This document shows, one piece after another, positions 1 through 51,684 of a stretch of 51,684 bases of DNA. A model generated the notes under the pieces. The model did no database searches, was not told where the DNA came from, and saw nothing but the letters and a program-made list of their open reading frames with translations. This DNA comes from a virus. Within the stretch, counting starts at the first letter, position 1; each line of letters opens with the position of its first letter. The position numbers and the translations under genes were made by a program. Location of the stretch: positions 1 to 51,684 of IMG/VR virus record IMGVR_UViG_3300044834_000092. One strand, written 5' to 3'.

Positions 1-219
1 TCACCGCCTTGGCTTGCTGGGTGGGGTGGGAGGGGCAGCGGAAACTGGATTGGCGCGGGCGTATTCAATCCCGGCCAAGAAGGCATCCATGATCGCCCAC
101 CCGTGCCATAGCGGCGCGCCGGTGATGTTATCGTCCGCCTTTTTAAGGAGAGAGCGCCTGAACTTATCTCCGGCTTCTAGGTCTCCGATTGGCGGGTTGC
201 CTTTATGTCGGCCAGTCAT
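1..219 (-). CDS. Hypothetical phage protein, 72 aa
   Basis: Last gene of the leftward early operon, with its stop codon exactly at the window edge. A purine-rich stretch (gagagag, with aagga further up) precedes the ATG. The product is polar and has a proline-rich C-terminus. I recognise no family. A central segment with GWAIMDAFLAGIEYAR looks like one amphipathic helix. It is transcribed in the same direction as about 25 other small genes that probably share the leftward phage promoter near 11.4 kb. No function can be assigned. Confidence 0.6.
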   Translation of the reverse strand: MTGRHKGNPPIGDLEAGDKFRRSLLKKADDNITGAPLWHGWAIMDAFLAGIEYARANPVSAAPPTPPSKPRR

Positions 220-299
220 CTCTCTCGCATCCTTTCTATTTTGTCGGGGCGTCGGCGTGGCTTCATTTCATCGACCTGCTCGCTTCGGTGCCATGCGCG

Positions 300-608
300 T
301 CATCGCTTTGCCTGGATGGAGGCTGTTGCCGCCTCTGCGAGTTGCATTACCTCGTTGTTGAACTCGCCGCGTTGCATGCTGCTTAGTGTCTCATCGAGCC
401 ATGAGTACGCCGCCTCACCATCCGGTCCCTTGATGGCCTGCTGCGGAAACATGCCGCCAAAGACAGGGTAGCCAGAAGGCTCAACGTTGAAACCCGCTGC
501 TTTCAAATAAGCTGCTGTGGTTTCCGCGCGCTCCGTATCAGACTGACCCCATTCCTGAATGCCGCGAAGCATGAACTTGGCAGCAATCTCATAGATTCTT
601 ATTTCCAT
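300..608 (-). CDS. Hypothetical phage protein, 102 aa
   Basis: The ATG at 608 is preceded by a good ribosome-binding site (aggaaggga, about 7 nt upstream). The protein is soluble and mostly helical at both ends, with a glycine- and proline-containing middle section around YPVFGGMFPQQ. No catalytic motif or membrane segment is visible. A 17-bp repeat (624-640) lies just upstream. Family unknown to me. It is a member of the leftward early operon. Confidence 0.65.
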   Translation of the reverse strand: MEIRIYEIAAKFMLRGIQEWGQSDTERAETTAAYLKAAGFNVEPSGYPVFGGMFPQQAIKGPDGEAAYSWLDETLSSMQRGEFNNEVMQLAEAATASIQAKR

Positions 609-623
609 CTTCTCATCCCTTCC

Positions 624-640
624 TGCCCTGCGCGTCGGGC
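624..640. repeat. 17-bp direct repeat, copy 1
   Basis: TGCCCTGCGCGTCGGGC occurs here and again, identically, at 1100-1116. Both copies are in intergenic spacers of the leftward operon, upstream of a start codon when read on the minus strand. The ends GCCC and GGGC can pair around an 8-nt loop. This could be a small RNA hairpin or a residue of duplication. Confidence 0.5.
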
Positions 641-652
641 CCGCCTGAGTTG

Positions 653-1024
653 TTAGGCGTGCTCTTTTGCCGTCGCCTTCGTATTGTTCTCATCGCCAAC
701 GTCTCTACATTGGTTGGCATGCTGGATCAGGATTGCCGCAAGCGATGCCGCCTGCCGCGCATCCATCCCGAGCCAGCTAACAGGCTTGCCAAAATTGAGG
801 ATCACTTTTCCTCGGTGCGAGGTAATGCCGAACACGATTTCACCCTCGTCGCTCTTATCGAGCGAGCCGTCCGGGTATTGGCCGGTCGCGCCGAACTTTG
901 GATTGTGTTCGGCCTGCATTAGCGTCTTGATCATTTCCTCTTTATCGGTTGCGCTGGCTTCTTTGAGCGCATCCATCGCCCGCAGCATCTCCTCTGACGG
1001 GCCTTCGCTACCGTGATGTCCCAT
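653..1024 (-). CDS. Hypothetical phage protein, 123 aa
   Basis: I chose the ATG at 1024 because AGGAG lies 6 nt upstream. A GTG six codons further upstream (1042) would place the ribosome-binding site inside the gene. The N-terminal half is helical and charged. The C-terminal half contains a beta-rich segment (FGITSHRGKVILNFGKPVSWLG) followed by an alanine-rich helix (DARQAASLAAILIQHA). Similar short proteins with a final RQAAELAxxLIxHA helix occur in alphaproteobacterial phages as far as I recall, without known function. Confidence 0.65.
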   Translation of the reverse strand: MGHHGSEGPSEEMLRAMDALKEASATDKEEMIKTLMQAEHNPKFGATGQYPDGSLDKSDEGEIVFGITSHRGKVILNFGKPVSWLGMDARQAASLAAILIQHANQCRDVGDENNTKATAKEHA

Positions 1025-1099
1025 TGTCTTCTCCTGTTGCACCTTGCTCTGAGTTTCTAATCCGTTGACGGTGATTTAAGTGGTGAGGTCATTGTCCAT

Positions 1100-1116
1100 T
1101 GCCCTGCGCGTCGGGC
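1100..1116. repeat. 17-bp direct repeat, copy 2
   Basis: Identical to 624-640 and in the same orientation. It lies in the 111-bp spacer between the stop of the 1136-1729 gene and the start at 1024. Confidence 0.5.
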
Positions 1117-1135
1117 GTGGTTGCCTGGGGTGGGG

Positions 1136-1729
1136 CTAGCTATCGTCCTGCCCAAGTAGGTATGGGCCGCGATAGCCCATCTTGTTTCGAGCTCGCTCTG
1201 CCAACTTTGCCTGAATGTCGGTTACATCAAGCGCAGGCATCATCGATTCGATTGCTGGTAGCCTATTTAGAAAGGCTATCGCCGCTTCCGAGCTAAGGCC
1301 GTTGGCGATGATCTCGGTTTGCGCCTGGACGCTTTGGGATTCGATCTGCACGCGTGCGACCTTTTCAAGAGCATCGATCTCTGCTTTCGCGACGCGCCGC
1401 AATTCTTCTCGGCGCTCCCGATACTCATTCTCGCCGCGCCGCGCCCAATTGAAATGAAGTTTGGGCTGAAACTCCCTTGGGATACCGAGCTTGTCAGCCT
1501 CTGCGACGACCGCCTCATTGGCCTTTTTGGCGGCATCGACAGCCGCATCAACGGCTGCTTTCCACACGTCGTTATTGTTGAAGCTGTGTTGAGCGGAAAT
1601 TTGTTGCTCAAACTCGGCAAGCATAGCCGCAGAACGTTGTTCCGCAGCGGTCTTTGCAACCCGCTCACGTTGTTTGACCAAGCGGCACAGATCGTCCCGC
1701 TCACCTTTTGTCATTTGCCGCTCGTTCAT
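1136..1729 (-). CDS. Hypothetical coiled-coil protein, 197 aa
   Basis: The start at 1729 has a gaaggaag ribosome-binding site. The product is highly charged and almost entirely helical. Heptad-like stretches run from about residue 15 to 80 and again around 110-145 (RREELRRVAKAEIDALEKVARVQ), so a coiled-coil dimer is likely. There is no signal peptide or membrane segment. The C-terminus ends with a short tail containing RNKMGYRGPYLL. It lies in the leftward early operon. Function unknown. Confidence 0.65.
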   Translation of the reverse strand: MNERQMTKGERDDLCRLVKQRERVAKTAAEQRSAAMLAEFEQQISAQHSFNNNDVWKAAVDAAVDAAKKANEAVVAEADKLGIPREFQPKLHFNWARRGENEYRERREELRRVAKAEIDALEKVARVQIESQSVQAQTEIIANGLSSEAAIAFLNRLPAIESMMPALDVTDIQAKLAERARNKMGYRGPYLLGQDDS

Positions 1730-1778
1730 CTTCCTTCATCCTCTAATTTGGCCGGTGCGTCCGTCGCGCGGGGGGAAA

Positions 1779-2036
1779 TTACGGTTTGCCACGGATTAAA
1801 TCGAAGGCCGCCCGAAGCAGTTTCCGCTTCCTTCGCTTCTTAATCACCGGGTCGCGCGCCTCAATAAGCGAGGCGTTGAGGCGAACAATAGCTCTCGGCT
1901 CATCAAAGAGTACCCGAGCAAAGCCAACACGCTCGTACCCTTCAAGCCTTCCAGCTTTGCCGACATAAATTGGAAACGCCTCCTCGCCTTCCGTGGTCAG
2001 CTTGACCCATGTGCCGGCCCTCAGAACATCTTTCAC
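1779..2036 (-). CDS. Hypothetical small basic protein, 85 aa
   Basis: Starts at a GTG at 2036 with GGAGG seven nucleotides upstream, which supports this start. The first 45 residues look like a small beta-barrel (TWVKLTTEGEEAFPIYVGKAGRLEGY) with a valine/glycine pattern. The C-terminal third is strongly basic (VIKKRRKRKLLRAAF), suggesting nucleic acid binding. That is only an inference from composition. Member of the leftward early operon. Confidence 0.6.
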   Translation of the reverse strand: MKDVLRAGTWVKLTTEGEEAFPIYVGKAGRLEGYERVGFARVLFDEPRAIVRLNASLIEARDPVIKKRRKRKLLRAAFDLIRGKP

Positions 2037-2106
2037 TTTCCGTCCTCCTCCACTTCGCCGCTATGCCCAGTAAGTCTGCTAGACCGCGCTGCCGGCGGCG
2101 TTCCGA

Positions 2107-2319
2107 TCATCGTCTCTTCCGTTGCTTGGCCTTGATCTTGCGATAGCGGTCAGCAGCCGAACAAATCTTCCGCCATGGGATTTTGGTGCTTATTGCGTTG
2201 ACCCCACGGCTTGGCTGTTGCAACACCCACACTCCGTCTGATTGCTCGTAAAACCACGAGATGTCCGAAAGCTGGCGCGGCTTGCGAGGGAAGCCCTTCT
2301 GATCGACTGGTTCACTCAT
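2107..2319 (-). CDS. Hypothetical small basic protein, 70 aa
   Basis: Starts at the ATG at 2319, preceded by the purine-rich stretch gaggctgagaag. The central part is aromatic (DISWFYEQSDGVWVLQQP) and the last 15 residues are very basic (RYRKIKAKQRKRR). No family recognised. The basic tail may contact DNA or RNA (inference). Confidence 0.55.
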   Translation of the reverse strand: MSEPVDQKGFPRKPRQLSDISWFYEQSDGVWVLQQPSRGVNAISTKIPWRKICSAADRYRKIKAKQRKRR

Positions 2320-2379
2320 CTTCTCAGCCTCTATTTGGTCGCTGAATTAGTCGCGCACGGCGAACACGGTTTGCATGGC

Positions 2380-2589
2380 TCAGAGGCGATGCCGTTCCAG
2401 AAACTTTCGTTGTTGTCGAAAGCATCGACTATTTTTGTAGTTCTGACCGTAAACGATGAAGCGTGTGCAGCGACCAAGGAACCACGCAATAGGGAAAGGC
2501 TGGCCGTTAGCTCCATGCTTCTTAGCGATTGCCATCCACACAGAACGGAAGTGGTATCGCCAGCCGTTCAGCCACATCAGCGCGCGCAT
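2380..2589 (-). CDS. Hypothetical small protein rich in Trp, Phe and Arg, 69 aa
   Basis: I prefer this frame over an overlapping minus-strand frame at 2331-2516, because its ATG at 2589 has a strong gggagagg ribosome-binding site and directly follows the stop of the 20-codon gene upstream. The protein is basic and aromatic (MRALMWLNGWRYHFRSVW at the start), and no clear membrane helix is present. No family recognised. Confidence 0.5.
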   Translation of the reverse strand: MRALMWLNGWRYHFRSVWMAIAKKHGANGQPFPIAWFLGRCTRFIVYGQNYKNSRCFRQQRKFLERHRL

Positions 2590-2652
2590 CTACCTCTCCC
2601 TTTCTGCTAGGAGACGAAGGACAGCGCGGTCTGCTAAGGTGATTTCAATCAT
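2590..2652 (-). CDS. Micro-gene, 20 aa
   Basis: An ATG at 2652 overlaps the TGA of the upstream hypermodification gene (ATGA) and has gcgaggag directly upstream. The reading frame runs 20 codons and ends in a TAG that abuts the ATG of the next gene at 2589. The peptide reads MIEITLADRAVLRLLAERER, which is an amphipathic helix. It could be a real micro-protein, a coupling peptide that passes ribosomes to the next gene, or a remnant of a larger gene. Confidence 0.4.
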   Translation of the reverse strand: MIEITLADRAVLRLLAERER

Positions 2653-3512
2653 GCTCCTCGCCCCGCAACGTAAAGAGCGCGCGGCTTGCCCTCGCCAGTT
2701 TTCACCCGCAAATACTTGTCAGTCTCGCAAAGGATGTTGGGGACATCGCTGAAATCCATCGCCACGCCTGTTTCGGCTTCGACGGTCTTGTAGATCGCAC
2801 GCATTTCGCTGAGCGCATGACCTTGCGACAGCAGATAATCGACCCGGCGGCCATGTACCCGATTCAAACCACGGATTGTCCCCGGTCCGGCTGCCGCCCA
2901 TGTCTGCACGTCAGCCGCTTCGCTCAGCAGCCGAGTGAACCGCATGTCCACCACGGCCTGATACGCCATGAACTGGCCCCATCCATTTGAGCGGGTGATT
3001 AGTTCGTGCGTTCGTTGTAGCGATGGTGTCGCGGCAAAGTGTTTGGCGAAAACGTCTCGACGGCGCCATAGATCGCCGATCACGGTTTCGGCGATGTAGG
3101 CTTGTTTGTCCGCACCCTTCGTTGCTGGCGCTGAGATCATGTAGGCGCCGGTATAGACTTTCTCGCCGCGCGCTTTGCGATCATTGAGCAACGCCGTCAT
3201 AAACATTGGATAGAAAAGCTCTCCGTATGGCCATGCTTCGAGCGAAAGCAACAGGTCCGCAAGCGTATCCGGCCAATTGATCTGCCGAGCAATGCAGAGC
3301 ATCAGCCAGAGCATCGGATGGTCGGCAAATGGCTTACGGATATTGTCTCGCACCCATATGGTCACCCGATCATCTTCGCGCCTGACATTGCAGAAGCGGT
3401 AGGTCGCGAGAATAGGATCGGAGGTCCACGGCTGCGGCGCACCAGATTCCTTTAATACGCGAATCTTCTCGCGTTCAATAACCCAGGACCACAGTGGAGT
3501 GCAGTCACGCAT
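2649..3512 (-). CDS. Alpha-glutamyl/putrescinyl thymine pyrophosphorylase-like protein (HMUDK_hel family), 287 aa
   Basis: Recognised from conserved blocks in order: APQPWTSDPILATYRFCNV and RREDDRVTIWVRDN (about residues 25-56), TGAYMISAPATKG (about 122-134), GPGTIRGLNRVHGRR (about 213-227) and ILCETDKYLRVKTGEGKPR near the C-terminus. These are hallmarks of the helix-hairpin-helix glycosylase-like family that Iyer, Aravind and colleagues linked to phage thymine hypermodification (5-hydroxymethyl-dU kinase helical domain, aGPT-PPlase). The expected role is to act on pyrophosphorylated or otherwise activated hydroxymethyl-uracil in phage DNA. No dUMP hydroxymethylase is visible in the window, so the substrate here is uncertain. 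The start overlaps the stop of the upstream gene by 8 nt. Length is normal for the family. Confidence 0.82.
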   Translation of the reverse strand: MRDCTPLWSWVIEREKIRVLKESGAPQPWTSDPILATYRFCNVRREDDRVTIWVRDNIRKPFADHPMLWLMLCIARQINWPDTLADLLLSLEAWPYGELFYPMFMTALLNDRKARGEKVYTGAYMISAPATKGADKQAYIAETVIGDLWRRRDVFAKHFAATPSLQRTHELITRSNGWGQFMAYQAVVDMRFTRLLSEAADVQTWAAAGPGTIRGLNRVHGRRVDYLLSQGHALSEMRAIYKTVEAETGVAMDFSDVPNILCETDKYLRVKTGEGKPRALYVAGRGA

Positions 3513-5148
3513 TAGGATTGCTCCTAACTGGAGCTATTGGCCGACCTGCACAGTAGTCATCTGCAGCCTCAAGCAACCACGCTTTATGTTCGTCGTCGCC
3601 GTGAAGGATTGCCGTTGCAAATGCCCTTACGTTCTCCCCCACCTCTTTCCTAACCGGCGCCGAGGGAAAATCCCCGTCGGCTATTGCTCTCCTCTGTGCA
3701 AGAGCTACACAAGAGCCGAAAGCATCACAGCGTTTATGATCCGAACATTTTGTATGCCAGTAGCACGCGCGCTCGGCCGGCGCTGATTGAGGGGAGCGGG
3801 AGAGGGCGGCGTCAATTTGTTTAATAAGTTGGTCGTATTGGGGTCCGCCACCGTATCTGCCGTTGGTTTGATGATAGTAGACCGTCAGCTTTTCCTTCGC
3901 ACATTTCAGCGCCTCCACCATTTCTGCGAAGGCGGGGGATGTGGTGGTCGCTGCCGTGGCTTTTAGGCGGTCGTACATCTCCTTTCCGCGCTCGGTGAGT
4001 TCGCCATTGATAATGTAATGGATAAGCTCGACCCCACTCCCCGCTGCTGATCCTGGTGGCGGGGGAGAGGCGGGCGAAGGCTCGCCACGGCGACTTACGG
4101 CGAAGAGAGCGCCTTTGATAGCGGCGATAACAGCTAGGGTTTCCGCGCCGTATCGTATGCCCACCTCACTCCCATTAACCCTTGAACGAGGCAGACAATT
4201 AGCGAACCAGTCATCAACTTTCTTCAGCGCATCTACAAGCTGCCACCCCTCCGGCCCGCCCGCTTGCTGCTTTGGGTCTGGGGGGAAAGTATAGTTCAGC
4301 GGATTGAGCGCGCGTTCGAGCGCGCGTAGTTGCGCGAAATACTTGTCCTGCGGCGTGCGATCCAGTGCCCCGCTTCCCACCATTGCCATGCGGAATGCTT
4401 CGGCAGCACGGATGAGATCGTTTAGCCATTGGCGCCGGTCTTTCTCCCCTTCGTTGCTCGGAGAGTTGGCCACTGGTGATCCGGGGGCGGAGTTTGTCGC
4501 CCTAGCGATAGCTGCGCTAGTTTTCTGTTGGCTGAAGAAGAGGCGATCAGCCCAATCTCCATCTTTACAGTTGAAACCTGTCAGCGCAGCTTCCGAGATA
4601 ATCTTTTGAACATTAAGCAGCGCAGCGAGAAGAGCATCCTCCGGCCTCTGTTCACCAGTGGTGAGACTGCTAGGAAACGCGGAGGCAATTGTCTCCGGCT
4701 TAATACTTCCATCCCCTTCTCTTGGGGGAGAGGAAGCGAGGGCGCGGGCCTGCCGCACAAGATCGGGTGTTAGTTTCGCACTGGCGAGTGCGCGGGCTGA
4801 TATGGCATCTGGACCATCTGAGTAGGTATCGCGCCATAGTTCGACAGCCCCAACAACTTCGCAAATTTGTTTTACTGAGGCGAGTAGGGATTCGGCGGTG
4901 GTGGCGCGTGCGATGGCTTCACGTTCCCTTCGTAAAGCGACGGTGAGCGGCGTATCGCTGTCGTTGATGAGTGACAGCAGGCAGGCTATCTCCTTATTCT
5001 TTGCTTTGAGAGCGGCTGACAGTCCAGCTATGCGAACATCCCTGGCGTCAAGGTGCGCCTTGTTGTACGGAACGCCGCCTTGCGAGCATATAATTGGAGG
5101 CAGCCGCTCGATCAGGTCCGTCATTTCATTCGTATCCGGTTGAGACAT
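3505..5148 (-). CDS. Mosaic hypothetical phage protein, 547 aa
   Basis: The longest gene of the leftward operon. The N-terminus has a helical, MTDLIERL-type opening found in many small phage proteins (the ATG at 5124 is an alternative start; neither start has a clear ribosome-binding site). A coiled segment follows at about residues 38-90. Several unrelated helical modules are then joined by Ser/Pro linkers (ASSPPREGDGS, SAPGSPVANSPSNEGE, SPASPPPPGSAAGSG). The last 100 residues include a Cys-rich patch (CYWHTKCSDHKRCDAFGSC). The linkers resemble the 3' end plus ribosome-binding site of another gene in this operon (5763-6260), suggesting fusion of former small genes. No enzyme domain recognised. 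Confidence 0.6.
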   Translation of the reverse strand: MSQPDTNEMTDLIERLPPIICSQGGVPYNKAHLDARDVRIAGLSAALKAKNKEIACLLSLINDSDTPLTVALRREREAIARATTAESLLASVKQICEVVGAVELWRDTYSDGPDAISARALASAKLTPDLVRQARALASSPPREGDGSIKPETIASAFPSSLTTGEQRPEDALLAALLNVQKIISEAALTGFNCKDGDWADRLFFSQQKTSAAIARATNSAPGSPVANSPSNEGEKDRRQWLNDLIRAAEAFRMAMVGSGALDRTPQDKYFAQLRALERALNPLNYTFPPDPKQQAGGPEGWQLVDALKKVDDWFANCLPRSRVNGSEVGIRYGAETLAVIAAIKGALFAVSRRGEPSPASPPPPGSAAGSGVELIHYIINGELTERGKEMYDRLKATAATTTSPAFAEMVEALKCAKEKLTVYYHQTNGRYGGGPQYDQLIKQIDAALSRSPQSAPAERACYWHTKCSDHKRCDAFGSCVALAQRRAIADGDFPSAPVRKEVGENVRAFATAILHGDDEHKAWLLEAADDYCAGRPIAPVRSNPNA

Positions 5149-5161
5149 GGTGCTATTGCTT

Positions 5162-5380
5162 TTAACGGCGATAGGAAACGGTCACGGGAACGCAACGCCA
5201 GCCCAACTTTTCGATGGTGGGCCATCGGACATTTTCATCTTCATAACCTGGGTAGTTCTCATAGAGGCTCTTTACGCACAGGCGTTTGGCTTCTTTTGCA
5301 TTTTTTGCCAGCGTGTCGCGCAACATCGTCCCGCGAAATCCAAGAACGATATACAGTCGAGCGCGCTTCACTTTTGTCAT
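5162..5380 (-). CDS. Hypothetical basic protein, 72 aa
   Basis: The ATG at 5380 has an aggggaag ribosome-binding site. The product is basic, with a beta strand (RARLYIVLGF), a lysine-rich helix (TLAKNAKEAKRLCVKSLYENY) and a second strand at the C-terminus. This beta-alpha-beta pattern is compact but unassigned. Leftward early operon. Confidence 0.6.
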   Translation of the reverse strand: MTKVKRARLYIVLGFRGTMLRDTLAKNAKEAKRLCVKSLYENYPGYEDENVRWPTIEKLGWRCVPVTVSYRR

Positions 5381-5419
5381 TTCACTTCCCCTCTGGGGTG
5401 GGTGGGGCGGGGAGATTTT

Positions 5420-5773
5420 TCACGTTCTCTCCTCCACCACGACAGTCTTGAGTGGATCATCGGCATATTGCTCGCGGACTTCCTCCGCTTCGTCGTCGGT
5501 CGCGTCCCACAACTTTTTCACGATGTCGCCTTCGTGGTCCCAAACTGTCACCTCGAAGCGTTCCTCGGGCCGCCCATCGACTTCACGGCCAGTTTCAGTG
5601 ATCCGCCACTGAAAACCCGCCATCGTGCCTGTCTCGCCAGGGCGATTGCGTAGTTCAACAAGACCGCGTTTCCGCAATGCATCGATGGTCGGGCCGTCAT
5701 CGGTCAGGTTTGACCAATAGTTCGGCGCGGATTTGAGCTTCCGGTACATTACTTCGCTGAGCTTAATCGTCAT
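5420..5773 (-). CDS. Hypothetical protein with winged-helix-like pattern, 117 aa
   Basis: I chose the ATG at 5773 because it overlaps the stop of the upstream gene (ATGA) and has a gagggggaac ribosome-binding site. A longer in-frame extension is low-complexity proline. The N-terminal 60 residues read as helix-turn-helix plus wing (YRKLKSAPN, TIDALRKRGLVELRN, FQWRITETGREV), as in marR-like or phage winged-helix proteins. The C-terminal half is acidic (DATDDEAEEVREQYADD). DNA binding is an inference. Confidence 0.6.
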   Translation of the reverse strand: MTIKLSEVMYRKLKSAPNYWSNLTDDGPTIDALRKRGLVELRNRPGETGTMAGFQWRITETGREVDGRPEERFEVTVWDHEGDIVKKLWDATDDEAEEVREQYADDPLKTVVVEERT

Positions 5774-6260
5774 GTTCCCCCTCGTTGCTCGTCTTGCTCT
5801 GAGCTGGTGATCCGGGGGAGGGGGAGGCGGCAAGAGCCTTAAGAGCGGCGATGCAAATGGCGATGGCGGGGGTGGCCCCCAGCCCCCGATGCGGATGCGT
5901 GAAAGGGTCATCAAATTCTTCGATGCTCAGGACGGTTGCGTAGGGGCGAGGATGATTGCCAAGCGAATACCAAGACCCTTCCGGCACCAGCGTCAGCGCG
6001 GCGTCTATGGAGCCGGTGTAGTACGGGCAATCACTGCGGTCAGCGAGTGGATTAAACCAGGGTTCACCTGCGGCATTAGTCATTGTGCTGATGTGTTTTA
6101 CACCTTCGAAGACTGCCGCTCGATCTTTCGGGAAAATGGCAAACAGAATGTCGAGGTCCAATTCCCGATCCGGCCGCTTGAGCTTCTCCAATCTTTCGAT
6201 CAGCGCCAGCAACTCCGCGCCGTCTCCCACGGATAGCGTTGTGCTTTTTGGTTCAGTCAT
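5763..6260 (-). CDS. Phage protein resembling the ABA-sandwich family, 165 aa
   Basis: Starts at the ATG at 6260, which overlaps the upstream stop and has gggagg as ribosome-binding site. After a leucine-rich helix (ELLALIERLEKLKRPDRELD) comes the pattern YYTGSIDAALTLVPEGSWY, and near the end TPAIAICIAALKALA. This combination is typical of a widespread family of small phage proteins, related to or annotated as phage ABA sandwich proteins, whose role is unknown. The final residues (SPGSPAQSKTSNEGEH) overlap the next gene's ribosome-binding site and are echoed in the linker of the 547-aa protein. Confidence 0.65.
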   Translation of the reverse strand: MTEPKSTTLSVGDGAELLALIERLEKLKRPDRELDLDILFAIFPKDRAAVFEGVKHISTMTNAAGEPWFNPLADRSDCPYYTGSIDAALTLVPEGSWYSLGNHPRPYATVLSIEEFDDPFTHPHRGLGATPAIAICIAALKALAASPSPGSPAQSKTSNEGEHDD

Positions 6261-6496
6261 TCGCCCCTCCCTTTGGATTTGAGGGCGCGTTCCGCGCGAT
6301 TGCGGCACAAGCTGCAGGCAATGTCGCCTGGTACTTCGGAATAGCGGATCAGCACATCCGCCTTTGCTGCGAGCGCGGTTTCTGATTGCGGGTAGAGTGC
6401 CAAAATCTTGATGCCACAGGCGGTAACGACCTTGCGTGGCTTTACAATCAGAAGATGGGTGTCCAAAGTCGCGGATGTGGTGTTCTGGTTTGTCAT
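6257..6496 (-). CDS. Hypothetical protein with CxxC, 79 aa
   Basis: Coupled to both neighbours by 4-nt overlaps. The N-terminal half is beta-rich and the C-terminal half has ACSLCRNRAERALKSK, which gives a single CxxC plus a basic helix. With only three cysteines in the protein, a full zinc site would need an additional His or dimerisation. Function unknown. Confidence 0.6.
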   Translation of the reverse strand: MTNQNTTSATLDTHLLIVKPRKVVTACGIKILALYPQSETALAAKADVLIRYSEVPGDIACSLCRNRAERALKSKGRGE

Positions 6497-6975
6497 GCCA
6501 CCTTGCTCCCGAGTGCACCCTGGCCATCGACCATTTCGAGCAATTCATTCCGCACCGACTCCGCGGTCACGCCCGCCGGCATCCAGCGATTCGCAATCAC
6601 TGAAACCGCATCGTCGAAAAACGAATTGAAGGCTGACTGATCCATGCTTCCGAACGAAATGGAGCGCAGGACGTAGTAGGTCTTGCCCGTCTCGGCATCG
6701 ATGAAGGTATCGGCCAGCCCGGTGGCGAGTTTAACCGCGTCCTTGATCTTCTCGATCGGGGCGTGCTCGAACCGCTCGGAGTGGAGTTGCAGGAATTTCA
6801 GAATGGCAAAGAAGAGTCGGTGCTGGCGGGGATTCCTGCGCGCGCGGACGTCGCAGCCCACGTCTTTGTCGAGTTTTAGTTTGCCGAGGATCTGGAAACC
6901 CTCGTCATCGACAGGGAACAGACCGCGGTCCCCTGCCCCGCGCGCCGCGCGATATTTCAGGATCGCTTCGGTCAT
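6493..6975 (-). CDS. DUF1367-like phage protein (YbcN-type), 160 aa
   Basis: The start at 6975 has ggaggg upstream and overlaps the previous stop (ATGA). The segment RARRNPRQHRLFFAILKFLQLHS (about residues 45-67) is the signature of DUF1367 proteins, which start with a DNA-contacting basic motif followed by a helix. The remainder (KLATGLADTFIDAETGKTYYVLRSISF) also matches the pattern. E. coli YbcN of a lambdoid prophage belongs to this family. It lies next to RecT, consistent with a role in phage recombination or replication. Confidence 0.6.
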   Translation of the reverse strand: MTEAILKYRAARGAGDRGLFPVDDEGFQILGKLKLDKDVGCDVRARRNPRQHRLFFAILKFLQLHSERFEHAPIEKIKDAVKLATGLADTFIDAETGKTYYVLRSISFGSMDQSAFNSFFDDAVSVIANRWMPAGVTAESVRNELLEMVDGQGALGSKVA

Positions 6976-7376
6976 GGCGCCCTCCGCTGCTCAAAGCCTC
7001 GGCCGCGCAAGGGCCGGTGACCCTGCTCAAACCCGCGTGACTTGAGCTTGCGTTTCTGCCGGCCCGGGACAGGCGGCTTTTCCCCGGTGGCGATGAAACG
7101 GTCGTGCGCGACCTTGGCAGCGGTGAGCCGCTTGGTCTTGGCGACCGCAGAAGTGTCTTTGCGGGATTTCGTTCGATGCTCGGCGATCAGCCGGGGCGTC
7201 AGGTTCCAAGGCTCGTTGATCGGTTTGATCGCATGAAGAATCCCATGATCGAAGTGATAAAGAGAAACGATCTGACGGGCGCTCATAAGCTTCGCATCGG
7301 AATAAGGAACGTGGCCCAGCGCGAGCAGCGCCGAGGCCAGTTTCGTTTCCAGCGAGATGTGGGCGCGCTTGGTCAT
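6972..7376 (-). CDS. HNH-like phage protein, probably degenerate, 134 aa
   Basis: Residues about 38-85 contain FDHGILHAIKP, EPWNLTPRLIAEHRTKSRKD and a following lysine-rich helix. This resembles the D-H, peN-L-x-P, H-x2-K-T-x2-D core of phage HNH nucleases, but the first His and the CxxC or GG elements are weak, so activity is doubtful. The C-terminus is very basic with a short repeat (RGFEQ twice). The start overlaps the recT stop by TGATG, so the two are translationally linked. Confidence 0.5.
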   Translation of the reverse strand: MTKRAHISLETKLASALLALGHVPYSDAKLMSARQIVSLYHFDHGILHAIKPINEPWNLTPRLIAEHRTKSRKDTSAVAKTKRLTAAKVAHDRFIATGEKPPVPGRQKRKLKSRGFEQGHRPLRGRGFEQRRAP

Positions 7377-8446
7377 CAGGGTTCCACGCGCGCTTCATGC
7401 TTGCGGTAAACGCCAAGCGCATCTTCCTGGAACAGCGGCGGAAGTTCATCGAGGCGCGGCGCGATCTCGTCGTTCCAGATTGTTTCGAGCGTGTTGGCGG
7501 TGGCGCCGGCCAGCTTGGTATCGATCCAGGTGATGAAAGCGGTTGGCTCGTCGTTCGGGCTTGGCGTGGTGGCGGCTGGCGCGGCGCCGGCCTTCGCGGG
7601 CGTATCGTTTGGCGTCGGGGCCTTGACCGGTTCCGCGGGGCCCACCTCCTCCACTTCCGTTTCATTCATCGGCGCCGGTGGTTTCGGCGTAACAGGACGC
7701 GGCTCGTGGCGCATGGACGGGAACTCAGCCTCGTCCTCGATCTCAATCGCCCGACGCATTTCCGGTGACAGGTCCTGCCGCTTCATCAAACGGCGAAGCG
7801 TTGTCTTCTTCGACATTTCGGCTTCATCGGTTTCCCATGGCGTTGATTTGATCTTCTTCTCGCTAAATGCCTTCCATGCGTCGGAGCGGTCGCGGATGCC
7901 ACGGGCCTGCTCGACCGACATCGGCTCGAAGTCGAAGCCGCCATTGGAATAAGTGATGACCGCGAGGTATCCGATGACGTTGCCACGATCGCCGAACAGC
8001 TCGGGCCGGTGGTGCAGCACCTTCGGGAATCCCATGTCGCACTCGACAAAATCGTTTTTGCACACCTCATGGGCATAGATGCCGGTGACGCCACCGGATT
8101 GCCGGGCCAGCTTGCACATGCCGCGGTAGCCGACGCGCAACTGCGGCTCGACCGACTTGGATTTGTAGTTGTAGGCCGGGACGATGTAGGCCTCGCCCAA
8201 CAGCGGATCGAGAAGCAGGCCAAGGCCAGCCGCCTTTGACACCTCGCGGAAGATCAGCAGCGGGCCGAAGCGCATCAGGTCGGGGTTGGCCATCAGCGCG
8301 TTGACGAGATTGCGGTCGAACACCTCCGGCTTGATGTGCGCCGGCAGCGAGCGCCACAGGTCAGCCGCCTTGTCAGGCGGAAGCACCTGCACCCGGAAAT
8401 CTTCGAACGGATTTGGTTTTGTCTTGATCGCAACTGCGGTGTTCAT
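7376..8446 (-). CDS. recT: RecT-family single-strand annealing recombinase, 356 aa
   Basis: Clear RecT pattern: a first helical region, then GLGLLLDPLLGEAYIVP and YKSKSVEPQLRVGYRGM (about residues 76-109) with LARQSGGVTGIYAHEV and the conserved YSNGG region further on. The C-terminal third, after about residue 240, is a Pro/Ala-rich linker plus a helical tail. RecT anneals complementary single strands during phage recombination and replication. No matching exonuclease (RecE, YqaJ or lambda Exo) was recognised nearby. The ATG has a gggagggcac ribosome-binding site. It is the first recombination gene of the leftward operon. Confidence 0.93.
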   Translation of the reverse strand: MNTAVAIKTKPNPFEDFRVQVLPPDKAADLWRSLPAHIKPEVFDRNLVNALMANPDLMRFGPLLIFREVSKAAGLGLLLDPLLGEAYIVPAYNYKSKSVEPQLRVGYRGMCKLARQSGGVTGIYAHEVCKNDFVECDMGFPKVLHHRPELFGDRGNVIGYLAVITYSNGGFDFEPMSVEQARGIRDRSDAWKAFSEKKIKSTPWETDEAEMSKKTTLRRLMKRQDLSPEMRRAIEIEDEAEFPSMRHEPRPVTPKPPAPMNETEVEEVGPAEPVKAPTPNDTPAKAGAAPAATTPSPNDEPTAFITWIDTKLAGATANTLETIWNDEIAPRLDELPPLFQEDALGVYRKHEARVEP

Positions 8447-8456
8447 GGTGCCCTCC

Positions 8457-9374
8457 CTAGGCCGCGACTTGATCTTTTTGGACTTCGACGCCGGGCGGCG
8501 TGATCCCGGCCTTCACCGCCTTCTCGGCCATGTCTTGCAGCGCCTCGGTGATCTCCTGGCGGTCCTTGAAATATTCCAGGAGCGCGGCGCGGTCCGTGAT
8601 CGCGACTCTTGTCACGGTGCGCAGCGCGATCGAGCGCCGCCCGGCGCTGCCTGCTTTTGCCGTGGGCAACGGCAGCGGCGGTTCAACCGGCCCTGCCCCG
8701 GTCTGCACCGCTGAGGCCGCGGCGCGCAGCGCGGCTTGCTCGGCGGCGCGCAGCTTCGCGTCTTCCGCTTTCAGGAACGGCGTGATCACCGCTTCCTTGA
8801 TGCGCTTGTAAATATCTGCGGCCTGAATGAGGGGGAGCCATTTTTGCTGGACTTCCTTGGCCTTGTCGTCGTGCGGCTGCTTTTCTTTCTTGCGCTGCTC
8901 GTCGGCCTTTTTCTGCAATTCGCCGATTTTGTTGGCGAGGTGCGAGGCCTGATCGGCTTCGGCCTGGGTCTTGGCGCCGCCGGCCTTGATGAGTTTTTCG
9001 GCTTCGCGTCCGAGCTCGGTGATGGCCTCGGTCAATCCCTCAAAGGAATCATCGGCTGGACCTGCGTTGTGTCCCATCGCGGCCACGGCGGGATGCTGGT
9101 CGGGCCAATCCTCGCCCCGCTCCGCCACGGTTTGATAGGTGGCGTAGGCAATCGGGTGCTTGGCGCAATACGGCCAGACCTGACCAACATCCACGACCGA
9201 GCCGGCGCGCAGCGCGAGGGTTTCGCCCTTGGCGTCGTTCCAGATCGCGACCGGAACCCACGGGCCGTCCTTGCCCATTCGGGTGCGGTAATAGCCCGGG
9301 ATCGGCTCGTTCTCGTGCATCTCGACCGGCTCTCCGGCAAGCAGCTTTTTCCACTTCTCGAATTGGTCGGGCAT
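8457..9374 (-). CDS. Conserved phage protein with central coiled coil, 305 aa
   Basis: I chose the ATG at 9374 because AGGAGG lies 8 nt upstream; an upstream in-frame extension is an artefact of the neighbouring gene. Residues 1-90 form a small globular region. From about 95 to 215 there is GHNAGP followed by a long Ala/Glu/Lys coiled coil. The C-terminal domain SLRT-like segment (RRSIALRTVTRVAITDR) ends in a helix. I recognise the overall pattern (GHNxPP, coiled coil, SLRTxxxAxxxD, YFxxxPE-like end) from alphaproteobacterial phages that also encode RecT. A recombination-associated role is plausible but not shown. Confidence 0.7.
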   Translation of the reverse strand: MPDQFEKWKKLLAGEPVEMHENEPIPGYYRTRMGKDGPWVPVAIWNDAKGETLALRAGSVVDVGQVWPYCAKHPIAYATYQTVAERGEDWPDQHPAVAAMGHNAGPADDSFEGLTEAITELGREAEKLIKAGGAKTQAEADQASHLANKIGELQKKADEQRKKEKQPHDDKAKEVQQKWLPLIQAADIYKRIKEAVITPFLKAEDAKLRAAEQAALRAAASAVQTGAGPVEPPLPLPTAKAGSAGRRSIALRTVTRVAITDRAALLEYFKDRQEITEALQDMAEKAVKAGITPPGVEVQKDQVAA

Positions 9375-9376
9375 GG

Positions 9377-9730
9377 TCAGTCCTCCTGCGTTACGCAATC
9401 TTTGTGGACGTAGACGTGGGCTTGCCGGCCTGACGGCGTGGTGCGGGTCCGCTTCGTCATGATCGCCACCCTGGCCTGGCAAAGTTCGACCATCCGGCCG
9501 CAAATGCTGGACGCTTGCAGCCCGGTGCCATTGACGATCTCGGTATATGTCCCGCCATGGGCGCCCTGCTCTTGCAGCCAGTCGGCGATTTTCTTTTGCT
9601 GCACGGTGTAATGCGGGCGCATGGATTGCGCGGCGGCATGGCTGGTATCTGAATTGCGCTGCGCACCCGGCGCGTGTGGATAGCGGCGCTCCATGCTGTC
9701 GATCAGCATTTTGTTGAAGGCGCCCATCAT
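9377..9730 (-). CDS. Winged-helix-like phage protein, 117 aa
   Basis: ATG overlaps the stop of the upstream gene. After the typical opening NSDTSHAAAQSM come helices and TYTEIVNGTGLQASSICGRMVEL, which read as a helix-turn-helix, followed by a wing with a basic beta hairpin (KRTRTTPSGRQAHVYV). DNA-binding proteins of this shape are common near phage recombination genes. Specific target unknown. Confidence 0.6.
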   Translation of the reverse strand: MMGAFNKMLIDSMERRYPHAPGAQRNSDTSHAAAQSMRPHYTVQQKKIADWLQEQGAHGGTYTEIVNGTGLQASSICGRMVELCQARVAIMTKRTRTTPSGRQAHVYVHKDCVTQED

Positions 9731-10287
9731 GCCGTCTCGGTGGTTTTGGACACTTCAACATGAGTGTCACACTTGCCGTGCATCGGCATTACCGCGCCAA
9801 TCCCGCCGTCAAACCGAAACAGAAGTGGGGTTTCCAGGCCGGGGGTTGCGGCCACCTGTATATTGGGGAGGGCGAGCATCATCGCGACGTAGCGCACAGC
9901 AAAATTCGCTTCGCCTATCGAAGTGGATGCGCGCGGATATACTTTGCCGCTTCCTCCGCAATCTTCGCAGGTACATTTACAATCAGGGCAGTCGTGTATC
10001 TGACCGTCGGCGCACCGAATGCAATCTTCTTTTTTGATTTCAGGCAGCGAGCCGGACAGCGGCACGTAGTCTATCGTGTCGTGGCCTTTGAGCGGGTCGT
10101 CGGCGTTGAACTTGACGGTCTGCTCCGGCGCGTCTGGGCGGCGCGGAACGCGGACCATGATGTGACCGTTGGTGGCGTAGGTGAACTCGCCAATTGAAAA
10201 CGGCCGCATAAAATGAGTGCGGCCGTCCGTGGCGCCGCAAAACGGCCTGAGGTCCAGTACAGCAATCTCTAGTTCAGTCGCGCTCAT
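9727..10287 (-). CDS. Phage protein with DnaJ-like Cys cluster in a clamp-like frame, 186 aa
   Basis: Start at 10287 is supported by the ATGA overlap with the upstream small gene and a gagggggaa ribosome-binding site. Residues 31-48 (IGEFTYATNGHIMVRVPR) and the final section (LLFRFDGGIGAVMPM) look like strands flanking a helix, FAVRYVAMMLALP. This is reminiscent of the last domain of a beta sliding clamp, which also ends in MPM/MRL. Between them, residues 89-115 carry a zinc-finger-like cluster with CxxC and CPDCKCTCEDC followed by GGSGKV, as in DnaJ. The clamp comparison is my inference; the cysteine cluster is seen directly. Confidence 0.6.
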   Translation of the reverse strand: MSATELEIAVLDLRPFCGATDGRTHFMRPFSIGEFTYATNGHIMVRVPRRPDAPEQTVKFNADDPLKGHDTIDYVPLSGSLPEIKKEDCIRCADGQIHDCPDCKCTCEDCGGSGKVYPRASTSIGEANFAVRYVAMMLALPNIQVAATPGLETPLLFRFDGGIGAVMPMHGKCDTHVEVSKTTETA

Positions 10288-10403
10288 GGCTTCCCCCTCG
10301 GCATCGTCTCCAATGCGCCGGAGGCGCAAATGACGATGATGATCGCAGCGATAAGCACGCCGACGACGATCCGCTCCATTTGCTTGGTTGTCAGCGTGTG
10401 CAT
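10284..10403 (-). CDS. Small single-pass membrane protein, 39 aa
   Basis: ATG at 10403 with aagga upstream, only 2 nt after the preceding stop, and its own TGA overlaps the next start. The peptide begins MHTLTTKQMERIVVGVLIA and continues as a strongly hydrophobic helix before a short MPRGKP tail. One transmembrane segment is evident. No function known. Such small membrane peptides are common in phage early operons. Confidence 0.55.
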   Translation of the reverse strand: MHTLTTKQMERIVVGVLIAAIIIVICASGALETMPRGKP

Positions 10404-10405
10404 GT

Positions 10406-10630
10406 TCAGTCCTTGATCTCGACGAAATCCACGACGCAATGACCCGGTACAAATTCCGCTGCACTGGCGAAAACCTCGCCCATGTTGCGGAAGCCGCCGC
10501 GCCAGCGCGCGCCCTTCTGTCCAGCGGGCTTGTAGGAAAGTCGGCCATCGTCGCCGGCATGGATTTGCAGCACCGGCAGATTTGCTTGACCGCAGGCGTC
10601 GGATTCGTTGTTGGTCGAGGGGGAGGTCAT
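10406..10630 (-). CDS. Hypothetical protein, 74 aa
   Basis: Overlaps the upstream stop by ATGA. Mostly polar, with a beta-type C-terminal half (GEVFASAAEFVPGHCVVDFVEI). No motif recognised. Placement between tightly coupled genes is the main support. Confidence 0.55.
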   Translation of the reverse strand: MTSPSTNNESDACGQANLPVLQIHAGDDGRLSYKPAGQKGARWRGGFRNMGEVFASAAEFVPGHCVVDFVEIKD

Positions 10631-10803
10631 GCTGCAGCCTCATCCTCAGTCAGGTTCAGCAGGTCATTGATCGCGGCCTGCTTGGTATCGCCGTAGCCAT
10701 AGTGGCCGCGCTCTTCCTCGCCATCGAAATAGGCGCACCAGTCGAACTCTCGCGTCGGGATCGGCGGAAACACGTTTTCGGTGATAATCTTGCGGTCGCT
10801 CAC
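10627..10803 (-). CDS. Conserved small phage protein (FDWCAYFD type), 58 aa
   Basis: I chose a GTG at 10803, which overlaps the TGA of the upstream gene and has GGAGG six nt upstream; a longer in-frame version is arginine-rich noise. The core reads PTREFDWCAYFDGEEE, then GYGDTKQAAINDLL. I recognise this as a small protein common in Hyphomicrobiales phages (PxRxFDWxAxxDxYE, GxGxTxxEAIxDLL). Function not known to me. Confidence 0.65.
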   Translation of the reverse strand: MSDRKIITENVFPPIPTREFDWCAYFDGEEERGHYGYGDTKQAAINDLLNLTEDEAAA

Positions 10804-11084
10804 CTCACGCCTCCACCGGCTGCTTGGCTTGCGCCGTCGGGCGTGGCGGCTTCGCGCTGCACCTTCTCGTTCAGCGGGCAGTTTTTGTGACAGCGGTTCG
10901 GATCGCCAAGCGCGCTGAGCGCAACGGTTACGCCGCACCGCGAGCACCTCACCGTCGCGACGATCTCTTTGATCGCGGTCGCGGCATCCTCTAAATTCTG
11001 CTGGACGTGCGCGCATGTTTCGCGGATGCGATCACACAGCGCGAGGGCGTGGCCGATCTGTTGCGGGTGGAGGTCCATGTTCAT
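10800..11084 (-). CDS. Zinc-finger-like small protein, 94 aa
   Basis: The ATG at 11084 overlaps the upstream TGA (ATGA); a GTG three codons earlier is less likely. The N-terminal half is a helix that could be a coiled coil (HALALCDRIRETCAHVQQNLEDAATAIKEI). CSRCGV followed by CHKNC forms a probable four-cysteine zinc site at about residues 47-69. The C-terminus is low-complexity Ala/Gly. Nucleic acid or protein binding is an inference. Confidence 0.6.
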   Translation of the reverse strand: MNMDLHPQQIGHALALCDRIRETCAHVQQNLEDAATAIKEIVATVRCSRCGVTVALSALGDPNRCHKNCPLNEKVQREAATPDGASQAAGGGVR

Positions 11085-11362
11085 GCGCCCCACTCGTGCG
11101 CACGGCGCGGCCCGATCATGGCGTAGTCGCCGTTGAGGTAGCCTGGATGCTCGGGGCTGGTGGCCGGAATGATTCCGGTTTCGCGCCGTCGGCAGATCGC
11201 CTCGTTGCGGCTAAACAGCCAATCGCAATAGGCGTTGAAATCTTCCGGGCTCAGCTTCTCGGCTTCGGCGTGCGGCAGAATGTCGAAGAACCGGCGCGCC
11301 GCGCGCGGCTGGGGGCGGGCCTCGGGTGCCGTGGTAGCCAGAATATCGAGGGTGATTTGCAC
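11081..11362 (-). CDS. First gene of the leftward early operon, hypothetical, 93 aa
   Basis: I chose the GTG at 11362 because AAGGGAG lies upstream at normal spacing and it lies just downstream of the predicted transcription start. The in-frame ATG at 11419 falls inside the operator and promoter. The protein contains LSPEDFNAYCDWLFSRNEAICRRR and a Pro/Gly-rich C-terminus (SPEHPGYLNGDYAMIGPRRA). No family recognised. Being promoter-proximal, it should be expressed immediately on induction. Confidence 0.6.
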   Translation of the reverse strand: MQITLDILATTAPEARPQPRAARRFFDILPHAEAEKLSPEDFNAYCDWLFSRNEAICRRRETGIIPATSPEHPGYLNGDYAMIGPRRAHEWGA

Positions 11363-11390
11363 CGGGCCGCTCCCTTGAGTGTCGGGAGCA

Positions 11391-11419
11391 GAGATATAAC
11401 ATCGGTTATGACTTGTCAA
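11391..11419 (-). promoter_or_regulatory. Leftward early promoter (PL-like)
   Basis: On the minus strand a perfect TTGACA (11414-11419) is followed after 17 bp by TATCTC (11391-11396); TATATC at 15 bp is an alternative -10. The promoter is embedded between two palindromic operators, one overlapping the -35 and one between -35 and -10. It would drive the whole leftward operon down to position 1. Confidence 0.65.
11396..11409. promoter_or_regulatory. Repressor operator OL1 (palindrome)
   Basis: ATAACATCGGTTAT matches the pattern ATAAC-N4-GTTAT seen four times around the repressor. It sits between the -35 and -10 of the leftward promoter, so binding would block RNA polymerase. Confidence 0.7.
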
Positions 11420-11432
11420 TAACCAATGTTAT
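11419..11432. promoter_or_regulatory. Repressor operator OL2 (palindrome)
   Basis: ATAACCAATGTTAT has the same arms and is centred 23 bp from OL1, touching the -35 of the leftward promoter. The spacing of about two helical turns would allow cooperative binding of two dimers on one face. Confidence 0.7.
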
Positions 11433-11591
11433 TTTTTATCCCCAGGATCGTTATCGCCCCTGATAGGTGCGATCGGTCTCGGCGGGCTTCATAGGGGGCG
11501 TGGGAGCCGGGAGGAACGCGGCAGGCTGTGAAGGCCGGGGCCAGACCGAAGTCACCCCAGGCGAGCAGGAGCCGGCCTGCAAGGCGCTAGC

Positions 11592-12227
11592 TCAGCGGCG
11601 ACCGTATTTGCCCACCACGCGGTGGCATTGTTGCCATTCCGCTCTGGAAAGGGTGAACTTTTTGGGAGGATTCCACTGCTCGACGTGCCACTGCGTCGCG
11701 GTTTTGCTCACGAAGCTCTTAATCGTGGCCCGCACCGTTCCCTTCCCGTCATCGGCGTAAAAAACACAGGCCTCGCCGCGGATCGGTGGCAAATGGGGAT
11801 GCACCAAGGCGGTGTCGCCCGGCTTAAATTCCGGGATCATCGAATCGAGCGAGATGATAAGGCCGTAGCCGTCTTTGACCTCGGCCAGGGGTGCCGGACG
11901 CCGAACATAATCCACAGGGTCGGTCGACAAGATGATCGCTCCCCCACCGCCTTCGACCGAAGCATATACGGGGAGATTGCGGTCGCCGACCAAATCTTTT
12001 ACAGGTTTGGTGCTTGTTTTGTCGGTTGAATCAACTATTCCGTAATGTAAGTCTGTCATCGGCAAGTCTAAAACTCTGTATATTTTAACTAAATGCCGCG
12101 AGTCCTTTGTGTCGTTGCTTTCGATCTTCTTAATTGCAACCTGGGAAATGTTGACTTTCTCTCCAAGGGTGGCTTGAGACCATCCTTTGGCTTTCCGAGC
12201 AGCTTTGATCTTCTCGCCCAACTTCAT
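11592..12227 (-). CDS. CI-type phage repressor, XRE HTH plus S24 peptidase domain, 211 aa
   Basis: Residues 1-50 are a canonical XRE helix-turn-helix (GEKIKAARKAKGWSQATLGE, then VNISQVAIKKIES). A linker leads to a LexA/CI-like domain with VYASVEGGGGAIIL (likely cleavage region), DYVRRPAPLAEVKDGYG, then LDSMIPEFKPGDTALV carrying the nucleophilic Ser, and a Lys in VRATIKSFV as the probable general base. The usual GDSM is LDSM here. It should repress both early promoters and be inactivated after RecA-dependent self-cleavage. An ATG at 12293 would add 22 residues, but that stretch contains the rightward -35 and an operator, so I prefer 12227. No clear ribosome-binding site is visible at either start. 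Confidence 0.9.
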   Translation of the reverse strand: MKLGEKIKAARKAKGWSQATLGEKVNISQVAIKKIESNDTKDSRHLVKIYRVLDLPMTDLHYGIVDSTDKTSTKPVKDLVGDRNLPVYASVEGGGGAIILSTDPVDYVRRPAPLAEVKDGYGLIISLDSMIPEFKPGDTALVHPHLPPIRGEACVFYADDGKGTVRATIKSFVSKTATQWHVEQWNPPKKFTLSRAEWQQCHRVVGKYGRR

Positions 12228-12267
12228 CGTGGGCTGCTGGCTATCACCAAAGTTATCGGCAGTCTCG

Positions 12268-12281
12268 ATAACATTAGTTCT
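12268..12281. promoter_or_regulatory. Imperfect repressor operator
   Basis: ATAACATTAGTTCT matches the operator in 12 of 14 positions and lies 24 bp from the perfect site at 12292. It abuts the -35 of the rightward promoter and lies upstream of the preferred repressor start, so it may serve autoregulation. Confidence 0.5.
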
Positions 12282-12308
12282 TGACACTGTCATAACGAAT
12301 GTTATTTT
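12281..12308 (+). promoter_or_regulatory. Rightward early promoter (PR-like)
   Basis: TTGACA (12281-12286), 16-bp spacer, TATTTT (12303-12308). A perfect operator lies in the spacer and -10. The predicted transcription start is close to 12315, which is the ATG of the Cro-like gene, so the first transcript may be leaderless. Confidence 0.65.
12292..12305. promoter_or_regulatory. Repressor operator OR (palindrome)
   Basis: ATAACGAATGTTAT is the third intact copy of ATAAC-N4-GTTAT. It overlaps the spacer and -10 of the rightward promoter. Confidence 0.7.
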
Positions 12309-12314
12309 CCCGTT

Positions 12315-12602
12315 ATGACGGCGAACCAGCGGGACCAGCAGGAAGCCACGCGCGAGGCCTTGGAGTTGGCGATCAAGAACGCCGGCTCAGAGGCGAAGCT
12401 GTCGAAGAAGATCAGCAGCGGCAATTTCAGCTTTTCCCAGCCCGCGATCAACAAAGCCAAGAAAACCGGCCGCGTCTCCGGCGAAATGGCGAAGGCCATC
12501 GATGAGGCCAATCTCGGCGTGAGCAAAAGCACGCTCCGCCCGGATATGTGGCCCGCAGTAGATGAACCAGCGCGCGCCGATGCCCAGGCCGGTGCACAAT
12601 GA
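12315..12602 (+). CDS. YdaS/Cro-like DNA-binding protein, 95 aa
   Basis: Divergent from the repressor and first under the rightward promoter, the classic position of cro. The sequence has a first helix (REALELAIKNAGSEAKLSKKI), a recognition-type segment (FSFSQPAINKAKKTGRVSGEMAKAIDEA) and then STLRPDMWP; the LRPDxxP ending is typical of YdaS/Cro antitoxin-like proteins. It probably competes for the same operators and shuts down repressor synthesis. There is no ribosome-binding site because almost no leader is predicted. Confidence 0.75.
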   Translation: MTANQRDQQEATREALELAIKNAGSEAKLSKKISSGNFSFSQPAINKAKKTGRVSGEMAKAIDEANLGVSKSTLRPDMWPAVDEPARADAQAGAQ

Positions 12603-12970
12603 CCCGGACCCAGCGCAAGCTCTTCGATTTCATCACCACCTTCATCGCCGAGCACGGCCACAACCCCACCTACGAGGAAATGGCGGCCGGCATAGGCACC
12701 AAGTCGAAGGGCAGCGTGTCGCGCCACATCGACAATCTGGTTTCGGCCGGCGCCGTCACCCGCTCTCAGCACGGGCATCCATTCGTCTTATCCGGTGCTC
12801 TGACGCTGTATTTGCCGCGCGACATCGCCGGCAAGGTTGCGCAGCTTGCGCAAAGTACCGGGGTCACGCCAGAAGCGGTGGTGATCGAGGCGCTGCGCGA
12901 CCGATTGGGCGTCTTCCGTTCGCATAAAGTTTCACTGGAAACATTTTCCCCGGAAAAGGTGCCAGCCTGA
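12599..12970 (+). CDS. LexA-type winged helix fused to a ribbon-helix-helix-like tail, 123 aa
   Basis: Overlaps the Cro-like gene by 4 nt. Residues 1-58 match the LexA DNA-binding domain (RTQRKLFDFITTFIAEHGHN, PTYEEMAAGIGTKSKGSVSR, HIDNLVSAGAV). The LexA peptidase domain is absent. Instead residues about 67-100 read LTLYLPRDIAGKVAQLAQ, TGVTPEAVVIEALRDRLG, which is the strand-helix-helix pattern of CopG/Arc proteins. The protein would thus carry two DNA-binding modules, or use the RHH part for dimerisation. It is likely an early regulator. Confidence 0.7.
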   Translation: MTRTQRKLFDFITTFIAEHGHNPTYEEMAAGIGTKSKGSVSRHIDNLVSAGAVTRSQHGHPFVLSGALTLYLPRDIAGKVAQLAQSTGVTPEAVVIEALRDRLGVFRSHKVSLETFSPEKVPA

Positions 12971-13242
12971 TGCTGTCAGCCCTTTCCCAACGGTTGCAAT
13001 GGGGCCACCGCCTGGCGGGCGACCGTACAGCGCACGTCCCGGCCGCCCGCCCGCGTTACGAAGCGGGCCGCGACCTCGCCCAAGCTTCGCCAATTATCTA
13101 TTTCTCGCTCCACGGTCGGCGCTCTGTCCCAGCCAAAGGCCACGCGCACAACCGTACTAACCTGCCCGCCCCGCCTACTTTCCTCCATCGCCACGCACCC
13201 ACTGCTGTCACGCCGATCAGCGTGTCAGCTTTGGAGTTGCAT
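12971..13242. other. 272-bp spacer without a convincing gene
   Basis: An open plus-strand extension of the next gene covers this stretch, but its translation is an Arg/Pro/His-rich string with no ribosome-binding site. A 72-codon minus-strand frame (12976-13194) is also open and looks somewhat protein-like. I see no promoter or repeat strong enough to name. It could hold a regulatory region for the early-right genes. Confidence 0.35.
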
Positions 13243-13557
13243 ATGTCGAAGCGGGGGCTGCGTGCGACGCAGATGTTGAAGGAAGCCAGGGAGTGGAGCG
13301 ACGCGCTCACGCTCATGGAGATGAACTCACCGCGGGAGCCGCTGGAAGATGTGTGGCGGCGGCTCGAAACACAGACCGGCGTGCCGTTCGGCACGTTCTG
13401 GTCGCTGCGGTGGAGATTTTCTCAACTCAAGGACATCTGGGCCTCGACCCATTCGCTATTGCGCGATGCGCACGCCTTGCGCCTGACAATGCGTGAGCGC
13501 CGATCCGCAATACTCGCTGAAATCGACGCCATCGCTCGGGGGACAAGCGGCGGCTGA
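13243..13557 (+). CDS. Hypothetical helical protein, 104 aa
   Basis: ATG at 13243 with ggag nine bases upstream. The product is helical and basic (SKRGLRATQMLKEAREW, then WSLRWRF, then LRLTMRERRSAILAEIDAIA). A small all-helical DNA-associated protein is possible. No family recognised. An upstream in-frame start at 12970 was rejected because the extra residues look non-coding. Confidence 0.6.
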   Translation: MSKRGLRATQMLKEAREWSDALTLMEMNSPREPLEDVWRRLETQTGVPFGTFWSLRWRFSQLKDIWASTHSLLRDAHALRLTMRERRSAILAEIDAIARGTSGG

Positions 13558-13581
13558 TCTATTTGTTTGAAGGGGAGAATA

Positions 13582-13815
13582 ATGGCCGTTCTATCGCAGA
13601 AAGAAGCGCGGACCATCCTGCGCCGGTGGGGCGCGCGCGGCGTGATCGCGCGGCCCGAGATCATGGCCCCACCGCTCGCCCCGGACCGCGCCCCGCTCAG
13701 CAAGAAAATGGGGATGCAGGTTCGCACCCGCTGGGTAACGTACCGCGGCCTTTACTCATGGCAATGCGTTTTGCTGCCCGTTTCCGAATGCTGCGGATGG
13801 TCGCGCGTCGCCTGA
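13582..13815 (+). CDS. Hypothetical protein, 77 aa
   Basis: The ATG at 13582 has ggggag at good spacing. The N-terminus has a helical EARTILRRWGARGV, followed by a proline-rich turn and a beta-rich C-terminal half (MQVRTRWVTYRGLYSWQCVLLPVSECCGW). The cysteines are too few for a clear zinc site. Function unknown. Confidence 0.55.
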   Translation: MAVLSQKEARTILRRWGARGVIARPEIMAPPLAPDRAPLSKKMGMQVRTRWVTYRGLYSWQCVLLPVSECCGWSRVA

Positions 13816-13894
13816 CCTTCCGTTTGTAACGTTGCGTTTCCGACAATTCGATCCTGCAACCCGGCCGCACATCGCCGCGCCGTGGAGACTATTC

Positions 13895-14251
13895 ATGCCT
13901 GACGGTTTTGCACGCCTCGCTTCGCTGGCCGCGCTGACCTCGGCGATGATGGGCATGGAGCCTGCGCCTCCCCGGCCCAAGCAGCAACCGACCCAGCAAC
14001 GCATCAAGCGCCGCGTCCGCGTGGTGCCCGCTGCCAACACCAGCTTCCGCTCTCTCCGCCGCGCCTGCAACAGCGGGATGGTGATGCCGCAGCCGAGCAT
14101 CCCGGAAATGCTGCGGCACCGTTGGTTCAAGAAGAAGGTTTCTGCCGCTGTACTGCACGGGATGAACGGCCAGCCCCTCCCCGGCGACATTGAGTTTCTG
14201 AAAGCGGTGCAGAAGGCCGGCGGCCTGCCGCGCGCCGAGGTTCGGCCATGA
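13895..14251 (+). CDS. Hypothetical basic protein, 118 aa
   Basis: I chose the ATG at 13895 (gtggag upstream). Residues 20-50 are Pro/Gln/Arg-rich and very basic. The C-terminal half has PSIPEMLRHRWFKKKVSAAV and GDIEFLKAVQKAGGLP, probably two helices. Its stop overlaps the next start by ATGA. No family recognised. Confidence 0.55.
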   Translation: MPDGFARLASLAALTSAMMGMEPAPPRPKQQPTQQRIKRRVRVVPAANTSFRSLRRACNSGMVMPQPSIPEMLRHRWFKKKVSAAVLHGMNGQPLPGDIEFLKAVQKAGGLPRAEVRP

Positions 14252-14433
14252 ACCACCTCGATTACCGCAAAAACGCTCGCCGCCGCTGTATCGACGTAAA
14301 GGTATCTCGCGCCATGGCCGAGCGCCATGAGCCGACTCGTTCCGAACTGCGCAAAATTCTGGCCGACGCCGCGCGCTTCACCGCCGATCTCCCTACCGAA
14401 GCCCACCAGCTCGACGGGGAAGGCGAATTATGA
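14248..14433 (+). CDS. Small basic protein, 61 aa
   Basis: Sits between two genes with 4-nt overlaps on both sides, which strongly suggests translation. Sequence is basic at the start (MNHLDYRKNARRRCIDVKVS) and then helical (RSELRKILADAARFTADL). It precedes the DNA methyltransferase and may be a partner or merely a coupling gene. Unknown function. Confidence 0.55.
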   Translation: MNHLDYRKNARRRCIDVKVSRAMAERHEPTRSELRKILADAARFTADLPTEAHQLDGEGEL

Positions 14434-15674
14434 CCGTGCGGGTCGAAACCTTCCTCGGTGGACGGGTGACGCAATACTGCGGCGACGTGCGCGCCGTGCT
14501 GGCCAGCACGCCGGCGGATCATTTCGATTGCGTGGTGACTTCCCCGCCGTACTACGGCCTACGCACCTACGGCACCAAGGCGCAAATCTGGGGCGGGACC
14601 GCTAGCTGCAAACACCGCTGGGGCGCGCAGATCGTCGACCGATCCCGCCTCACTCCAGGCATTCGCGGCAGCGGCCTTGATGATGGTGGCCGGGCCCAAG
14701 CCCGCGCCTCAAGGTTTGAAAAACGCTCTACCTTCTGCCAGCGATGCGGTGCCTGGCGAGGAGAGCTCGGGCTAGAGCCATCCATCGATCTGCACGTGAG
14801 CAATCTTGTCGAAATCGCCGCCGGCGTGCGGCGAGTGATCAAGCCGCGCGGGACGTTTTGGGTTAATTACGGCGACTGTTATGCGACAGCACCGAATGGA
14901 CGCTCGGCAGCGGACACCAAGGCGAATGGCGAAGATGATCGTACTCACCGCGACAAGCCTTTCGACACAGCGAAAGCGTCCGGACTAAAATCTGGCAACT
15001 TGTGCCTTTTGCCTGAGCGTATCGCGCTCGCTTTTCAGGCGGCTGGCTGGATCGTGCGATCTAGAATTATTTGGGGGAAGGCGAACACAAAGCCGGATTC
15101 CAGTGGCCGCTATCGGCCTTCCTACAACCACGAAATGATCTGGATGTTTTCGCGCCAGATGGGCTGTCATTACGACGCGACAGCCGTGCGCCGACCAACG
15201 GCTTCAGCAACAAAAGGTCGACTCGCGCAAAACGTCGAAGGCCAGCAAGGGTCGTTCCGACAGCCAGGAAAAACAAACGGGCCATTCAAGGCAGTCGGTG
15301 AGCAAGATGATCGGTTGCTGCGCGCCTACGAACCAGCCGACGTCGAAGTCTGGCGAATGGCTACGGCTTCTTTCGAGGAAGCCCACTTCGCCACGTTCCC
15401 GCCCGAGCTCGCCGAGCGCTGCATCAAGGCCGGATGTCCGGAAGGTGGATCCGTGCTCGATCCATTCGGTGGCGCCGGCACGACCGCGCTTGTCGCGGCC
15501 TCGCTTGGCCGCTTCCCCACGCTCATAGAGCTCAATCCCGAATACTGCGTTCTTGCCCGCGCCAGGATCGAAGCCGCGTTCATGGGCAAGGACGAAGGCG
15601 CGCGGCACATGACCAAGCAGATCGGCAAAACCGCTGCTGACGCTGGCCCGCTCTTCGCCGGAGCGGTGCCATGA
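14430..15674 (+). CDS. Beta-class DNA methyltransferase (N4-cytosine or N6-adenine), 414 aa
   Basis: Catalytic motif IV is TSPPYYGLRTYG at residues 37-48, and the AdoMet-binding motif I is VLDPFGGAGTTALVA near residue 341. Motif IV preceding motif I places it in the beta class, and SPPY favours cytosine-N4 although adenine is possible. Between them is a zinc-finger-like insert (CKHRWG and FCQRCGAWRGELGLEPS) that I know from phage MTases of this type. No cognate restriction gene is present, so it probably protects phage DNA or alters host regulation. The start overlaps the previous stop. Confidence 0.9.
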   Translation: MTVRVETFLGGRVTQYCGDVRAVLASTPADHFDCVVTSPPYYGLRTYGTKAQIWGGTASCKHRWGAQIVDRSRLTPGIRGSGLDDGGRAQARASRFEKRSTFCQRCGAWRGELGLEPSIDLHVSNLVEIAAGVRRVIKPRGTFWVNYGDCYATAPNGRSAADTKANGEDDRTHRDKPFDTAKASGLKSGNLCLLPERIALAFQAAGWIVRSRIIWGKANTKPDSSGRYRPSYNHEMIWMFSRQMGCHYDATAVRRPTASATKGRLAQNVEGQQGSFRQPGKTNGPFKAVGEQDDRLLRAYEPADVEVWRMATASFEEAHFATFPPELAERCIKAGCPEGGSVLDPFGGAGTTALVAASLGRFPTLIELNPEYCVLARARIEAAFMGKDEGARHMTKQIGKTAADAGPLFAGAVP

Positions 15675-16075
15675 GACTCGTCATTCTCGAAACCCCATTT
15701 TCCGGCCGGGTCGAAGCCAATATCGCCTATGCCAAGGCATGTATTGGTGACTGCCTGCGCCGTGGTGAATCCCCCATTGCCTCGCATCTCCTCTACACCC
15801 AGCCCGGAATCCTCAATGATGCTGTTCCCACCGAGCGCGCGCTAGGCATTGACGCGGGTCACGCCTGGTATCGCGTGGCCCAGGCCTGCGTGGTCTACAC
15901 CGATCATGGATTGTCCACCGGGATGCTGGCTGGCATGGCCGTGGCACGACGCCACGCCGTGCCGATCGAGCACCGCACCCTTCCCGGATGGTTTGACGCC
16001 GAAGACGTCGCAGCCCCGATCGATCCAGAACTGCGCCACCTCAAAACCGTTGTTGCCAGCCTGGGAGCAGAATGA
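15671..16075 (+). CDS. DUF7768-like protein (nucleoside deoxyribosyltransferase-like fold), 134 aa
   Basis: Motifs include LETPFSGRVEANIAYAKACI at the N-terminus, SPIASHLLYTQPGILND, GIDAGHAWYRVA, and VVYTDHGLSTGMLAGMAVA. This is the pattern of a small Rossmann-like family (DUF7768/DUF4406-like) related to nucleoside 2-deoxyribosyltransferases. Many phages encode it. It may bind or modify a nucleotide, but the reaction is not established. It overlaps the methyltransferase stop by 4 nt. Confidence 0.75.
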   Translation: MRLVILETPFSGRVEANIAYAKACIGDCLRRGESPIASHLLYTQPGILNDAVPTERALGIDAGHAWYRVAQACVVYTDHGLSTGMLAGMAVARRHAVPIEHRTLPGWFDAEDVAAPIDPELRHLKTVVASLGAE

Positions 16076-16209
16076 TGCTCGGCACCGCGCTGATCGCATT
16101 CACCGCTCTGGCCGCGACCGGCCTCGTCATCATCGCGTGCTGCGCCGCTTACCTCGGACTGGCCGCTTGGTTCGTCACTATGGACCGGAGAAGAGAGCCG
16201 ACGACATGA
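16072..16209 (+). CDS. Small membrane protein, 45 aa
   Basis: Not obvious because it is short: the ATG at 16072 overlaps the previous stop and its TGA at 16207 overlaps the next ATG. The peptide starts MMLGTALIAFTALAATG and continues through a second hydrophobic stretch ending at WFVTMDRRREPTT. One or two membrane helices with a basic C-terminus. It could be holin-like, since an exported peptidase gene lies 1.2 kb downstream, but this is an inference. Confidence 0.6.
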   Translation: MMLGTALIAFTALAATGLVIIACCAAYLGLAAWFVTMDRRREPTT

Positions 16210-16577
16210 GCCTTACTGTCGAGCGGGACTGGCTGGACGTTACGAGCCCTCACAAAGGGCCGACCAATCTGTATTTGGTGCGCGTAACGACATACGGCGT
16301 AACGCACCCGATCAAGATAGGGGTGGCCAAGAATATCGCGCGCCGGATGCCAGGGCTGCGGGCGATGGGGATCGAATGCCCTCATTTGCTTGGTCACTTT
16401 CCAATGGGATCAGCGGAAGAGGCCAAGAGGATCGAGGCTGCGGCCCTCCGCACTTTTCCGAAATGCGACGACTACAAAACCCGAGAGGTGCTTGACGTCG
16501 CCCTGCCAGAGATTCTCGCATTTCTTGAGCCGCTGATCGAAACCAAGTTTATACCCGCCGTGGCAGAGCGCCGATGA
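16206..16577 (+). CDS. GIY-YIG/T5orf172-like protein, 123 aa
   Basis: The ATG at 16206 overlaps the upstream stop and the TGA overlaps the next ATG. Residues 20-45 read TNLYLVRVTTYGVTHPIKIG, VAKNIARRMPGLR; this YLVRV...IKIGVAxNxxxRxxxL pattern, followed by HLLGHFPMGSAEEAKRIEAAAL, is that of the GIY-YIG superfamily (T5orf172/Mug113 branch). Such proteins are nucleases or DNA-binding modules. The gene is in frame with a longer open stretch starting at 15849, which is not coding. Confidence 0.65.
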   Translation: MSLTVERDWLDVTSPHKGPTNLYLVRVTTYGVTHPIKIGVAKNIARRMPGLRAMGIECPHLLGHFPMGSAEEAKRIEAAALRTFPKCDDYKTREVLDVALPEILAFLEPLIETKFIPAVAERR

Positions 16578-17350
16578 GCGCGCAGAGTTCCACGCAATGG
16601 TTTTGGACCGACTGGCTCGGCGACCAGGCGGTGCGCCGCCTCACCCTCGTCGAGCGCGGCCTATGGATTGATTTGTTGGCGTTAGCGGCTGTCGGCAGTC
16701 CCACCGGCTATGTCTGTGACGATCGAGGGATGCCACTGACCCACGAGGAGATTGCCCGCGTCACCAACGCCGGCTCTCCAGTTGAAGTGGCAAAACTGAT
16801 CGAAGCCATAGTGGAGAAGGGGGTCGCCAGCCGCGACCGCACCGGGCGGTTATTCAACCGGCGTATGGTTCGCCAAACAGAGTTGTCCGCGAAAAAGAAG
16901 CGAGCTGGCAAAATTGGTGGCGACCATACGAAATTGAAATGGCAGGGTTTTCAATCCCTGCCACAGCAGGTGCCCCGGCAGATGCCACAGCATGTGCCAC
17001 AGCACCGTGTCGCCGCCCCTTCCTTAAAAAGAAAGATAACTTCTTCTGAGCAAGAAGCCGCGCGACCCCAAGAAGTGAACAGTGGGGAAAACAACGAAGC
17101 GGCTGGCTCGCTCGCTTCGGCGCAACCTTCGGGCGCGCTCACGAGCCAGCCTAGCGCCGAGCCAGCCGCCCAGGGGCCAACCGATAGTCCCCCATCCGAC
17201 GAGGCGCAGCAGGCTTTCAACAAAGAAAGACGCGCTCAGCTAGACGCGATGTTGTTGGCGAAACGAAAACCGGCCGCGCCAGAGCAGCCCGTTGCTGCCG
17301 CTCCTGCCGACGATGCCATTCCATTGTTTTTACAAAGGAAGCGCGCCTAA
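16574..17350 (+). CDS. Replication-initiator-like protein with N-terminal winged helix (DUF1376-like), 258 aa
   Basis: Residues 8-45 (WFWTDWLGDQAVRRLTLVER, GLWIDLLALAAVGSPTG) resemble the DUF1376 or phage replication protein N-terminus, where a surface-exposed W and a Gly-rich region precede a helix-turn-helix. The second part (MPLTHEEIARVTN, then GRLFNRRMVRQ) continues that domain. After residue 120 the sequence is low-complexity Gln/Pro/Ala/Ser with acidic patches, probably disordered. It may load host replication proteins onto the phage origin. No helicase or primase gene was found beside it. Confidence 0.6.
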   Translation: MSAQSSTQWFWTDWLGDQAVRRLTLVERGLWIDLLALAAVGSPTGYVCDDRGMPLTHEEIARVTNAGSPVEVAKLIEAIVEKGVASRDRTGRLFNRRMVRQTELSAKKKRAGKIGGDHTKLKWQGFQSLPQQVPRQMPQHVPQHRVAAPSLKRKITSSEQEAARPQEVNSGENNEAAGSLASAQPSGALTSQPSAEPAAQGPTDSPPSDEAQQAFNKERRAQLDAMLLAKRKPAAPEQPVAAAPADDAIPLFLQRKRA

Positions 17351-17377
17351 ACCGATTTCAAAACCGGGGGATTTGCT

Positions 17378-18001
17378 GTGGGGACAACACGGAAACTAAA
17401 ACAGATCGCGGTGGGCCTCGGCCTTGCGCTCGGCTTGGCATGGTCCGCGCCGGCTACGGTGGCGCAAGCCAGGCCGGACGATGGCGGCTCGATGTATGGG
17501 CGGCCGAATGTCGATTTTTCTTACCATCCCGTAGGGGCAAGAAAATCGACATCGCAGAAAAACAGGCGGCAGAGCTCCAAGCGTGAGCGCCGACAGAAAG
17601 TCGTCAAAACACCCAAACACGATCGCTCTGTCAGCCTCAATGGCGTTGTTCAGCAACTCGCCAGCAAGGCACGCGAGATCGTCAAGGACTGCGGTAGCGT
17701 GATCGTGTCGGCAGTATCGCGTCGTGGCAATAGATCGAACCATCCACTTGGCCGCGCCGTCGATATTCAGGGAAATCCTCGCTGCATCTATGCCCATCTA
17801 AAATCCTGGCCGGGCGGTGTCTCGACCGATTACGCCACGGCTCCCGGCGGCAAGCACGTTCACGTTAGCTACAACCCAGGCGGTCAGGAATGGGGCCTGC
17901 GCTTCGCTCACCGTAATCCATTCGACGCCCGTCGGCACCACGCGAAACGCACCCGCCATATCCGCGTTGCCAACGCGCACGCAAATGGGACAACGGAATG
18001 A
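17378..18001 (+). CDS. Exported M15-type peptidase, possible endolysin, 207 aa
   Basis: Starts at GTG 17378 with a gggggat stretch upstream. Residues 1-31 form a typical Sec signal peptide ending AQA. After a basic linker, the catalytic-type core contains SNHPLGRAVDI (His122, Asp129) and GGKHVHVSYNP (His160/His162), the zinc ligands of M15 D-Ala-D-Ala peptidases and related endolysins. The remaining sequence (WGLRFAHR) also fits. It would cut peptidoglycan cross-links in the periplasm, either for lysis or cell-wall change. No other endolysin is obvious in the window. Confidence 0.75.
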   Translation: MGTTRKLKQIAVGLGLALGLAWSAPATVAQARPDDGGSMYGRPNVDFSYHPVGARKSTSQKNRRQSSKRERRQKVVKTPKHDRSVSLNGVVQQLASKAREIVKDCGSVIVSAVSRRGNRSNHPLGRAVDIQGNPRCIYAHLKSWPGGVSTDYATAPGGKHVHVSYNPGGQEWGLRFAHRNPFDARRHHAKRTRHIRVANAHANGTTE

Positions 18002-18258
18002 GCCTCCCCGCCGTCTCAGATCACGCGCTTTGCCGTTACCTTGAACGGGTAATGGGCTTTGACCTCGAAACGGTGCGCCGGCGCATCGCGCTGACCTGCA
18101 AGGACGCGACCAGCGCGCGCTGCCTGCACCACGAAGGCTATCTCTACCACATCCGAGATGCGAGAGAGGGCGGCACCATTGTCACCACGGTTCGCGTGAA
18201 CAAGCTTAAAAACCCACGCCGGGTTCCGCGCGGCAAGACCATGGATGGCACGGAATGA
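17998..18258 (+). CDS. Conserved small phage protein, 86 aa
   Basis: Overlaps the upstream stop by 4 nt. The start SDHALCRYLERVMGFDLETVRRRI is a signature I recognise from many Hyphomicrobiales phage proteins, in which the His, Arg and Glu are conserved; the second half is a beta-rich region (GTIVTTVRVNKLKNPRR). Function unknown. Confidence 0.65.
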   Translation: MSLPAVSDHALCRYLERVMGFDLETVRRRIALTCKDATSARCLHHEGYLYHIRDAREGGTIVTTVRVNKLKNPRRVPRGKTMDGTE

Positions 18259-18587
18259 CAGCGCAACGCCTTACCCATAAATGGACCAGTGCAGAAGTGG
18301 TGGAGGCCAAGCGGCTCAAGAAGCAGGGCTTCTCGTTCCGCGAGATCGGGCATCGGCTTGGCCTCGTGCCCAGCCAGGTAGAGGCCAAGCTGAACTACAT
18401 CGAATCGGACAACGGCCCCCGGCATTTCGAGCTGCCGCAGCGGATCGAGCCGTCACCGGAAGCCTTGGCCGACCGCGACATGCGGATCGCGGCGGAGCCC
18501 AGGCGCAGCATAACCGGAATCCTGTGCGGGGATCCGGTGCCTGGGTTCTCCGCCCATGACCTTTGGCTGAAACGGCAAACCGCGTAG
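18255..18587 (+). CDS. HTH protein, GcrA/Myb-like, 110 aa
   Basis: Residues 10-45 (WTSAEVVEAKRLKKQGFSFR, EIGHRLGLVPSQVEAKL) form a GcrA- or Myb-like helix-turn-helix with the conserved tryptophan. The remainder is proline-rich and probably disordered, ending in HDLWLKRQTA. It is the last gene before the late operon, a good position for a late transcription activator, but that role is only inferred. Confidence 0.65.
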   Translation: MTAQRLTHKWTSAEVVEAKRLKKQGFSFREIGHRLGLVPSQVEAKLNYIESDNGPRHFELPQRIEPSPEALADRDMRIAAEPRRSITGILCGDPVPGFSAHDLWLKRQTA

Positions 18588-18721
18588 TCCCACTGGAATC
18601 AGCGTATGGCGACGGGGTAGAGATCAGGATAGGACATGAGCACCATCATCGTCACTGATGCCGACCGAACCTAAGCGCGCCACCGCAGCCCAAGCGCCCA
18701 GCACTGATACAGGAGGGAGCA

Positions 18722-19420
18722 ATGCCAGCCCTGTCTAACGCCCGCTGGGAGCGCTTTGCTCAAGACCTGGCGGCCGGGAAGTCATCGACCGACGCCTATG
18801 TCGGCGCGGGATACTCGAAGCAGGGCGCGCGACAATCGGCTGCACGCCTGCTGGCAAATGCTGACATTCAGCTTCGGGTCGCAGAACTCCTTGAAAAGCG
18901 GGCACAATTTCACGAGGCCGCGACGGATCGCGCCATCACGAAACTTGCGATCACCAAGGAGGCGGTACTGCAGGAGCTGGCCAAGATCGCGTTCGCCGAC
19001 ATCAGCAAGGCCGTGCAATGGCGGGGGAATCTGGTGCGCATCCAGGATAACGAGGAAGGCGGCGACATCCTGCTCATCAAGGAAACGTTCTCCAACCACG
19101 TCCGGCTGATCGACAGCGACAAGCTGGACCCTGGAATTGCTGCCGCGATAGCGGAAGTGTCGCAAACCGCAGCAGGCGCGCTACGGATAAAGTTCCATGA
19201 CAAGCAGGCCGCGCTCGTCAATCTCGGCAAGCATATGGGGCTGTTCATTGATCGGGTTGAGCATGGCAAGCCCGGTGATTTCACCGGCTTGGCCGATCCG
19301 GAGTTGGCGGAGCGGATGAAGCAGGAAGCCGCTGCGCTGGGCTACGCCAGCACGGAAGAATTTACCGCTGCGCTCGCGGCGGGCCAAGTCGTGGTGACCG
19401 GGAACGAGACGGAGCATTAA
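18722..19420 (+). CDS. terS: Terminase small subunit, 232 aa
   Basis: The ribosome-binding site aggaggga precedes the ATG. The N-terminal 60 residues (RWERFAQDLAAGKSSTDAYV, GAGYSKQGARQSAARLLANA, then IQLRVAEL) are the HTH of the Terminase_2 family that recognises the packaging site. A helical oligomerisation region (KLAITKEAVLQELAKIAFAD) follows, then a beta-rich part and a C-terminal tail. The large subunit gene begins 0.7 kb downstream. Confidence 0.9.
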   Translation: MPALSNARWERFAQDLAAGKSSTDAYVGAGYSKQGARQSAARLLANADIQLRVAELLEKRAQFHEAATDRAITKLAITKEAVLQELAKIAFADISKAVQWRGNLVRIQDNEEGGDILLIKETFSNHVRLIDSDKLDPGIAAAIAEVSQTAAGALRIKFHDKQAALVNLGKHMGLFIDRVEHGKPGDFTGLADPELAERMKQEAAALGYASTEEFTAALAAGQVVVTGNETEH

Positions 19421-19542
19421 TGCTCAAGGTCATGCTCGCCTCGTTTTATGACGGGAAATTTTCTGTGCAAACGTCGCCTTGGCTCATTCCCGGCCAATTC
19501 GACATCTGGCCGACCTGGATAGGAGCAGGAGCATTGAGATGA
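19420..19542 (+). CDS. Hypothetical small protein, 40 aa
   Basis: The ATG overlaps the stop of the small terminase gene (TAATG). The 40-codon frame ends overlapping the next ATG. The peptide is rich in aromatic residues (PWLIPGQFDIWPTWIGAGA). Translation coupling is the only support. Confidence 0.4.
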   Translation: MLKVMLASFYDGKFSVQTSPWLIPGQFDIWPTWIGAGALR

Positions 19543-19643
19543 TAGATCAAGTTCCCGAAGGAGCGATGCTTTTCATGGCGCTGACCGCTGCTGCGTCGTT
19601 CATTGGTGGAATTTTTTTGGGATGGCTGGTGACTAGATGGTGA
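19539..19643 (+). CDS. Small single-pass membrane protein, 34 aa
   Basis: ATG at 19539 with aggagcaggag upstream. The peptide has a short charged start (MIDQVPEGAM) and then a hydrophobic helix (LFMALTAAASFIGGIFLGWL) with a basic end. It is a probable inner-membrane peptide. A role in lysis is possible but unsupported. Confidence 0.5.
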   Translation: MIDQVPEGAMLFMALTAAASFIGGIFLGWLVTRW

Positions 19644-19685
19644 CTAAATGACCAAAATTGAGGAAGTGGCGCGGGAAACATTGAG

Positions 19686-19907
19686 ATGTCAGAACCTCCT
19701 TACAAACTGGCGGTCCACGATTTCACCGTCGGGATCGAGATGCACCCAACTGCCGTGCCCATCCCCATTGCGATAACGATTAGGCACAAGGCGACGGGCC
19801 AGATCGTAGGCAGCATCGACGCGGAAGAATTACGCGCCAAGCTGGCGACATGGGACGCGATGATCGAGGCCTATGAGAACTGGGGCAAACCTCGCGGGGA
19901 GCCGTAG
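19686..19907 (+). CDS. Hypothetical protein, 73 aa
   Basis: Begins at an ATG with gggaaacattgag upstream. Beta-rich N-terminal half (HDFTVGIEMHPTAVPIPIAI) and a helical C-terminal half (AEELRAKLATWDAMIEAYEN). No membrane segment. Function unknown, possibly virion-associated given its position before the terminase. Confidence 0.6.
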   Translation: MSEPPYKLAVHDFTVGIEMHPTAVPIPIAITIRHKATGQIVGSIDAEELRAKLATWDAMIEAYENWGKPRGEP

Positions 19908-19915
19908 GTGCTGAG

Positions 19916-20149
19916 ATGCTGATCGCACGCCGCAAATTCCTCACCGGCCTTGGTGCCGCGCTCGCCGCGCCAGCCATCGTGCGCTACGGCAACCTCATGC
20001 CCGTGCGATCGGTGATCTGGCCGGATGAGGGCGCCTGGGAATTGGGCCGATATAGGCGGGTCGGAAAGATAGTCTTTCTCGAGTGTGCGATTGTTTGGCA
20101 CGCGCCCCGCACCGCCATGGCGGTGCCTTTCGTGCCGCAGCTCGGATGA
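19916..20149 (+). CDS. Small protein with Tat-like signal, 77 aa
   Basis: The N-terminus RRKFLTGLGAALAAPAIV is a twin-arginine signal: two Arg, then F-L-T, hydrophobic helix, A-P-A. The remaining 50 residues are short (NLMPVRSVIWPDE, VGKIVFLECAIVWHAPR). Small Tat-signal proteins of this exact form occur in many alphaproteobacterial phages next to packaging genes. The role is unknown. The stop overlaps the large terminase start. Confidence 0.65.
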   Translation: MLIARRKFLTGLGAALAAPAIVRYGNLMPVRSVIWPDEGAWELGRYRRVGKIVFLECAIVWHAPRTAMAVPFVPQLG

Positions 20150-22605
20150 CCGCGCCCCTCGTCATCCCTCGCGAATCCGGCGAGCGCATCGCGGGCCTGC
20201 TATCCGAGATCAACCGGCGCCGCGACATTGCCTATTGCGAATCCGGCCTGCTGAATTTCATCCGCATGTTCTGGCACATCCTGGAACCGGAAACCCCCTT
20301 GGTCGAGGGCTGGACGCTCGAGGCGATATGCGCACACCTCGAAGCGGTGACCGCGGGTCAGATCACCAGGCTTCTCACCAACGTTTCCCCGGGTGCAACC
20401 AAGTCGTTGACAACAAGTGTTTTTTGGCCCGCGTGGGAATGGGGCCCGATGAACATGCCGCATCTGCGCGGCATCGACTTTTCCTACGCCTCGCACCTCA
20501 CCGAGCGCGACACCGGCCGGTTCCGCGATGTCGTGACCTCCCCGCTCTATCAGCATATGTTCGGCGACCGGTTCCGCGTCACCAAGGCTGGCGAGCAGAA
20601 AGTCGCCAACGACAAGACCGGCTGGAAAATCCCGTCTTCGGTCGGCGGAGTATCTACCGGCGAACGTGGCGATCGGGTAAGGCTGGACGATCCCCACAAC
20701 GTCCGGCAGGGCGAGTCCGACGCGGTGCGCGGCTCGACCGTGGAGTGGTTTGGCCGCTCCATGTCGAACCGGCTCAACGACATGCAGAAGTCCGCCATCG
20801 TGGTGACGATGCAGCGGATCCACGAAAATGACGTGTCCGGGCATATACTCGCCAACGACCTGGGCTATGTGCCTCTGATCATCCCGGCGGAGTGGGACGA
20901 GGGCCGGCGCTACGTCAACGGATTTGGCTGGACCGACCCGCGCAAGGTCGAGGGCGAACTGTTCTGGCCCGAGCGGTTTTCCAAGGCGATCATCGCGCGG
21001 CAGAAATTGGAGCTCGGGCCATACGCATTCTGCACGCCGCATGAGTCCCCCGTTCTCATGGGCGACCTCTCGCTTAAACCAATCGGGACGGTTCAATCCG
21101 GCGACGCCGTGATCGGCTTTACGACCGATACCGCCGCCACAAAGCAGGGCGAGGTATGCACTCGGAGAAAGCTGGTCCCCACCAAAGTCCTATCTATCAG
21201 CAAGTCCGTTCAAAAGATCGTTCGGATAACGCTCGACAGTGGTCGCGTCGTCAGGTGCACGCCAGATCACAAATGGTACAGGGGAAAAGATGGGGGGCGG
21301 CGCGGAAAGCACGATGTGAGGCCGCTGTATCTTCCAGCCATTGTCGGGCGGAAACTGATGCGCGTCTGCGAACCTGAGATCGTGCCGGCCGCTGACGAGA
21401 GACAAGCGGGTTGGCTATCCGGCTTTTTCGACGGCGAAGGCAGCGTTACGTTATCAAAGCGCCACAGCGGCTATCGCCCAACGCCAATTATCACGTTCTC
21501 GCAAGGCGCTGACCGAAACCTACCGCTTTGCGACAAATTAGAGGAATCGCTGACGGCCCTCGGGTTTAAGTTCGGTTGCCACCGCCGTCAGAACGAAGCC
21601 GGCACACCGATGCATTGGTATTACCTGCTGTCGGATGGCATCACGACCTTGCAGCGGTTCATCCATGTGGTGAAGCCGACAAAATGGCGCGAGCGGATGA
21701 TCGAACACGCCCTTGGTGCGAAATTCATTAATCGCATCGAGAAGGTCGTTTCCATCGAGCCGGACGGGGAGGAAGTGGTTTATGGCCTCGAAACAACCAC
21801 CGGCAACTACGTTGTCTGGGGACTCGCGTCTTCGAACTCCGCGCAATATCAGCAATCTCCCGAGCCGGCGGGCGGCGGCATCATCAAACGCGAATGGTGG
21901 CAGGTCTGGGACCACAAGGAAGCGCTGCGCCAGGGCCTCGCCATGCCTGTGGTCGCGGCCGGGACAAAGGCGCCGGTGCCCTACCCCGCTTTTTCCTACA
22001 TCGTGGCGAGCCTCGACACCGCCTATACCCAAAAGGATGAGAACGATCCTTCGGGCTGCACGGTCTGGGGGGTCTGGACCGATTTGTACGAGGTGCAGCG
22101 CGTCATGCTGATCACGGCCTGGGCCGAATGGCTTGAACTCAACGCCCTGGTGGAAAAGGTGGCGCAGACCTGCCGCACCTATCGGGTCTCGCGCATCTTG
22201 ATCGAGGCCAAGGCGTCCGGGCTTTCCGTGGCGCAGGAGTTGCGCCGCCGCTATCTCACGGTGGGCCATGCCCTGGCGCTGAATCCCAAGACCAAGGATA
22301 GGGGCGACTTCGCGGTGCAACTCATTGATCCAAAGAGAATGGATAAAACCTCTAGAACGTATGCGGTGCAGCACCTATTCTCTGCCGGGATGATTTACGC
22401 GCCGGACCGGGACTGGTCCGAAAAGGTGATCAGCGAAATGGCGATGTTCCCGAAGGGCGCGCACGACGATCTGCACGACACCGCGACGATGGCGCTGTCC
22501 CACCTGCGCACCATTGGCCTGTTGAATCTGCCCGACGAGCGCAAGGTGGACGACGACGAGGCCAGTCTGTACCGCAGGAAGCTTGAACCGATTTATCAGG
22601 TGTGA
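20146..22605 (+). CDS. terL: Large terminase subunit, intein-containing precursor, 819 aa
   Basis: ATG at 20146 overlaps the upstream stop. The ATPase half has a Walker A variant (NVSPGATKSL, about residues 79-88) and Walker B (RVRLDDPH, about 177-184). The nuclease half has Asp624 in ASLDTAYTQKD, Glu687 in LIEAKASG and Asp774/775 in AHDDLHD. A 269-residue intein splits the protein at GPYAF/SAQYQQSPEP, a highly conserved motif, leaving about 550 residues after splicing, a normal TerL length. The protein translocates DNA into the procapsid and cuts it. The next genes are portal and head genes. Confidence 0.95.
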   Translation: MTAPLVIPRESGERIAGLLSEINRRRDIAYCESGLLNFIRMFWHILEPETPLVEGWTLEAICAHLEAVTAGQITRLLTNVSPGATKSLTTSVFWPAWEWGPMNMPHLRGIDFSYASHLTERDTGRFRDVVTSPLYQHMFGDRFRVTKAGEQKVANDKTGWKIPSSVGGVSTGERGDRVRLDDPHNVRQGESDAVRGSTVEWFGRSMSNRLNDMQKSAIVVTMQRIHENDVSGHILANDLGYVPLIIPAEWDEGRRYVNGFGWTDPRKVEGELFWPERFSKAIIARQKLELGPYAFCTPHESPVLMGDLSLKPIGTVQSGDAVIGFTTDTAATKQGEVCTRRKLVPTKVLSISKSVQKIVRITLDSGRVVRCTPDHKWYRGKDGGRRGKHDVRPLYLPAIVGRKLMRVCEPEIVPAADERQAGWLSGFFDGEGSVTLSKRHSGYRPTPIITFSQGADRNLPLCDKLEESLTALGFKFGCHRRQNEAGTPMHWYYLLSDGITTLQRFIHVVKPTKWRERMIEHALGAKFINRIEKVVSIEPDGEEVVYGLETTTGNYVVWGLASSNSAQYQQSPEPAGGGIIKREWWQVWDHKEALRQGLAMPVVAAGTKAPVPYPAFSYIVASLDTAYTQKDENDPSGCTVWGVWTDLYEVQRVMLITAWAEWLELNALVEKVAQTCRTYRVSRILIEAKASGLSVAQELRRRYLTVGHALALNPKTKDRGDFAVQLIDPKRMDKTSRTYAVQHLFSAGMIYAPDRDWSEKVISEMAMFPKGAHDDLHDTATMALSHLRTIGLLNLPDERKVDDDEASLYRRKLEPIYQV
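21031..21837 (+). mobile_element. Intein with LAGLIDADG-like nuclease inside the large terminase
   Basis: Starts at Cys296 (CTPHESPVLMGD) and ends at Asn564 (GNYVVWGLASSN) with Ser565 as the +1 residue. Block A is CTPHESP then SGDAVIG; block B is VRCTPDHKWY; a homing-endonuclease motif LSGFFDGEGSV lies at about residues 421-431; and block F is VYGLETTTGNYVV. The usual penultimate His is Ser and the block F Asp is Gly. Precise removal gives GPYAFSAQYQQSP, matching normal terminases, so the boundary is well supported. The insertion is in a conserved motif joining ATPase and nuclease, as expected for homing. Confidence 0.9.
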
Positions 22606-22610
22606 CCGCG

Positions 22611-22940
22611 ATGAATGACGCGCAAAAGGGGTATCAGGGCGTGGCGGCGGCTGGCGCAGCTTCGCTTGCCCCCGATGAATTCTGGTGCATCCACCATCCA
22701 GACGGCCCCCTACCGCAGACAGCATCAAAGGATTTGACCGCGCCGGTGCGCTTGATTTGCAATGCGTTGAAGCTGGATTGGGACGTTCTAACAGAGCAAG
22801 GTTTTCGTTTAGGCAAGATCACGATGCGCAAGCACCAAATAATCGACGCCAATGAAACAACTCACCTCGCTGATTCCAATAGCTGTCGTGTGCATGTTTC
22901 CGCTGGTCCAATCCGTGAGGGAAAATTCAGCGACATCTAG
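22611..22940 (+). CDS. Hypothetical protein, 109 aa
   Basis: A GTG at 22602 overlapping the terminase stop (GTGA) is an alternative start. N-terminal helix, then a beta-rich middle (DEFWCIHHPDGPLPQTASKD). Residues 51-64 (RLICNALKLDWDVL) form a helix. No family recognised. It lies between terminase and portal genes. Moderate support from position and codon-like composition. Confidence 0.5.
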   Translation: MNDAQKGYQGVAAAGAASLAPDEFWCIHHPDGPLPQTASKDLTAPVRLICNALKLDWDVLTEQGFRLGKITMRKHQIIDANETTHLADSNSCRVHVSAGPIREGKFSDI

Positions 22941-22989
22941 CCCGCGGCTCCCACGTGGGTACGGCAAGTCTCGCAACCCCTTCCTCTAG
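22852..22989 (+). CDS. Possible small secreted or membrane peptide overlapping another gene, 45 aa
   Basis: An ATG at 22852 in a second frame gives MKQLTSLIPIAVVCMFPLVQ, a clear signal-like hydrophobic helix, followed by a short polar tail, ending just before the portal gene. It overlaps 22611-22940 for 89 nt. No good ribosome-binding site. Could be chance. Confidence 0.25.
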   Translation: MKQLTSLIPIAVVCMFPLVQSVRENSATSSPRLPRGYGKSRNPFL

Positions 22990-23012
22990 CGTCCGCAGAA
23001 CGAAGCCCATGG

Positions 23013-25229
23013 GTGTCAGACACCAACTATAGCTCGCTGCCGGAACAGCTGCCGGAGCCCGGGCCGGACCTGCCCGATCTCGACATTCGGATCGAGCCGG
23101 GCGAGGACGACCGGACCACGATTGATCCTGCCACCGGCGCGGTTCAGATCGAGCAGCCCGACGGCTCGGTGGTGATCGACCTGGCCGGGCGTCGCGCCGA
23201 GCGGGAAAAAACCGGCTCATCGGACCACGCCGCTAATCTCGCGGATCACGTCGATCCCATGGAGTTGTCCCGGGTCGCCGAGGAACTGCTGCAAGGCATC
23301 GAGTCCGACGAGCAGTCCCGTTCCACCTGGTTGGAGAACAGGGCCAAGGGAATTGGCCTGCTCGCACTGCAATTGGATGAGCCCAAAGCCAATGCTGACG
23401 GTGGCGCGATTTCCGTGGTGCGCTCCCCACTCTTGCTGGAAGGCGTGCTGCGGTTCCAGGCCAATGCCATTGCGGAATTGTTGCCGTCGGCCGGCCCGGT
23501 TAAGGTGCGCAACGACACCGTGGCCAAGACCGAAGCGCAGAAACAGCGCGAAGCGGCGAGCGGGGAACCCCCGCAAAAAGACGAGGGCGACGTCCAGGCC
23601 AAGGCGCTGGAAGACGAGCTCAACCATTTCCTCACCACCACGGCCAGAGAGTATTATCCCGACACCCGCCGGATGTTTTTCTACACCGGCTTTGGCGGAT
23701 CCGCGTTCAAGAAGGTCTATCGCTGCCCGCTCCGGCGGCGTCCCGTATCGGAATCGATCGACGCAAAAGACCTGATCGTGTCCGACGCCGCGGTCGATCT
23801 GCACAACGCGGGCCGGGTCACCCACCAAAGCAAAATGCGCCAGTCCGTGATGAAGCGGATGCAGATTGATGGGCAGTATCGCGACGTCGTGCTCACCACC
23901 CCGGCGCCGGCCTCGGCAAATCCGGTGGAGCAAAAGGAAGGCGAGGTGACCGGCTTGGTCCCCTCCGTCGCACTGTCCGCCGATCACCAGCACCACATCT
24001 TTGAATGCTATTGCGAACTCGACCTCAAGGGCTTCGAGCATAAGAAAGGCGGGGTGCTCACCGGATTACCCTTGCCCTACCGGGTCACCATGGAGAAGGA
24101 CAGCCGGCAAGTCCTGGAAATCCGCCGCAATTGGAAGGAAGGCGACGACCGCTATCAACTGCGAATGCCTATCGTGAAATACTCGTTTGTCGAGGGCCTG
24201 GGCTTCTATGGCATCGGGCTGCTCCACATCTTGGGCAATCCCACCACGGCGGTGACCGCGGCATGGCGCATGGCGCTCGACGCCGGGATGTTCGCCAGCT
24301 TCCCGGGCTTTCTGCAATCCGATGCGACGGGTCGGCAGGACCACAACAACTTCCGGATCGCGCCCGGCACGGCGAAGAAGATCAATACCGCCGGGATGCC
24401 GATCACCGACGCGGTGATGCCAGTTCCATATCGCGATGCATCGCCCGGCCTGATGGCGATGATGCAGCATATCGAGGAAAACGCGGGCCGGGTCGGCGGG
24501 GTCGCCGAGCTTTCGGTCGGCGAGGGACGCCAGGACGCCCCGGTAGGAACCACGCTGGCCATGCTGGACCAGGCCACCAAGATCATGGCCGGGGTGCACA
24601 AGGGACTGCATCAGGCGCAGAGCGAAGAATTTCAGTTGTTGCGCGACCTGTTCATCGAAGACCCGGAACCGCTGCTTTGCGGCAATCGGGAATGGGAGCG
24701 CGAGCAGATCGTGGCCGCCCTGGAAAACTGTAATCTAGTACCAGCCGCCGATCCGAACACGCCGTCGCACATGCACCGGATCATCAAGGCCCAGGCGATC
24801 AAGGGGCTGCAGCAGGCCAACCCGCAACTCTATGACGCCATGGCGGTGGACAAGGATATTCTGCACAGCATCGGGGTGTCCGATCCCGACAGTCTGTTTG
24901 CTCCGCCCCAGCCACCCGGCCCGCTCCCGCCCGACCCGATGATGATGATGGTCGAGCTGCAGGCCGAAACGGAGCGCGGCAAGCAAGCCGTGCAGATGGC
25001 AAAGCTCCAAGCCGATGCCAAATCGACCGAGGCCGAGCTGCAACTCGAACTGATGAAGCTCGAACAGGATTCCAGGGACAAGGCACTGGACCGCGAGAGT
25101 CGTGAGCGGATAGCTTCGTTCAAGGAACGGATCGAGCGGCTGCAACTGGCGCAGAGCGCGTTGCAACATGCCGACAGTATCCCGGCGGCGCAAGGCTATG
25201 CCGGAAACCCAAAGAAGCAGGCTATTTGA
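23013..25229 (+). CDS. Portal protein, 738 aa
   Basis: Begins at a GTG; the sequence has no better upstream start and only a weak ribosome-binding site. Length, position after the terminase and content fit a portal of the P22/N4-like type: an acidic N-terminus, a core with RMFFYTGFGGSAFKKVYR (about residues 222-239), GLGFYGIGLLHILGNPTTAV, and ELSVGEGRQDAPVGTT, and a long C-terminal helical region rich in Gln/Leu/Lys (about 640-725). The portal forms the dodecameric ring through which DNA enters and leaves the head. Confidence 0.9.
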   Translation: MSDTNYSSLPEQLPEPGPDLPDLDIRIEPGEDDRTTIDPATGAVQIEQPDGSVVIDLAGRRAEREKTGSSDHAANLADHVDPMELSRVAEELLQGIESDEQSRSTWLENRAKGIGLLALQLDEPKANADGGAISVVRSPLLLEGVLRFQANAIAELLPSAGPVKVRNDTVAKTEAQKQREAASGEPPQKDEGDVQAKALEDELNHFLTTTAREYYPDTRRMFFYTGFGGSAFKKVYRCPLRRRPVSESIDAKDLIVSDAAVDLHNAGRVTHQSKMRQSVMKRMQIDGQYRDVVLTTPAPASANPVEQKEGEVTGLVPSVALSADHQHHIFECYCELDLKGFEHKKGGVLTGLPLPYRVTMEKDSRQVLEIRRNWKEGDDRYQLRMPIVKYSFVEGLGFYGIGLLHILGNPTTAVTAAWRMALDAGMFASFPGFLQSDATGRQDHNNFRIAPGTAKKINTAGMPITDAVMPVPYRDASPGLMAMMQHIEENAGRVGGVAELSVGEGRQDAPVGTTLAMLDQATKIMAGVHKGLHQAQSEEFQLLRDLFIEDPEPLLCGNREWEREQIVAALENCNLVPAADPNTPSHMHRIIKAQAIKGLQQANPQLYDAMAVDKDILHSIGVSDPDSLFAPPQPPGPLPPDPMMMMVELQAETERGKQAVQMAKLQADAKSTEAELQLELMKLEQDSRDKALDRESRERIASFKERIERLQLAQSALQHADSIPAAQGYAGNPKKQAI

Positions 25230-25230
25230 G

Positions 25231-25491
25231 ATGGCGGCCGCGGGCGACGATCCAAAGGTAGTTGATTTTGCGGCGGCGCACGACCGCAAGCACGGCCCGG
25301 AGCAGCAGCACGTCTACCGCGACGACCTGGGCGTGAAGTGGTTTGAGTTTACTTGCGAGTTCAAGTACGGCGAATCGTCATTTGGATTCTCGATTTGGGC
25401 GCTCGATGCCGCCGACGCCCAACGTCGCATGGAATGCTTACGTGCAACCGCAACGGTTTGTGGCCAAGTTTACGCCACGATTGGGAACTGA
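25231..25491 (+). CDS. Hypothetical protein, 86 aa
   Basis: I chose the ATG at 25231, directly after the portal stop. The sequence is beta-rich (VKWFEFTCEFKYGESSFGFS) and then helical (DAADAQRRMECLRATATV). No family recognised. Likely virion assembly by position. Confidence 0.6.
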   Translation: MAAAGDDPKVVDFAAAHDRKHGPEQQHVYRDDLGVKWFEFTCEFKYGESSFGFSIWALDAADAQRRMECLRATATVCGQVYATIGN

Positions 25492-25503
25492 CAGGAGACG
25501 GCC

Positions 25504-26526
25504 ATGGCTCATCCCATGCAAGGAAGCTGCACCAGCAAGTCGGCCAAGCTCGCGAAATATGCCAGTGGTGGACGGGTTGCCGTGGCCGGTCATTCCCGCA
25601 CCACAAAAAAGACCAACCGATTCGCCGATGGCGGCGTGGTCGATGACCTGTCGGTGAGCGGCGATGCGGCGCGGTCCCGACCGGATCGCGCTGCGCGCGG
25701 CGCCAAGCAAAGCGTGACCAACATCACCATCGCATTGCCGGAGAAGCAGGCGCCCATGTTGCCGCCTCCGGTCGCGGCGGCACCGATGCCGATGCCTCAG
25801 ATGCCACCGGCGGCCGGCCCGATGATGCCGCCCGGCCCGGGCGGCGCACCGCTGTTCAAGCGCGGCGGCGTGGTGAAGAAGCCAGCCAAGGCCAAAGGCC
25901 CGATCAAGCGCCAGTACGGAGGAATGATTCCCGGACTGAACATGCCGACCCTGGGCGAGCCAACTCCGCCGCCCGATGGGCGAGGCCCCGACCTTGGACT
26001 ACCGATCGTTGGCCCTCCGATGACTTTGGAAGAACCGCGCCTGACCAATCCCGTTATTGGCGGCGGCCAGGAGCCTGCCGTCATGGCGGGGCAGGCACCC
26101 CCTCCCCCGCTCATTGGCTCTGCGCGTCAGGCGATCAACCCGCTTGCCGGGGCCTATCGTCAATCGCTGCGCGGCCAGGGACTGACAGGCGACGAACTCA
26201 AAGCCGCCATGCACAGCGCCGGCGCTTCTGGTGCGTTCCGCGCACCGCCACCGCTCGCCAGGGTAGCTCCTCCGATCGGCTCGCCAATTCCGGGCCAGCC
26301 GCAACGCGGCGTGCCGCTGCCGGGCGGCCAGACACCTATTGTCGATCCTCGCCAGGGTTTTGCCGGCGGCTCCTCCTCCATGGTGAACCGGGGCAGGCCG
26401 CAGGTTTCCAACCGTCCCTTCGCCGAGCCTATGGGCCTGAAGCGGGGTGGCAGGGCAAAGCCCGGCAAGGCCATCCCGCCCGTACCGAAGGGCGCCAAGG
26501 GCGGGAGCAACGCGGCGAAGCGATGA
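25504..26526 (+). CDS. Pro/Gly-rich virion-associated protein, 340 aa
   Basis: The ribosome-binding site caggagac precedes the ATG. The whole protein is low-complexity in Pro, Gly, Ala and Met (for example PPVAAAPMPMPQMPPAAGP). It contains several short GG tags, including YASGGRV, FADGGVV, FKRGGVV and LKRGGRA, which recur in other virion proteins of this phage. It is probably disordered. Position between portal and GroES-like genes suggests a head-associated or assembly role. Confidence 0.6.
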   Translation: MAHPMQGSCTSKSAKLAKYASGGRVAVAGHSRTTKKTNRFADGGVVDDLSVSGDAARSRPDRAARGAKQSVTNITIALPEKQAPMLPPPVAAAPMPMPQMPPAAGPMMPPGPGGAPLFKRGGVVKKPAKAKGPIKRQYGGMIPGLNMPTLGEPTPPPDGRGPDLGLPIVGPPMTLEEPRLTNPVIGGGQEPAVMAGQAPPPPLIGSARQAINPLAGAYRQSLRGQGLTGDELKAAMHSAGASGAFRAPPPLARVAPPIGSPIPGQPQRGVPLPGGQTPIVDPRQGFAGGSSSMVNRGRPQVSNRPFAEPMGLKRGGRAKPGKAIPPVPKGAKGGSNAAKR

Positions 26527-26768
26527 CAATCTACTCCTCCGACGATGTGTTTGAACGTGCGCTGCGCGCCGTGGTGCAGGAGGAGCTTGCCGCCTATCAC
26601 CACGCCGTGGCGCAAGGACGCAACGTGGATTGGGGGCAATACCGTCAACAGGTTGGTATGGTGCAGGCACTAGAACGAGTGCTCGGACACTGCAATGACA
26701 TTCGTAAGAAGATGGATGGGATCGCCGATGGACCGGCGGACCAAGACCAGCGACCCACTGTCCAATAA
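26523..26768 (+). CDS. Hypothetical helical protein, 81 aa
   Basis: Overlaps the previous stop by ATGA. Mostly helix (FERALRAVVQEELAAYHHAV, then GMVQALERVLGHCNDIRKKM) with an acidic start and a disordered C-terminus. Similar helical proteins are seen near phage portals. Function unknown. Confidence 0.6.
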   Translation: MTIYSSDDVFERALRAVVQEELAAYHHAVAQGRNVDWGQYRQQVGMVQALERVLGHCNDIRKKMDGIADGPADQDQRPTVQ

Positions 26769-26783
26769 ATTAGGTAGCTCCGC

Positions 26784-27188
26784 ATGGCTCTCGCCACCCG
26801 CTCACTCACCATGGCGCACGACGCCGACCCCAAGAAAGAAATCATGGGCCGGCTGAAGAACCTTTCCGGGTTCAAGGTCGTGCTCAACAACATCCTGATT
26901 GCGGTCTATGAGCGACCGGAAAAGACGGCCAGCGGGATCATCTTGACCGAGCGCAGCCGGCAGGAAGACCGGTTTCAGGGCAAGGTTGGCCTAGTCGTGG
27001 GCCTCGGCCCGCTCGCGTTCAAGGACGACAAGGACAACAAATTCGAGGGCCAGACCGTCGAGATCGGCCAATGGATTTGCATCAAGCCTTCCGATGGCTG
27101 GGCGCTCCTGATCGGCGAGCAGCTTTGCCGCATGATCGTGGACACCCAGGTTCGCGGCATTCTCGATTCCCCCGACATCATCTACTGA
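26784..27188 (+). CDS. GroES-like co-chaperonin, 134 aa
   Basis: From about residue 27 the sequence follows the chaperonin-10 fold: VVLNNILIAVYERPEKTASG, IILTERSRQEDRFQGKVGLV and VVGLGPLAFKD, with a second section (EGQTVEIGQWICIKPSDGWA). The region after ERPEKTASGIIL matches the Cpn10 mobile loop position. It probably works with host GroEL to fold capsid proteins, as T4 Gp31 does. It lies between portal and scaffold genes. Residues 1-24 are an extra N-terminal extension. Confidence 0.75.
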   Translation: MALATRSLTMAHDADPKKEIMGRLKNLSGFKVVLNNILIAVYERPEKTASGIILTERSRQEDRFQGKVGLVVGLGPLAFKDDKDNKFEGQTVEIGQWICIKPSDGWALLIGEQLCRMIVDTQVRGILDSPDIIY

Positions 27189-27198
27189 GGTCACTCCC

Positions 27199-28188
27199 AT
27201 GACGACCGCCGCCGCAGCCGAGCCCAAAGTCCTCACCCCCGACGTGCCGGAAGGCGAAGACGTCGAGGTTTTGATTCCAGATCAACCCGAGGCGGCCGGG
27301 ACCGAAGGAGGTGAAGACGGTCTCGTTGCCCCACCCGTGGCCCGGCCAGAACCGGTGGCGCCGGTCGTCGGACTCGAGGAAATCCAGCGTCAGCTCGACG
27401 CCAAAACCCGGGAGGCCGAAGAGTCCAAGGCCAAGGAGCGCGCCGCGGTTGCGCTGGCCCAGGAGCAATCCAGGCTCGCCGCCGAGGCGCAGGAGCGCGG
27501 CATCTCGATGCAAGAGATGCTGCTGACCACGCATGTCGAAACAGCACAAAAAGAAGTGGATAGCTTGACCGCTTCGTATGAGGCAGCGCTGAGCGCCGGA
27601 GATTACAAGCAGGCCGCGCAGGTCAACGCCCAGCTTGGCCGGGCCACGGCCAAGGCCGACCGGCTGGAAAATGAGAAATCGACATGGGAGCAGCGCCGCA
27701 AGGAATTTTCGGAACGTGCCGAACAAGCACCAGAGGATCCGGCTGAACGCGCGTTGCAGGCCTATTCGCCGCGCGCCCGTGAATGGTTCCGCGCCCATCC
27801 CGACAAGCTGCAACAGAACGGCTCGCCCGCCCCTGACGTGCTGCGCGCCCATCACGGTGCGCTGGCCAAGGAGTTGGTGCCGGATAGCCCGGAGTATTTC
27901 GCACATATCGAGGAACAGCTTAGCCTTGCCTCGCCGCCGCCTCCACCGCCGGCGCCACCTGTTGTGCCGGCCGCTCCGGCCCAGCGTCGCGCCGCGGCGC
28001 CAAGCGTGGCGGCTCCGGTCAGCCGGGCCGCGCCGAACGGGAGTCCACAAATCGTCGGAAACACGATCACGTTGAAGCCGCGCCATCGCGCCGCCGCGGC
28101 TATGTCCGACATGACCGAGGCCGAATACGGTCAATATCTGGCCAAGGCGGTCAACGAAGGCCGGCTGCCCCGCTCAGCATTGGATTAA
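27199..28188 (+). CDS. Scaffolding protein, 329 aa
   Basis: Acidic N-terminus (EDVEVLIPDQPEAAGTEGGE), then a long coiled coil from about residue 55 to 180 (EIQRQLDAKTREAEESKAK and following). After this come a helical middle and a Pro-rich linker with PPPPPPAPP, then a short basic C-terminus. This matches phage scaffolds that guide capsid assembly and are then removed. It is located just before the capsid genes. Confidence 0.75.
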   Translation: MTTAAAAEPKVLTPDVPEGEDVEVLIPDQPEAAGTEGGEDGLVAPPVARPEPVAPVVGLEEIQRQLDAKTREAEESKAKERAAVALAQEQSRLAAEAQERGISMQEMLLTTHVETAQKEVDSLTASYEAALSAGDYKQAAQVNAQLGRATAKADRLENEKSTWEQRRKEFSERAEQAPEDPAERALQAYSPRAREWFRAHPDKLQQNGSPAPDVLRAHHGALAKELVPDSPEYFAHIEEQLSLASPPPPPPAPPVVPAAPAQRRAAAPSVAAPVSRAAPNGSPQIVGNTITLKPRHRAAAAMSDMTEAEYGQYLAKAVNEGRLPRSALD

Positions 28189-28190
28189 AG

Positions 28191-28469
28191 ATGCTCAAGA
28201 CAATCGTAGGCTACAGCTTCGGTGTTGCGGCTTGGGCCTGCGTTATGGTTGCATTGCCAGAGTGGCATGTCTTTAGCGTTCAGACGATTTTTATATTTGC
28301 AGCCTTCGTTTTGACCACCATAGGCACTTGGTTTCTTGATGCGGCCAAACTAAAGGCGTGGCCATGGGAGATCGAGATGATCGTGACCAAAAACAACGGA
28401 TTAAAGGAGAACTGCGATGCCCAAGCTTCGAGACCCGGACGAGACCAGAGAGCCGCTACGCGCCGATGA
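28191..28469 (+). CDS. Small membrane protein, 92 aa
   Basis: Two hydrophobic segments, residues 3-22 (KTIVGYSFGVAAWACVMVAL) and 30-50 (QTIFIFAAFVLTTIGTWFL). The C-terminus overlaps the next gene by 53 nt. Its composition is less GC-rich than its neighbours. It may be a recent insertion, a moron, or a lysis-type protein. No family recognised. Confidence 0.5.
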   Translation: MLKTIVGYSFGVAAWACVMVALPEWHVFSVQTIFIFAAFVLTTIGTWFLDAAKLKAWPWEIEMIVTKNNGLKENCDAQASRPGRDQRAATRR

Positions 28470-28914
28470 ACCGGTGCGCGAGCCGATCCGCGCCGAGGAG
28501 GGCGAACGAACGCGCCGGCGCCAGGGCACCCAGGTCCACAGCAAGTTTCATATTCCCGTTGAAATGATTCCAGCCGGGCTTTCCATCGAGTGGAAGCGCG
28601 ACGAGGTCATGGGCAAGCCTGACTATCACTATGCGCGCGATCTCGCCGAGCAAGGCTGGCGACCCTGCGATCACTCCATGTTTCCCGCTCTATTTGCTCC
28701 GAAAGGAACGGCCGGAGCGATCAAGATCGACGGAATGATTCTGATGGAGCGCCCTGTCCACTTGACAGAGGAAGCCAAGGCGGAGGATTATCAACGTGCG
28801 ACTGGTGCTTTGCGAGCCGCACAGTTCCAGTTGGAAGCGACCCCCGATGGCAGTTTGCCTCGGACCAAAGCGAAAGTCAGCACGACGGTGGAGCCCATGG
28901 TGGTTCCTGACTAG
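28417..28914 (+). CDS. Hypothetical head-region protein, 165 aa
   Basis: Strong aaaggag ribosome-binding site supports the ATG at 28417. The N-terminal 40 residues are charged (REPLRADEPVREPIRAEEGE). The middle reads PVEMIPAGLSIEWKRDEVMG and LAEQGWRPCDHSMFPALFAP. I have seen this type of small protein directly upstream of phage major capsid proteins, with unknown function; it could be a decoration or maturation factor. Confidence 0.6.
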   Translation: MPKLRDPDETREPLRADEPVREPIRAEEGERTRRRQGTQVHSKFHIPVEMIPAGLSIEWKRDEVMGKPDYHYARDLAEQGWRPCDHSMFPALFAPKGTAGAIKIDGMILMERPVHLTEEAKAEDYQRATGALRAAQFQLEATPDGSLPRTKAKVSTTVEPMVVPD

Positions 28915-28939
28915 TCGGCGACGGTAAGACAAAAGTGTA

Positions 28940-28958
28940 GCCGTTCGCGCTGAACGGC
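28940..28958 (+). terminator. Small hairpin before the capsid genes
   Basis: GCCGTTC and GAACGGC form a 7-bp stem with a 5-nt loop. There is no T run after it, so it may be an RNA-processing or attenuator structure rather than a full terminator. It lies in the 122-bp gap between 28914 and 29037. Confidence 0.35.
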
Positions 28959-29036
28959 AGAACCCAAACCAGATAAACTTTTCGGAGCTGCGGCGGCGCT
29001 CGCCAAGGTCCGGCAACCCTTAACGGGGGCCTGGCT

Positions 29037-29621
29037 ATGGCGAACACGAACGCCCCAAACGGATTCAGCCCGATCGGCCGTCTCGACGGCGCGGCATGGA
29101 CCGGCAAAACGACCGAACGCAAGATCGCGGCTGCCTACGGCACCAAGATTTATCGCGGCGACCCGGTCGAAGTCCTCAACACAGGTTACATCGCACGCGG
29201 CGCGGCCGGGGAAACCGGCCACCTCACCGCCGGCATTTTCATGGGGTGTAATTACTTCTCCACCTCATACGGGTCTTGGCGCTGGTCTTGGCGCTGGCCC
29301 GCCGCCGATACGGCGATAGACGCCATCGCCTGCATCATCGACGATCCGAACGTGCTGTTCGAGGTGCAATCCTCGGGCACCGCGATCACGCTGGCCGACA
29401 TCGGGCAAAACGCGGATTACGCGCTCGGCACCGGCAACGACACATCCGGACAATCCGGCGCCTCGCTCGATCAGGGCACGCTCGGCGTCACCACGACGCT
29501 GCCGTTCCGGATCACCGGGCTGCTGCCCGGGGTCGGCAACGGGTCCGACCACACCGCTTCCTACAACCGGGTCATCGTCTGCTGGAACGATCAGTTCTAT
29601 CGCCAGATGGCCGGCATTTAA
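29037..29621 (+). CDS. Virion protein, probable head decoration, 194 aa
   Basis: Located immediately upstream of the major capsid gene. Begins NAPNGFSPIGRLDGAAWTG and contains AAYGTKIYRGDPVEVLNTG, a pattern I associate with beta-rich capsid-accessory proteins. A perfect 12-bp tandem duplication (29274-29297) produces SWRWSWRW at residues 80-87. The remaining C-terminal half is beta-rich (ITLADIGQNADYALGTG and a final beta region). Exact role unknown. Confidence 0.65.
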   Translation: MANTNAPNGFSPIGRLDGAAWTGKTTERKIAAAYGTKIYRGDPVEVLNTGYIARGAAGETGHLTAGIFMGCNYFSTSYGSWRWSWRWPAADTAIDAIACIIDDPNVLFEVQSSGTAITLADIGQNADYALGTGNDTSGQSGASLDQGTLGVTTTLPFRITGLLPGVGNGSDHTASYNRVIVCWNDQFYRQMAGI

Positions 29622-29636
29622 CGCGGGGAATGAACC

Positions 29637-30551
29637 ATGCCTATCTCTCTTCACTCCATCCGCGATTTGCTGACCCCAGGCCTCGACAAGGTCACCGGCA
29701 AATACAAGGAAATGCCAAGCCAGTGGGCGCAGTGCGGCTTTACCAAAAGCAACTCGACCATGGCGCAGGAAAGCCGGGTGCAGGTCGCGTTCCTGCCGCT
29801 CGCGGGCGAGAAGGCCGACGGCGGCGCGACCCAGATCGACGTCAACGCCGGTCAGCGCTACCGCTACAACCAAAAGCACAAAGAGATTTCTTTGGGCTAC
29901 GTCATCACCCGGCAGTCGGTGGAAGACAATCTCTACAAGTCGCAGTTCAATCCGACGAACCTCGGCCTGCAGCGCTCGTTTTCGCAGACCAAAGAGACCT
30001 ACGCCGCCAACATCTTCAACACCGGCACGACCTGCGACTCAACGGTGGGCGGCGACGGCAAGGCGCTGTTCGCCACCGATCATCCGATCGACGGATCGAC
30101 CATCGCCAACACCCCGTCGGTGCAGGCCGATCTCAACGAGTCCACCCTGCTCGCGGCGCAAGAAGCCATCCCCAACAATTGGAAGGATGAGCGCGGCCTG
30201 AAAATGCCGGCGCGCGGCAAGAAGCTCGTGCTGCCCGTCGCGCTGGAAAAGGTCGCGGTGCGCCTCCTGATGTCGGAGCTCCGGCCCGGCACGGCCAACA
30301 ACGACGTCAACGCCATCCGCTTCGTGGCGGGTGGTCTCAAGGACTACGTGGTCAACAACTTCCTCACCTCGGATCGGGCCTGGTTCCTCATCACCGATGT
30401 CGATGGGCTGAGCTACATGGAGCGCGTCGCGTTCGAGACCTCAATGTGGGTCGATGACCTGACCGACAATCTCTTCGTCAAGGGTCGCGAGCGCTACAGC
30501 TTCTCCTACTACGACTGGCGGGCCGCTTACGGCAGCCTTCCCACCAACTAA
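29637..30551 (+). CDS. Major capsid protein, 304 aa
   Basis: The pattern KALFATDHPIDGS, LGYVITRQSVEDNLYKSQFN and the final RERYSFSYYDWRAAYGS fit the Mu gpT-like/HK97-fold capsid family. Typical length for a capsid lacking a cleaved delta domain. It lies downstream of the scaffold gene and is preceded by a small decoration-like protein. It assembles the icosahedral shell. Confidence 0.85.
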   Translation: MPISLHSIRDLLTPGLDKVTGKYKEMPSQWAQCGFTKSNSTMAQESRVQVAFLPLAGEKADGGATQIDVNAGQRYRYNQKHKEISLGYVITRQSVEDNLYKSQFNPTNLGLQRSFSQTKETYAANIFNTGTTCDSTVGGDGKALFATDHPIDGSTIANTPSVQADLNESTLLAAQEAIPNNWKDERGLKMPARGKKLVLPVALEKVAVRLLMSELRPGTANNDVNAIRFVAGGLKDYVVNNFLTSDRAWFLITDVDGLSYMERVAFETSMWVDDLTDNLFVKGRERYSFSYYDWRAAYGSLPTN

Positions 30552-30565
30552 AGGGAGGGCTTGTC

Positions 30566-31483
30566 ATGGCCACCACGAATTTTCCGGACGGCGTTACTTC
30601 CTTCGGGGTGCCGGTGCTACCCGCCGGCATCTCGCCCTTTGCCAAGGTTTGGTTTCTCGACGCCAAGTCGGGGAGCAACGGGGGTGACGGCAGATCGCCG
30701 GACTCAGCGCTAAAGACCATGGCGCAAGTGTTCACCGTGATCCGTTCCGGCGATGTGATCTATACCCGCGGCAAGATCGCCGAGCAGCTCAGCACCCCGG
30801 TCGGGGTGTTCGATGTCACCATTATCGGTGCGGCCAACCGGCCCAGGCACGCCGACAATCATACCGAGAGCGACGGCAAGCGCGGCTCGACCGGCTCGAC
30901 CTGGGTTGCCCCGTCCTCACCCACGGCGGCCACCCCGCTTCTCACCGTGAAGCAACAGGGCTGGAAGCTCGCCAACATCCTGTTCGACGGCCCGAGCGAT
31001 GCCGCAGCGGTGCAACTGTTCCGTGACGGCGGTGCCGACGATGCGGAACGCGATGCGTCGCACGCCCAGATCACCGGCTGCAAATTCGTGGCCGGTCAGA
31101 ACCACATCGAGTTCAAGGGCGGGCTTAGCCAAGTCGTGCTCGACAACAACGATTTCTTCGGCGCGACCGGCGCGTCGCTGCTGAACACGACCGGGGCCGG
31201 GATCGGCACCAACAACTTCTACATCATCCAGGGAAACCGGTTCAACAGCAACGCCAGCCATATCGTGATGCCGACCAACTACGCCACGATCTCGGGCAAC
31301 AGGTTCGGCAAGTTCACCACGGCGGGCATCGATCTGCGCTCCGGCTCGGAGAACGTGGTGACCGAAAACAGCCTGTACGGCACCTACTCGAACGTGGGCG
31401 GCTACTTCGCCGGTACCAACGACGAGTGGGGCGGCAACATGAATGTGATCTCCGGTGGCTGGACCGCAGCCGATCCGGCGTAG
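30566..31483 (+). CDS. Beta-helix virion protein, 305 aa
   Basis: Residues 28-300 resemble a right-handed parallel beta-helix (pectate-lyase-like): VWFLDAKSGSNGGDGRSPDS, DVIYTRGKIAEQ, then repeated NxFxG-type turns (ITGCKFVAGQNHIEF, VVLDNNDFFG, IIQGNRFN, TISGNRFGKF). The start ggagggcttgtcATG is well placed. Such folds act as head fibres or tailspikes. Position next to the capsid protein favours a head fibre or accessory. Confidence 0.65.
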   Translation: MATTNFPDGVTSFGVPVLPAGISPFAKVWFLDAKSGSNGGDGRSPDSALKTMAQVFTVIRSGDVIYTRGKIAEQLSTPVGVFDVTIIGAANRPRHADNHTESDGKRGSTGSTWVAPSSPTAATPLLTVKQQGWKLANILFDGPSDAAAVQLFRDGGADDAERDASHAQITGCKFVAGQNHIEFKGGLSQVVLDNNDFFGATGASLLNTTGAGIGTNNFYIIQGNRFNSNASHIVMPTNYATISGNRFGKFTTAGIDLRSGSENVVTENSLYGTYSNVGGYFAGTNDEWGGNMNVISGGWTAADPA

Positions 31484-31588
31484 CGATGCGAATGGATATG
31501 TCCGGTTTGTCTCGTGTTGGAAAGTGACTTGGGACCGAAGCTTGGGAGAGCGGCGGTACCGGGTCCGGGGGCCAGGACGAGATGATGC

Positions 31589-31624
31589 GTTAGGCCGGGC
31601 GGACGCGGACCCGCCCGGCCTAAC
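31589..31624 (+). terminator. Hairpin terminator after the capsid block
   Basis: A perfect 14-bp stem (GTTAGGCCGGGCGG paired with its complement) around an 8-nt loop, followed by TACTTTTAG. The stem is very GC-rich. The T run is short, so it may terminate partially and set the ratio of capsid to tail messages. Confidence 0.65.
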
Positions 31625-31642
31625 TACTTTTAGAGGCTTGTC

Positions 31643-32287
31643 ATGGCTCAGACCATCACGGTGACAAAAATTCTGGCAGCAGCCGATGACGATGGGGTTT
31701 CTGCCTCGCAGACCCCGTCCGGCGCTGGCAATCTCACCATTGCTGGGGCGCTGGCCACGGGCGGCGTCGCCACGCTCGACACCGGTAGGCGAGTCATCAT
31801 CACGTCCGCCGCCGATGACACGGCGCGCACCTTCACGATCTATGGCACCAATCAAGACGGCGCGGCGCAGAGCGAAGCGGTGACCGGCGCCAGTGGAGCC
31901 GCGGCAACTTCCCTGCTCGATTTCAAAACGGTGACCAGGGTCGCCGTCGATGCGGCCACGGCCGGCGCGGTCAAGGTCGGCACCAATGGGGTCGGCGCGA
32001 CCCGCTGGATCGCCGCCAATCCTTACGGTCCCCTCGCCGACCTATCGATCGGCACCACTGTGTCAGGCACGGTGAACTACACCGTTCAATACACGCTCGA
32101 CGCCGATCCGTTCGGCTTTCGGTCACCCACGATCAGCGCGGCGCTCAAGGCATGGAACGTCACGGCGCTGGCCAGCAAGACCGCGGACACCGACGGCCAG
32201 ATCACCTTCCCGGTCACGGCATGGCGACTCCAAATCAATTCCGGGGCCGGCACCGCGTCGGCCCGCGGCATTCAGCAGGGTGGCTGA
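31643..32287 (+). CDS. Structural protein, beta-rich, 214 aa
   Basis: Good ttgtcATG start after the terminator. Sequence is Thr/Ala/Gly-rich and almost wholly beta (TGRRVIITSAADDTARTFTI, VNYTVQYTLDADPF), similar to phage tail or head-fibre proteins. No enzyme motif. Function inferred only from location. Confidence 0.6.
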   Translation: MAQTITVTKILAAADDDGVSASQTPSGAGNLTIAGALATGGVATLDTGRRVIITSAADDTARTFTIYGTNQDGAAQSEAVTGASGAAATSLLDFKTVTRVAVDAATAGAVKVGTNGVGATRWIAANPYGPLADLSIGTTVSGTVNYTVQYTLDADPFGFRSPTISAALKAWNVTALASKTADTDGQITFPVTAWRLQINSGAGTASARGIQQGG

Positions 32288-32290
32288 GCC

Positions 32291-32995
32291 ATGACATCCA
32301 GCGGGACATATGCCTACGCGCCGGCCCTGTCGGACCTGATCATTCAGGCGTTCGGCCGTTGCCAGATCAGGCGCTCAGCGCTGACCGCCGAACATCTTTC
32401 GGATGCGAAGGAGTGCGCCAACCTGTTGCAGGTGGAATGGGCAAACCGCAGCGGGATTAATCTGTGGACCGTCGATCTGGTCAGCCAGGCCCTCACCGCG
32501 GGCACCGCGACCTATAACCTCGAGGCGCGCACCCTCGGCATTCTCGCCGCCTATATTTCGACCGGAACGCCGGGGACCGACCGCATCATCACGTCGATCA
32601 GCCGTGACGACTACGCCGCGTTTCCGGACAAGACCACAACAGGGGTGCCCACCGTTTATTGGTTCAACCGGCAGGTCACGCCGCAGATCACGGTTTGGCA
32701 ATCCCCTGACACCGCGGCGACCTACACCCTGAAATTCTACCGGGCCCGGCAAATCCAGGACGCCGCGATCACGTCGGGCCAGAACGCGGAAATACCATAT
32801 CGTTTCCTTGAGGCCTATACCGCGGCGCTCGCGCTCGCCCTGTCGCGGCTCTATCCGCCGCAGGACGCACAGGTCCGTGCCGACCTGAAAGAACAGGCGG
32901 CGCAATCCTGGATCGAAGCCTCGACCAAGGATGTCGAGGATGTGCCGCTCAGCTTCGCGCCCGCCGTTTCCTCATATTACCGGGGGGCCGCGTGA
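32291..32995 (+). CDS. Head-tail adaptor-like protein, 234 aa
   Basis: Residues 10-45 (ALSDLIIQAFGRCQIRRSAL, then AEHLSDAKECANLLQVEWAN) and NLWTVDLVSQALTAGTATYNL match the fold of podovirus adaptor proteins that sit under the portal. C-terminal helix (ALALALSRLYPPQDAQVRADL) is similarly typical. It probably joins the portal to the tail hub. A second adaptor-like protein is encoded at 38987. Confidence 0.65.
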   Translation: MTSSGTYAYAPALSDLIIQAFGRCQIRRSALTAEHLSDAKECANLLQVEWANRSGINLWTVDLVSQALTAGTATYNLEARTLGILAAYISTGTPGTDRIITSISRDDYAAFPDKTTTGVPTVYWFNRQVTPQITVWQSPDTAATYTLKFYRARQIQDAAITSGQNAEIPYRFLEAYTAALALALSRLYPPQDAQVRADLKEQAAQSWIEASTKDVEDVPLSFAPAVSSYYRGAA

Positions 32996-33258
32996 TGGCA
33001 CGGCCGCACGGCAGAGCCACGGTTGATCCAACGGCGCCCCGGGCCTGGGCGAGCTGCCAGCGTTGTTCCGTTCCGGTCAACCACAGCGAGTTGCGTCCGC
33101 AGATGGAAGTGATGGGCACCGGGCTGCGCCCCACCGGCTTTCTGGTCTGTGGCCGATGCGAGGACCGGCCGGCCTGGCACCTCAAAGCCAAAGTCTTGCC
33201 GCCGGATCCTGTTCCGGTCGAGAACCCACGCCCCGTCGAATACGGGAGGGACGCATGA
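32995..33258 (+). CDS. Zinc-ribbon protein, 87 aa
   Basis: ATG at 32995 overlaps the previous stop (TGATG). Two CxxC pairs, SCQRCSV and VCGRCED, about 30 residues apart, should form a zinc ribbon. Short zinc-ribbon proteins in tail operons are known from other podoviruses. Role unknown. Confidence 0.6.
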   Translation: MARPHGRATVDPTAPRAWASCQRCSVPVNHSELRPQMEVMGTGLRPTGFLVCGRCEDRPAWHLKAKVLPPDPVPVENPRPVEYGRDA

Positions 33259-33713
33259 AGCTCGCATTCATGGTCACCGATGGCGGCGCACATCCTCCCG
33301 AGAAATGGGCCGATGCCACCGCGAATGAGATCGTCGATCTGATCCGCATCGAAGAGACAGCGGCGGAAGAGACAAAGGCCAACGGCATTCTGGAAAAGCG
33401 CGAGTTCGGAGCGCGGCTGCTGCGCCCGCTCCTCGCCGGGTTTCAGGCGTTCGAGGCCGATGAGGCTTTGCCAGGCGACGACGAGATCAAGACCAGGATC
33501 GAAACCGCTATCGCCGCGGTGGCACACGCGGCGCAAGGCACGATGTTCGCCCAACATTTTCTAGAGCCGGAACGCGTCTTGTTTCTGCGCGACCTGTTTC
33601 TCCGCCGGTTCAGCACGGCATCGAAAGAGTATCTGGCGTGGAAGCAGCAGGGGTCCGACCAGTCGGAACAGGACACGAGCCGGGCCGCCGCGCCTTCGGC
33701 CGCACAGCAATAG
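33255..33713 (+). CDS. Hypothetical protein, 152 aa
   Basis: Start overlaps the previous TGA (ATGA) with ggaggg upstream, so I reject the longer in-frame extension. N-terminus is beta-like (KLAFMVTDGG), then helical from residue 20 to 130 (NEIVDLIRIEETAAEETKAN, FLEPERVLFLRDLFLRRF). The C-terminus is polar and disordered. Possibly a tail assembly factor. Confidence 0.6.
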   Translation: MKLAFMVTDGGAHPPEKWADATANEIVDLIRIEETAAEETKANGILEKREFGARLLRPLLAGFQAFEADEALPGDDEIKTRIETAIAAVAHAAQGTMFAQHFLEPERVLFLRDLFLRRFSTASKEYLAWKQQGSDQSEQDTSRAAAPSAAQQ

Positions 33714-33728
33714 GATAGGAGACCAGTC

Positions 33729-34388
33729 ATGGCGATCACCACGGCAGCAACGACCAGCGGCAAATCCGATTTGCTCTCCGCGCTGTTCTGTTTCAATCAA
33801 AGCCGGACCCCGACCGGGGACACCACCAACGCGGCGTTCACCATCGCCAACGTGTCGAGCCTGACCGGGCTTGCCGTGGGGATGGGGGTGTCAGGCACCG
33901 GAATCCCGGCAAGCACCGTGCTGGCCTCCATCGATTCTGCGACCGGGATCACGCTGAGCAAGGCGGCGACCGCAACCAATTCCGGGGTCACCCTGACCTT
34001 CACCGGCGACGCCATCAAACTCGCGCTGATCAAGGTGTCGATGTCCGGCACTTATGGCGCCGCGACCACCAACTATACCGACGTGACCGGCAACAGCGAC
34101 GAAGTGGCGAGCGGCGGTGGCTACACCACGGCTGGCGTTGCGCTCACCAATGTCAGCCCGACCTCGACCGGCACCACGGCCTTTATCGACTTTGCCGATC
34201 CAAGTTGGACCTCGGCGACGTTCTCCACCACGGGCTGCATCATCTACAACAACACGCGGCGCGGTCCGGTCGCGACCCGCGCGATCTCTGTGCATGACTT
34301 CGGCGGCACCCAAACCGTGTCGGCCGGAACGTTCACCATCATCATGCCAACGCCGGATTCGTCTAGTGCAATCTACCGTATAGCCTAA
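33729..34388 (+). CDS. Structural protein, beta-rich, 219 aa
   Basis: Thr/Ser/Ala-rich with a beta pattern, including VSSLTGLAVGMGVSGTGIPA and the GxTLSxA segment typical of phage tail proteins. The C-terminal part has FGGTQTVSAGTFTIIMPTPD. The next gene is on the opposite strand and interrupts the tail operon. No enzyme motif. Confidence 0.6.
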   Translation: MAITTAATTSGKSDLLSALFCFNQSRTPTGDTTNAAFTIANVSSLTGLAVGMGVSGTGIPASTVLASIDSATGITLSKAATATNSGVTLTFTGDAIKLALIKVSMSGTYGAATTNYTDVTGNSDEVASGGGYTTAGVALTNVSPTSTGTTAFIDFADPSWTSATFSTTGCIIYNNTRRGPVATRAISVHDFGGTQTVSAGTFTIIMPTPDSSSAIYRIA

Positions 34389-34403
34389 TCGAATTCACAA
34401 TCT

Positions 34404-35588
34404 TCAGTTTGTAGGACGATGATGCACGAAATTTCCACAAGGCGTCGAAAGCGCCTTCTCCGCAGACCAGCCGCTTCGGAGTCGGCGGCTAACGGTGGAG
34501 CCGTCGATTGCGTATTCTTTGCACCAATCGGAAAGTATTTGCGTGCGGCCGCCGACTGTAATGCGCCGGTTAGAGCGCATGTTTCTGTTTTGCTCGCCAC
34601 GTGTGGCCCAACAGCAATTATTCCTGGAATAACCTTTTTCGTTGTCTCGGCGATCAAGAGTTTTTCCGACTGGCTGCAATCCCATTTCTTTCAAGAAGGT
34701 GCCGAAGTCGGACCATTCGGCGACGTAACCAATCCCGCGCCCGCCGTAGTTTTTGTACGCCGGATTCTTCTGGCTGTCGCAACGATGGCGCATCGAGCGC
34801 CAGACCGCCTTGGTTCGCCGCTCTTGCTCCAACCGGTCGTGTTTGGTGACAGTTGTTTTACCAAATACCTCCTCGACCGATTTTCCACTACGAAGTCTTC
34901 GGTCCGCAGTGCGCGGATTGACGCCCTTTGCCGCGCACAGGTCGTGGAAGATGTGGCTCTTTCCATCCAAAATGACATTCCGGTTGTTTCGCCGGTTTCG
35001 GCTTTGGACGGCCATCGTAGCCCAAATGCAGTTCGCCTTGTTGTAAGGGCCGTTGACCATCTTGCGCTCAAGCGTGTGGCGCGATGTGGGCGGGTCGCCC
35101 ATGTCGCCGAGGAAGGCGGCGAAGTCGTCCCATCGTTTGTCGAAGGTAATCCCTCGGCCACCGTAATTCGCGAAACGGCTGTTCTTAGGATTGATGCATC
35201 GGCTTTTGGCGTTGCGCCATGCGAGGTAGGCCTTGGTGTGATCGCGGGAACCGAAGAACAAATCCGGCCGCCTAGATCGCTCTTTGGTCGTGACGGCCTT
35301 GATAGGCTCCCAACCCCTGCTGATGCGTTTCCACACACGGGATTGCTCAAGCCCGTATTCGCGGCACCACGCGCTCATGTTCTTCGTGACGCCAGCGATG
35401 GTGATAGCGACATCGCGCTTGCCGATGATGCGGCGCGGCTTCTTGTTGAACGGTCGGCTGATCGCTTGCTCGAATGTGTCGCCACGCTCGATGCGCATGT
35501 AGATGCGCAGATAGGGCAGATCGAGTTCTCGGCACCACTCGCCAAGCGTCTGGGTTTTTCGACCTCGTTTGTAAAAGCGCGAGCGCAT
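34404..35588 (-). CDS. Putative free-standing homing endonuclease with duplicated YGGRGI modules, 394 aa
   Basis: On the opposite strand, inserted between two plus-strand tail genes. Two modules of about 80 residues (118-200 and 259-340) each have W-x-(2)-M/AK-x-R-C, KNPAYKNYGGRGI, an acidic W-x2-F segment, GYSRNNCCWAT and Q-x-RN. The first module has LERKMVNG where the second has LDRRDNEKG, so it may be degenerate. Four copies of a short HTH-like unit (13-44, 68-99, 212-242 and 349-380), such as SDWCKEYAIDGSTVSRRLRS, surround them. I know the YGGRGI module from phage HNH-like nucleases. I chose the ATG at 35588; a TTG at 35624 is less likely. Confidence 0.7.
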   Translation of the reverse strand: MRSRFYKRGRKTQTLGEWCRELDLPYLRIYMRIERGDTFEQAISRPFNKKPRRIIGKRDVAITIAGVTKNMSAWCREYGLEQSRVWKRISRGWEPIKAVTTKERSRRPDLFFGSRDHTKAYLAWRNAKSRCINPKNSRFANYGGRGITFDKRWDDFAAFLGDMGDPPTSRHTLERKMVNGPYNKANCIWATMAVQSRNRRNNRNVILDGKSHIFHDLCAAKGVNPRTADRRLRSGKSVEEVFGKTTVTKHDRLEQERRTKAVWRSMRHRCDSQKNPAYKNYGGRGIGYVAEWSDFGTFLKEMGLQPVGKTLDRRDNEKGYSRNNCCWATRGEQNRNMRSNRRITVGGRTQILSDWCKEYAIDGSTVSRRLRSGWSAEKALSTPCGNFVHHRPTN

Positions 35589-35629
35589 AGCAACCACTTT
35601 CACAATATCTAGGACAAAAGACAAGCAAA

Positions 35630-36697
35630 ATGTCCGCGCTGCTCAGCATCGTCAAAATGACCACGGCGACGACCGGGACCGGCACGATCACGCTGGGCTC
35701 GGCCGTGTCGGGCTTTTTGACCGCGGCGCAGTCCAACGCCGTGAATGGCCGCACCTATTCCTATGGCATCGCGGACGGTTCCAATTCCGAGGTGGGCTAC
35801 GGCGTCTATACCTCGTCTGGAACCACGCTGACCCGCAACGTCATCGCCTCGACCAACGGCAATGCCGCGATCAATCTGTCCGGCTCGGCCGTGGTGTTCT
35901 TTACGCCTAACGAGCGGGACTTCCTCACCGGGGGCGAAACAGACGTGGCCTCGGCCACGACCTGCGACATCGGAGCAGCCGCGACCCGCCAGGTCAGGAT
36001 CACCGGCACCACGACCATCACGTCGTTCGGCACCGTGGCCAATGCGATTTGCTTGGTCCGGTTCGCCGGGATACTGACCCTCACCTATAACGCGACCAGC
36101 TTGATCCTGCTGGGCGCCGCGACCCGCACCACAGCGGCGGGCGACGTTGGTCTCTATACCTCTGATGCGTCCGGCAATTGGCGTGAGCTGATGTATTTCC
36201 GCGCCGCCTCCGATCTCACCTCGATGTTTGTCGCGCCGGGCCAGATCAAGTTCCCGGCGACGCAAAACGCCTCGGCCGATGCGAATACGTTGGATGACTA
36301 CGAGGAGGGAACGTTCACCCCCACGTTCACGGCATCCACCACACCGCCGACAGGCGTGACCTATGCCGAGCAAGTCGGTGCATACACCAAGATTGGGAAC
36401 CTGGTGACCTACTCTTATTCGTGTGGGTTGAGTTCGAAGGGTACCGGCGGGGTTGGGCGGCCCGAGGTTGCCGGACTTCCGTTTTCTCAGGGCGCGCTCG
36501 GGCGCCCCGGCGGTTTAGCATTTTTTGGTAGTTACGCCAACGTCACCCTCTCTGACAACATTCAACTTTACGGGTTCAACACCGGCACCAATGTCACATA
36601 TTACGAAATTGGAGAGGCTTTGTCATTTTCGGATGCGGCTTGGAGTGCTGTCGGAAACGCCTCATATATCCGGCAAACCGGCCATTACTATGTTTGA
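35630..36697 (+). CDS. Tail fibre protein, 355 aa
   Basis: N-terminal region includes GTGTITLGSAVSGFLTAAQS and YGVYTSSGTTLTRNVIAST, a repeated adhesin-like domain seen in many tail fibres. The C-terminal 110 residues begin LDDYEEGTFTPTFTAS and continue VTYAEQVGAYTKIGNLV, with a GLPF turn. That domain is a common receptor-binding tip of tail fibres. It probably recognises the host surface. Confidence 0.75.
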   Translation: MSALLSIVKMTTATTGTGTITLGSAVSGFLTAAQSNAVNGRTYSYGIADGSNSEVGYGVYTSSGTTLTRNVIASTNGNAAINLSGSAVVFFTPNERDFLTGGETDVASATTCDIGAAATRQVRITGTTTITSFGTVANAICLVRFAGILTLTYNATSLILLGAATRTTAAGDVGLYTSDASGNWRELMYFRAASDLTSMFVAPGQIKFPATQNASADANTLDDYEEGTFTPTFTASTTPPTGVTYAEQVGAYTKIGNLVTYSYSCGLSSKGTGGVGRPEVAGLPFSQGALGRPGGLAFFGSYANVTLSDNIQLYGFNTGTNVTYYEIGEALSFSDAAWSAVGNASYIRQTGHYYV

Positions 36698-36709
36698 TAG
36701 GACCATGCC

Positions 36710-37096
36710 ATGAGCAACATTCAGTGCCGGACCATCGTCGATCAAGTAGAGATCGGCCGCGACGGCGCGGTGCTGGTTCGCCTTGCCAAGCAGATCGTCG
36801 ATGGCGATAAGTTGCTGGCCTCGGCGTGGCACCGCATGTCGGTCAATCCCGGTGACGATCTCGACCTGCAAATATCCTATGTCTGCGCCAACCTCACGCA
36901 TCTCGGCGCGGGCGTCCCGAAAACAGATGAATGGGCGCGGGTCCGCCGGGTCGTGGCCACTGAGCACACCCCTGACGTCATCGCCGCCTTTGCCAAAGCG
37001 CAGAGCGCTGCGGTCGCCGCGCTGGCGCCGTCCACCGCCGCTGTTCCGGCCTCGCCTGCCCCAGACCATCGCGACGAAAAAGCCGCCAAGAAATAG
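36710..37096 (+). CDS. Hypothetical protein, 128 aa
   Basis: Begins right after the fibre gene. Beta-rich start (NIQCRTIVDQVEIGRDGAVL), a middle containing WHRMSVNPGDDLDLQISYV, and an Ala-rich C-terminus that ends in DHRDEKAAKK. The DNA for DHRDEK is one arm of an 18-bp inverted repeat shared with the convergent gene. Possibly a tail accessory protein. Confidence 0.55.
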   Translation: MSNIQCRTIVDQVEIGRDGAVLVRLAKQIVDGDKLLASAWHRMSVNPGDDLDLQISYVCANLTHLGAGVPKTDEWARVRRVVATEHTPDVIAAFAKAQSAAVAALAPSTAAVPASPAPDHRDEKAAKK

Positions 37097-37140
37097 CCGA
37101 GCTATCGGCAAACAATCTGGAATTTTTCGTCGCGATGGTC
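37064..37140. repeat. 18-bp perfect inverted repeat joining two convergent genes
   Basis: GACCATCGCGACGAAAAA at 37064-37081 is repeated as its exact reverse complement at 37123-37140, separated by 41 bp that hold both stop codons. Each arm encodes DHRDEK at the C-terminal end of its own gene. A long stem could act as a bidirectional terminator or be a trace of inversion. Confidence 0.65.
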
Positions 37141-37407
37141 GGACGGAAGTGCGAACGTCTGGTCAAATTGAACGTACAGCTTCCCGAGCGCAGCGGTGCA
37201 ATTCTTCGCGCCGTAACTGCTGACCTGGCAGATCAGTTTTATCATCTCGTCGCGCGAAGCGTTCAGCGTCTTGGCGTCAATCGCTTGCTCGATCCCCAAG
37301 CAGGCTCGATCTTCTTCAAGCATCTTAAGGGCCGACTCGGGCTGTGCCACTGCATTGGACCACGTCAGGCCAGCCGCAGCAGCGCCTAGTATAATGAGGA
37401 GCCGCAT
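37102..37407 (-). CDS. Small secreted Cys-containing protein (moron-like), 101 aa
   Basis: ATG at 37407 with an agaggagag ribosome-binding site, in preference to an upstream start. The first 21 residues are a signal peptide (MRLLIILGAAAAGLTWSNAV). The mature part contains four cysteines (in RACLGIEQ, IKLICQVS, AKNCTAAL and IVCR), likely two disulphides. It lies opposite to the surrounding late operon, the arrangement expected of a lysogenic-conversion gene. Function unknown. Confidence 0.65.
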   Translation of the reverse strand: MRLLIILGAAAAGLTWSNAVAQPESALKMLEEDRACLGIEQAIDAKTLNASRDEMIKLICQVSSYGAKNCTAALGKLYVQFDQTFALPSDHRDEKFQIVCR

Positions 37408-37598
37408 AGGACTCTCCTCTGGTTGCACATTGCTACCATACAACTGCAACCTAAAGGAAGGCTATGCGCCTCGTTACCACCGTTTTGTGCTTGGTTTCGC
37501 GGTCACCCTTGAACCGCCAAGCCTAGCCGCGCTATGTTGAATCCCCCGATAATTGCTTTCCTGCTCTCCCGTTTGCCGCCCTGTTCACGGGAAAGCGG
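37408..37598. other. 190-bp gap containing the likely moron promoter region
   Basis: No gene seen. It separates the divergent moron and the next tail gene, so it should hold the moron's promoter. I could not identify a convincing -35/-10 pair. The next ATG (37599) is preceded by gggaaag. Confidence 0.3.
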
Positions 37599-38660
37599 AT
37601 GCTCGGCCATTATCCTCTTGGTCATTCCCCCCTTGGCGCGGTGGAACCGACCTGTGTTCCGACCGGGGTGGCCGCCACCGCGGCGGCCGGAACCGTCCAG
37701 GCCAAGGTAAATCCTCTCGCAACCGGCGTCGCGGCCACCGTCAGTCTTGGGTCGGTCGCGGTAACCTTCGACCTAGCGGTCTCGGTCTCCGGCGCGGCGT
37801 CCACGGCTTCGGCCGGAACCACGCAGACCCAGGTCAGCAACGCCATCACCGGCAATGCATGTGGGGTCAGTCTGGGAACTTTGATCCCGGCTTTCGCCGG
37901 GGAAACTGTTGGCGTTCAAGCCACGGCATCGGCAGGATCGGTGTTGCCAACGCTCAACATGCCCCTGACCGGGGTTTCCGCCACCGCCGCCGTGGCTGCT
38001 TCGTTCGATGAAACCGTGTCGGCGCTGATCGCCGGCGTTGCGGCGAGCGCCGCGGCCGGCCTCGGGTTGGCCAATGTTTGCGCCACACCCACCGGGGTGG
38101 CCGCGACGGTAAGCACGACCGTGTTGGACCGACCGCAGTACGACGCCAACGTGCCGATCTCCGGCGTCGCGGTGCAGGCCGCCACCTCTGCCATGCTGCT
38201 CGGCCAATTAGTATCGATCAGCGGTGTCGCCGGCACTGCATCGGCGGGAAGCCATGGCTTCCTTATCGAAAAAGCACTGGCCGGAACCTCTGGCACCGTG
38301 GGGCTCGGCACGCTCGTTCCCAATTCACTCATTGCGCCGCTCGGCGTCTCGGCCCAAGCCTTCGCTGGTTCCCTGCTCGCCAATCCTAAAACCAATCCGT
38401 TGGGCGTGTCGGTTCAAGCCCTGCCCGGCGGGGGCATCGCCGACCTCGACGTGTTTATGGCCGGGGTGCAGGGCACCACAGCGCTGGGCTCCATCATCTG
38501 GAATCCAGGGAGCAACCCGTTCGGAGTGGGATCGGCAATCGGGGTCGGCGCCCTGCTTCCGAACGTCTTGATGGTCACCGCCAAGCAGACCTTGGCCAAC
38601 GCGGCGTATCGCATCCGTTCCGTGGACGCGATGCAGCGCGTCCGCTCCGTGGGGATTTGA
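37599..38660 (+). CDS. Repeat-rich structural protein, about 15 copies of a 20-23-aa unit, 353 aa
   Basis: After the opening MLGHYPLGHSPLG the protein consists of degenerate repeats with the core GVxATAxxGS (GVAATAAAGTV, GVSATAAVA, GVQATASAGSV, GVAGTASAGS and GVSAQAFAGSL). The regular spacing of hydrophobic and Gly residues suggests a beta-solenoid or fibre. A short basic C-terminus follows (YRIRSVDAMQRVRSVGI). Probably a tail or fibre component. PLG repeats occur also in the tail hub protein at 39640. Confidence 0.65.
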   Translation: MLGHYPLGHSPLGAVEPTCVPTGVAATAAAGTVQAKVNPLATGVAATVSLGSVAVTFDLAVSVSGAASTASAGTTQTQVSNAITGNACGVSLGTLIPAFAGETVGVQATASAGSVLPTLNMPLTGVSATAAVAASFDETVSALIAGVAASAAAGLGLANVCATPTGVAATVSTTVLDRPQYDANVPISGVAVQAATSAMLLGQLVSISGVAGTASAGSHGFLIEKALAGTSGTVGLGTLVPNSLIAPLGVSAQAFAGSLLANPKTNPLGVSVQALPGGGIADLDVFMAGVQGTTALGSIIWNPGSNPFGVGSAIGVGALLPNVLMVTAKQTLANAAYRIRSVDAMQRVRSVGI

Positions 38661-38662
38661 AA

Positions 38663-38977
38663 ATGGCAAGGGCAAGCCGCGACTTCGATCCGATCCATCC
38701 GACCGAAAGCGAGGTGTTCACCTTCGATTTCGTCAAAGACCTGCCGGATGGCGACACAATTGTCTCCGCCGCCTTCACGATCTCGGTGAGATCCGGCACC
38801 GATGCCTCGGTCGCGACCCGCCTGATCGGATCGCCCGCCATCATCGGAACCAATGTGCTGCACCGGGTCGGCAACTGCCTGGCCAACGTCACCTACCGCT
38901 TGGACGCTCAAGTGGTCACGACGCAAAGCAACACGCTCAAGCTCTACGCCCATATTCCCTGCGTCTCTCCTTACTAG
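38663..38977 (+). CDS. Structural protein, small beta-sandwich type, 104 aa
   Basis: ATG at 38663; an in-frame TTG two codons earlier is unlikely. Begins ASRDFDPIHPTESEVFTFDF, then DGDTIVSAAFTISVRSGTDA, and CLANVTYRLDAQVVTTQSN. This pattern fits an immunoglobulin-like domain widespread in phage tail operons. No function established. Confidence 0.6.
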   Translation: MARASRDFDPIHPTESEVFTFDFVKDLPDGDTIVSAAFTISVRSGTDASVATRLIGSPAIIGTNVLHRVGNCLANVTYRLDAQVVTTQSNTLKLYAHIPCVSPY

Positions 38978-38986
38978 GACCGCGCC

Positions 38987-39640
38987 ATGACGTATGAAGA
39001 ATATCTCGATTCAATTCGCAAGTTGATCGTCACCGATCAGAACTCCGGCGATACGGATTTTGAACTGATGATCCCGCGCATGATCGAATACGCGGAACTG
39101 CGCATCCATCGCGATCTCGATTTGCTCACGGCGCACGGCACGGCGGCGGGCACCGCGCTCACCGCGGGGAGCCGAGACACCACGGTCCCGGCCTCCATTC
39201 TCATCGTGGAAGGTCTCAACGTGGTCAGCCCCGCCGGCACCGCTCCCGAGGCGGGAACACGTATTTCGCTGGACCGGGTCAGCCTGGCATTCCTCAATGC
39301 GACCTGGCCGGTCGCGGCCACCACAGGCGTCCCCGCGAAATACGCGCTGCTCAGCGATACCGCAGTGAGAATTGCCCCAACCCCAAACGGTGCCTATCAA
39401 ACCGAGTTCATCGGGATGACCCGGCCCACCCTGCTCTCGTCGGCGCAAGCAACGACATTTATCAGCACTCAGCTTCCCGATCTGCTGATCGCGGCTTCGA
39501 TGGTTTTTGTCGCCGGCTACCAGCAGAACTACGGAGCCGCGGTGAACAACCCGGAAATGGCCGGGTCGTGGCAGACCCAATATGACAAGCTGCTGGCCGG
39601 GGTGAACGGCGAAGAACTGCGCAGGAAAGCCGCCGCGTAA
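38987..39640 (+). CDS. Head-tail adaptor protein (SU10/P22 gp4-like), 217 aa
   Basis: N-terminus MTYEEYLDSIRKLI followed by FELMIPRMIEYAELRIHRDL is the hallmark of a podovirus adaptor family (SU10-like adaptor). A beta-rich part with YALLSDTAVRIAPTP and a C-terminal helical tail (KLLAGVNGEELRRKAAA) follow. It should bind under the portal ring, and the tail hub gene starts at its stop codon. Confidence 0.7.
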   Translation: MTYEEYLDSIRKLIVTDQNSGDTDFELMIPRMIEYAELRIHRDLDLLTAHGTAAGTALTAGSRDTTVPASILIVEGLNVVSPAGTAPEAGTRISLDRVSLAFLNATWPVAATTGVPAKYALLSDTAVRIAPTPNGAYQTEFIGMTRPTLLSSAQATTFISTQLPDLLIAASMVFVAGYQQNYGAAVNNPEMAGSWQTQYDKLLAGVNGEELRRKAAA

Positions 39641-41688
39641 TGCCGATCCAGAAACTCATCCTAGAACCCGGCATCAACACCAACCTGACGCCGACCCTGA
39701 ACAAAGGCAGTTGGTCGGCCAGCAATTTGATCCGCTGGCGCGACGGGCTTCCCGAAAAGATCGACGGCTGGTTGCGCCTGCTCTCACAGGCCTGCGCCGG
39801 TCTGGTGCGCGGCATCCATGCCTTTGCCGATCTGAACGCCAACAAATACTTGATCTTGGGCTCTGCCAATGCGCTGCAAGTCTCGGACGGCCGCGCAATC
39901 TATGATGTCAGCCTTCCGATCCGCGTTAGAAGCCTAGCAGCGTCGGGCGGGCTGTCATGCACCAACGGATCGTTTGTCATCACGATCAACGACAATAATC
40001 ACGGGCGCATCACCGGGGAATCCATTTCATTTCCGATCGCCGTGTCGATAAATAATGGCGTGACCGGAAAGCCGTTTTATCCCGGAGAAATCTACCGTAT
40101 CACCGTCATCGACGCGAACAATTACACGATCCAGCGCGGCTCCTCGCCGACTTTTACAAGTTCGGTTTCGGCCACTCCGAGCTATGCCACCACGGCGGGG
40201 AGCGGCGTTGTCACCGTGACGTTCTTCGATCATGGCGTAGCGACCAACGGGCTATGGATCGTGTCGCGCTCCGTCGATGTCGGTGGAACCGTGGTGGCGG
40301 CCGGAAGCTATAGCGCCACGCGGCTCTCGGCCAATACGCTGAGCATCACGGTGGGGAGTGCTGCCACCACTTCCGCTTCTGCGCTGGAAATCGCGGACGG
40401 CACCATAGCGGTACAGCCGATCAGCAACGACTTGCCCGACGCCACCAATTGGTACATCGACAATTTCGGGCAGATCGCGGTGTTCTGTCCCGAGGACGGG
40501 CCACTCTATCAATGGGTGCCGCCGATCCGCCACCCCAGCCCCACCGTGCCGGGCCCACTCGGCTCTGCTCCGCTGGGCTCCGGCCCGCTTGGGTCCGGCC
40601 CGGTCGATCCTGATTCAGTGGATGCGATGCAGGCCGGGGCGCTCATCACCAATGCGCCGGCCCGGAACGGCGGAATCATGGTGGCGATGCCGCAGGCCCA
40701 GATCATTTCATGGCGCGCCGAGTCAGCGGGGATCCAAGACCCGCTGCTGTTACGCTGGTGCGATGCCGGAAATTTCAATCGCTGGACCGCGGCGAGCACC
40801 AACCGTGCCGGGTCGAACCGGCTGAGCCGGGGCACCCGTATCGTCGGCGTGGTTCAAGCCCCGCAAAATACCCTGGTGTGGACCGATCTCGATCTCTGGC
40901 TGATGCAATATGTCGGGGGTCAAGGCGTCTATTCGTTCAACGTGGTGGCGTCGGGCTGCGGCCTGATCGCCTCGAAAGCCACGGCCACGCTGGGCGGTGT
41001 CACCTACTGGATGACGCAACAAGGCTTCTATCGGTTTGGCGGGGGCGGCGCTGATTTTCTGCCCTGCCCGGTCTGGGACATCGTATTTGGCGATCTCCAT
41101 CCCTTGCATCCCAGCGCCGCGGCGCAGGCCAAGATATGGGCGCGGCCCATCGCTTCGTTCAACGAAGTGGTTTTCCGGTTTCCCTCGACTCACGGCAATG
41201 GCGAAATAGATTCCTACGTCAAGTTCAACACGGCGGGGCATTGGGACTACGGCTCGCTGGTCAGGACCGCCGGGATCGACCAGCACGTCTTTGGCGTGCC
41301 GATCGAGGTCGATGACAATTTCCGAGTCCAGCAGCACGAATACGGCTACGACGCCGACGACGAGGCGATGGAAGGGGCGTTTGTCGAGACCGGGGATTTC
41401 GATCTCGGCGACGGCGACGACATCCTGTTCATCGACCAGATCATCCCGGATTTCAAATGGCTTGGCACTGGCGGGTACATCCTGCTCACCGTGTATAGCC
41501 GCAACTATCCGAGCGACAGCTACGTCAAGCACGGCCCGTTCACCGTTACCGCCAATACGCGGTTCGTCCCGCTGCGCTGCCGGGCCAGGCAAGTGAAATT
41601 CCGGATCGAATGGGGTCCGGTGCTGGACTATTCGGCGCGGCTCGGCGCGGTGCGCTATCGCGCTATTCCATCGGGGAGACGGCCATGA
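39640..41688 (+). CDS. Tail hub or DNA-stabilisation protein (P22 gp10-like), 682 aa
   Basis: Begins LILEPGINTNLTPTLNKGSW, then SNLIRWRDGLPEKIDGWLRL, a signature shared by podovirus tail hub proteins that seal the head. A PLGSAPLGSGPLGSGP insert lies near residues 306-321. The latter half is beta-rich, including WMTQQGFYRFGGGGADF. Length fits. It probably forms the tail nozzle or hub. Confidence 0.75.
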   Translation: MPIQKLILEPGINTNLTPTLNKGSWSASNLIRWRDGLPEKIDGWLRLLSQACAGLVRGIHAFADLNANKYLILGSANALQVSDGRAIYDVSLPIRVRSLAASGGLSCTNGSFVITINDNNHGRITGESISFPIAVSINNGVTGKPFYPGEIYRITVIDANNYTIQRGSSPTFTSSVSATPSYATTAGSGVVTVTFFDHGVATNGLWIVSRSVDVGGTVVAAGSYSATRLSANTLSITVGSAATTSASALEIADGTIAVQPISNDLPDATNWYIDNFGQIAVFCPEDGPLYQWVPPIRHPSPTVPGPLGSAPLGSGPLGSGPVDPDSVDAMQAGALITNAPARNGGIMVAMPQAQIISWRAESAGIQDPLLLRWCDAGNFNRWTAASTNRAGSNRLSRGTRIVGVVQAPQNTLVWTDLDLWLMQYVGGQGVYSFNVVASGCGLIASKATATLGGVTYWMTQQGFYRFGGGGADFLPCPVWDIVFGDLHPLHPSAAAQAKIWARPIASFNEVVFRFPSTHGNGEIDSYVKFNTAGHWDYGSLVRTAGIDQHVFGVPIEVDDNFRVQQHEYGYDADDEAMEGAFVETGDFDLGDGDDILFIDQIIPDFKWLGTGGYILLTVYSRNYPSDSYVKHGPFTVTANTRFVPLRCRARQVKFRIEWGPVLDYSARLGAVRYRAIPSGRRP

Positions 41689-41894
41689 ATGAAATCCTTG
41701 CCGCGCTCAAATCGGGCGTTATCGCGTTCAACGAATTGAAAGACGTGATCGCCGCGGTGTTCCCGCGCACCACGGGCACATCGACTACCGCCACGACCGG
41801 GGCGTCCGGGGCCCTCCCGGCCCAACCCGCCGGTTATCTCGAAGTCCTGCATCCCAACGGCACCACCGTGAAAGTGCCTTTCTTCAACACATAA
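41685..41894 (+). CDS. Small hypothetical tail-operon protein, 69 aa
   Basis: ATG overlaps the previous stop (ATGA) with ggggag upstream. N-terminal helix (NEILAALKSGVIAFNELKDV), then a Thr/Ala-rich linker, and a final beta strand (YLEVLHPNGTTVKVPFF). No family recognised. Confidence 0.55.
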   Translation: MNEILAALKSGVIAFNELKDVIAAVFPRTTGTSTTATTGASGALPAQPAGYLEVLHPNGTTVKVPFFNT

Positions 41895-41952
41895 AAGCCG
41901 GGACTAGAACGAAGCAGAGGCCGGTGTTACGCAGCAAATACGGGGTTTTGCG

Positions 41953-42528
41953 ATGCCATCGATGCGGTTCGGCCAAGGCTATCCGGCACACGGTCATGGG
42001 CTTGCCACGGGGCAGGCCATGGCGTCGGGCGGACTTGTCCCGCTGCCCCACATGAACCGCCCCAAGGGGTTTAGCGCCGCGATCCGGCCCCCGTCCGGCC
42101 TGATCAGGTCGGACGTGCCGGGCCGCACCGATCAGCACGTCATGAAGGTAAGGCCAGACAGCTACGTGGTTCCAGCCGATGTGGTGTCCGGCCTGGGCCA
42201 AGGCAATACACTGGCCGGCGCCAAGCTGCTGGAACAAGCGCTCAAGTCTGGCCCCTATGGGGTCGCGCCGAAGAAACCAAGAGTGAAGCGCCTTGCCGTG
42301 CCACGGCCGGGCTCTGTTCCCCATTTTGCCGAGGGTGGCGAGGTCGAGCCCGCCGACGATACCGAAATCATCACGGCCGGCGGCGAGTTCGTCTTGGACC
42401 CGGACATGGTGAAAGAGATCGGCGGCGGCGACGTGAAAGAAGGTCATCGCCGGATCGACGCCATGGTCAAGACGGTCCGCGCCCAGATCATCGCCCACAT
42501 GAAAAAACTTCCAGGTCCGCAACGATGA
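41953..42528 (+). CDS. Hypothetical virion protein with GG tags, 191 aa
   Basis: Contains MASGGLVP, then DQHVMKVRPDSYVVPADVVS and GLGQGNTLAG; this last block is typical of a phage protein of unknown function, often upstream of a GNAT gene. Later FAEGGEVEP appears. The C-terminus is helical (GGDVKEGHRRIDAMVKTVRA). It overlaps the next gene by 4 nt. Likely virion-associated. Confidence 0.6.
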   Translation: MPSMRFGQGYPAHGHGLATGQAMASGGLVPLPHMNRPKGFSAAIRPPSGLIRSDVPGRTDQHVMKVRPDSYVVPADVVSGLGQGNTLAGAKLLEQALKSGPYGVAPKKPRVKRLAVPRPGSVPHFAEGGEVEPADDTEIITAGGEFVLDPDMVKEIGGGDVKEGHRRIDAMVKTVRAQIIAHMKKLPGPQR

Positions 42529-43109
42529 CGTCCGATTTTCTGCTCAACGGTTCCAGTGGGGTCAGGCTCGCCGTGCCCGGCGACGAGGAGGAGATATTTG
42601 GCCTGCTCACCCTGTTCCATGAGGAGCACGCGCTGTTCACCATGTCGCCGGAGAAGGTGCGGACCTCGGTCCATGCCGCCACCCATCGCGTCCCGGATCA
42701 CACCGGGGCGCTCGGCATGATCGGTGTGGTCGAACAGGATGGCCGGTTGGTCGGCACCATCGGACTGTTTGTGGGACAGGACTGGTATAGCAGCGACAAC
42801 GTCATCAATGAACGGTGGAATTTCGTACACAAGGATTATCGCCGGTCCGACTACGCCAAGCGGCTGGTGAACTTTTCCAAGGCCTGTCAGCAATGGTTTG
42901 AGTCTGCGATTGGCATGATGCCGCTGGTCATCGGCGTGTTTTCCACGGTCCGCACCGAAGCGAAGGTTCGCCTGTACCGCCGCTGGCTTCCCCAGGCCGG
43001 CGCGATCTTCATCTACGGCAAGACCCCCCGTCAGCCCGACGATGGAAGTTCAACAATTATTCCAAGCCCGCAAACCCGCTCTCCCGTTAGTGGACGAGCG
43101 AGGCATTAG
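42525..43109 (+). CDS. GNAT-family acetyltransferase, 194 aa
   Basis: Typical GNAT layout: VRLAVPGDEEEIFGLLTLFH, then a beta hairpin GMIGVVEQDGRLVGTIGLFV, and an acceptor-loop helix with HKDYRRSDYAKRLVNFSKAC, where the RxxxxA-type turn (normally RxxGxG/A) contacts acetyl-CoA. GNATs in this position of podovirus late operons are known; they may acetylate a host or virion protein, and some phage GNATs modify DNA bases. The target is unknown here. Confidence 0.75.
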   Translation: MTSDFLLNGSSGVRLAVPGDEEEIFGLLTLFHEEHALFTMSPEKVRTSVHAATHRVPDHTGALGMIGVVEQDGRLVGTIGLFVGQDWYSSDNVINERWNFVHKDYRRSDYAKRLVNFSKACQQWFESAIGMMPLVIGVFSTVRTEAKVRLYRRWLPQAGAIFIYGKTPRQPDDGSSTIIPSPQTRSPVSGRARH

Positions 43110-46100
43110 ATGTGCCCAGGCAGCAACACGACAACGACATCCACGAGGCCGCCGAAAGACGTTCGCAAGGCCTATCGGCAACTGATGAAGCGCGCGACCA
43201 AGGTCGCCGATACCAAATACACGCCATACAAAGGCGATCTGGTTGCTGACCAAACAAGGCTGCAAAGGCAAGGCATCAATCAGCTCGGCAAGGCACAGGA
43301 CGTTTGGAAGCCCTACGTCAATCAGGCCAAGACCTACACGGCTCGCGCCGCCAACATCGCGGGCCGAGACCCGGAGATTCAAAAGTGGCTTAACCCTTAT
43401 GGCAAGGAAGCCGCACAATACGGAAAGCGGCAGGGTGCCGAGCTCGCGGACTATGCCCGTGACGTCGCGGCGCGCGCCCCGCAATTCGAGGAGTTCAACA
43501 AGGCGACGATCGACAAATACAGTTCGCCGTACACCAAAAACGTTGTCGATGCCTCGCTCGCCAATATCCGGGAAGAGGAACGCCGGAGCCAAGCCGATCT
43601 GCTCGACCGCTCCATCATGGGCGGCAATGCCTTCGGTGGAGATCGGGCCGGGGTAGCCGCGTCAGAACTGGCGCGGGGCCAGCAACTCTCGCGCGACCAG
43701 GTCGTGTCGGGACTTTACGAGAAGGGCTACGGCCAGGCGCTCGGCCAATACAATCAAAACCAAAACATGGCGATGCAGGGCGCGCAGTTCGGTCTCGCCG
43801 GACAGCAGGCCGGGGCCCAACTCGGAATGGCTGGACTCGCGGCGGGCCAGCAAGGCTATGGCCAAGCCCTCGGTCTGGCGCAGGGCGCACAGCAATTCGA
43901 GTCACAGGCGCAGGCCCAGGCCGCTGCGCAAATGGCCGGGCTCGGCAGCCAGGCGTTGCAAAGCTATCTGACCAGCGCCGGCGCCGCGGTGCAGGGCGGC
44001 TCGTTGGATCAGGCCCAGCGCCAGGCCGAGCTCAATTCCGCCTATCAGCAGTTCCAGCAGCAGCAGGCCTATCCGTTCCAAACCACGCAATTCCTCGCCA
44101 ACACATTGCTCGGCACGGGCCAAGCCATTGGCGGCACCTCGACCACGACCCAACCTGGGCCAAGCCCATGGGCAACCGCTGCCGGTCTCGGCATGACAGG
44201 GCTTGGCATGATCGGCGGCACCGGCGGCTTTGGCGCCGGCGGCTGGCTTACTGCGTTGTCCGACCGGCGCGCCAAGGAAAATCGCGAGGTGGTTGGCAAG
44301 CTGTTCGATGGCCAGCCGATCTATCGTTATAATTTCAAAGGTCAGCCCCGCACCGAAATCGGATTGATCGCGCAGAACGTCGAGCGCAGAAACCCAGAAG
44401 CGGTCAGCGAGTTCGGCGGCCTGAAAATGGTCGATTACGGCAGCGCCACGGAAGACGCGGCGCGGAAGGGCCATTTCGCTTCGGGCGGCTTGGTGCCGTC
44501 GGGAATGCCATTCGAAGACCAGCTAGACGCGATGTCGCTGCTGCGCTTCCCCGGCGACAGCACGATCAAAGTAAAAGGGTTGATGGGTCTGCCCAAGCCA
44601 CCGAGCCCCAGGCAAGACGATCCTGTCGGCGACATCATGAAACAATCGCTGTCGCTCGGTCCCATGTACAAGGCGATGCGGGAAGATCGGGAAGCGCGAT
44701 TGGCTTCGCCGCTCGGCCCAGCCGCATCGGCCAACCGTGATTTCGGCTCACCCATCTATGCCCGGGGTGGGCTTGTTCCACATTACGCGCTCGGCGGCGA
44801 AATCGACGACGGCGAAGAGTTCATGCCGGACCTTGGTTTGGTGCCGAGCGATGAGCCGATCCGTCTCGCCGATGCCAGCGGGGGAATGCCGGGGTATAGC
44901 CGCGCCATCGCAAACATCGAAAGCGGCGGAGATTACTCGAAACTCGGTCCAATTATTACCGGTGGTGACTACGCTGGCGACCGCGCCATCGGGAAATATC
45001 AAATCATGGGGAAAAATATTTCCCCGTGGACCAAGGAAATTCTTGGCCGCGAGATGACTCCTGATCAGTTCTTGGCCGACAAGGACGCGCAGGACGCGGT
45101 GTTCAACGGCAAGTTCGGCGCCTACGAGAAAAAATATGGCCCGTCCGGTGCGGCCCGCGCCTGGTTCGCGGGCGAAGGCGGGATGAACCGGCCGGAGCGC
45201 CGCGATCAGCTCGGCACCAGCGTTGCCGGTTACGAGGAGAAATTCAATCGTGGGATGGGCTTTGCCCCGGAGGAAGGCGGCGGTGGAGCACCGCCGGCCG
45301 GCCCGCCGCTCGGTCTCGCCCCGCCCCCACCGTCCAGCGCTGGTCTTACCCCTGCGGCGAAGCACGACAACCGCGACGTATGGCTTGCCTTGGCCGCGGC
45401 CGGGCTCGGCACTTTGGCATCGAAAAGCCCGTATGCCTCCGGCGCGATCGGCGAAGGCGGATTAGTTGGTTTGAAAACTTATATGGAGGGCGAACAGGAG
45501 CGGAAAAAGCTCGAACTGGCGCAGCGCAAATTGGATTCCGACGCCCAGGTCATCACGTCGGGGCCGACCGTGATGATTCGCTATGCCAGCGGACAGATCA
45601 TCAATACTGGAATCCCAACGCAGACCGCTGGGCAGAAAGAGCAGGCTGCTCGCAGCCAGGCCGGTATGGTTCCTGGCACTGGCACGCGTATTCCACAAGG
45701 CTTCAAGCTTTCTGAGAATGGCGGACTTATCCCGATCCCCGGTGGACCATCCGATCCCGTTTACAAACAGCAAGCGGCTGTACGGCAAAATGCCCCGGCA
45801 GGCTATCGCTGGGTTGATCCACAAAATCCAAATGCAGGATTAGAGGCCATTCAGGGCGGTCCTGGGGAAAAAATCACCGCGGAAGTTGCGGCTCGGCTGG
45901 GCCTTGCAAAATCGTTTCTTGGGCAGCTTGAAGATTATCCAGACCGAGAAGGAAAGATGCAGCCTGGTATCCGGTCACGTATTCAAGCGGGCGAGGTGAC
46001 GGGGCCGATCGATGGCCCTATGGCAAGGCTTAATATTGGTAAGCCGGGAGAACTACGCCGGCAGATTTCATCTGGTGCCGAGTCGCTGCTGCGCAACCTC

Positions 46101-46379
46101 ACGGGCGCCGGCATGAACTTGCAGGAAGCAAAAAACTACGTCGCTCGTTACGAACCAGAATGGAATGATAGCGCTGAAACGTTGCTGTCTAAGGTTGGTC
46201 AGCTAGAGCGCGAGCTCAAATCCACCATGGAAATGGTGGCGAAAGGCCGCGGCGGCACTGGCCCTACAGCGCCGGTCCCGCCCCCAGCATCTCGTGGGAT
46301 AAGCAAAGAGCAATATGATGCTCTTCCTCCGGGCTCGTCGTATACGGCTCCTGATGGGGTCATGAGAGTAAAACGCTGA
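43110..46379 (+). CDS. Large virion protein: internal S74 chaperone plus lytic transglycosylase, 1089 aa
   Basis: N-terminal 380 residues are helical and Gln/Ala/Gly-rich, as in ejection proteins (for example QYNQNQNMAMQGAQFG). At residue 384 an S74 intramolecular-chaperone pattern begins (SDRRAKENREVVGKLFDG, IGLIAQNVERRNPEAV), with the Ser384/Lys389 dyad kept. GG tags follow (FASGGLVP, YARGGLVP, YALGGEI). Residues 595-715 hold a transglycosylase-like domain: IANIESGGDY with Glu604, AIGKYQIMG, and GAARAWFAGEGG. The rest is disordered with coiled stretches. It probably degrades peptidoglycan during DNA injection. S74 domains are normally C-terminal, so its internal place is unusual. Confidence 0.75.
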   Translation: MCPGSNTTTTSTRPPKDVRKAYRQLMKRATKVADTKYTPYKGDLVADQTRLQRQGINQLGKAQDVWKPYVNQAKTYTARAANIAGRDPEIQKWLNPYGKEAAQYGKRQGAELADYARDVAARAPQFEEFNKATIDKYSSPYTKNVVDASLANIREEERRSQADLLDRSIMGGNAFGGDRAGVAASELARGQQLSRDQVVSGLYEKGYGQALGQYNQNQNMAMQGAQFGLAGQQAGAQLGMAGLAAGQQGYGQALGLAQGAQQFESQAQAQAAAQMAGLGSQALQSYLTSAGAAVQGGSLDQAQRQAELNSAYQQFQQQQAYPFQTTQFLANTLLGTGQAIGGTSTTTQPGPSPWATAAGLGMTGLGMIGGTGGFGAGGWLTALSDRRAKENREVVGKLFDGQPIYRYNFKGQPRTEIGLIAQNVERRNPEAVSEFGGLKMVDYGSATEDAARKGHFASGGLVPSGMPFEDQLDAMSLLRFPGDSTIKVKGLMGLPKPPSPRQDDPVGDIMKQSLSLGPMYKAMREDREARLASPLGPAASANRDFGSPIYARGGLVPHYALGGEIDDGEEFMPDLGLVPSDEPIRLADASGGMPGYSRAIANIESGGDYSKLGPIITGGDYAGDRAIGKYQIMGKNISPWTKEILGREMTPDQFLADKDAQDAVFNGKFGAYEKKYGPSGAARAWFAGEGGMNRPERRDQLGTSVAGYEEKFNRGMGFAPEEGGGGAPPAGPPLGLAPPPPSSAGLTPAAKHDNRDVWLALAAAGLGTLASKSPYASGAIGEGGLVGLKTYMEGEQERKKLELAQRKLDSDAQVITSGPTVMIRYASGQIINTGIPTQTAGQKEQAARSQAGMVPGTGTRIPQGFKLSENGGLIPIPGGPSDPVYKQQAAVRQNAPAGYRWVDPQNPNAGLEAIQGGPGEKITAEVAARLGLAKSFLGQLEDYPDREGKMQPGIRSRIQAGEVTGPIDGPMARLNIGKPGELRRQISSGAESLLRNLTGAGMNLQEAKNYVARYEPEWNDSAETLLSKVGQLERELKSTMEMVAKGRGGTGPTAPVPPPASRGISKEQYDALPPGSSYTAPDGVMRVKR

Positions 46380-48607
46380 TGCCAAATATCAGCATCCAGC
46401 CCCTTGGCGGCGAGGGAGATTGGTGGGGAGCCGATCCTATCGCTGGTCCTGTCGTTGGCGATGCGCCACAGCAGCAGACCACAACGCTGCCGAGCGCCGC
46501 GTTGAGTTTCAGTGATCAAGACAGGATCATGCCCCGTCTCGGTGGCCAGGAACCGGCGCTCGACATGGAGCCTGCTCCGCCGCCTCTTGGAGTAGCCCAG
46601 CCTGGTGCTCCTGAATTGCCGTTGTTCGTGCCACGGGCGAAAGTTGCGACCATTGAGAACTTTCCGCCGATGGTCGCCCCATCCGTGCCGAACGTCCCGC
46701 CGGCAGCGCTTGGCGCGCCCAATACTGGCTGGTGGAACAATGATCCCATCGCCCCTACGCCGCAGTTTTCAAATAAGCTAGCTGCGGCCGGAACTCAGCC
46801 GGTAGCGGCCCCTGTGGGAACGCCGACTTCTCCGGGGCAAAGATTGGAAATCGACTTCCTCAACCAAGGCTCTGCGGCGAGCCAGCTAACTACCCCGATT
46901 ACATCGGCGCATGCCAAGAACATTGTTTCTGCTGATTTGCACGAAAGCGATGCTGGCGAAATCATGTACCGCGATCCGGTGACCGGACATGTCGCTCCGG
47001 CAGATCGCAAGAAGCACGTCGCTCTCCGAGACCCAGCCGACAACCAAGTCAAACTTTACACACGCACCCCAGAAACAGACGAAAGTGCCTTGTCTGCATT
47101 GGGGCGACTATTGATGTCAGGCATGGGGGCTGGAGCCCCGACCGCAAGGCCGGCCGTGGGACTCGCACGCGCGACGAGGCCAGGCGAGGAAATTACCGCC
47201 GCCGCTGAAAGGCTTTCTGCAAGTGGTGCGCCGGTTCAGGTTCCTCGGGCAATCACTACCGACTCTATGCCTGTGCAGCGTGCAGCAGCTACCGTTAGAA
47301 ACGTTCCGTTTGCTGGCGATCCGTTGGTTGCCGGCGCCGAAAAAGCCATTACCCAACTTGGCAACAAGGCATCGGAGGTTGCAGCCGGTTATGGCGGCGG
47401 GACGACTGTCGGTAGCGGTGATGCCGCGAGGACAGCAATCCGCGAATACATCACAGGAGTAACTGCCCAACGCGCGTCGAAGTTATATGACCGCGTTGAC
47501 AATCTGGTTGATGGCTCGCGCACTGTCCCTCTTGAGGTCACCGGCGGTGTTGCCAGGGAAATCATGACGCGGCGCGGCCAAGCGGGACTAGGCGAAGGGT
47601 CAAAGGCCGTTGCTACAGTGCTCGAAGCCATCCAGCGACCGCAGGGGCTAACTTATCAAGGACTGAAGGATTTGCGCTCTGCTGTCGGGGAAATGCTCAA
47701 GGGGAGCGTTCTCCCGGAAGGAATGTCGCAAGCGGAACTCAAGCAAATATATTCCGCGCTGTCGGATGACTTGAAGACAACGGTCAGCGTGACCGGTGGC
47801 GTCCCCGCGAAGTCCGCCTTCGACCGAGCAAACACTTACTATCGCTTAATTTCGGATAGGCGGGAAGCTCTGGCTAAGATCATCGGAAAAAACGGTGATG
47901 AGCCCGCCGAGAAGGTGTTTCAGCACCTGATTGCCATGGCATCCAGCACGTCCAGGGCTGACATTCGACGATTGGCCCAGGCGCGCAAGGCTATTGGGAC
48001 AGATGATTGGAATGAATTTGCGTCGGGTGTTGTTGCAGAGTTGGGGCGATCACCTGCCGCCAAGGGAGCGCCGGAAGCTCTGAACAGCGGCGGATTTAGT
48101 CCTGAGCGATTTCTGACGGCCTACAACAAACTGTCCTCAGATGGCCGCGCCATGCTATTTCGTTCCGGGGCGCAAAGGGATCTTGCGAATTCTCTGGACG
48201 ACATCGCCAGAGTATCTAGCAGGTTTCGTGAACTTCAAAAATTTTCCAATCCGTCAGGTACGGCCCAAAATACAGTTGGTGGCATCGGTATCGGCAGTGC
48301 TGGCACGGCGCTCTTGATGGGCGACGTTGTCACGCCTCTGGCAATGCTTGGGACGGTTCTCAGTGCTAGGCAGCTAGCGACCGTTCTTGCCAAGCCATCC
48401 ACGGCGCGCGCAGTTGCGGATTTTTCGAAGAGATACGAAGTTGCGGCAGGGGTACCGACGACGCCGAAAATTGCTCTTTTGACGCTAGCCTCGCGCAATC
48501 TCGCGAATTCCCTCAAGGAATCTGGTATTGTAATATCGCCAACTGATTTTCTGAAATCTATTACCGGACCGGTACCAGCTCGCACCGATGATGATAAGCG
48601 CAACTGA
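46379..48607 (+). CDS. Putative internal virion or ejection protein, 742 aa
   Basis: Start overlaps the previous stop (TGATG). The N-terminal 150 residues are Pro-rich and disordered, with WWGADPIAGP and WWNNDPIAP as a repeated motif. A long helical region follows (AREIMTRRGQAGLGEGSKAV and TYQGLKDLRSAVGEMLKGS), with a hydrophobic segment near residues 635-670 (GGIGIGSAGTALLMGDVVTP and VLSARQLATVLA). This organisation fits large ejection proteins that form the channel for DNA entry. No catalytic motif recognised. Confidence 0.6.
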   Translation: MPNISIQPLGGEGDWWGADPIAGPVVGDAPQQQTTTLPSAALSFSDQDRIMPRLGGQEPALDMEPAPPPLGVAQPGAPELPLFVPRAKVATIENFPPMVAPSVPNVPPAALGAPNTGWWNNDPIAPTPQFSNKLAAAGTQPVAAPVGTPTSPGQRLEIDFLNQGSAASQLTTPITSAHAKNIVSADLHESDAGEIMYRDPVTGHVAPADRKKHVALRDPADNQVKLYTRTPETDESALSALGRLLMSGMGAGAPTARPAVGLARATRPGEEITAAAERLSASGAPVQVPRAITTDSMPVQRAAATVRNVPFAGDPLVAGAEKAITQLGNKASEVAAGYGGGTTVGSGDAARTAIREYITGVTAQRASKLYDRVDNLVDGSRTVPLEVTGGVAREIMTRRGQAGLGEGSKAVATVLEAIQRPQGLTYQGLKDLRSAVGEMLKGSVLPEGMSQAELKQIYSALSDDLKTTVSVTGGVPAKSAFDRANTYYRLISDRREALAKIIGKNGDEPAEKVFQHLIAMASSTSRADIRRLAQARKAIGTDDWNEFASGVVAELGRSPAAKGAPEALNSGGFSPERFLTAYNKLSSDGRAMLFRSGAQRDLANSLDDIARVSSRFRELQKFSNPSGTAQNTVGGIGIGSAGTALLMGDVVTPLAMLGTVLSARQLATVLAKPSTARAVADFSKRYEVAAGVPTTPKIALLTLASRNLANSLKESGIVISPTDFLKSITGPVPARTDDDKRN

Positions 48608-48676
48608 CCACCACGGCTCAATCGTCAACCACACGAGTGCTGAGTAAAGTAAAAAAGGGATACGACTAGTACTCAT
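48485..48676 (-). CDS. Possible small membrane protein, antisense to the end of the ejection gene, 63 aa
   Basis: ATG at 48676 abuts the stop of the next upstream membrane gene (TAAATG). It has a hydrophobic stretch (IPFLLYSALVWLTIEPWWSV, ALIIIGASWYRSG) and a basic tail. However the last 123 nt lie antisense to a well-supported gene. The ribosome-binding site is weak. It could be the second half of a two-gene lysis or membrane unit, or chance. Confidence 0.3.
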   Translation of the reverse strand: MSTSRIPFLLYSALVWLTIEPWWSVALIIIGASWYRSGNRFQKISWRYYNTRFLEGIREIARG

Positions 48677-48874
48677 TTACCGTTTCTCAGCGGGCGGCCG
48701 TTGCGAAAGAGACGTATCTATCTTCTGATGCAACCGATCCAAGGACATCCAAGTCGCCACCCCAAAAAAGATAACAAGGAAAACGACAAGGCCGATGGCT
48801 GGAATGTCTATGAATAAAGCGGCGAGCGCTAGCAGCGCAAGCGCGAGTATTGGCCCGAACAGGGGATGCTTCAT
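48677..48874 (-). CDS. Small two-helix membrane protein, holin-like, 65 aa
   Basis: Two hydrophobic segments: FGPILALALLALAALFIDIP and IGLVVFLVIFFGVATWMSL, with a polar C-terminus (HQKIDTSLSQRPPAEKR). Short N-terminus and basic tail are typical of class II holins, yet no known holin family is recognised. It is transcribed after the zincin gene. Role in lysis is inferred from shape only. Confidence 0.5.
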   Translation of the reverse strand: MKHPLFGPILALALLALAALFIDIPAIGLVVFLVIFFGVATWMSLDRLHQKIDTSLSQRPPAEKR

Positions 48875-48908
48875 CGTCGGCTGACCCAGCGTTGTGAACG
48901 CAGGAAGC

Positions 48909-49415
48909 CTACCGCCGGAGCCTGTTGATTAAAAGGGGGTAGCGTTTGGCCATCTGGCCGGAAAGCACCGACCTGAACACCTTGCAACAACGCGGGTTGG
49001 CTTCAAAGGCAATTGCTCTGAGCTCAGATTTGTCCAGGTCTTTCAACTGCGCATCGGTGAGGTCTGCGTAAGCCTGCGCAATGCGCCGGAATTTGTCGTG
49101 CTGCCGTTCCAGACTCCTCATCTCCTTATCCGTTAGCAGTATGTCCTCGACCGCGTGGAAGCACTCGTGTAGCGCCGCGCGAACTGGCGAACGATAGTCC
49201 CTATCATTCATCGCTATCCGTATCTTGCGCTCATCGCCAAGGTAGACGCCGGCCGCAGTTGCGATGCCATGGCCACTAGAGCCCCATGCGCCTGCGGCAC
49301 CATCTGGAACAGCTATCGTATTGGGAAATTCGATGGTGACGTGTTCGCCCACGATGTGGCGCACGATCAGCACAAGCGCCTGCTCTAATGAAGCACTCGG
49401 AACACGCATACGCAT
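48909..49415 (-). CDS. Zincin-like protein with HExxH motif, 168 aa
   Basis: Starts at ATG 49415; another ATG is two codons downstream. No ribosome-binding site is visible and longer in-frame versions run through a repeat array. The core contains AALHECFHAVEDILL, that is HExxH with Glu as catalytic base, and downstream ELRAIAFEAN with a possible third-ligand Glu, as in ImmA/IrrE-type peptidases. Such proteins cleave phage repressors in some systems. The target here is unknown. The C-terminus is basic. Confidence 0.55.
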   Translation of the reverse strand: MRMRVPSASLEQALVLIVRHIVGEHVTIEFPNTIAVPDGAAGAWGSSGHGIATAAGVYLGDERKIRIAMNDRDYRSPVRAALHECFHAVEDILLTDKEMRSLERQHDKFRRIAQAYADLTDAQLKDLDKSELRAIAFEANPRCCKVFRSVLSGQMAKRYPLLINRLRR

Positions 49416-49429
49416 AACCGTTGTTGAAA

Positions 49430-49457
49430 GAAGGGAGGCGCCTAAGCGTCCCCCTTC
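49430..49457 (-). terminator. Hairpin terminator, inverted copy of the 51480 hairpin
   Basis: On the minus strand: gaagggggacgc, loop TTAG, and a near-complement of 12 bp with one mismatch and one G-U pair, followed by ttctttc. It terminates the minus transcript of 49583-51055 after the GGCNN array. Its sequence is homologous to the hairpin at 51480-51507. Confidence 0.65.
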
Positions 49458-49559
49458 AATCCGGCCTCGCCTTGCCAGCCTAGCCTCGCCAAGCCGCGAC
49501 ACGCCGCGCCCGGCCACGCCTCACCTAGCCTCGCCTGCCATGATCCTCGCCAAGCCGCT
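49458..49559 (-). repeat. GGCNN tandem array, copy A (minus orientation)
   Basis: Read on the minus strand, about 16 units of the degenerate pentamer GGCNN (ggcga, ggcta, ggcgt, ggcgc, ggctt, ggcaa and others) start with GGCGAGGATCATGGCA and end with ggcc then the 49430 hairpin. The same start (one base different) and end occur in the plus-strand array at 51401, so the two are inverted copies of one element. It is not a coding sequence. Confidence 0.75.
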
Positions 49560-49568
49560 TAGCGGCTT
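49552..49568 (-). terminator. Short hairpin at the start of array A
   Basis: AAGCCGC and GCGGCTT pair with a 3-nt loop. Lies between the stop of the 49583 gene and the GGCNN array. No T run, so a weak stem-loop at the 3' end of the message. Confidence 0.4.
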
Positions 49569-49582
49569 CCGCGCTTTACTCG

Positions 49583-50089
49583 TTACGCCGCCTTTGCTTC
49601 GGCAGCGGCATCACGCGCCGCCATGAAACCCAAGAGCGCGGCGTTCACGCCAACGAACTCCGGCAGAGAACCATATTCGGAGCGCCACTCTTCAAGCGCA
49701 GACCACCCTCTGTCCACCTTGCGGCGGTGCAGTTCTTCTTGTGGGATGATCTGCGCCGTCGCTGTGCCGCCGCCGCGCGGTTCACGTTTCACCGAAACCT
49801 GCATTGGTTCGGACTTCTCTCCGCCTTCGACCGGCGTGATGGTTACAACAACGCTTCGGATCAGCACGCAGGCCTGCTGCAACCGGAACTCGTGACCTGC
49901 TTTTTTGTCATCCCATTCAAATACCGAGTGCAACGGCGACTTCTTTTCTTTCGCGGCCTGCACCACCGCTTCTGGGCTCAGTTCGCCCGAGTTATGCCCG
50001 CGGATTCTGTCCAGTTCCTCGCCCGCGACCTGCGGATCAACCGGGAACTGGACGCGTGGCTTCCAGCTATATGCACGTCCTGTCGTCAT
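49583..50089 (-). CDS. Conserved phage protein, 168 aa
   Basis: I chose the ATG at 50089 because it has agagga upstream and overlaps the previous stop. The segment SPEAVVQAAKEKKSPLHSVF, EWDDKKAGHEFRLQQACVLI is a pattern I know from many alphaproteobacterial phages (SPLHxxFEWDDxxAA-Y-LxQAR). The C-terminal third is helical (WSALEEWRSEYGSLPEFV). It usually sits beside the protein encoded at 50086. Function unknown, possibly DNA replication or repair. Confidence 0.65.
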   Translation of the reverse strand: MTTGRAYSWKPRVQFPVDPQVAGEELDRIRGHNSGELSPEAVVQAAKEKKSPLHSVFEWDDKKAGHEFRLQQACVLIRSVVVTITPVEGGEKSEPMQVSVKREPRGGGTATAQIIPQEELHRRKVDRGWSALEEWRSEYGSLPEFVGVNAALLGFMAARDAAAEAKAA

Positions 50090-50673
50090 GATTGGCTTTC
50101 CTCTGTTGCTACATGGAAGCGACCGAAGGAACCGTTTTTCTCCGGTCGCCATTCTCCAACCCCGACACCGAAGCCCGCCGTATTGAGCAGATTCACAATC
50201 TGCTCCGGCGAAACAGCATTGGCGTTGAATTTGATGGTCAGGACGGCGCGCCACTCCTTGAATTCGCCGCGATAGCGAATATCGGCAGTGCCCATCCCGA
50301 CCCGAACCATATCCTCGCGCGACGTCGGCTCTCCATCGATCAGCACCAGCTCGCCTTCGATGTGAAACGCGCCGCGCGCCTCCGTCATTTTCACGCCTTC
50401 GACAAAGCGGCAGGCGGATACGGCAGCGGACTTGAAAGCAACGGCAGGAAAGCCGTAACGGCCATCCTCCATTTTGTAGAGTGACGCCTCGAAATCGTCC
50501 TCTGGCGACTTCGCGGCCTTCGCCGGCCGCGCCTTTTTCATCTGCTTGTCGAGCATCGCTCGTTTTGCCTTCACCGACCAAGCGTGACAGATCAGCGGAC
50601 TATCGCCGATCAAGGTGACCTGCATCGTTTGTAGATTGAGCGGTGGCAGCGTGATTTGAATTGGGTCGGCCAT
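50086..50673 (-). CDS. Conserved phage protein, 195 aa
   Basis: Start chosen at the ATG at 50673 since GGAG precedes it at proper spacing; nearby ATGs at 50676 and 50685 are alternatives. Contains DSPLICHAWSVKAKRAMLDK, DGRYGFPAVAFKSAAVSACR, GMGTADIRYRGEFKEWRAVL and NLLNTAGFGVGVGEWRPEKN, a highly conserved pattern of a family found in many phages next to the 168-aa protein. I cannot name a biochemical role. It lies in a three-gene minus operon flanked by the inverted GGCNN elements. Confidence 0.75.
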   Translation of the reverse strand: MADPIQITLPPLNLQTMQVTLIGDSPLICHAWSVKAKRAMLDKQMKKARPAKAAKSPEDDFEASLYKMEDGRYGFPAVAFKSAAVSACRFVEGVKMTEARGAFHIEGELVLIDGEPTSREDMVRVGMGTADIRYRGEFKEWRAVLTIKFNANAVSPEQIVNLLNTAGFGVGVGEWRPEKNGSFGRFHVATEESQS

Positions 50674-50686
50674 CATGCGCTCCATG

Positions 50687-51055
50687 TCATTGAATTGCGC
50701 GCGGAGGCGCTACAATCAGCGGGAGGAGCCGAACCGCGATTTCGGTGGCCTTGGCATATTCTCCGCAATCACGACCCCAAAAGGAGACCAGGACCTCGAA
50801 GGCGAGTTCCGCCTCGTGGCTTGTTGAAAGCGGACGGCACTCGATCTCAGCGGCGACCGCCGACATGATCAAGTGAAAGCGCTCCATTTCGTTTTCTTCG
50901 AAATGCCCTTTTGAACTGGGTCGATTCAAGATGCCGAGGAGTCCGGCGGACGCCGCATGGGCTGCGGTATAAACGGTGCGCAGCTCCTCAATGTCCATTG
51001 AGGCGTATGGGGACGCCGGCAGAGTCGTGGTAGCTTGGTGAACAGCGTTGGCCAT
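50687..51055 (-). CDS. Hypothetical helical protein, 122 aa
   Basis: First gene of the minus operon, with aaggag before the ATG. Mostly helical (DIEELRTVYTAAHAASAGLL, MERFHLIMSAVAAEIECR, AELAFEVLVSFW). The N-terminus is polar. The gene is divergent from the RHH gene, sharing the promoter region at 51056-51138. No family recognised. Confidence 0.6.
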   Translation of the reverse strand: MANAVHQATTTLPASPYASMDIEELRTVYTAAHAASAGLLGILNRPSSKGHFEENEMERFHLIMSAVAAEIECRPLSTSHEAELAFEVLVSFWGRDCGEYAKATEIAVRLLPLIVAPPRAIQ

Positions 51056-51093
51056 GGGTCACTCCTTGGCTGGCGTTAGGCTCGGCAGGGTGT

Positions 51094-51122
51094 GACAAGC
51101 ACCTTGTCGAGCCGCATAATAT
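51094..51122 (+). promoter_or_regulatory. Candidate operator and -10 for the RHH gene
   Basis: GACAAG-CAC-CTTGTC (51094-51108) is a perfect 6-bp inverted repeat around a 3-nt centre, followed by TAATAT (51117-51122). A TGACAA (51093-51098) 18 bp upstream of TAATAT is a candidate -35. An RHH repressor bound to the palindrome would cover the promoter, which suggests autoregulation. Confidence 0.5.
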
Positions 51123-51138
51123 GTGGTACGCGTTATTT

Positions 51139-51369
51139 ATGGCCAAGTCAATAAGCGGTACGAGAAAAAAAAGAGGACGGGGACGGCCACCTACTGGCGG
51201 CACCTCAATTCACCTCCGGGTGCTGCCTGATCAACTAAAGAAGGTTGACGAGTGGCGAGACGCGCAGTTCATCGAGCATTCAAGACCAGAGGCGATCAGG
51301 GAGCTTGTTGATCTCGGTCTTTCCTACGGATCTCCGCCGAAGGGCGGGAAGCAGACCAAGAACAAGTAA
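51139..51369 (+). CDS. Ribbon-helix-helix regulator, 76 aa
   Basis: Starts at ATG 51139, six codons after another in-frame ATG. The N-terminus is very basic (RKKRGRGRPPTGG), then TSIHLRVLPDQLKKVDEWRD, QFIEHSRPEAIRELVDLGL, the strand-helix-helix layout of Arc/MetJ-type proteins. Length fits. It is divergent from three minus genes, with a palindrome between. It probably represses this divergent promoter region. Confidence 0.75.
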   Translation: MAKSISGTRKKRGRGRPPTGGTSIHLRVLPDQLKKVDEWRDAQFIEHSRPEAIRELVDLGLSYGSPPKGGKQTKNK

Positions 51370-51400
51370 TTGGCGCGGTGCGGGGCTGCCTTTTCCCGCT

Positions 51401-51475
51401 GGCGAGGATCACGGCAAGGCAGGCTTGGCTCGGCATGGCAAGGCAGGGCGAGGCTGGGCCCGGCTCGGCAAGGCC
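51401..51475 (+). repeat. GGCNN tandem array, copy B (plus orientation)
   Basis: Begins GGCGAGGATCACGGCA and continues as GGCAA, GGCTT, GGCTC, GGCAT, GGCGA and similar units up to ggccgatgg. It matches the minus-strand copy at 49458-49559 at both ends but differs in unit order. It lies 31 bp after the stop of the RHH gene and directly before a strong hairpin. Confidence 0.75.
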
Positions 51476-51479
51476 GATG

Positions 51480-51507
51480 GAAGAGGGACGCTCCGGCGTC
51501 CCTCTTC
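51480..51507 (+). terminator. Strong hairpin terminator after array B
   Basis: GAAGAGGGACGC, loop TCCG, GCGTCCCTCTTC: a perfect 12-bp stem, followed by TGCTTTGT. It should end the RHH message. It is homologous to the 49430 hairpin. Confidence 0.75.
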
Positions 51508-51515
51508 TGCTTTGT

Positions 51516-51684
<169 letters not shown>

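Follow-up and report, generated by a model that had tools for sequence, protein, structure and literature searches.

A two-module YGGRGI gene lying antisense beside a phage tail-fibre-type gene is probably a free-standing homing-type endonuclease gene

The window analysed here is the whole of a 51,684-nucleotide stretch of viral DNA (IMG/VR record IMGVR_UViG_3300044834_000092). On its minus strand, a reading frame that opens with an ATG at 35588 and closes with a stop codon at 34404-34406 encodes a protein of 394 aa, in which the motif YGGRGI occurs twice, at aa 142 and aa 281. The gene stands between two plus-strand genes, g219 and a tail-fibre-type gene, in agreement with the opposite-strand location described in an earlier note on this DNA. 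The plus strand carries a 397-codon open frame antisense to the nuclease gene (34419-35612). This frame has no PHROG match and is therefore taken as a chance antisense frame; lacking any family match, it was rejected as a true coding gene. The features of the locus are as follows.

33729-34388, plus strand: g219, PHROG 644 family (E 3e-13); ends 15 bp from the nuclease stop codon; homologues in relatives
34389-35629, no strand: occupied junction, 1241 bp separating flanking genes that are 0-20 bp apart in relatives
34404-35588, minus strand: whole nuclease gene, HTH-HTH-nuclease-HTH-nuclease-HTH, from the open reading frame, the PHROG 3377 match (E 1.6e-95) and the profile architecture
35457-35579, minus strand: HTH unit 1, aa 4-44; HTH profile E 7.5e-7 at aa 11-44
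35286-35411, minus strand: HTH unit 2, aa 60-101; HTH profile E 8.6e-13 at aa 62-101
34986-35237, minus strand: nuclease module 1, aa 118-201; YGGRGI, with LERKMV replacing LDRxDN; 105.5 bits, E 6.3e-31
34860-34985, minus strand: HTH unit 3, aa 202-243; HTH profile E 1.6e-7
34572-34817, minus strand: nuclease module 2, aa 258-339; YGGRGI and LDRRDN; 109.1 bits, E 4.7e-32
34584-34661, minus strand: predicted beta-beta-alpha core of module 2 (TLDR ... CCWA ... helix), aligning with the HNH_3 core, P 1.7e-5
34443-34571, minus strand: HTH unit 4, aa 340-382; HTH profile E 1.5e-17
35630-36697, plus strand: tail-fibre-type gene; starts 41 bp from the nuclease ATG; N-terminus common to the tail-fibre genes of related phages

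Elsewhere in the window, the gene for the terminase large subunit (20083-22605, plus strand, 840 aa) seems to be interrupted in frame by an intein bearing a LAGLIDADG-like motif (AGWLSGFFDGEGSV). The terminase matches, at aa 70-263 and 586-811, flank this putative intein, and GC3 falls to 0.57 inside it. A minus-strand gene at 11592-12293 encodes an HTH_3 and Peptidase_S24 protein resembling the CI/LexA repressors, which suggests a temperate phage, and a DNA methylase gene (PF01555, E 1.2e-32) lies at 14430-15674 on the plus strand.

The domain order listed above had been claimed from the letters alone, and it was reproduced when a nuclease profile and an HTH profile, built from 87 modules, were kept separate. 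The four HTH units score 28-62 bits against the HTH profile. Because units 1 and 2 were absent from the training alignment, their E-values are independent. The match of the 394-aa protein to PHROG 3377, 'HNH endonuclease', falls in four stretches, and several further PHROG HNH families also match. The nuclease module profile recognizes both modules, and HTH units 3 and 4 each directly follow one of them, as is characteristic of PHROG 3377. This family is present in hundreds of phages (about 763 phage records by tblastn). Searches of Pfam, NCBIfam and PDB sequences with the 394-aa protein gave no convincing match, the full-length protein has no close relatives in viral and genome collections, and no assay of the YGGRGI/PHROG 3377 family was found in the open-licence literature.

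Two nuclease modules in one chain are rare. A collection of 194 ORFs with a nuclease module, taken from bacterial genomes, phage records and IMG/VR, includes six with two modules. Besides the window's own, these are L046 (virus), L223 (Chlamydia MAG), L224 (Babeliales MAG), L225 (Desulfobacterota) and L295 (Aphanothece). The exact order HTH-HTH-N-HTH-N-HTH is found in the window only, while extra HTH units by themselves also occur in several one-module proteins. Judged by its sequence, the window protein is a two-module architectural variant within a common phage family, rare and not unique. In the two-module proteins of L223 and L224, the first modules group together (100/99) and so do the second (91/46); the pair is thus older than the split between L223 and L224.

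Structure prediction for each module was a check proposed in the earlier note, and both modules, already matched by the profiles, fold confidently in AlphaFold2. The model of module 2 with HTH unit 4 (87 sequences) has a mean pLDDT of 96.9, with module 2 at 97 and the HTH unit at about 95. Strands at 56-59 and 71-74 followed by a helix at 76-81 (module numbering) give the beta-beta-alpha order of HNH nucleases. Module 1, modelled with HTH units, shows the same order of elements at pLDDT 92-98 (about 97 for the module), with linkers at approximately residues 49-59 and 96-110 poorly predicted. Every HTH unit was modelled as a beta-hairpin with helices, confidently for unit 3 (pLDDT 93-96) and unit 4, with fair confidence for unit 1 (hairpin and three helices at aa 5-44, pLDDT about 71-85) and less so for unit 2 (about 50-77). 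Foldseek against the PDB found no significant match for the models of either module; PacI and the I-TevI DNA-binding domain, at E 3.5-8.4, were rejected as fold matches. The best matches among viral models resemble members of the same YGGRGI family.

The kinship with HNH enzymes was seen instead by profile comparison. Using aligned HNH_3 proteins from related phage records, the YGGRGI family matched HNH_3 with P 1.7e-5 and a probability of 79%, against P 0.69 for a control profile, and the Arg of LDR was aligned with the catalytic His of HNH. A six-frame search of 50 kb also recovered gp59 of phage ICP1, a distant relative, as a match to the nuclease profile (E 5.5e-8), with Lys at the Arg position and no HTH match. 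On these comparisons the family is better described as a divergent nuclease derived from HNH than as a classical HNH. As the core appears HNH-derived, a nuclease-type fold is likely.

Arg replaces the catalytic HNH His in both window modules and in 194/194 other modules. Some of these modules were collected by a genome scan with the Arg written into its search pattern; the first 85, found by patterns without it, have Arg in 100% of cases all the same. Since the general-base His of HNH is an Arg in every family member, activity cannot be assumed. The earlier note had further argued that module 1 lacks the LDR Asp and may be only structural. The observation is literally true, the motif reading LER, but the inactivity argument does not hold in that form, Glu being a normal variant at this position (58), where the other modules have Asp in 129/194 and Glu in 61/194 (31%). 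The real peculiarity of module 1 is not the Glu but the missing D-N pair directly after LER: it has neither D/N at position 61 nor N at 62 (+2 and +3 after the Arg), a joint loss that it shares with one other among 196 modules. Module 2 has Glu at position 47, where Asp is usual. Both window modules retain the remaining near-invariant residues checked.

The family-wide Arg and the incomplete module 1 are what one would expect of a domesticated or decaying gene, in which the HTH array binds DNA, one or both modules are inactive, and the product acts as a regulator or as a helper of recombination or packaging, if it is not simply a dying selfish gene. The HNH protein of HK97, discussed as a domesticated example (PMC10448857), provides a precedent. 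However, nearly all invariant residues are kept in both modules, the frame is intact, the gene is missing from relatives and is not near the terminase gene, and the family has the wide distribution among phages that mobile genes usually show. We therefore consider domestication or decay unlikely.

The two modules had been thought to arise by internal duplication, and this could not be established. Their identity to each other is 38%, lower than the 43-52% that each shares with relatives in other proteins. FastTree pairs the two (support 0.93), a result set aside as possible long-branch pairing. In two careful IQ-TREE runs, module 2 is instead grouped with the module of L022 (99/86, then 95/76) and module 1 falls in another part of the tree, although AU tests leave the pairing of the two window modules unrejected (p = 0.246 and 0.445). 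GC3 differs between the halves of the gene (p 0.0035); other window genes show the same, and the difference was therefore dropped as evidence of fusion. A duplication that left one active and one structural module would be in keeping with the FastTree pairing, the AU tests and the D-N pair missing in module 1. The greater similarity of each module to other proteins, their separation in the careful trees and the commonness of Glu at LDR argue against it, making such an origin improbable. On the sequence comparisons, fusion is slightly favoured over internal duplication.

We then considered the insertion site. In MW202675, HTVC023P and CRP-603, the homologues of g219 and the tail-fibre gene overlap by one base or are separated by 9-14 bp; 15 IMG/VR contigs (among the L100-L179 junctions) have a gap of 20 bp or less. 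Relatives without the gene thus have the flanking genes joined, as the earlier note's proposed comparison anticipated; the support for an empty site is at the level of gene order, the capsid proteins of the nearest relatives being about 50-60% identical. L006 was rejected as an empty site, the intervening genes being different. Among annotated phages there are no DNA-level relatives of this phage, and single-protein scans with two neighbour genes found no relatives. Scanning with the tail-fibre type of the window itself turned up 39 loci, and none of them has this nuclease. The nuclease gene is intergenic and antisense, outside any intron or intein, has no Rfam match to an intron RNA, and has a GC3 of 0.68, below that of most neighbours (0.74-0.86). 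In MW202675.1 (L094), the nearest annotated relative, an 'intron associated endonuclease' is encoded at 4256-4912, directly after the tail adaptor gene; it is a different type of mobile nuclease, and the g219 homologue follows a few genes later.

Most other sampled junctions hold 0.56-2.7 kb of different genes between g219 and the tail fibre. The junction is thus a hotspot for cargo in general, and position by itself is no proof of site-specific homing. The nuclease gene could be ordinary cargo, brought to this gene-collecting site by general recombination without homing there, and the many other genes that occupy the junction speak for this. Against it, L022, L035 (identical to L100), L167 and L049 all carry members of the same family in the junction or next to it, some in one orientation and some in the other, and in the tree module 2 is closest to the gene of L022. 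That gene, with one module, sits exactly at the junction (g219 ends at 1638, the nuclease occupies 1693-2361 and the fibre starts at 2363); L022 was retrieved by its similarity to module 2 before its genomic position was checked. L035 and L167 each have one family member inside the junction, and that of L049 is antisense to, and convergent with, a g219-like gene whose 3' end it overlaps. Arrival as ordinary cargo is, in our estimate, very unlikely.

A homing-type insertion, as the earlier note proposed, is supported by the absence of the gene from relatives, by flanks that abut there and by a one-module relative at the same junction. Taken together, these observations make it probable that the locus is a free-standing homing-type endonuclease gene, inserted antisense between the PHROG 644 gene and the tail-fibre-type gene. 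We infer cleavage, its target, homing and any division of labour between the modules. The free-standing endonucleases of T4 are the model for the mechanism (PMC2988022), and phage nuclease genes sit at exchange boundaries (PMC10448857); by analogy with these systems, the likely action would be to cut a gene-less genome, with repair from a gene-bearing one. In a phage without the gene, the HTH units would bind along an extended site in or close to the g219/tail-fibre junction, their number lengthening the stretch recognized, and one or both modules would nick or cut there. Recombinational repair from the gene-bearing phage would then copy the gene and neighbouring sequence into the cut genome, possibly with co-transfer of tail-fibre sequence. 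A chain with two modules might enable a single molecule to nick both strands, as fused two-repeat LAGLIDADG enzymes do; alternatively, one module may be structural, the two acting together on a long asymmetric site as the earlier note suggested. That the protein is a single-chain nuclease with two centres, formed from two homing-type genes joined at a tail-fibre junction, cutting both strands of an asymmetric site and driving tail-fibre exchange between phages, is a decidedly doubtful extension of the homing reading.

In a family found in hundreds of phages, an Arg that never varies where HNH enzymes have their His raises a clear chemical question. The two-module chain would offer a test of whether HNH-type homing enzymes can evolve from one-module nickers to single-chain double cutters, as in LAGLIDADG enzymes, and adjacency to the tail-fibre gene would connect homing with the exchange of host-range genes.

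Among known systems, the IPA-HNH genes, including that of ICP1 gp59, are regarded as free-standing homing genes, and gp59 is described as carrying an AP2 domain at its C-terminus (Barth, Dunham and Seed 2023, PMC10448857). Its nuclease core is homologous to that of the window protein, and the Pfam HNH_3 profile reaches neither. Whereas gp59 combines one module and a Lys at the Arg position with its C-terminal AP2 and has no HTH match, the window protein ends in an HTH unit and has no Pfam AP2 match. With HNH_3 itself (PF13392; I-HmuI and the T4 Mob proteins) the likeness lies in the predicted beta-beta-alpha core: the motif VDHxN...NLR.AT..EQ..N can be aligned with LDRxD...NCRWAT..EQ..N of the window family, which differs in having Arg for the catalytic His and falls below detection by the HNH_3 profile. 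Two-repeat LAGLIDADG enzymes carry two catalytic repeats in one chain and have asymmetric sites. They are comparable to the two modules of the window only in how they might work, the fold being unrelated and the pairing of modules hypothetical. In the YGGRGI proteins of PHROG 3377, also annotated 'PVL ORF-50-like', the same nuclease module and the same HTH unit stand in the same order. These proteins typically carry a single nuclease module and in many cases a Cys-rich domain at the N-terminus, whereas the window protein has two modules and, where the Cys-rich domain stands, two HTH units.
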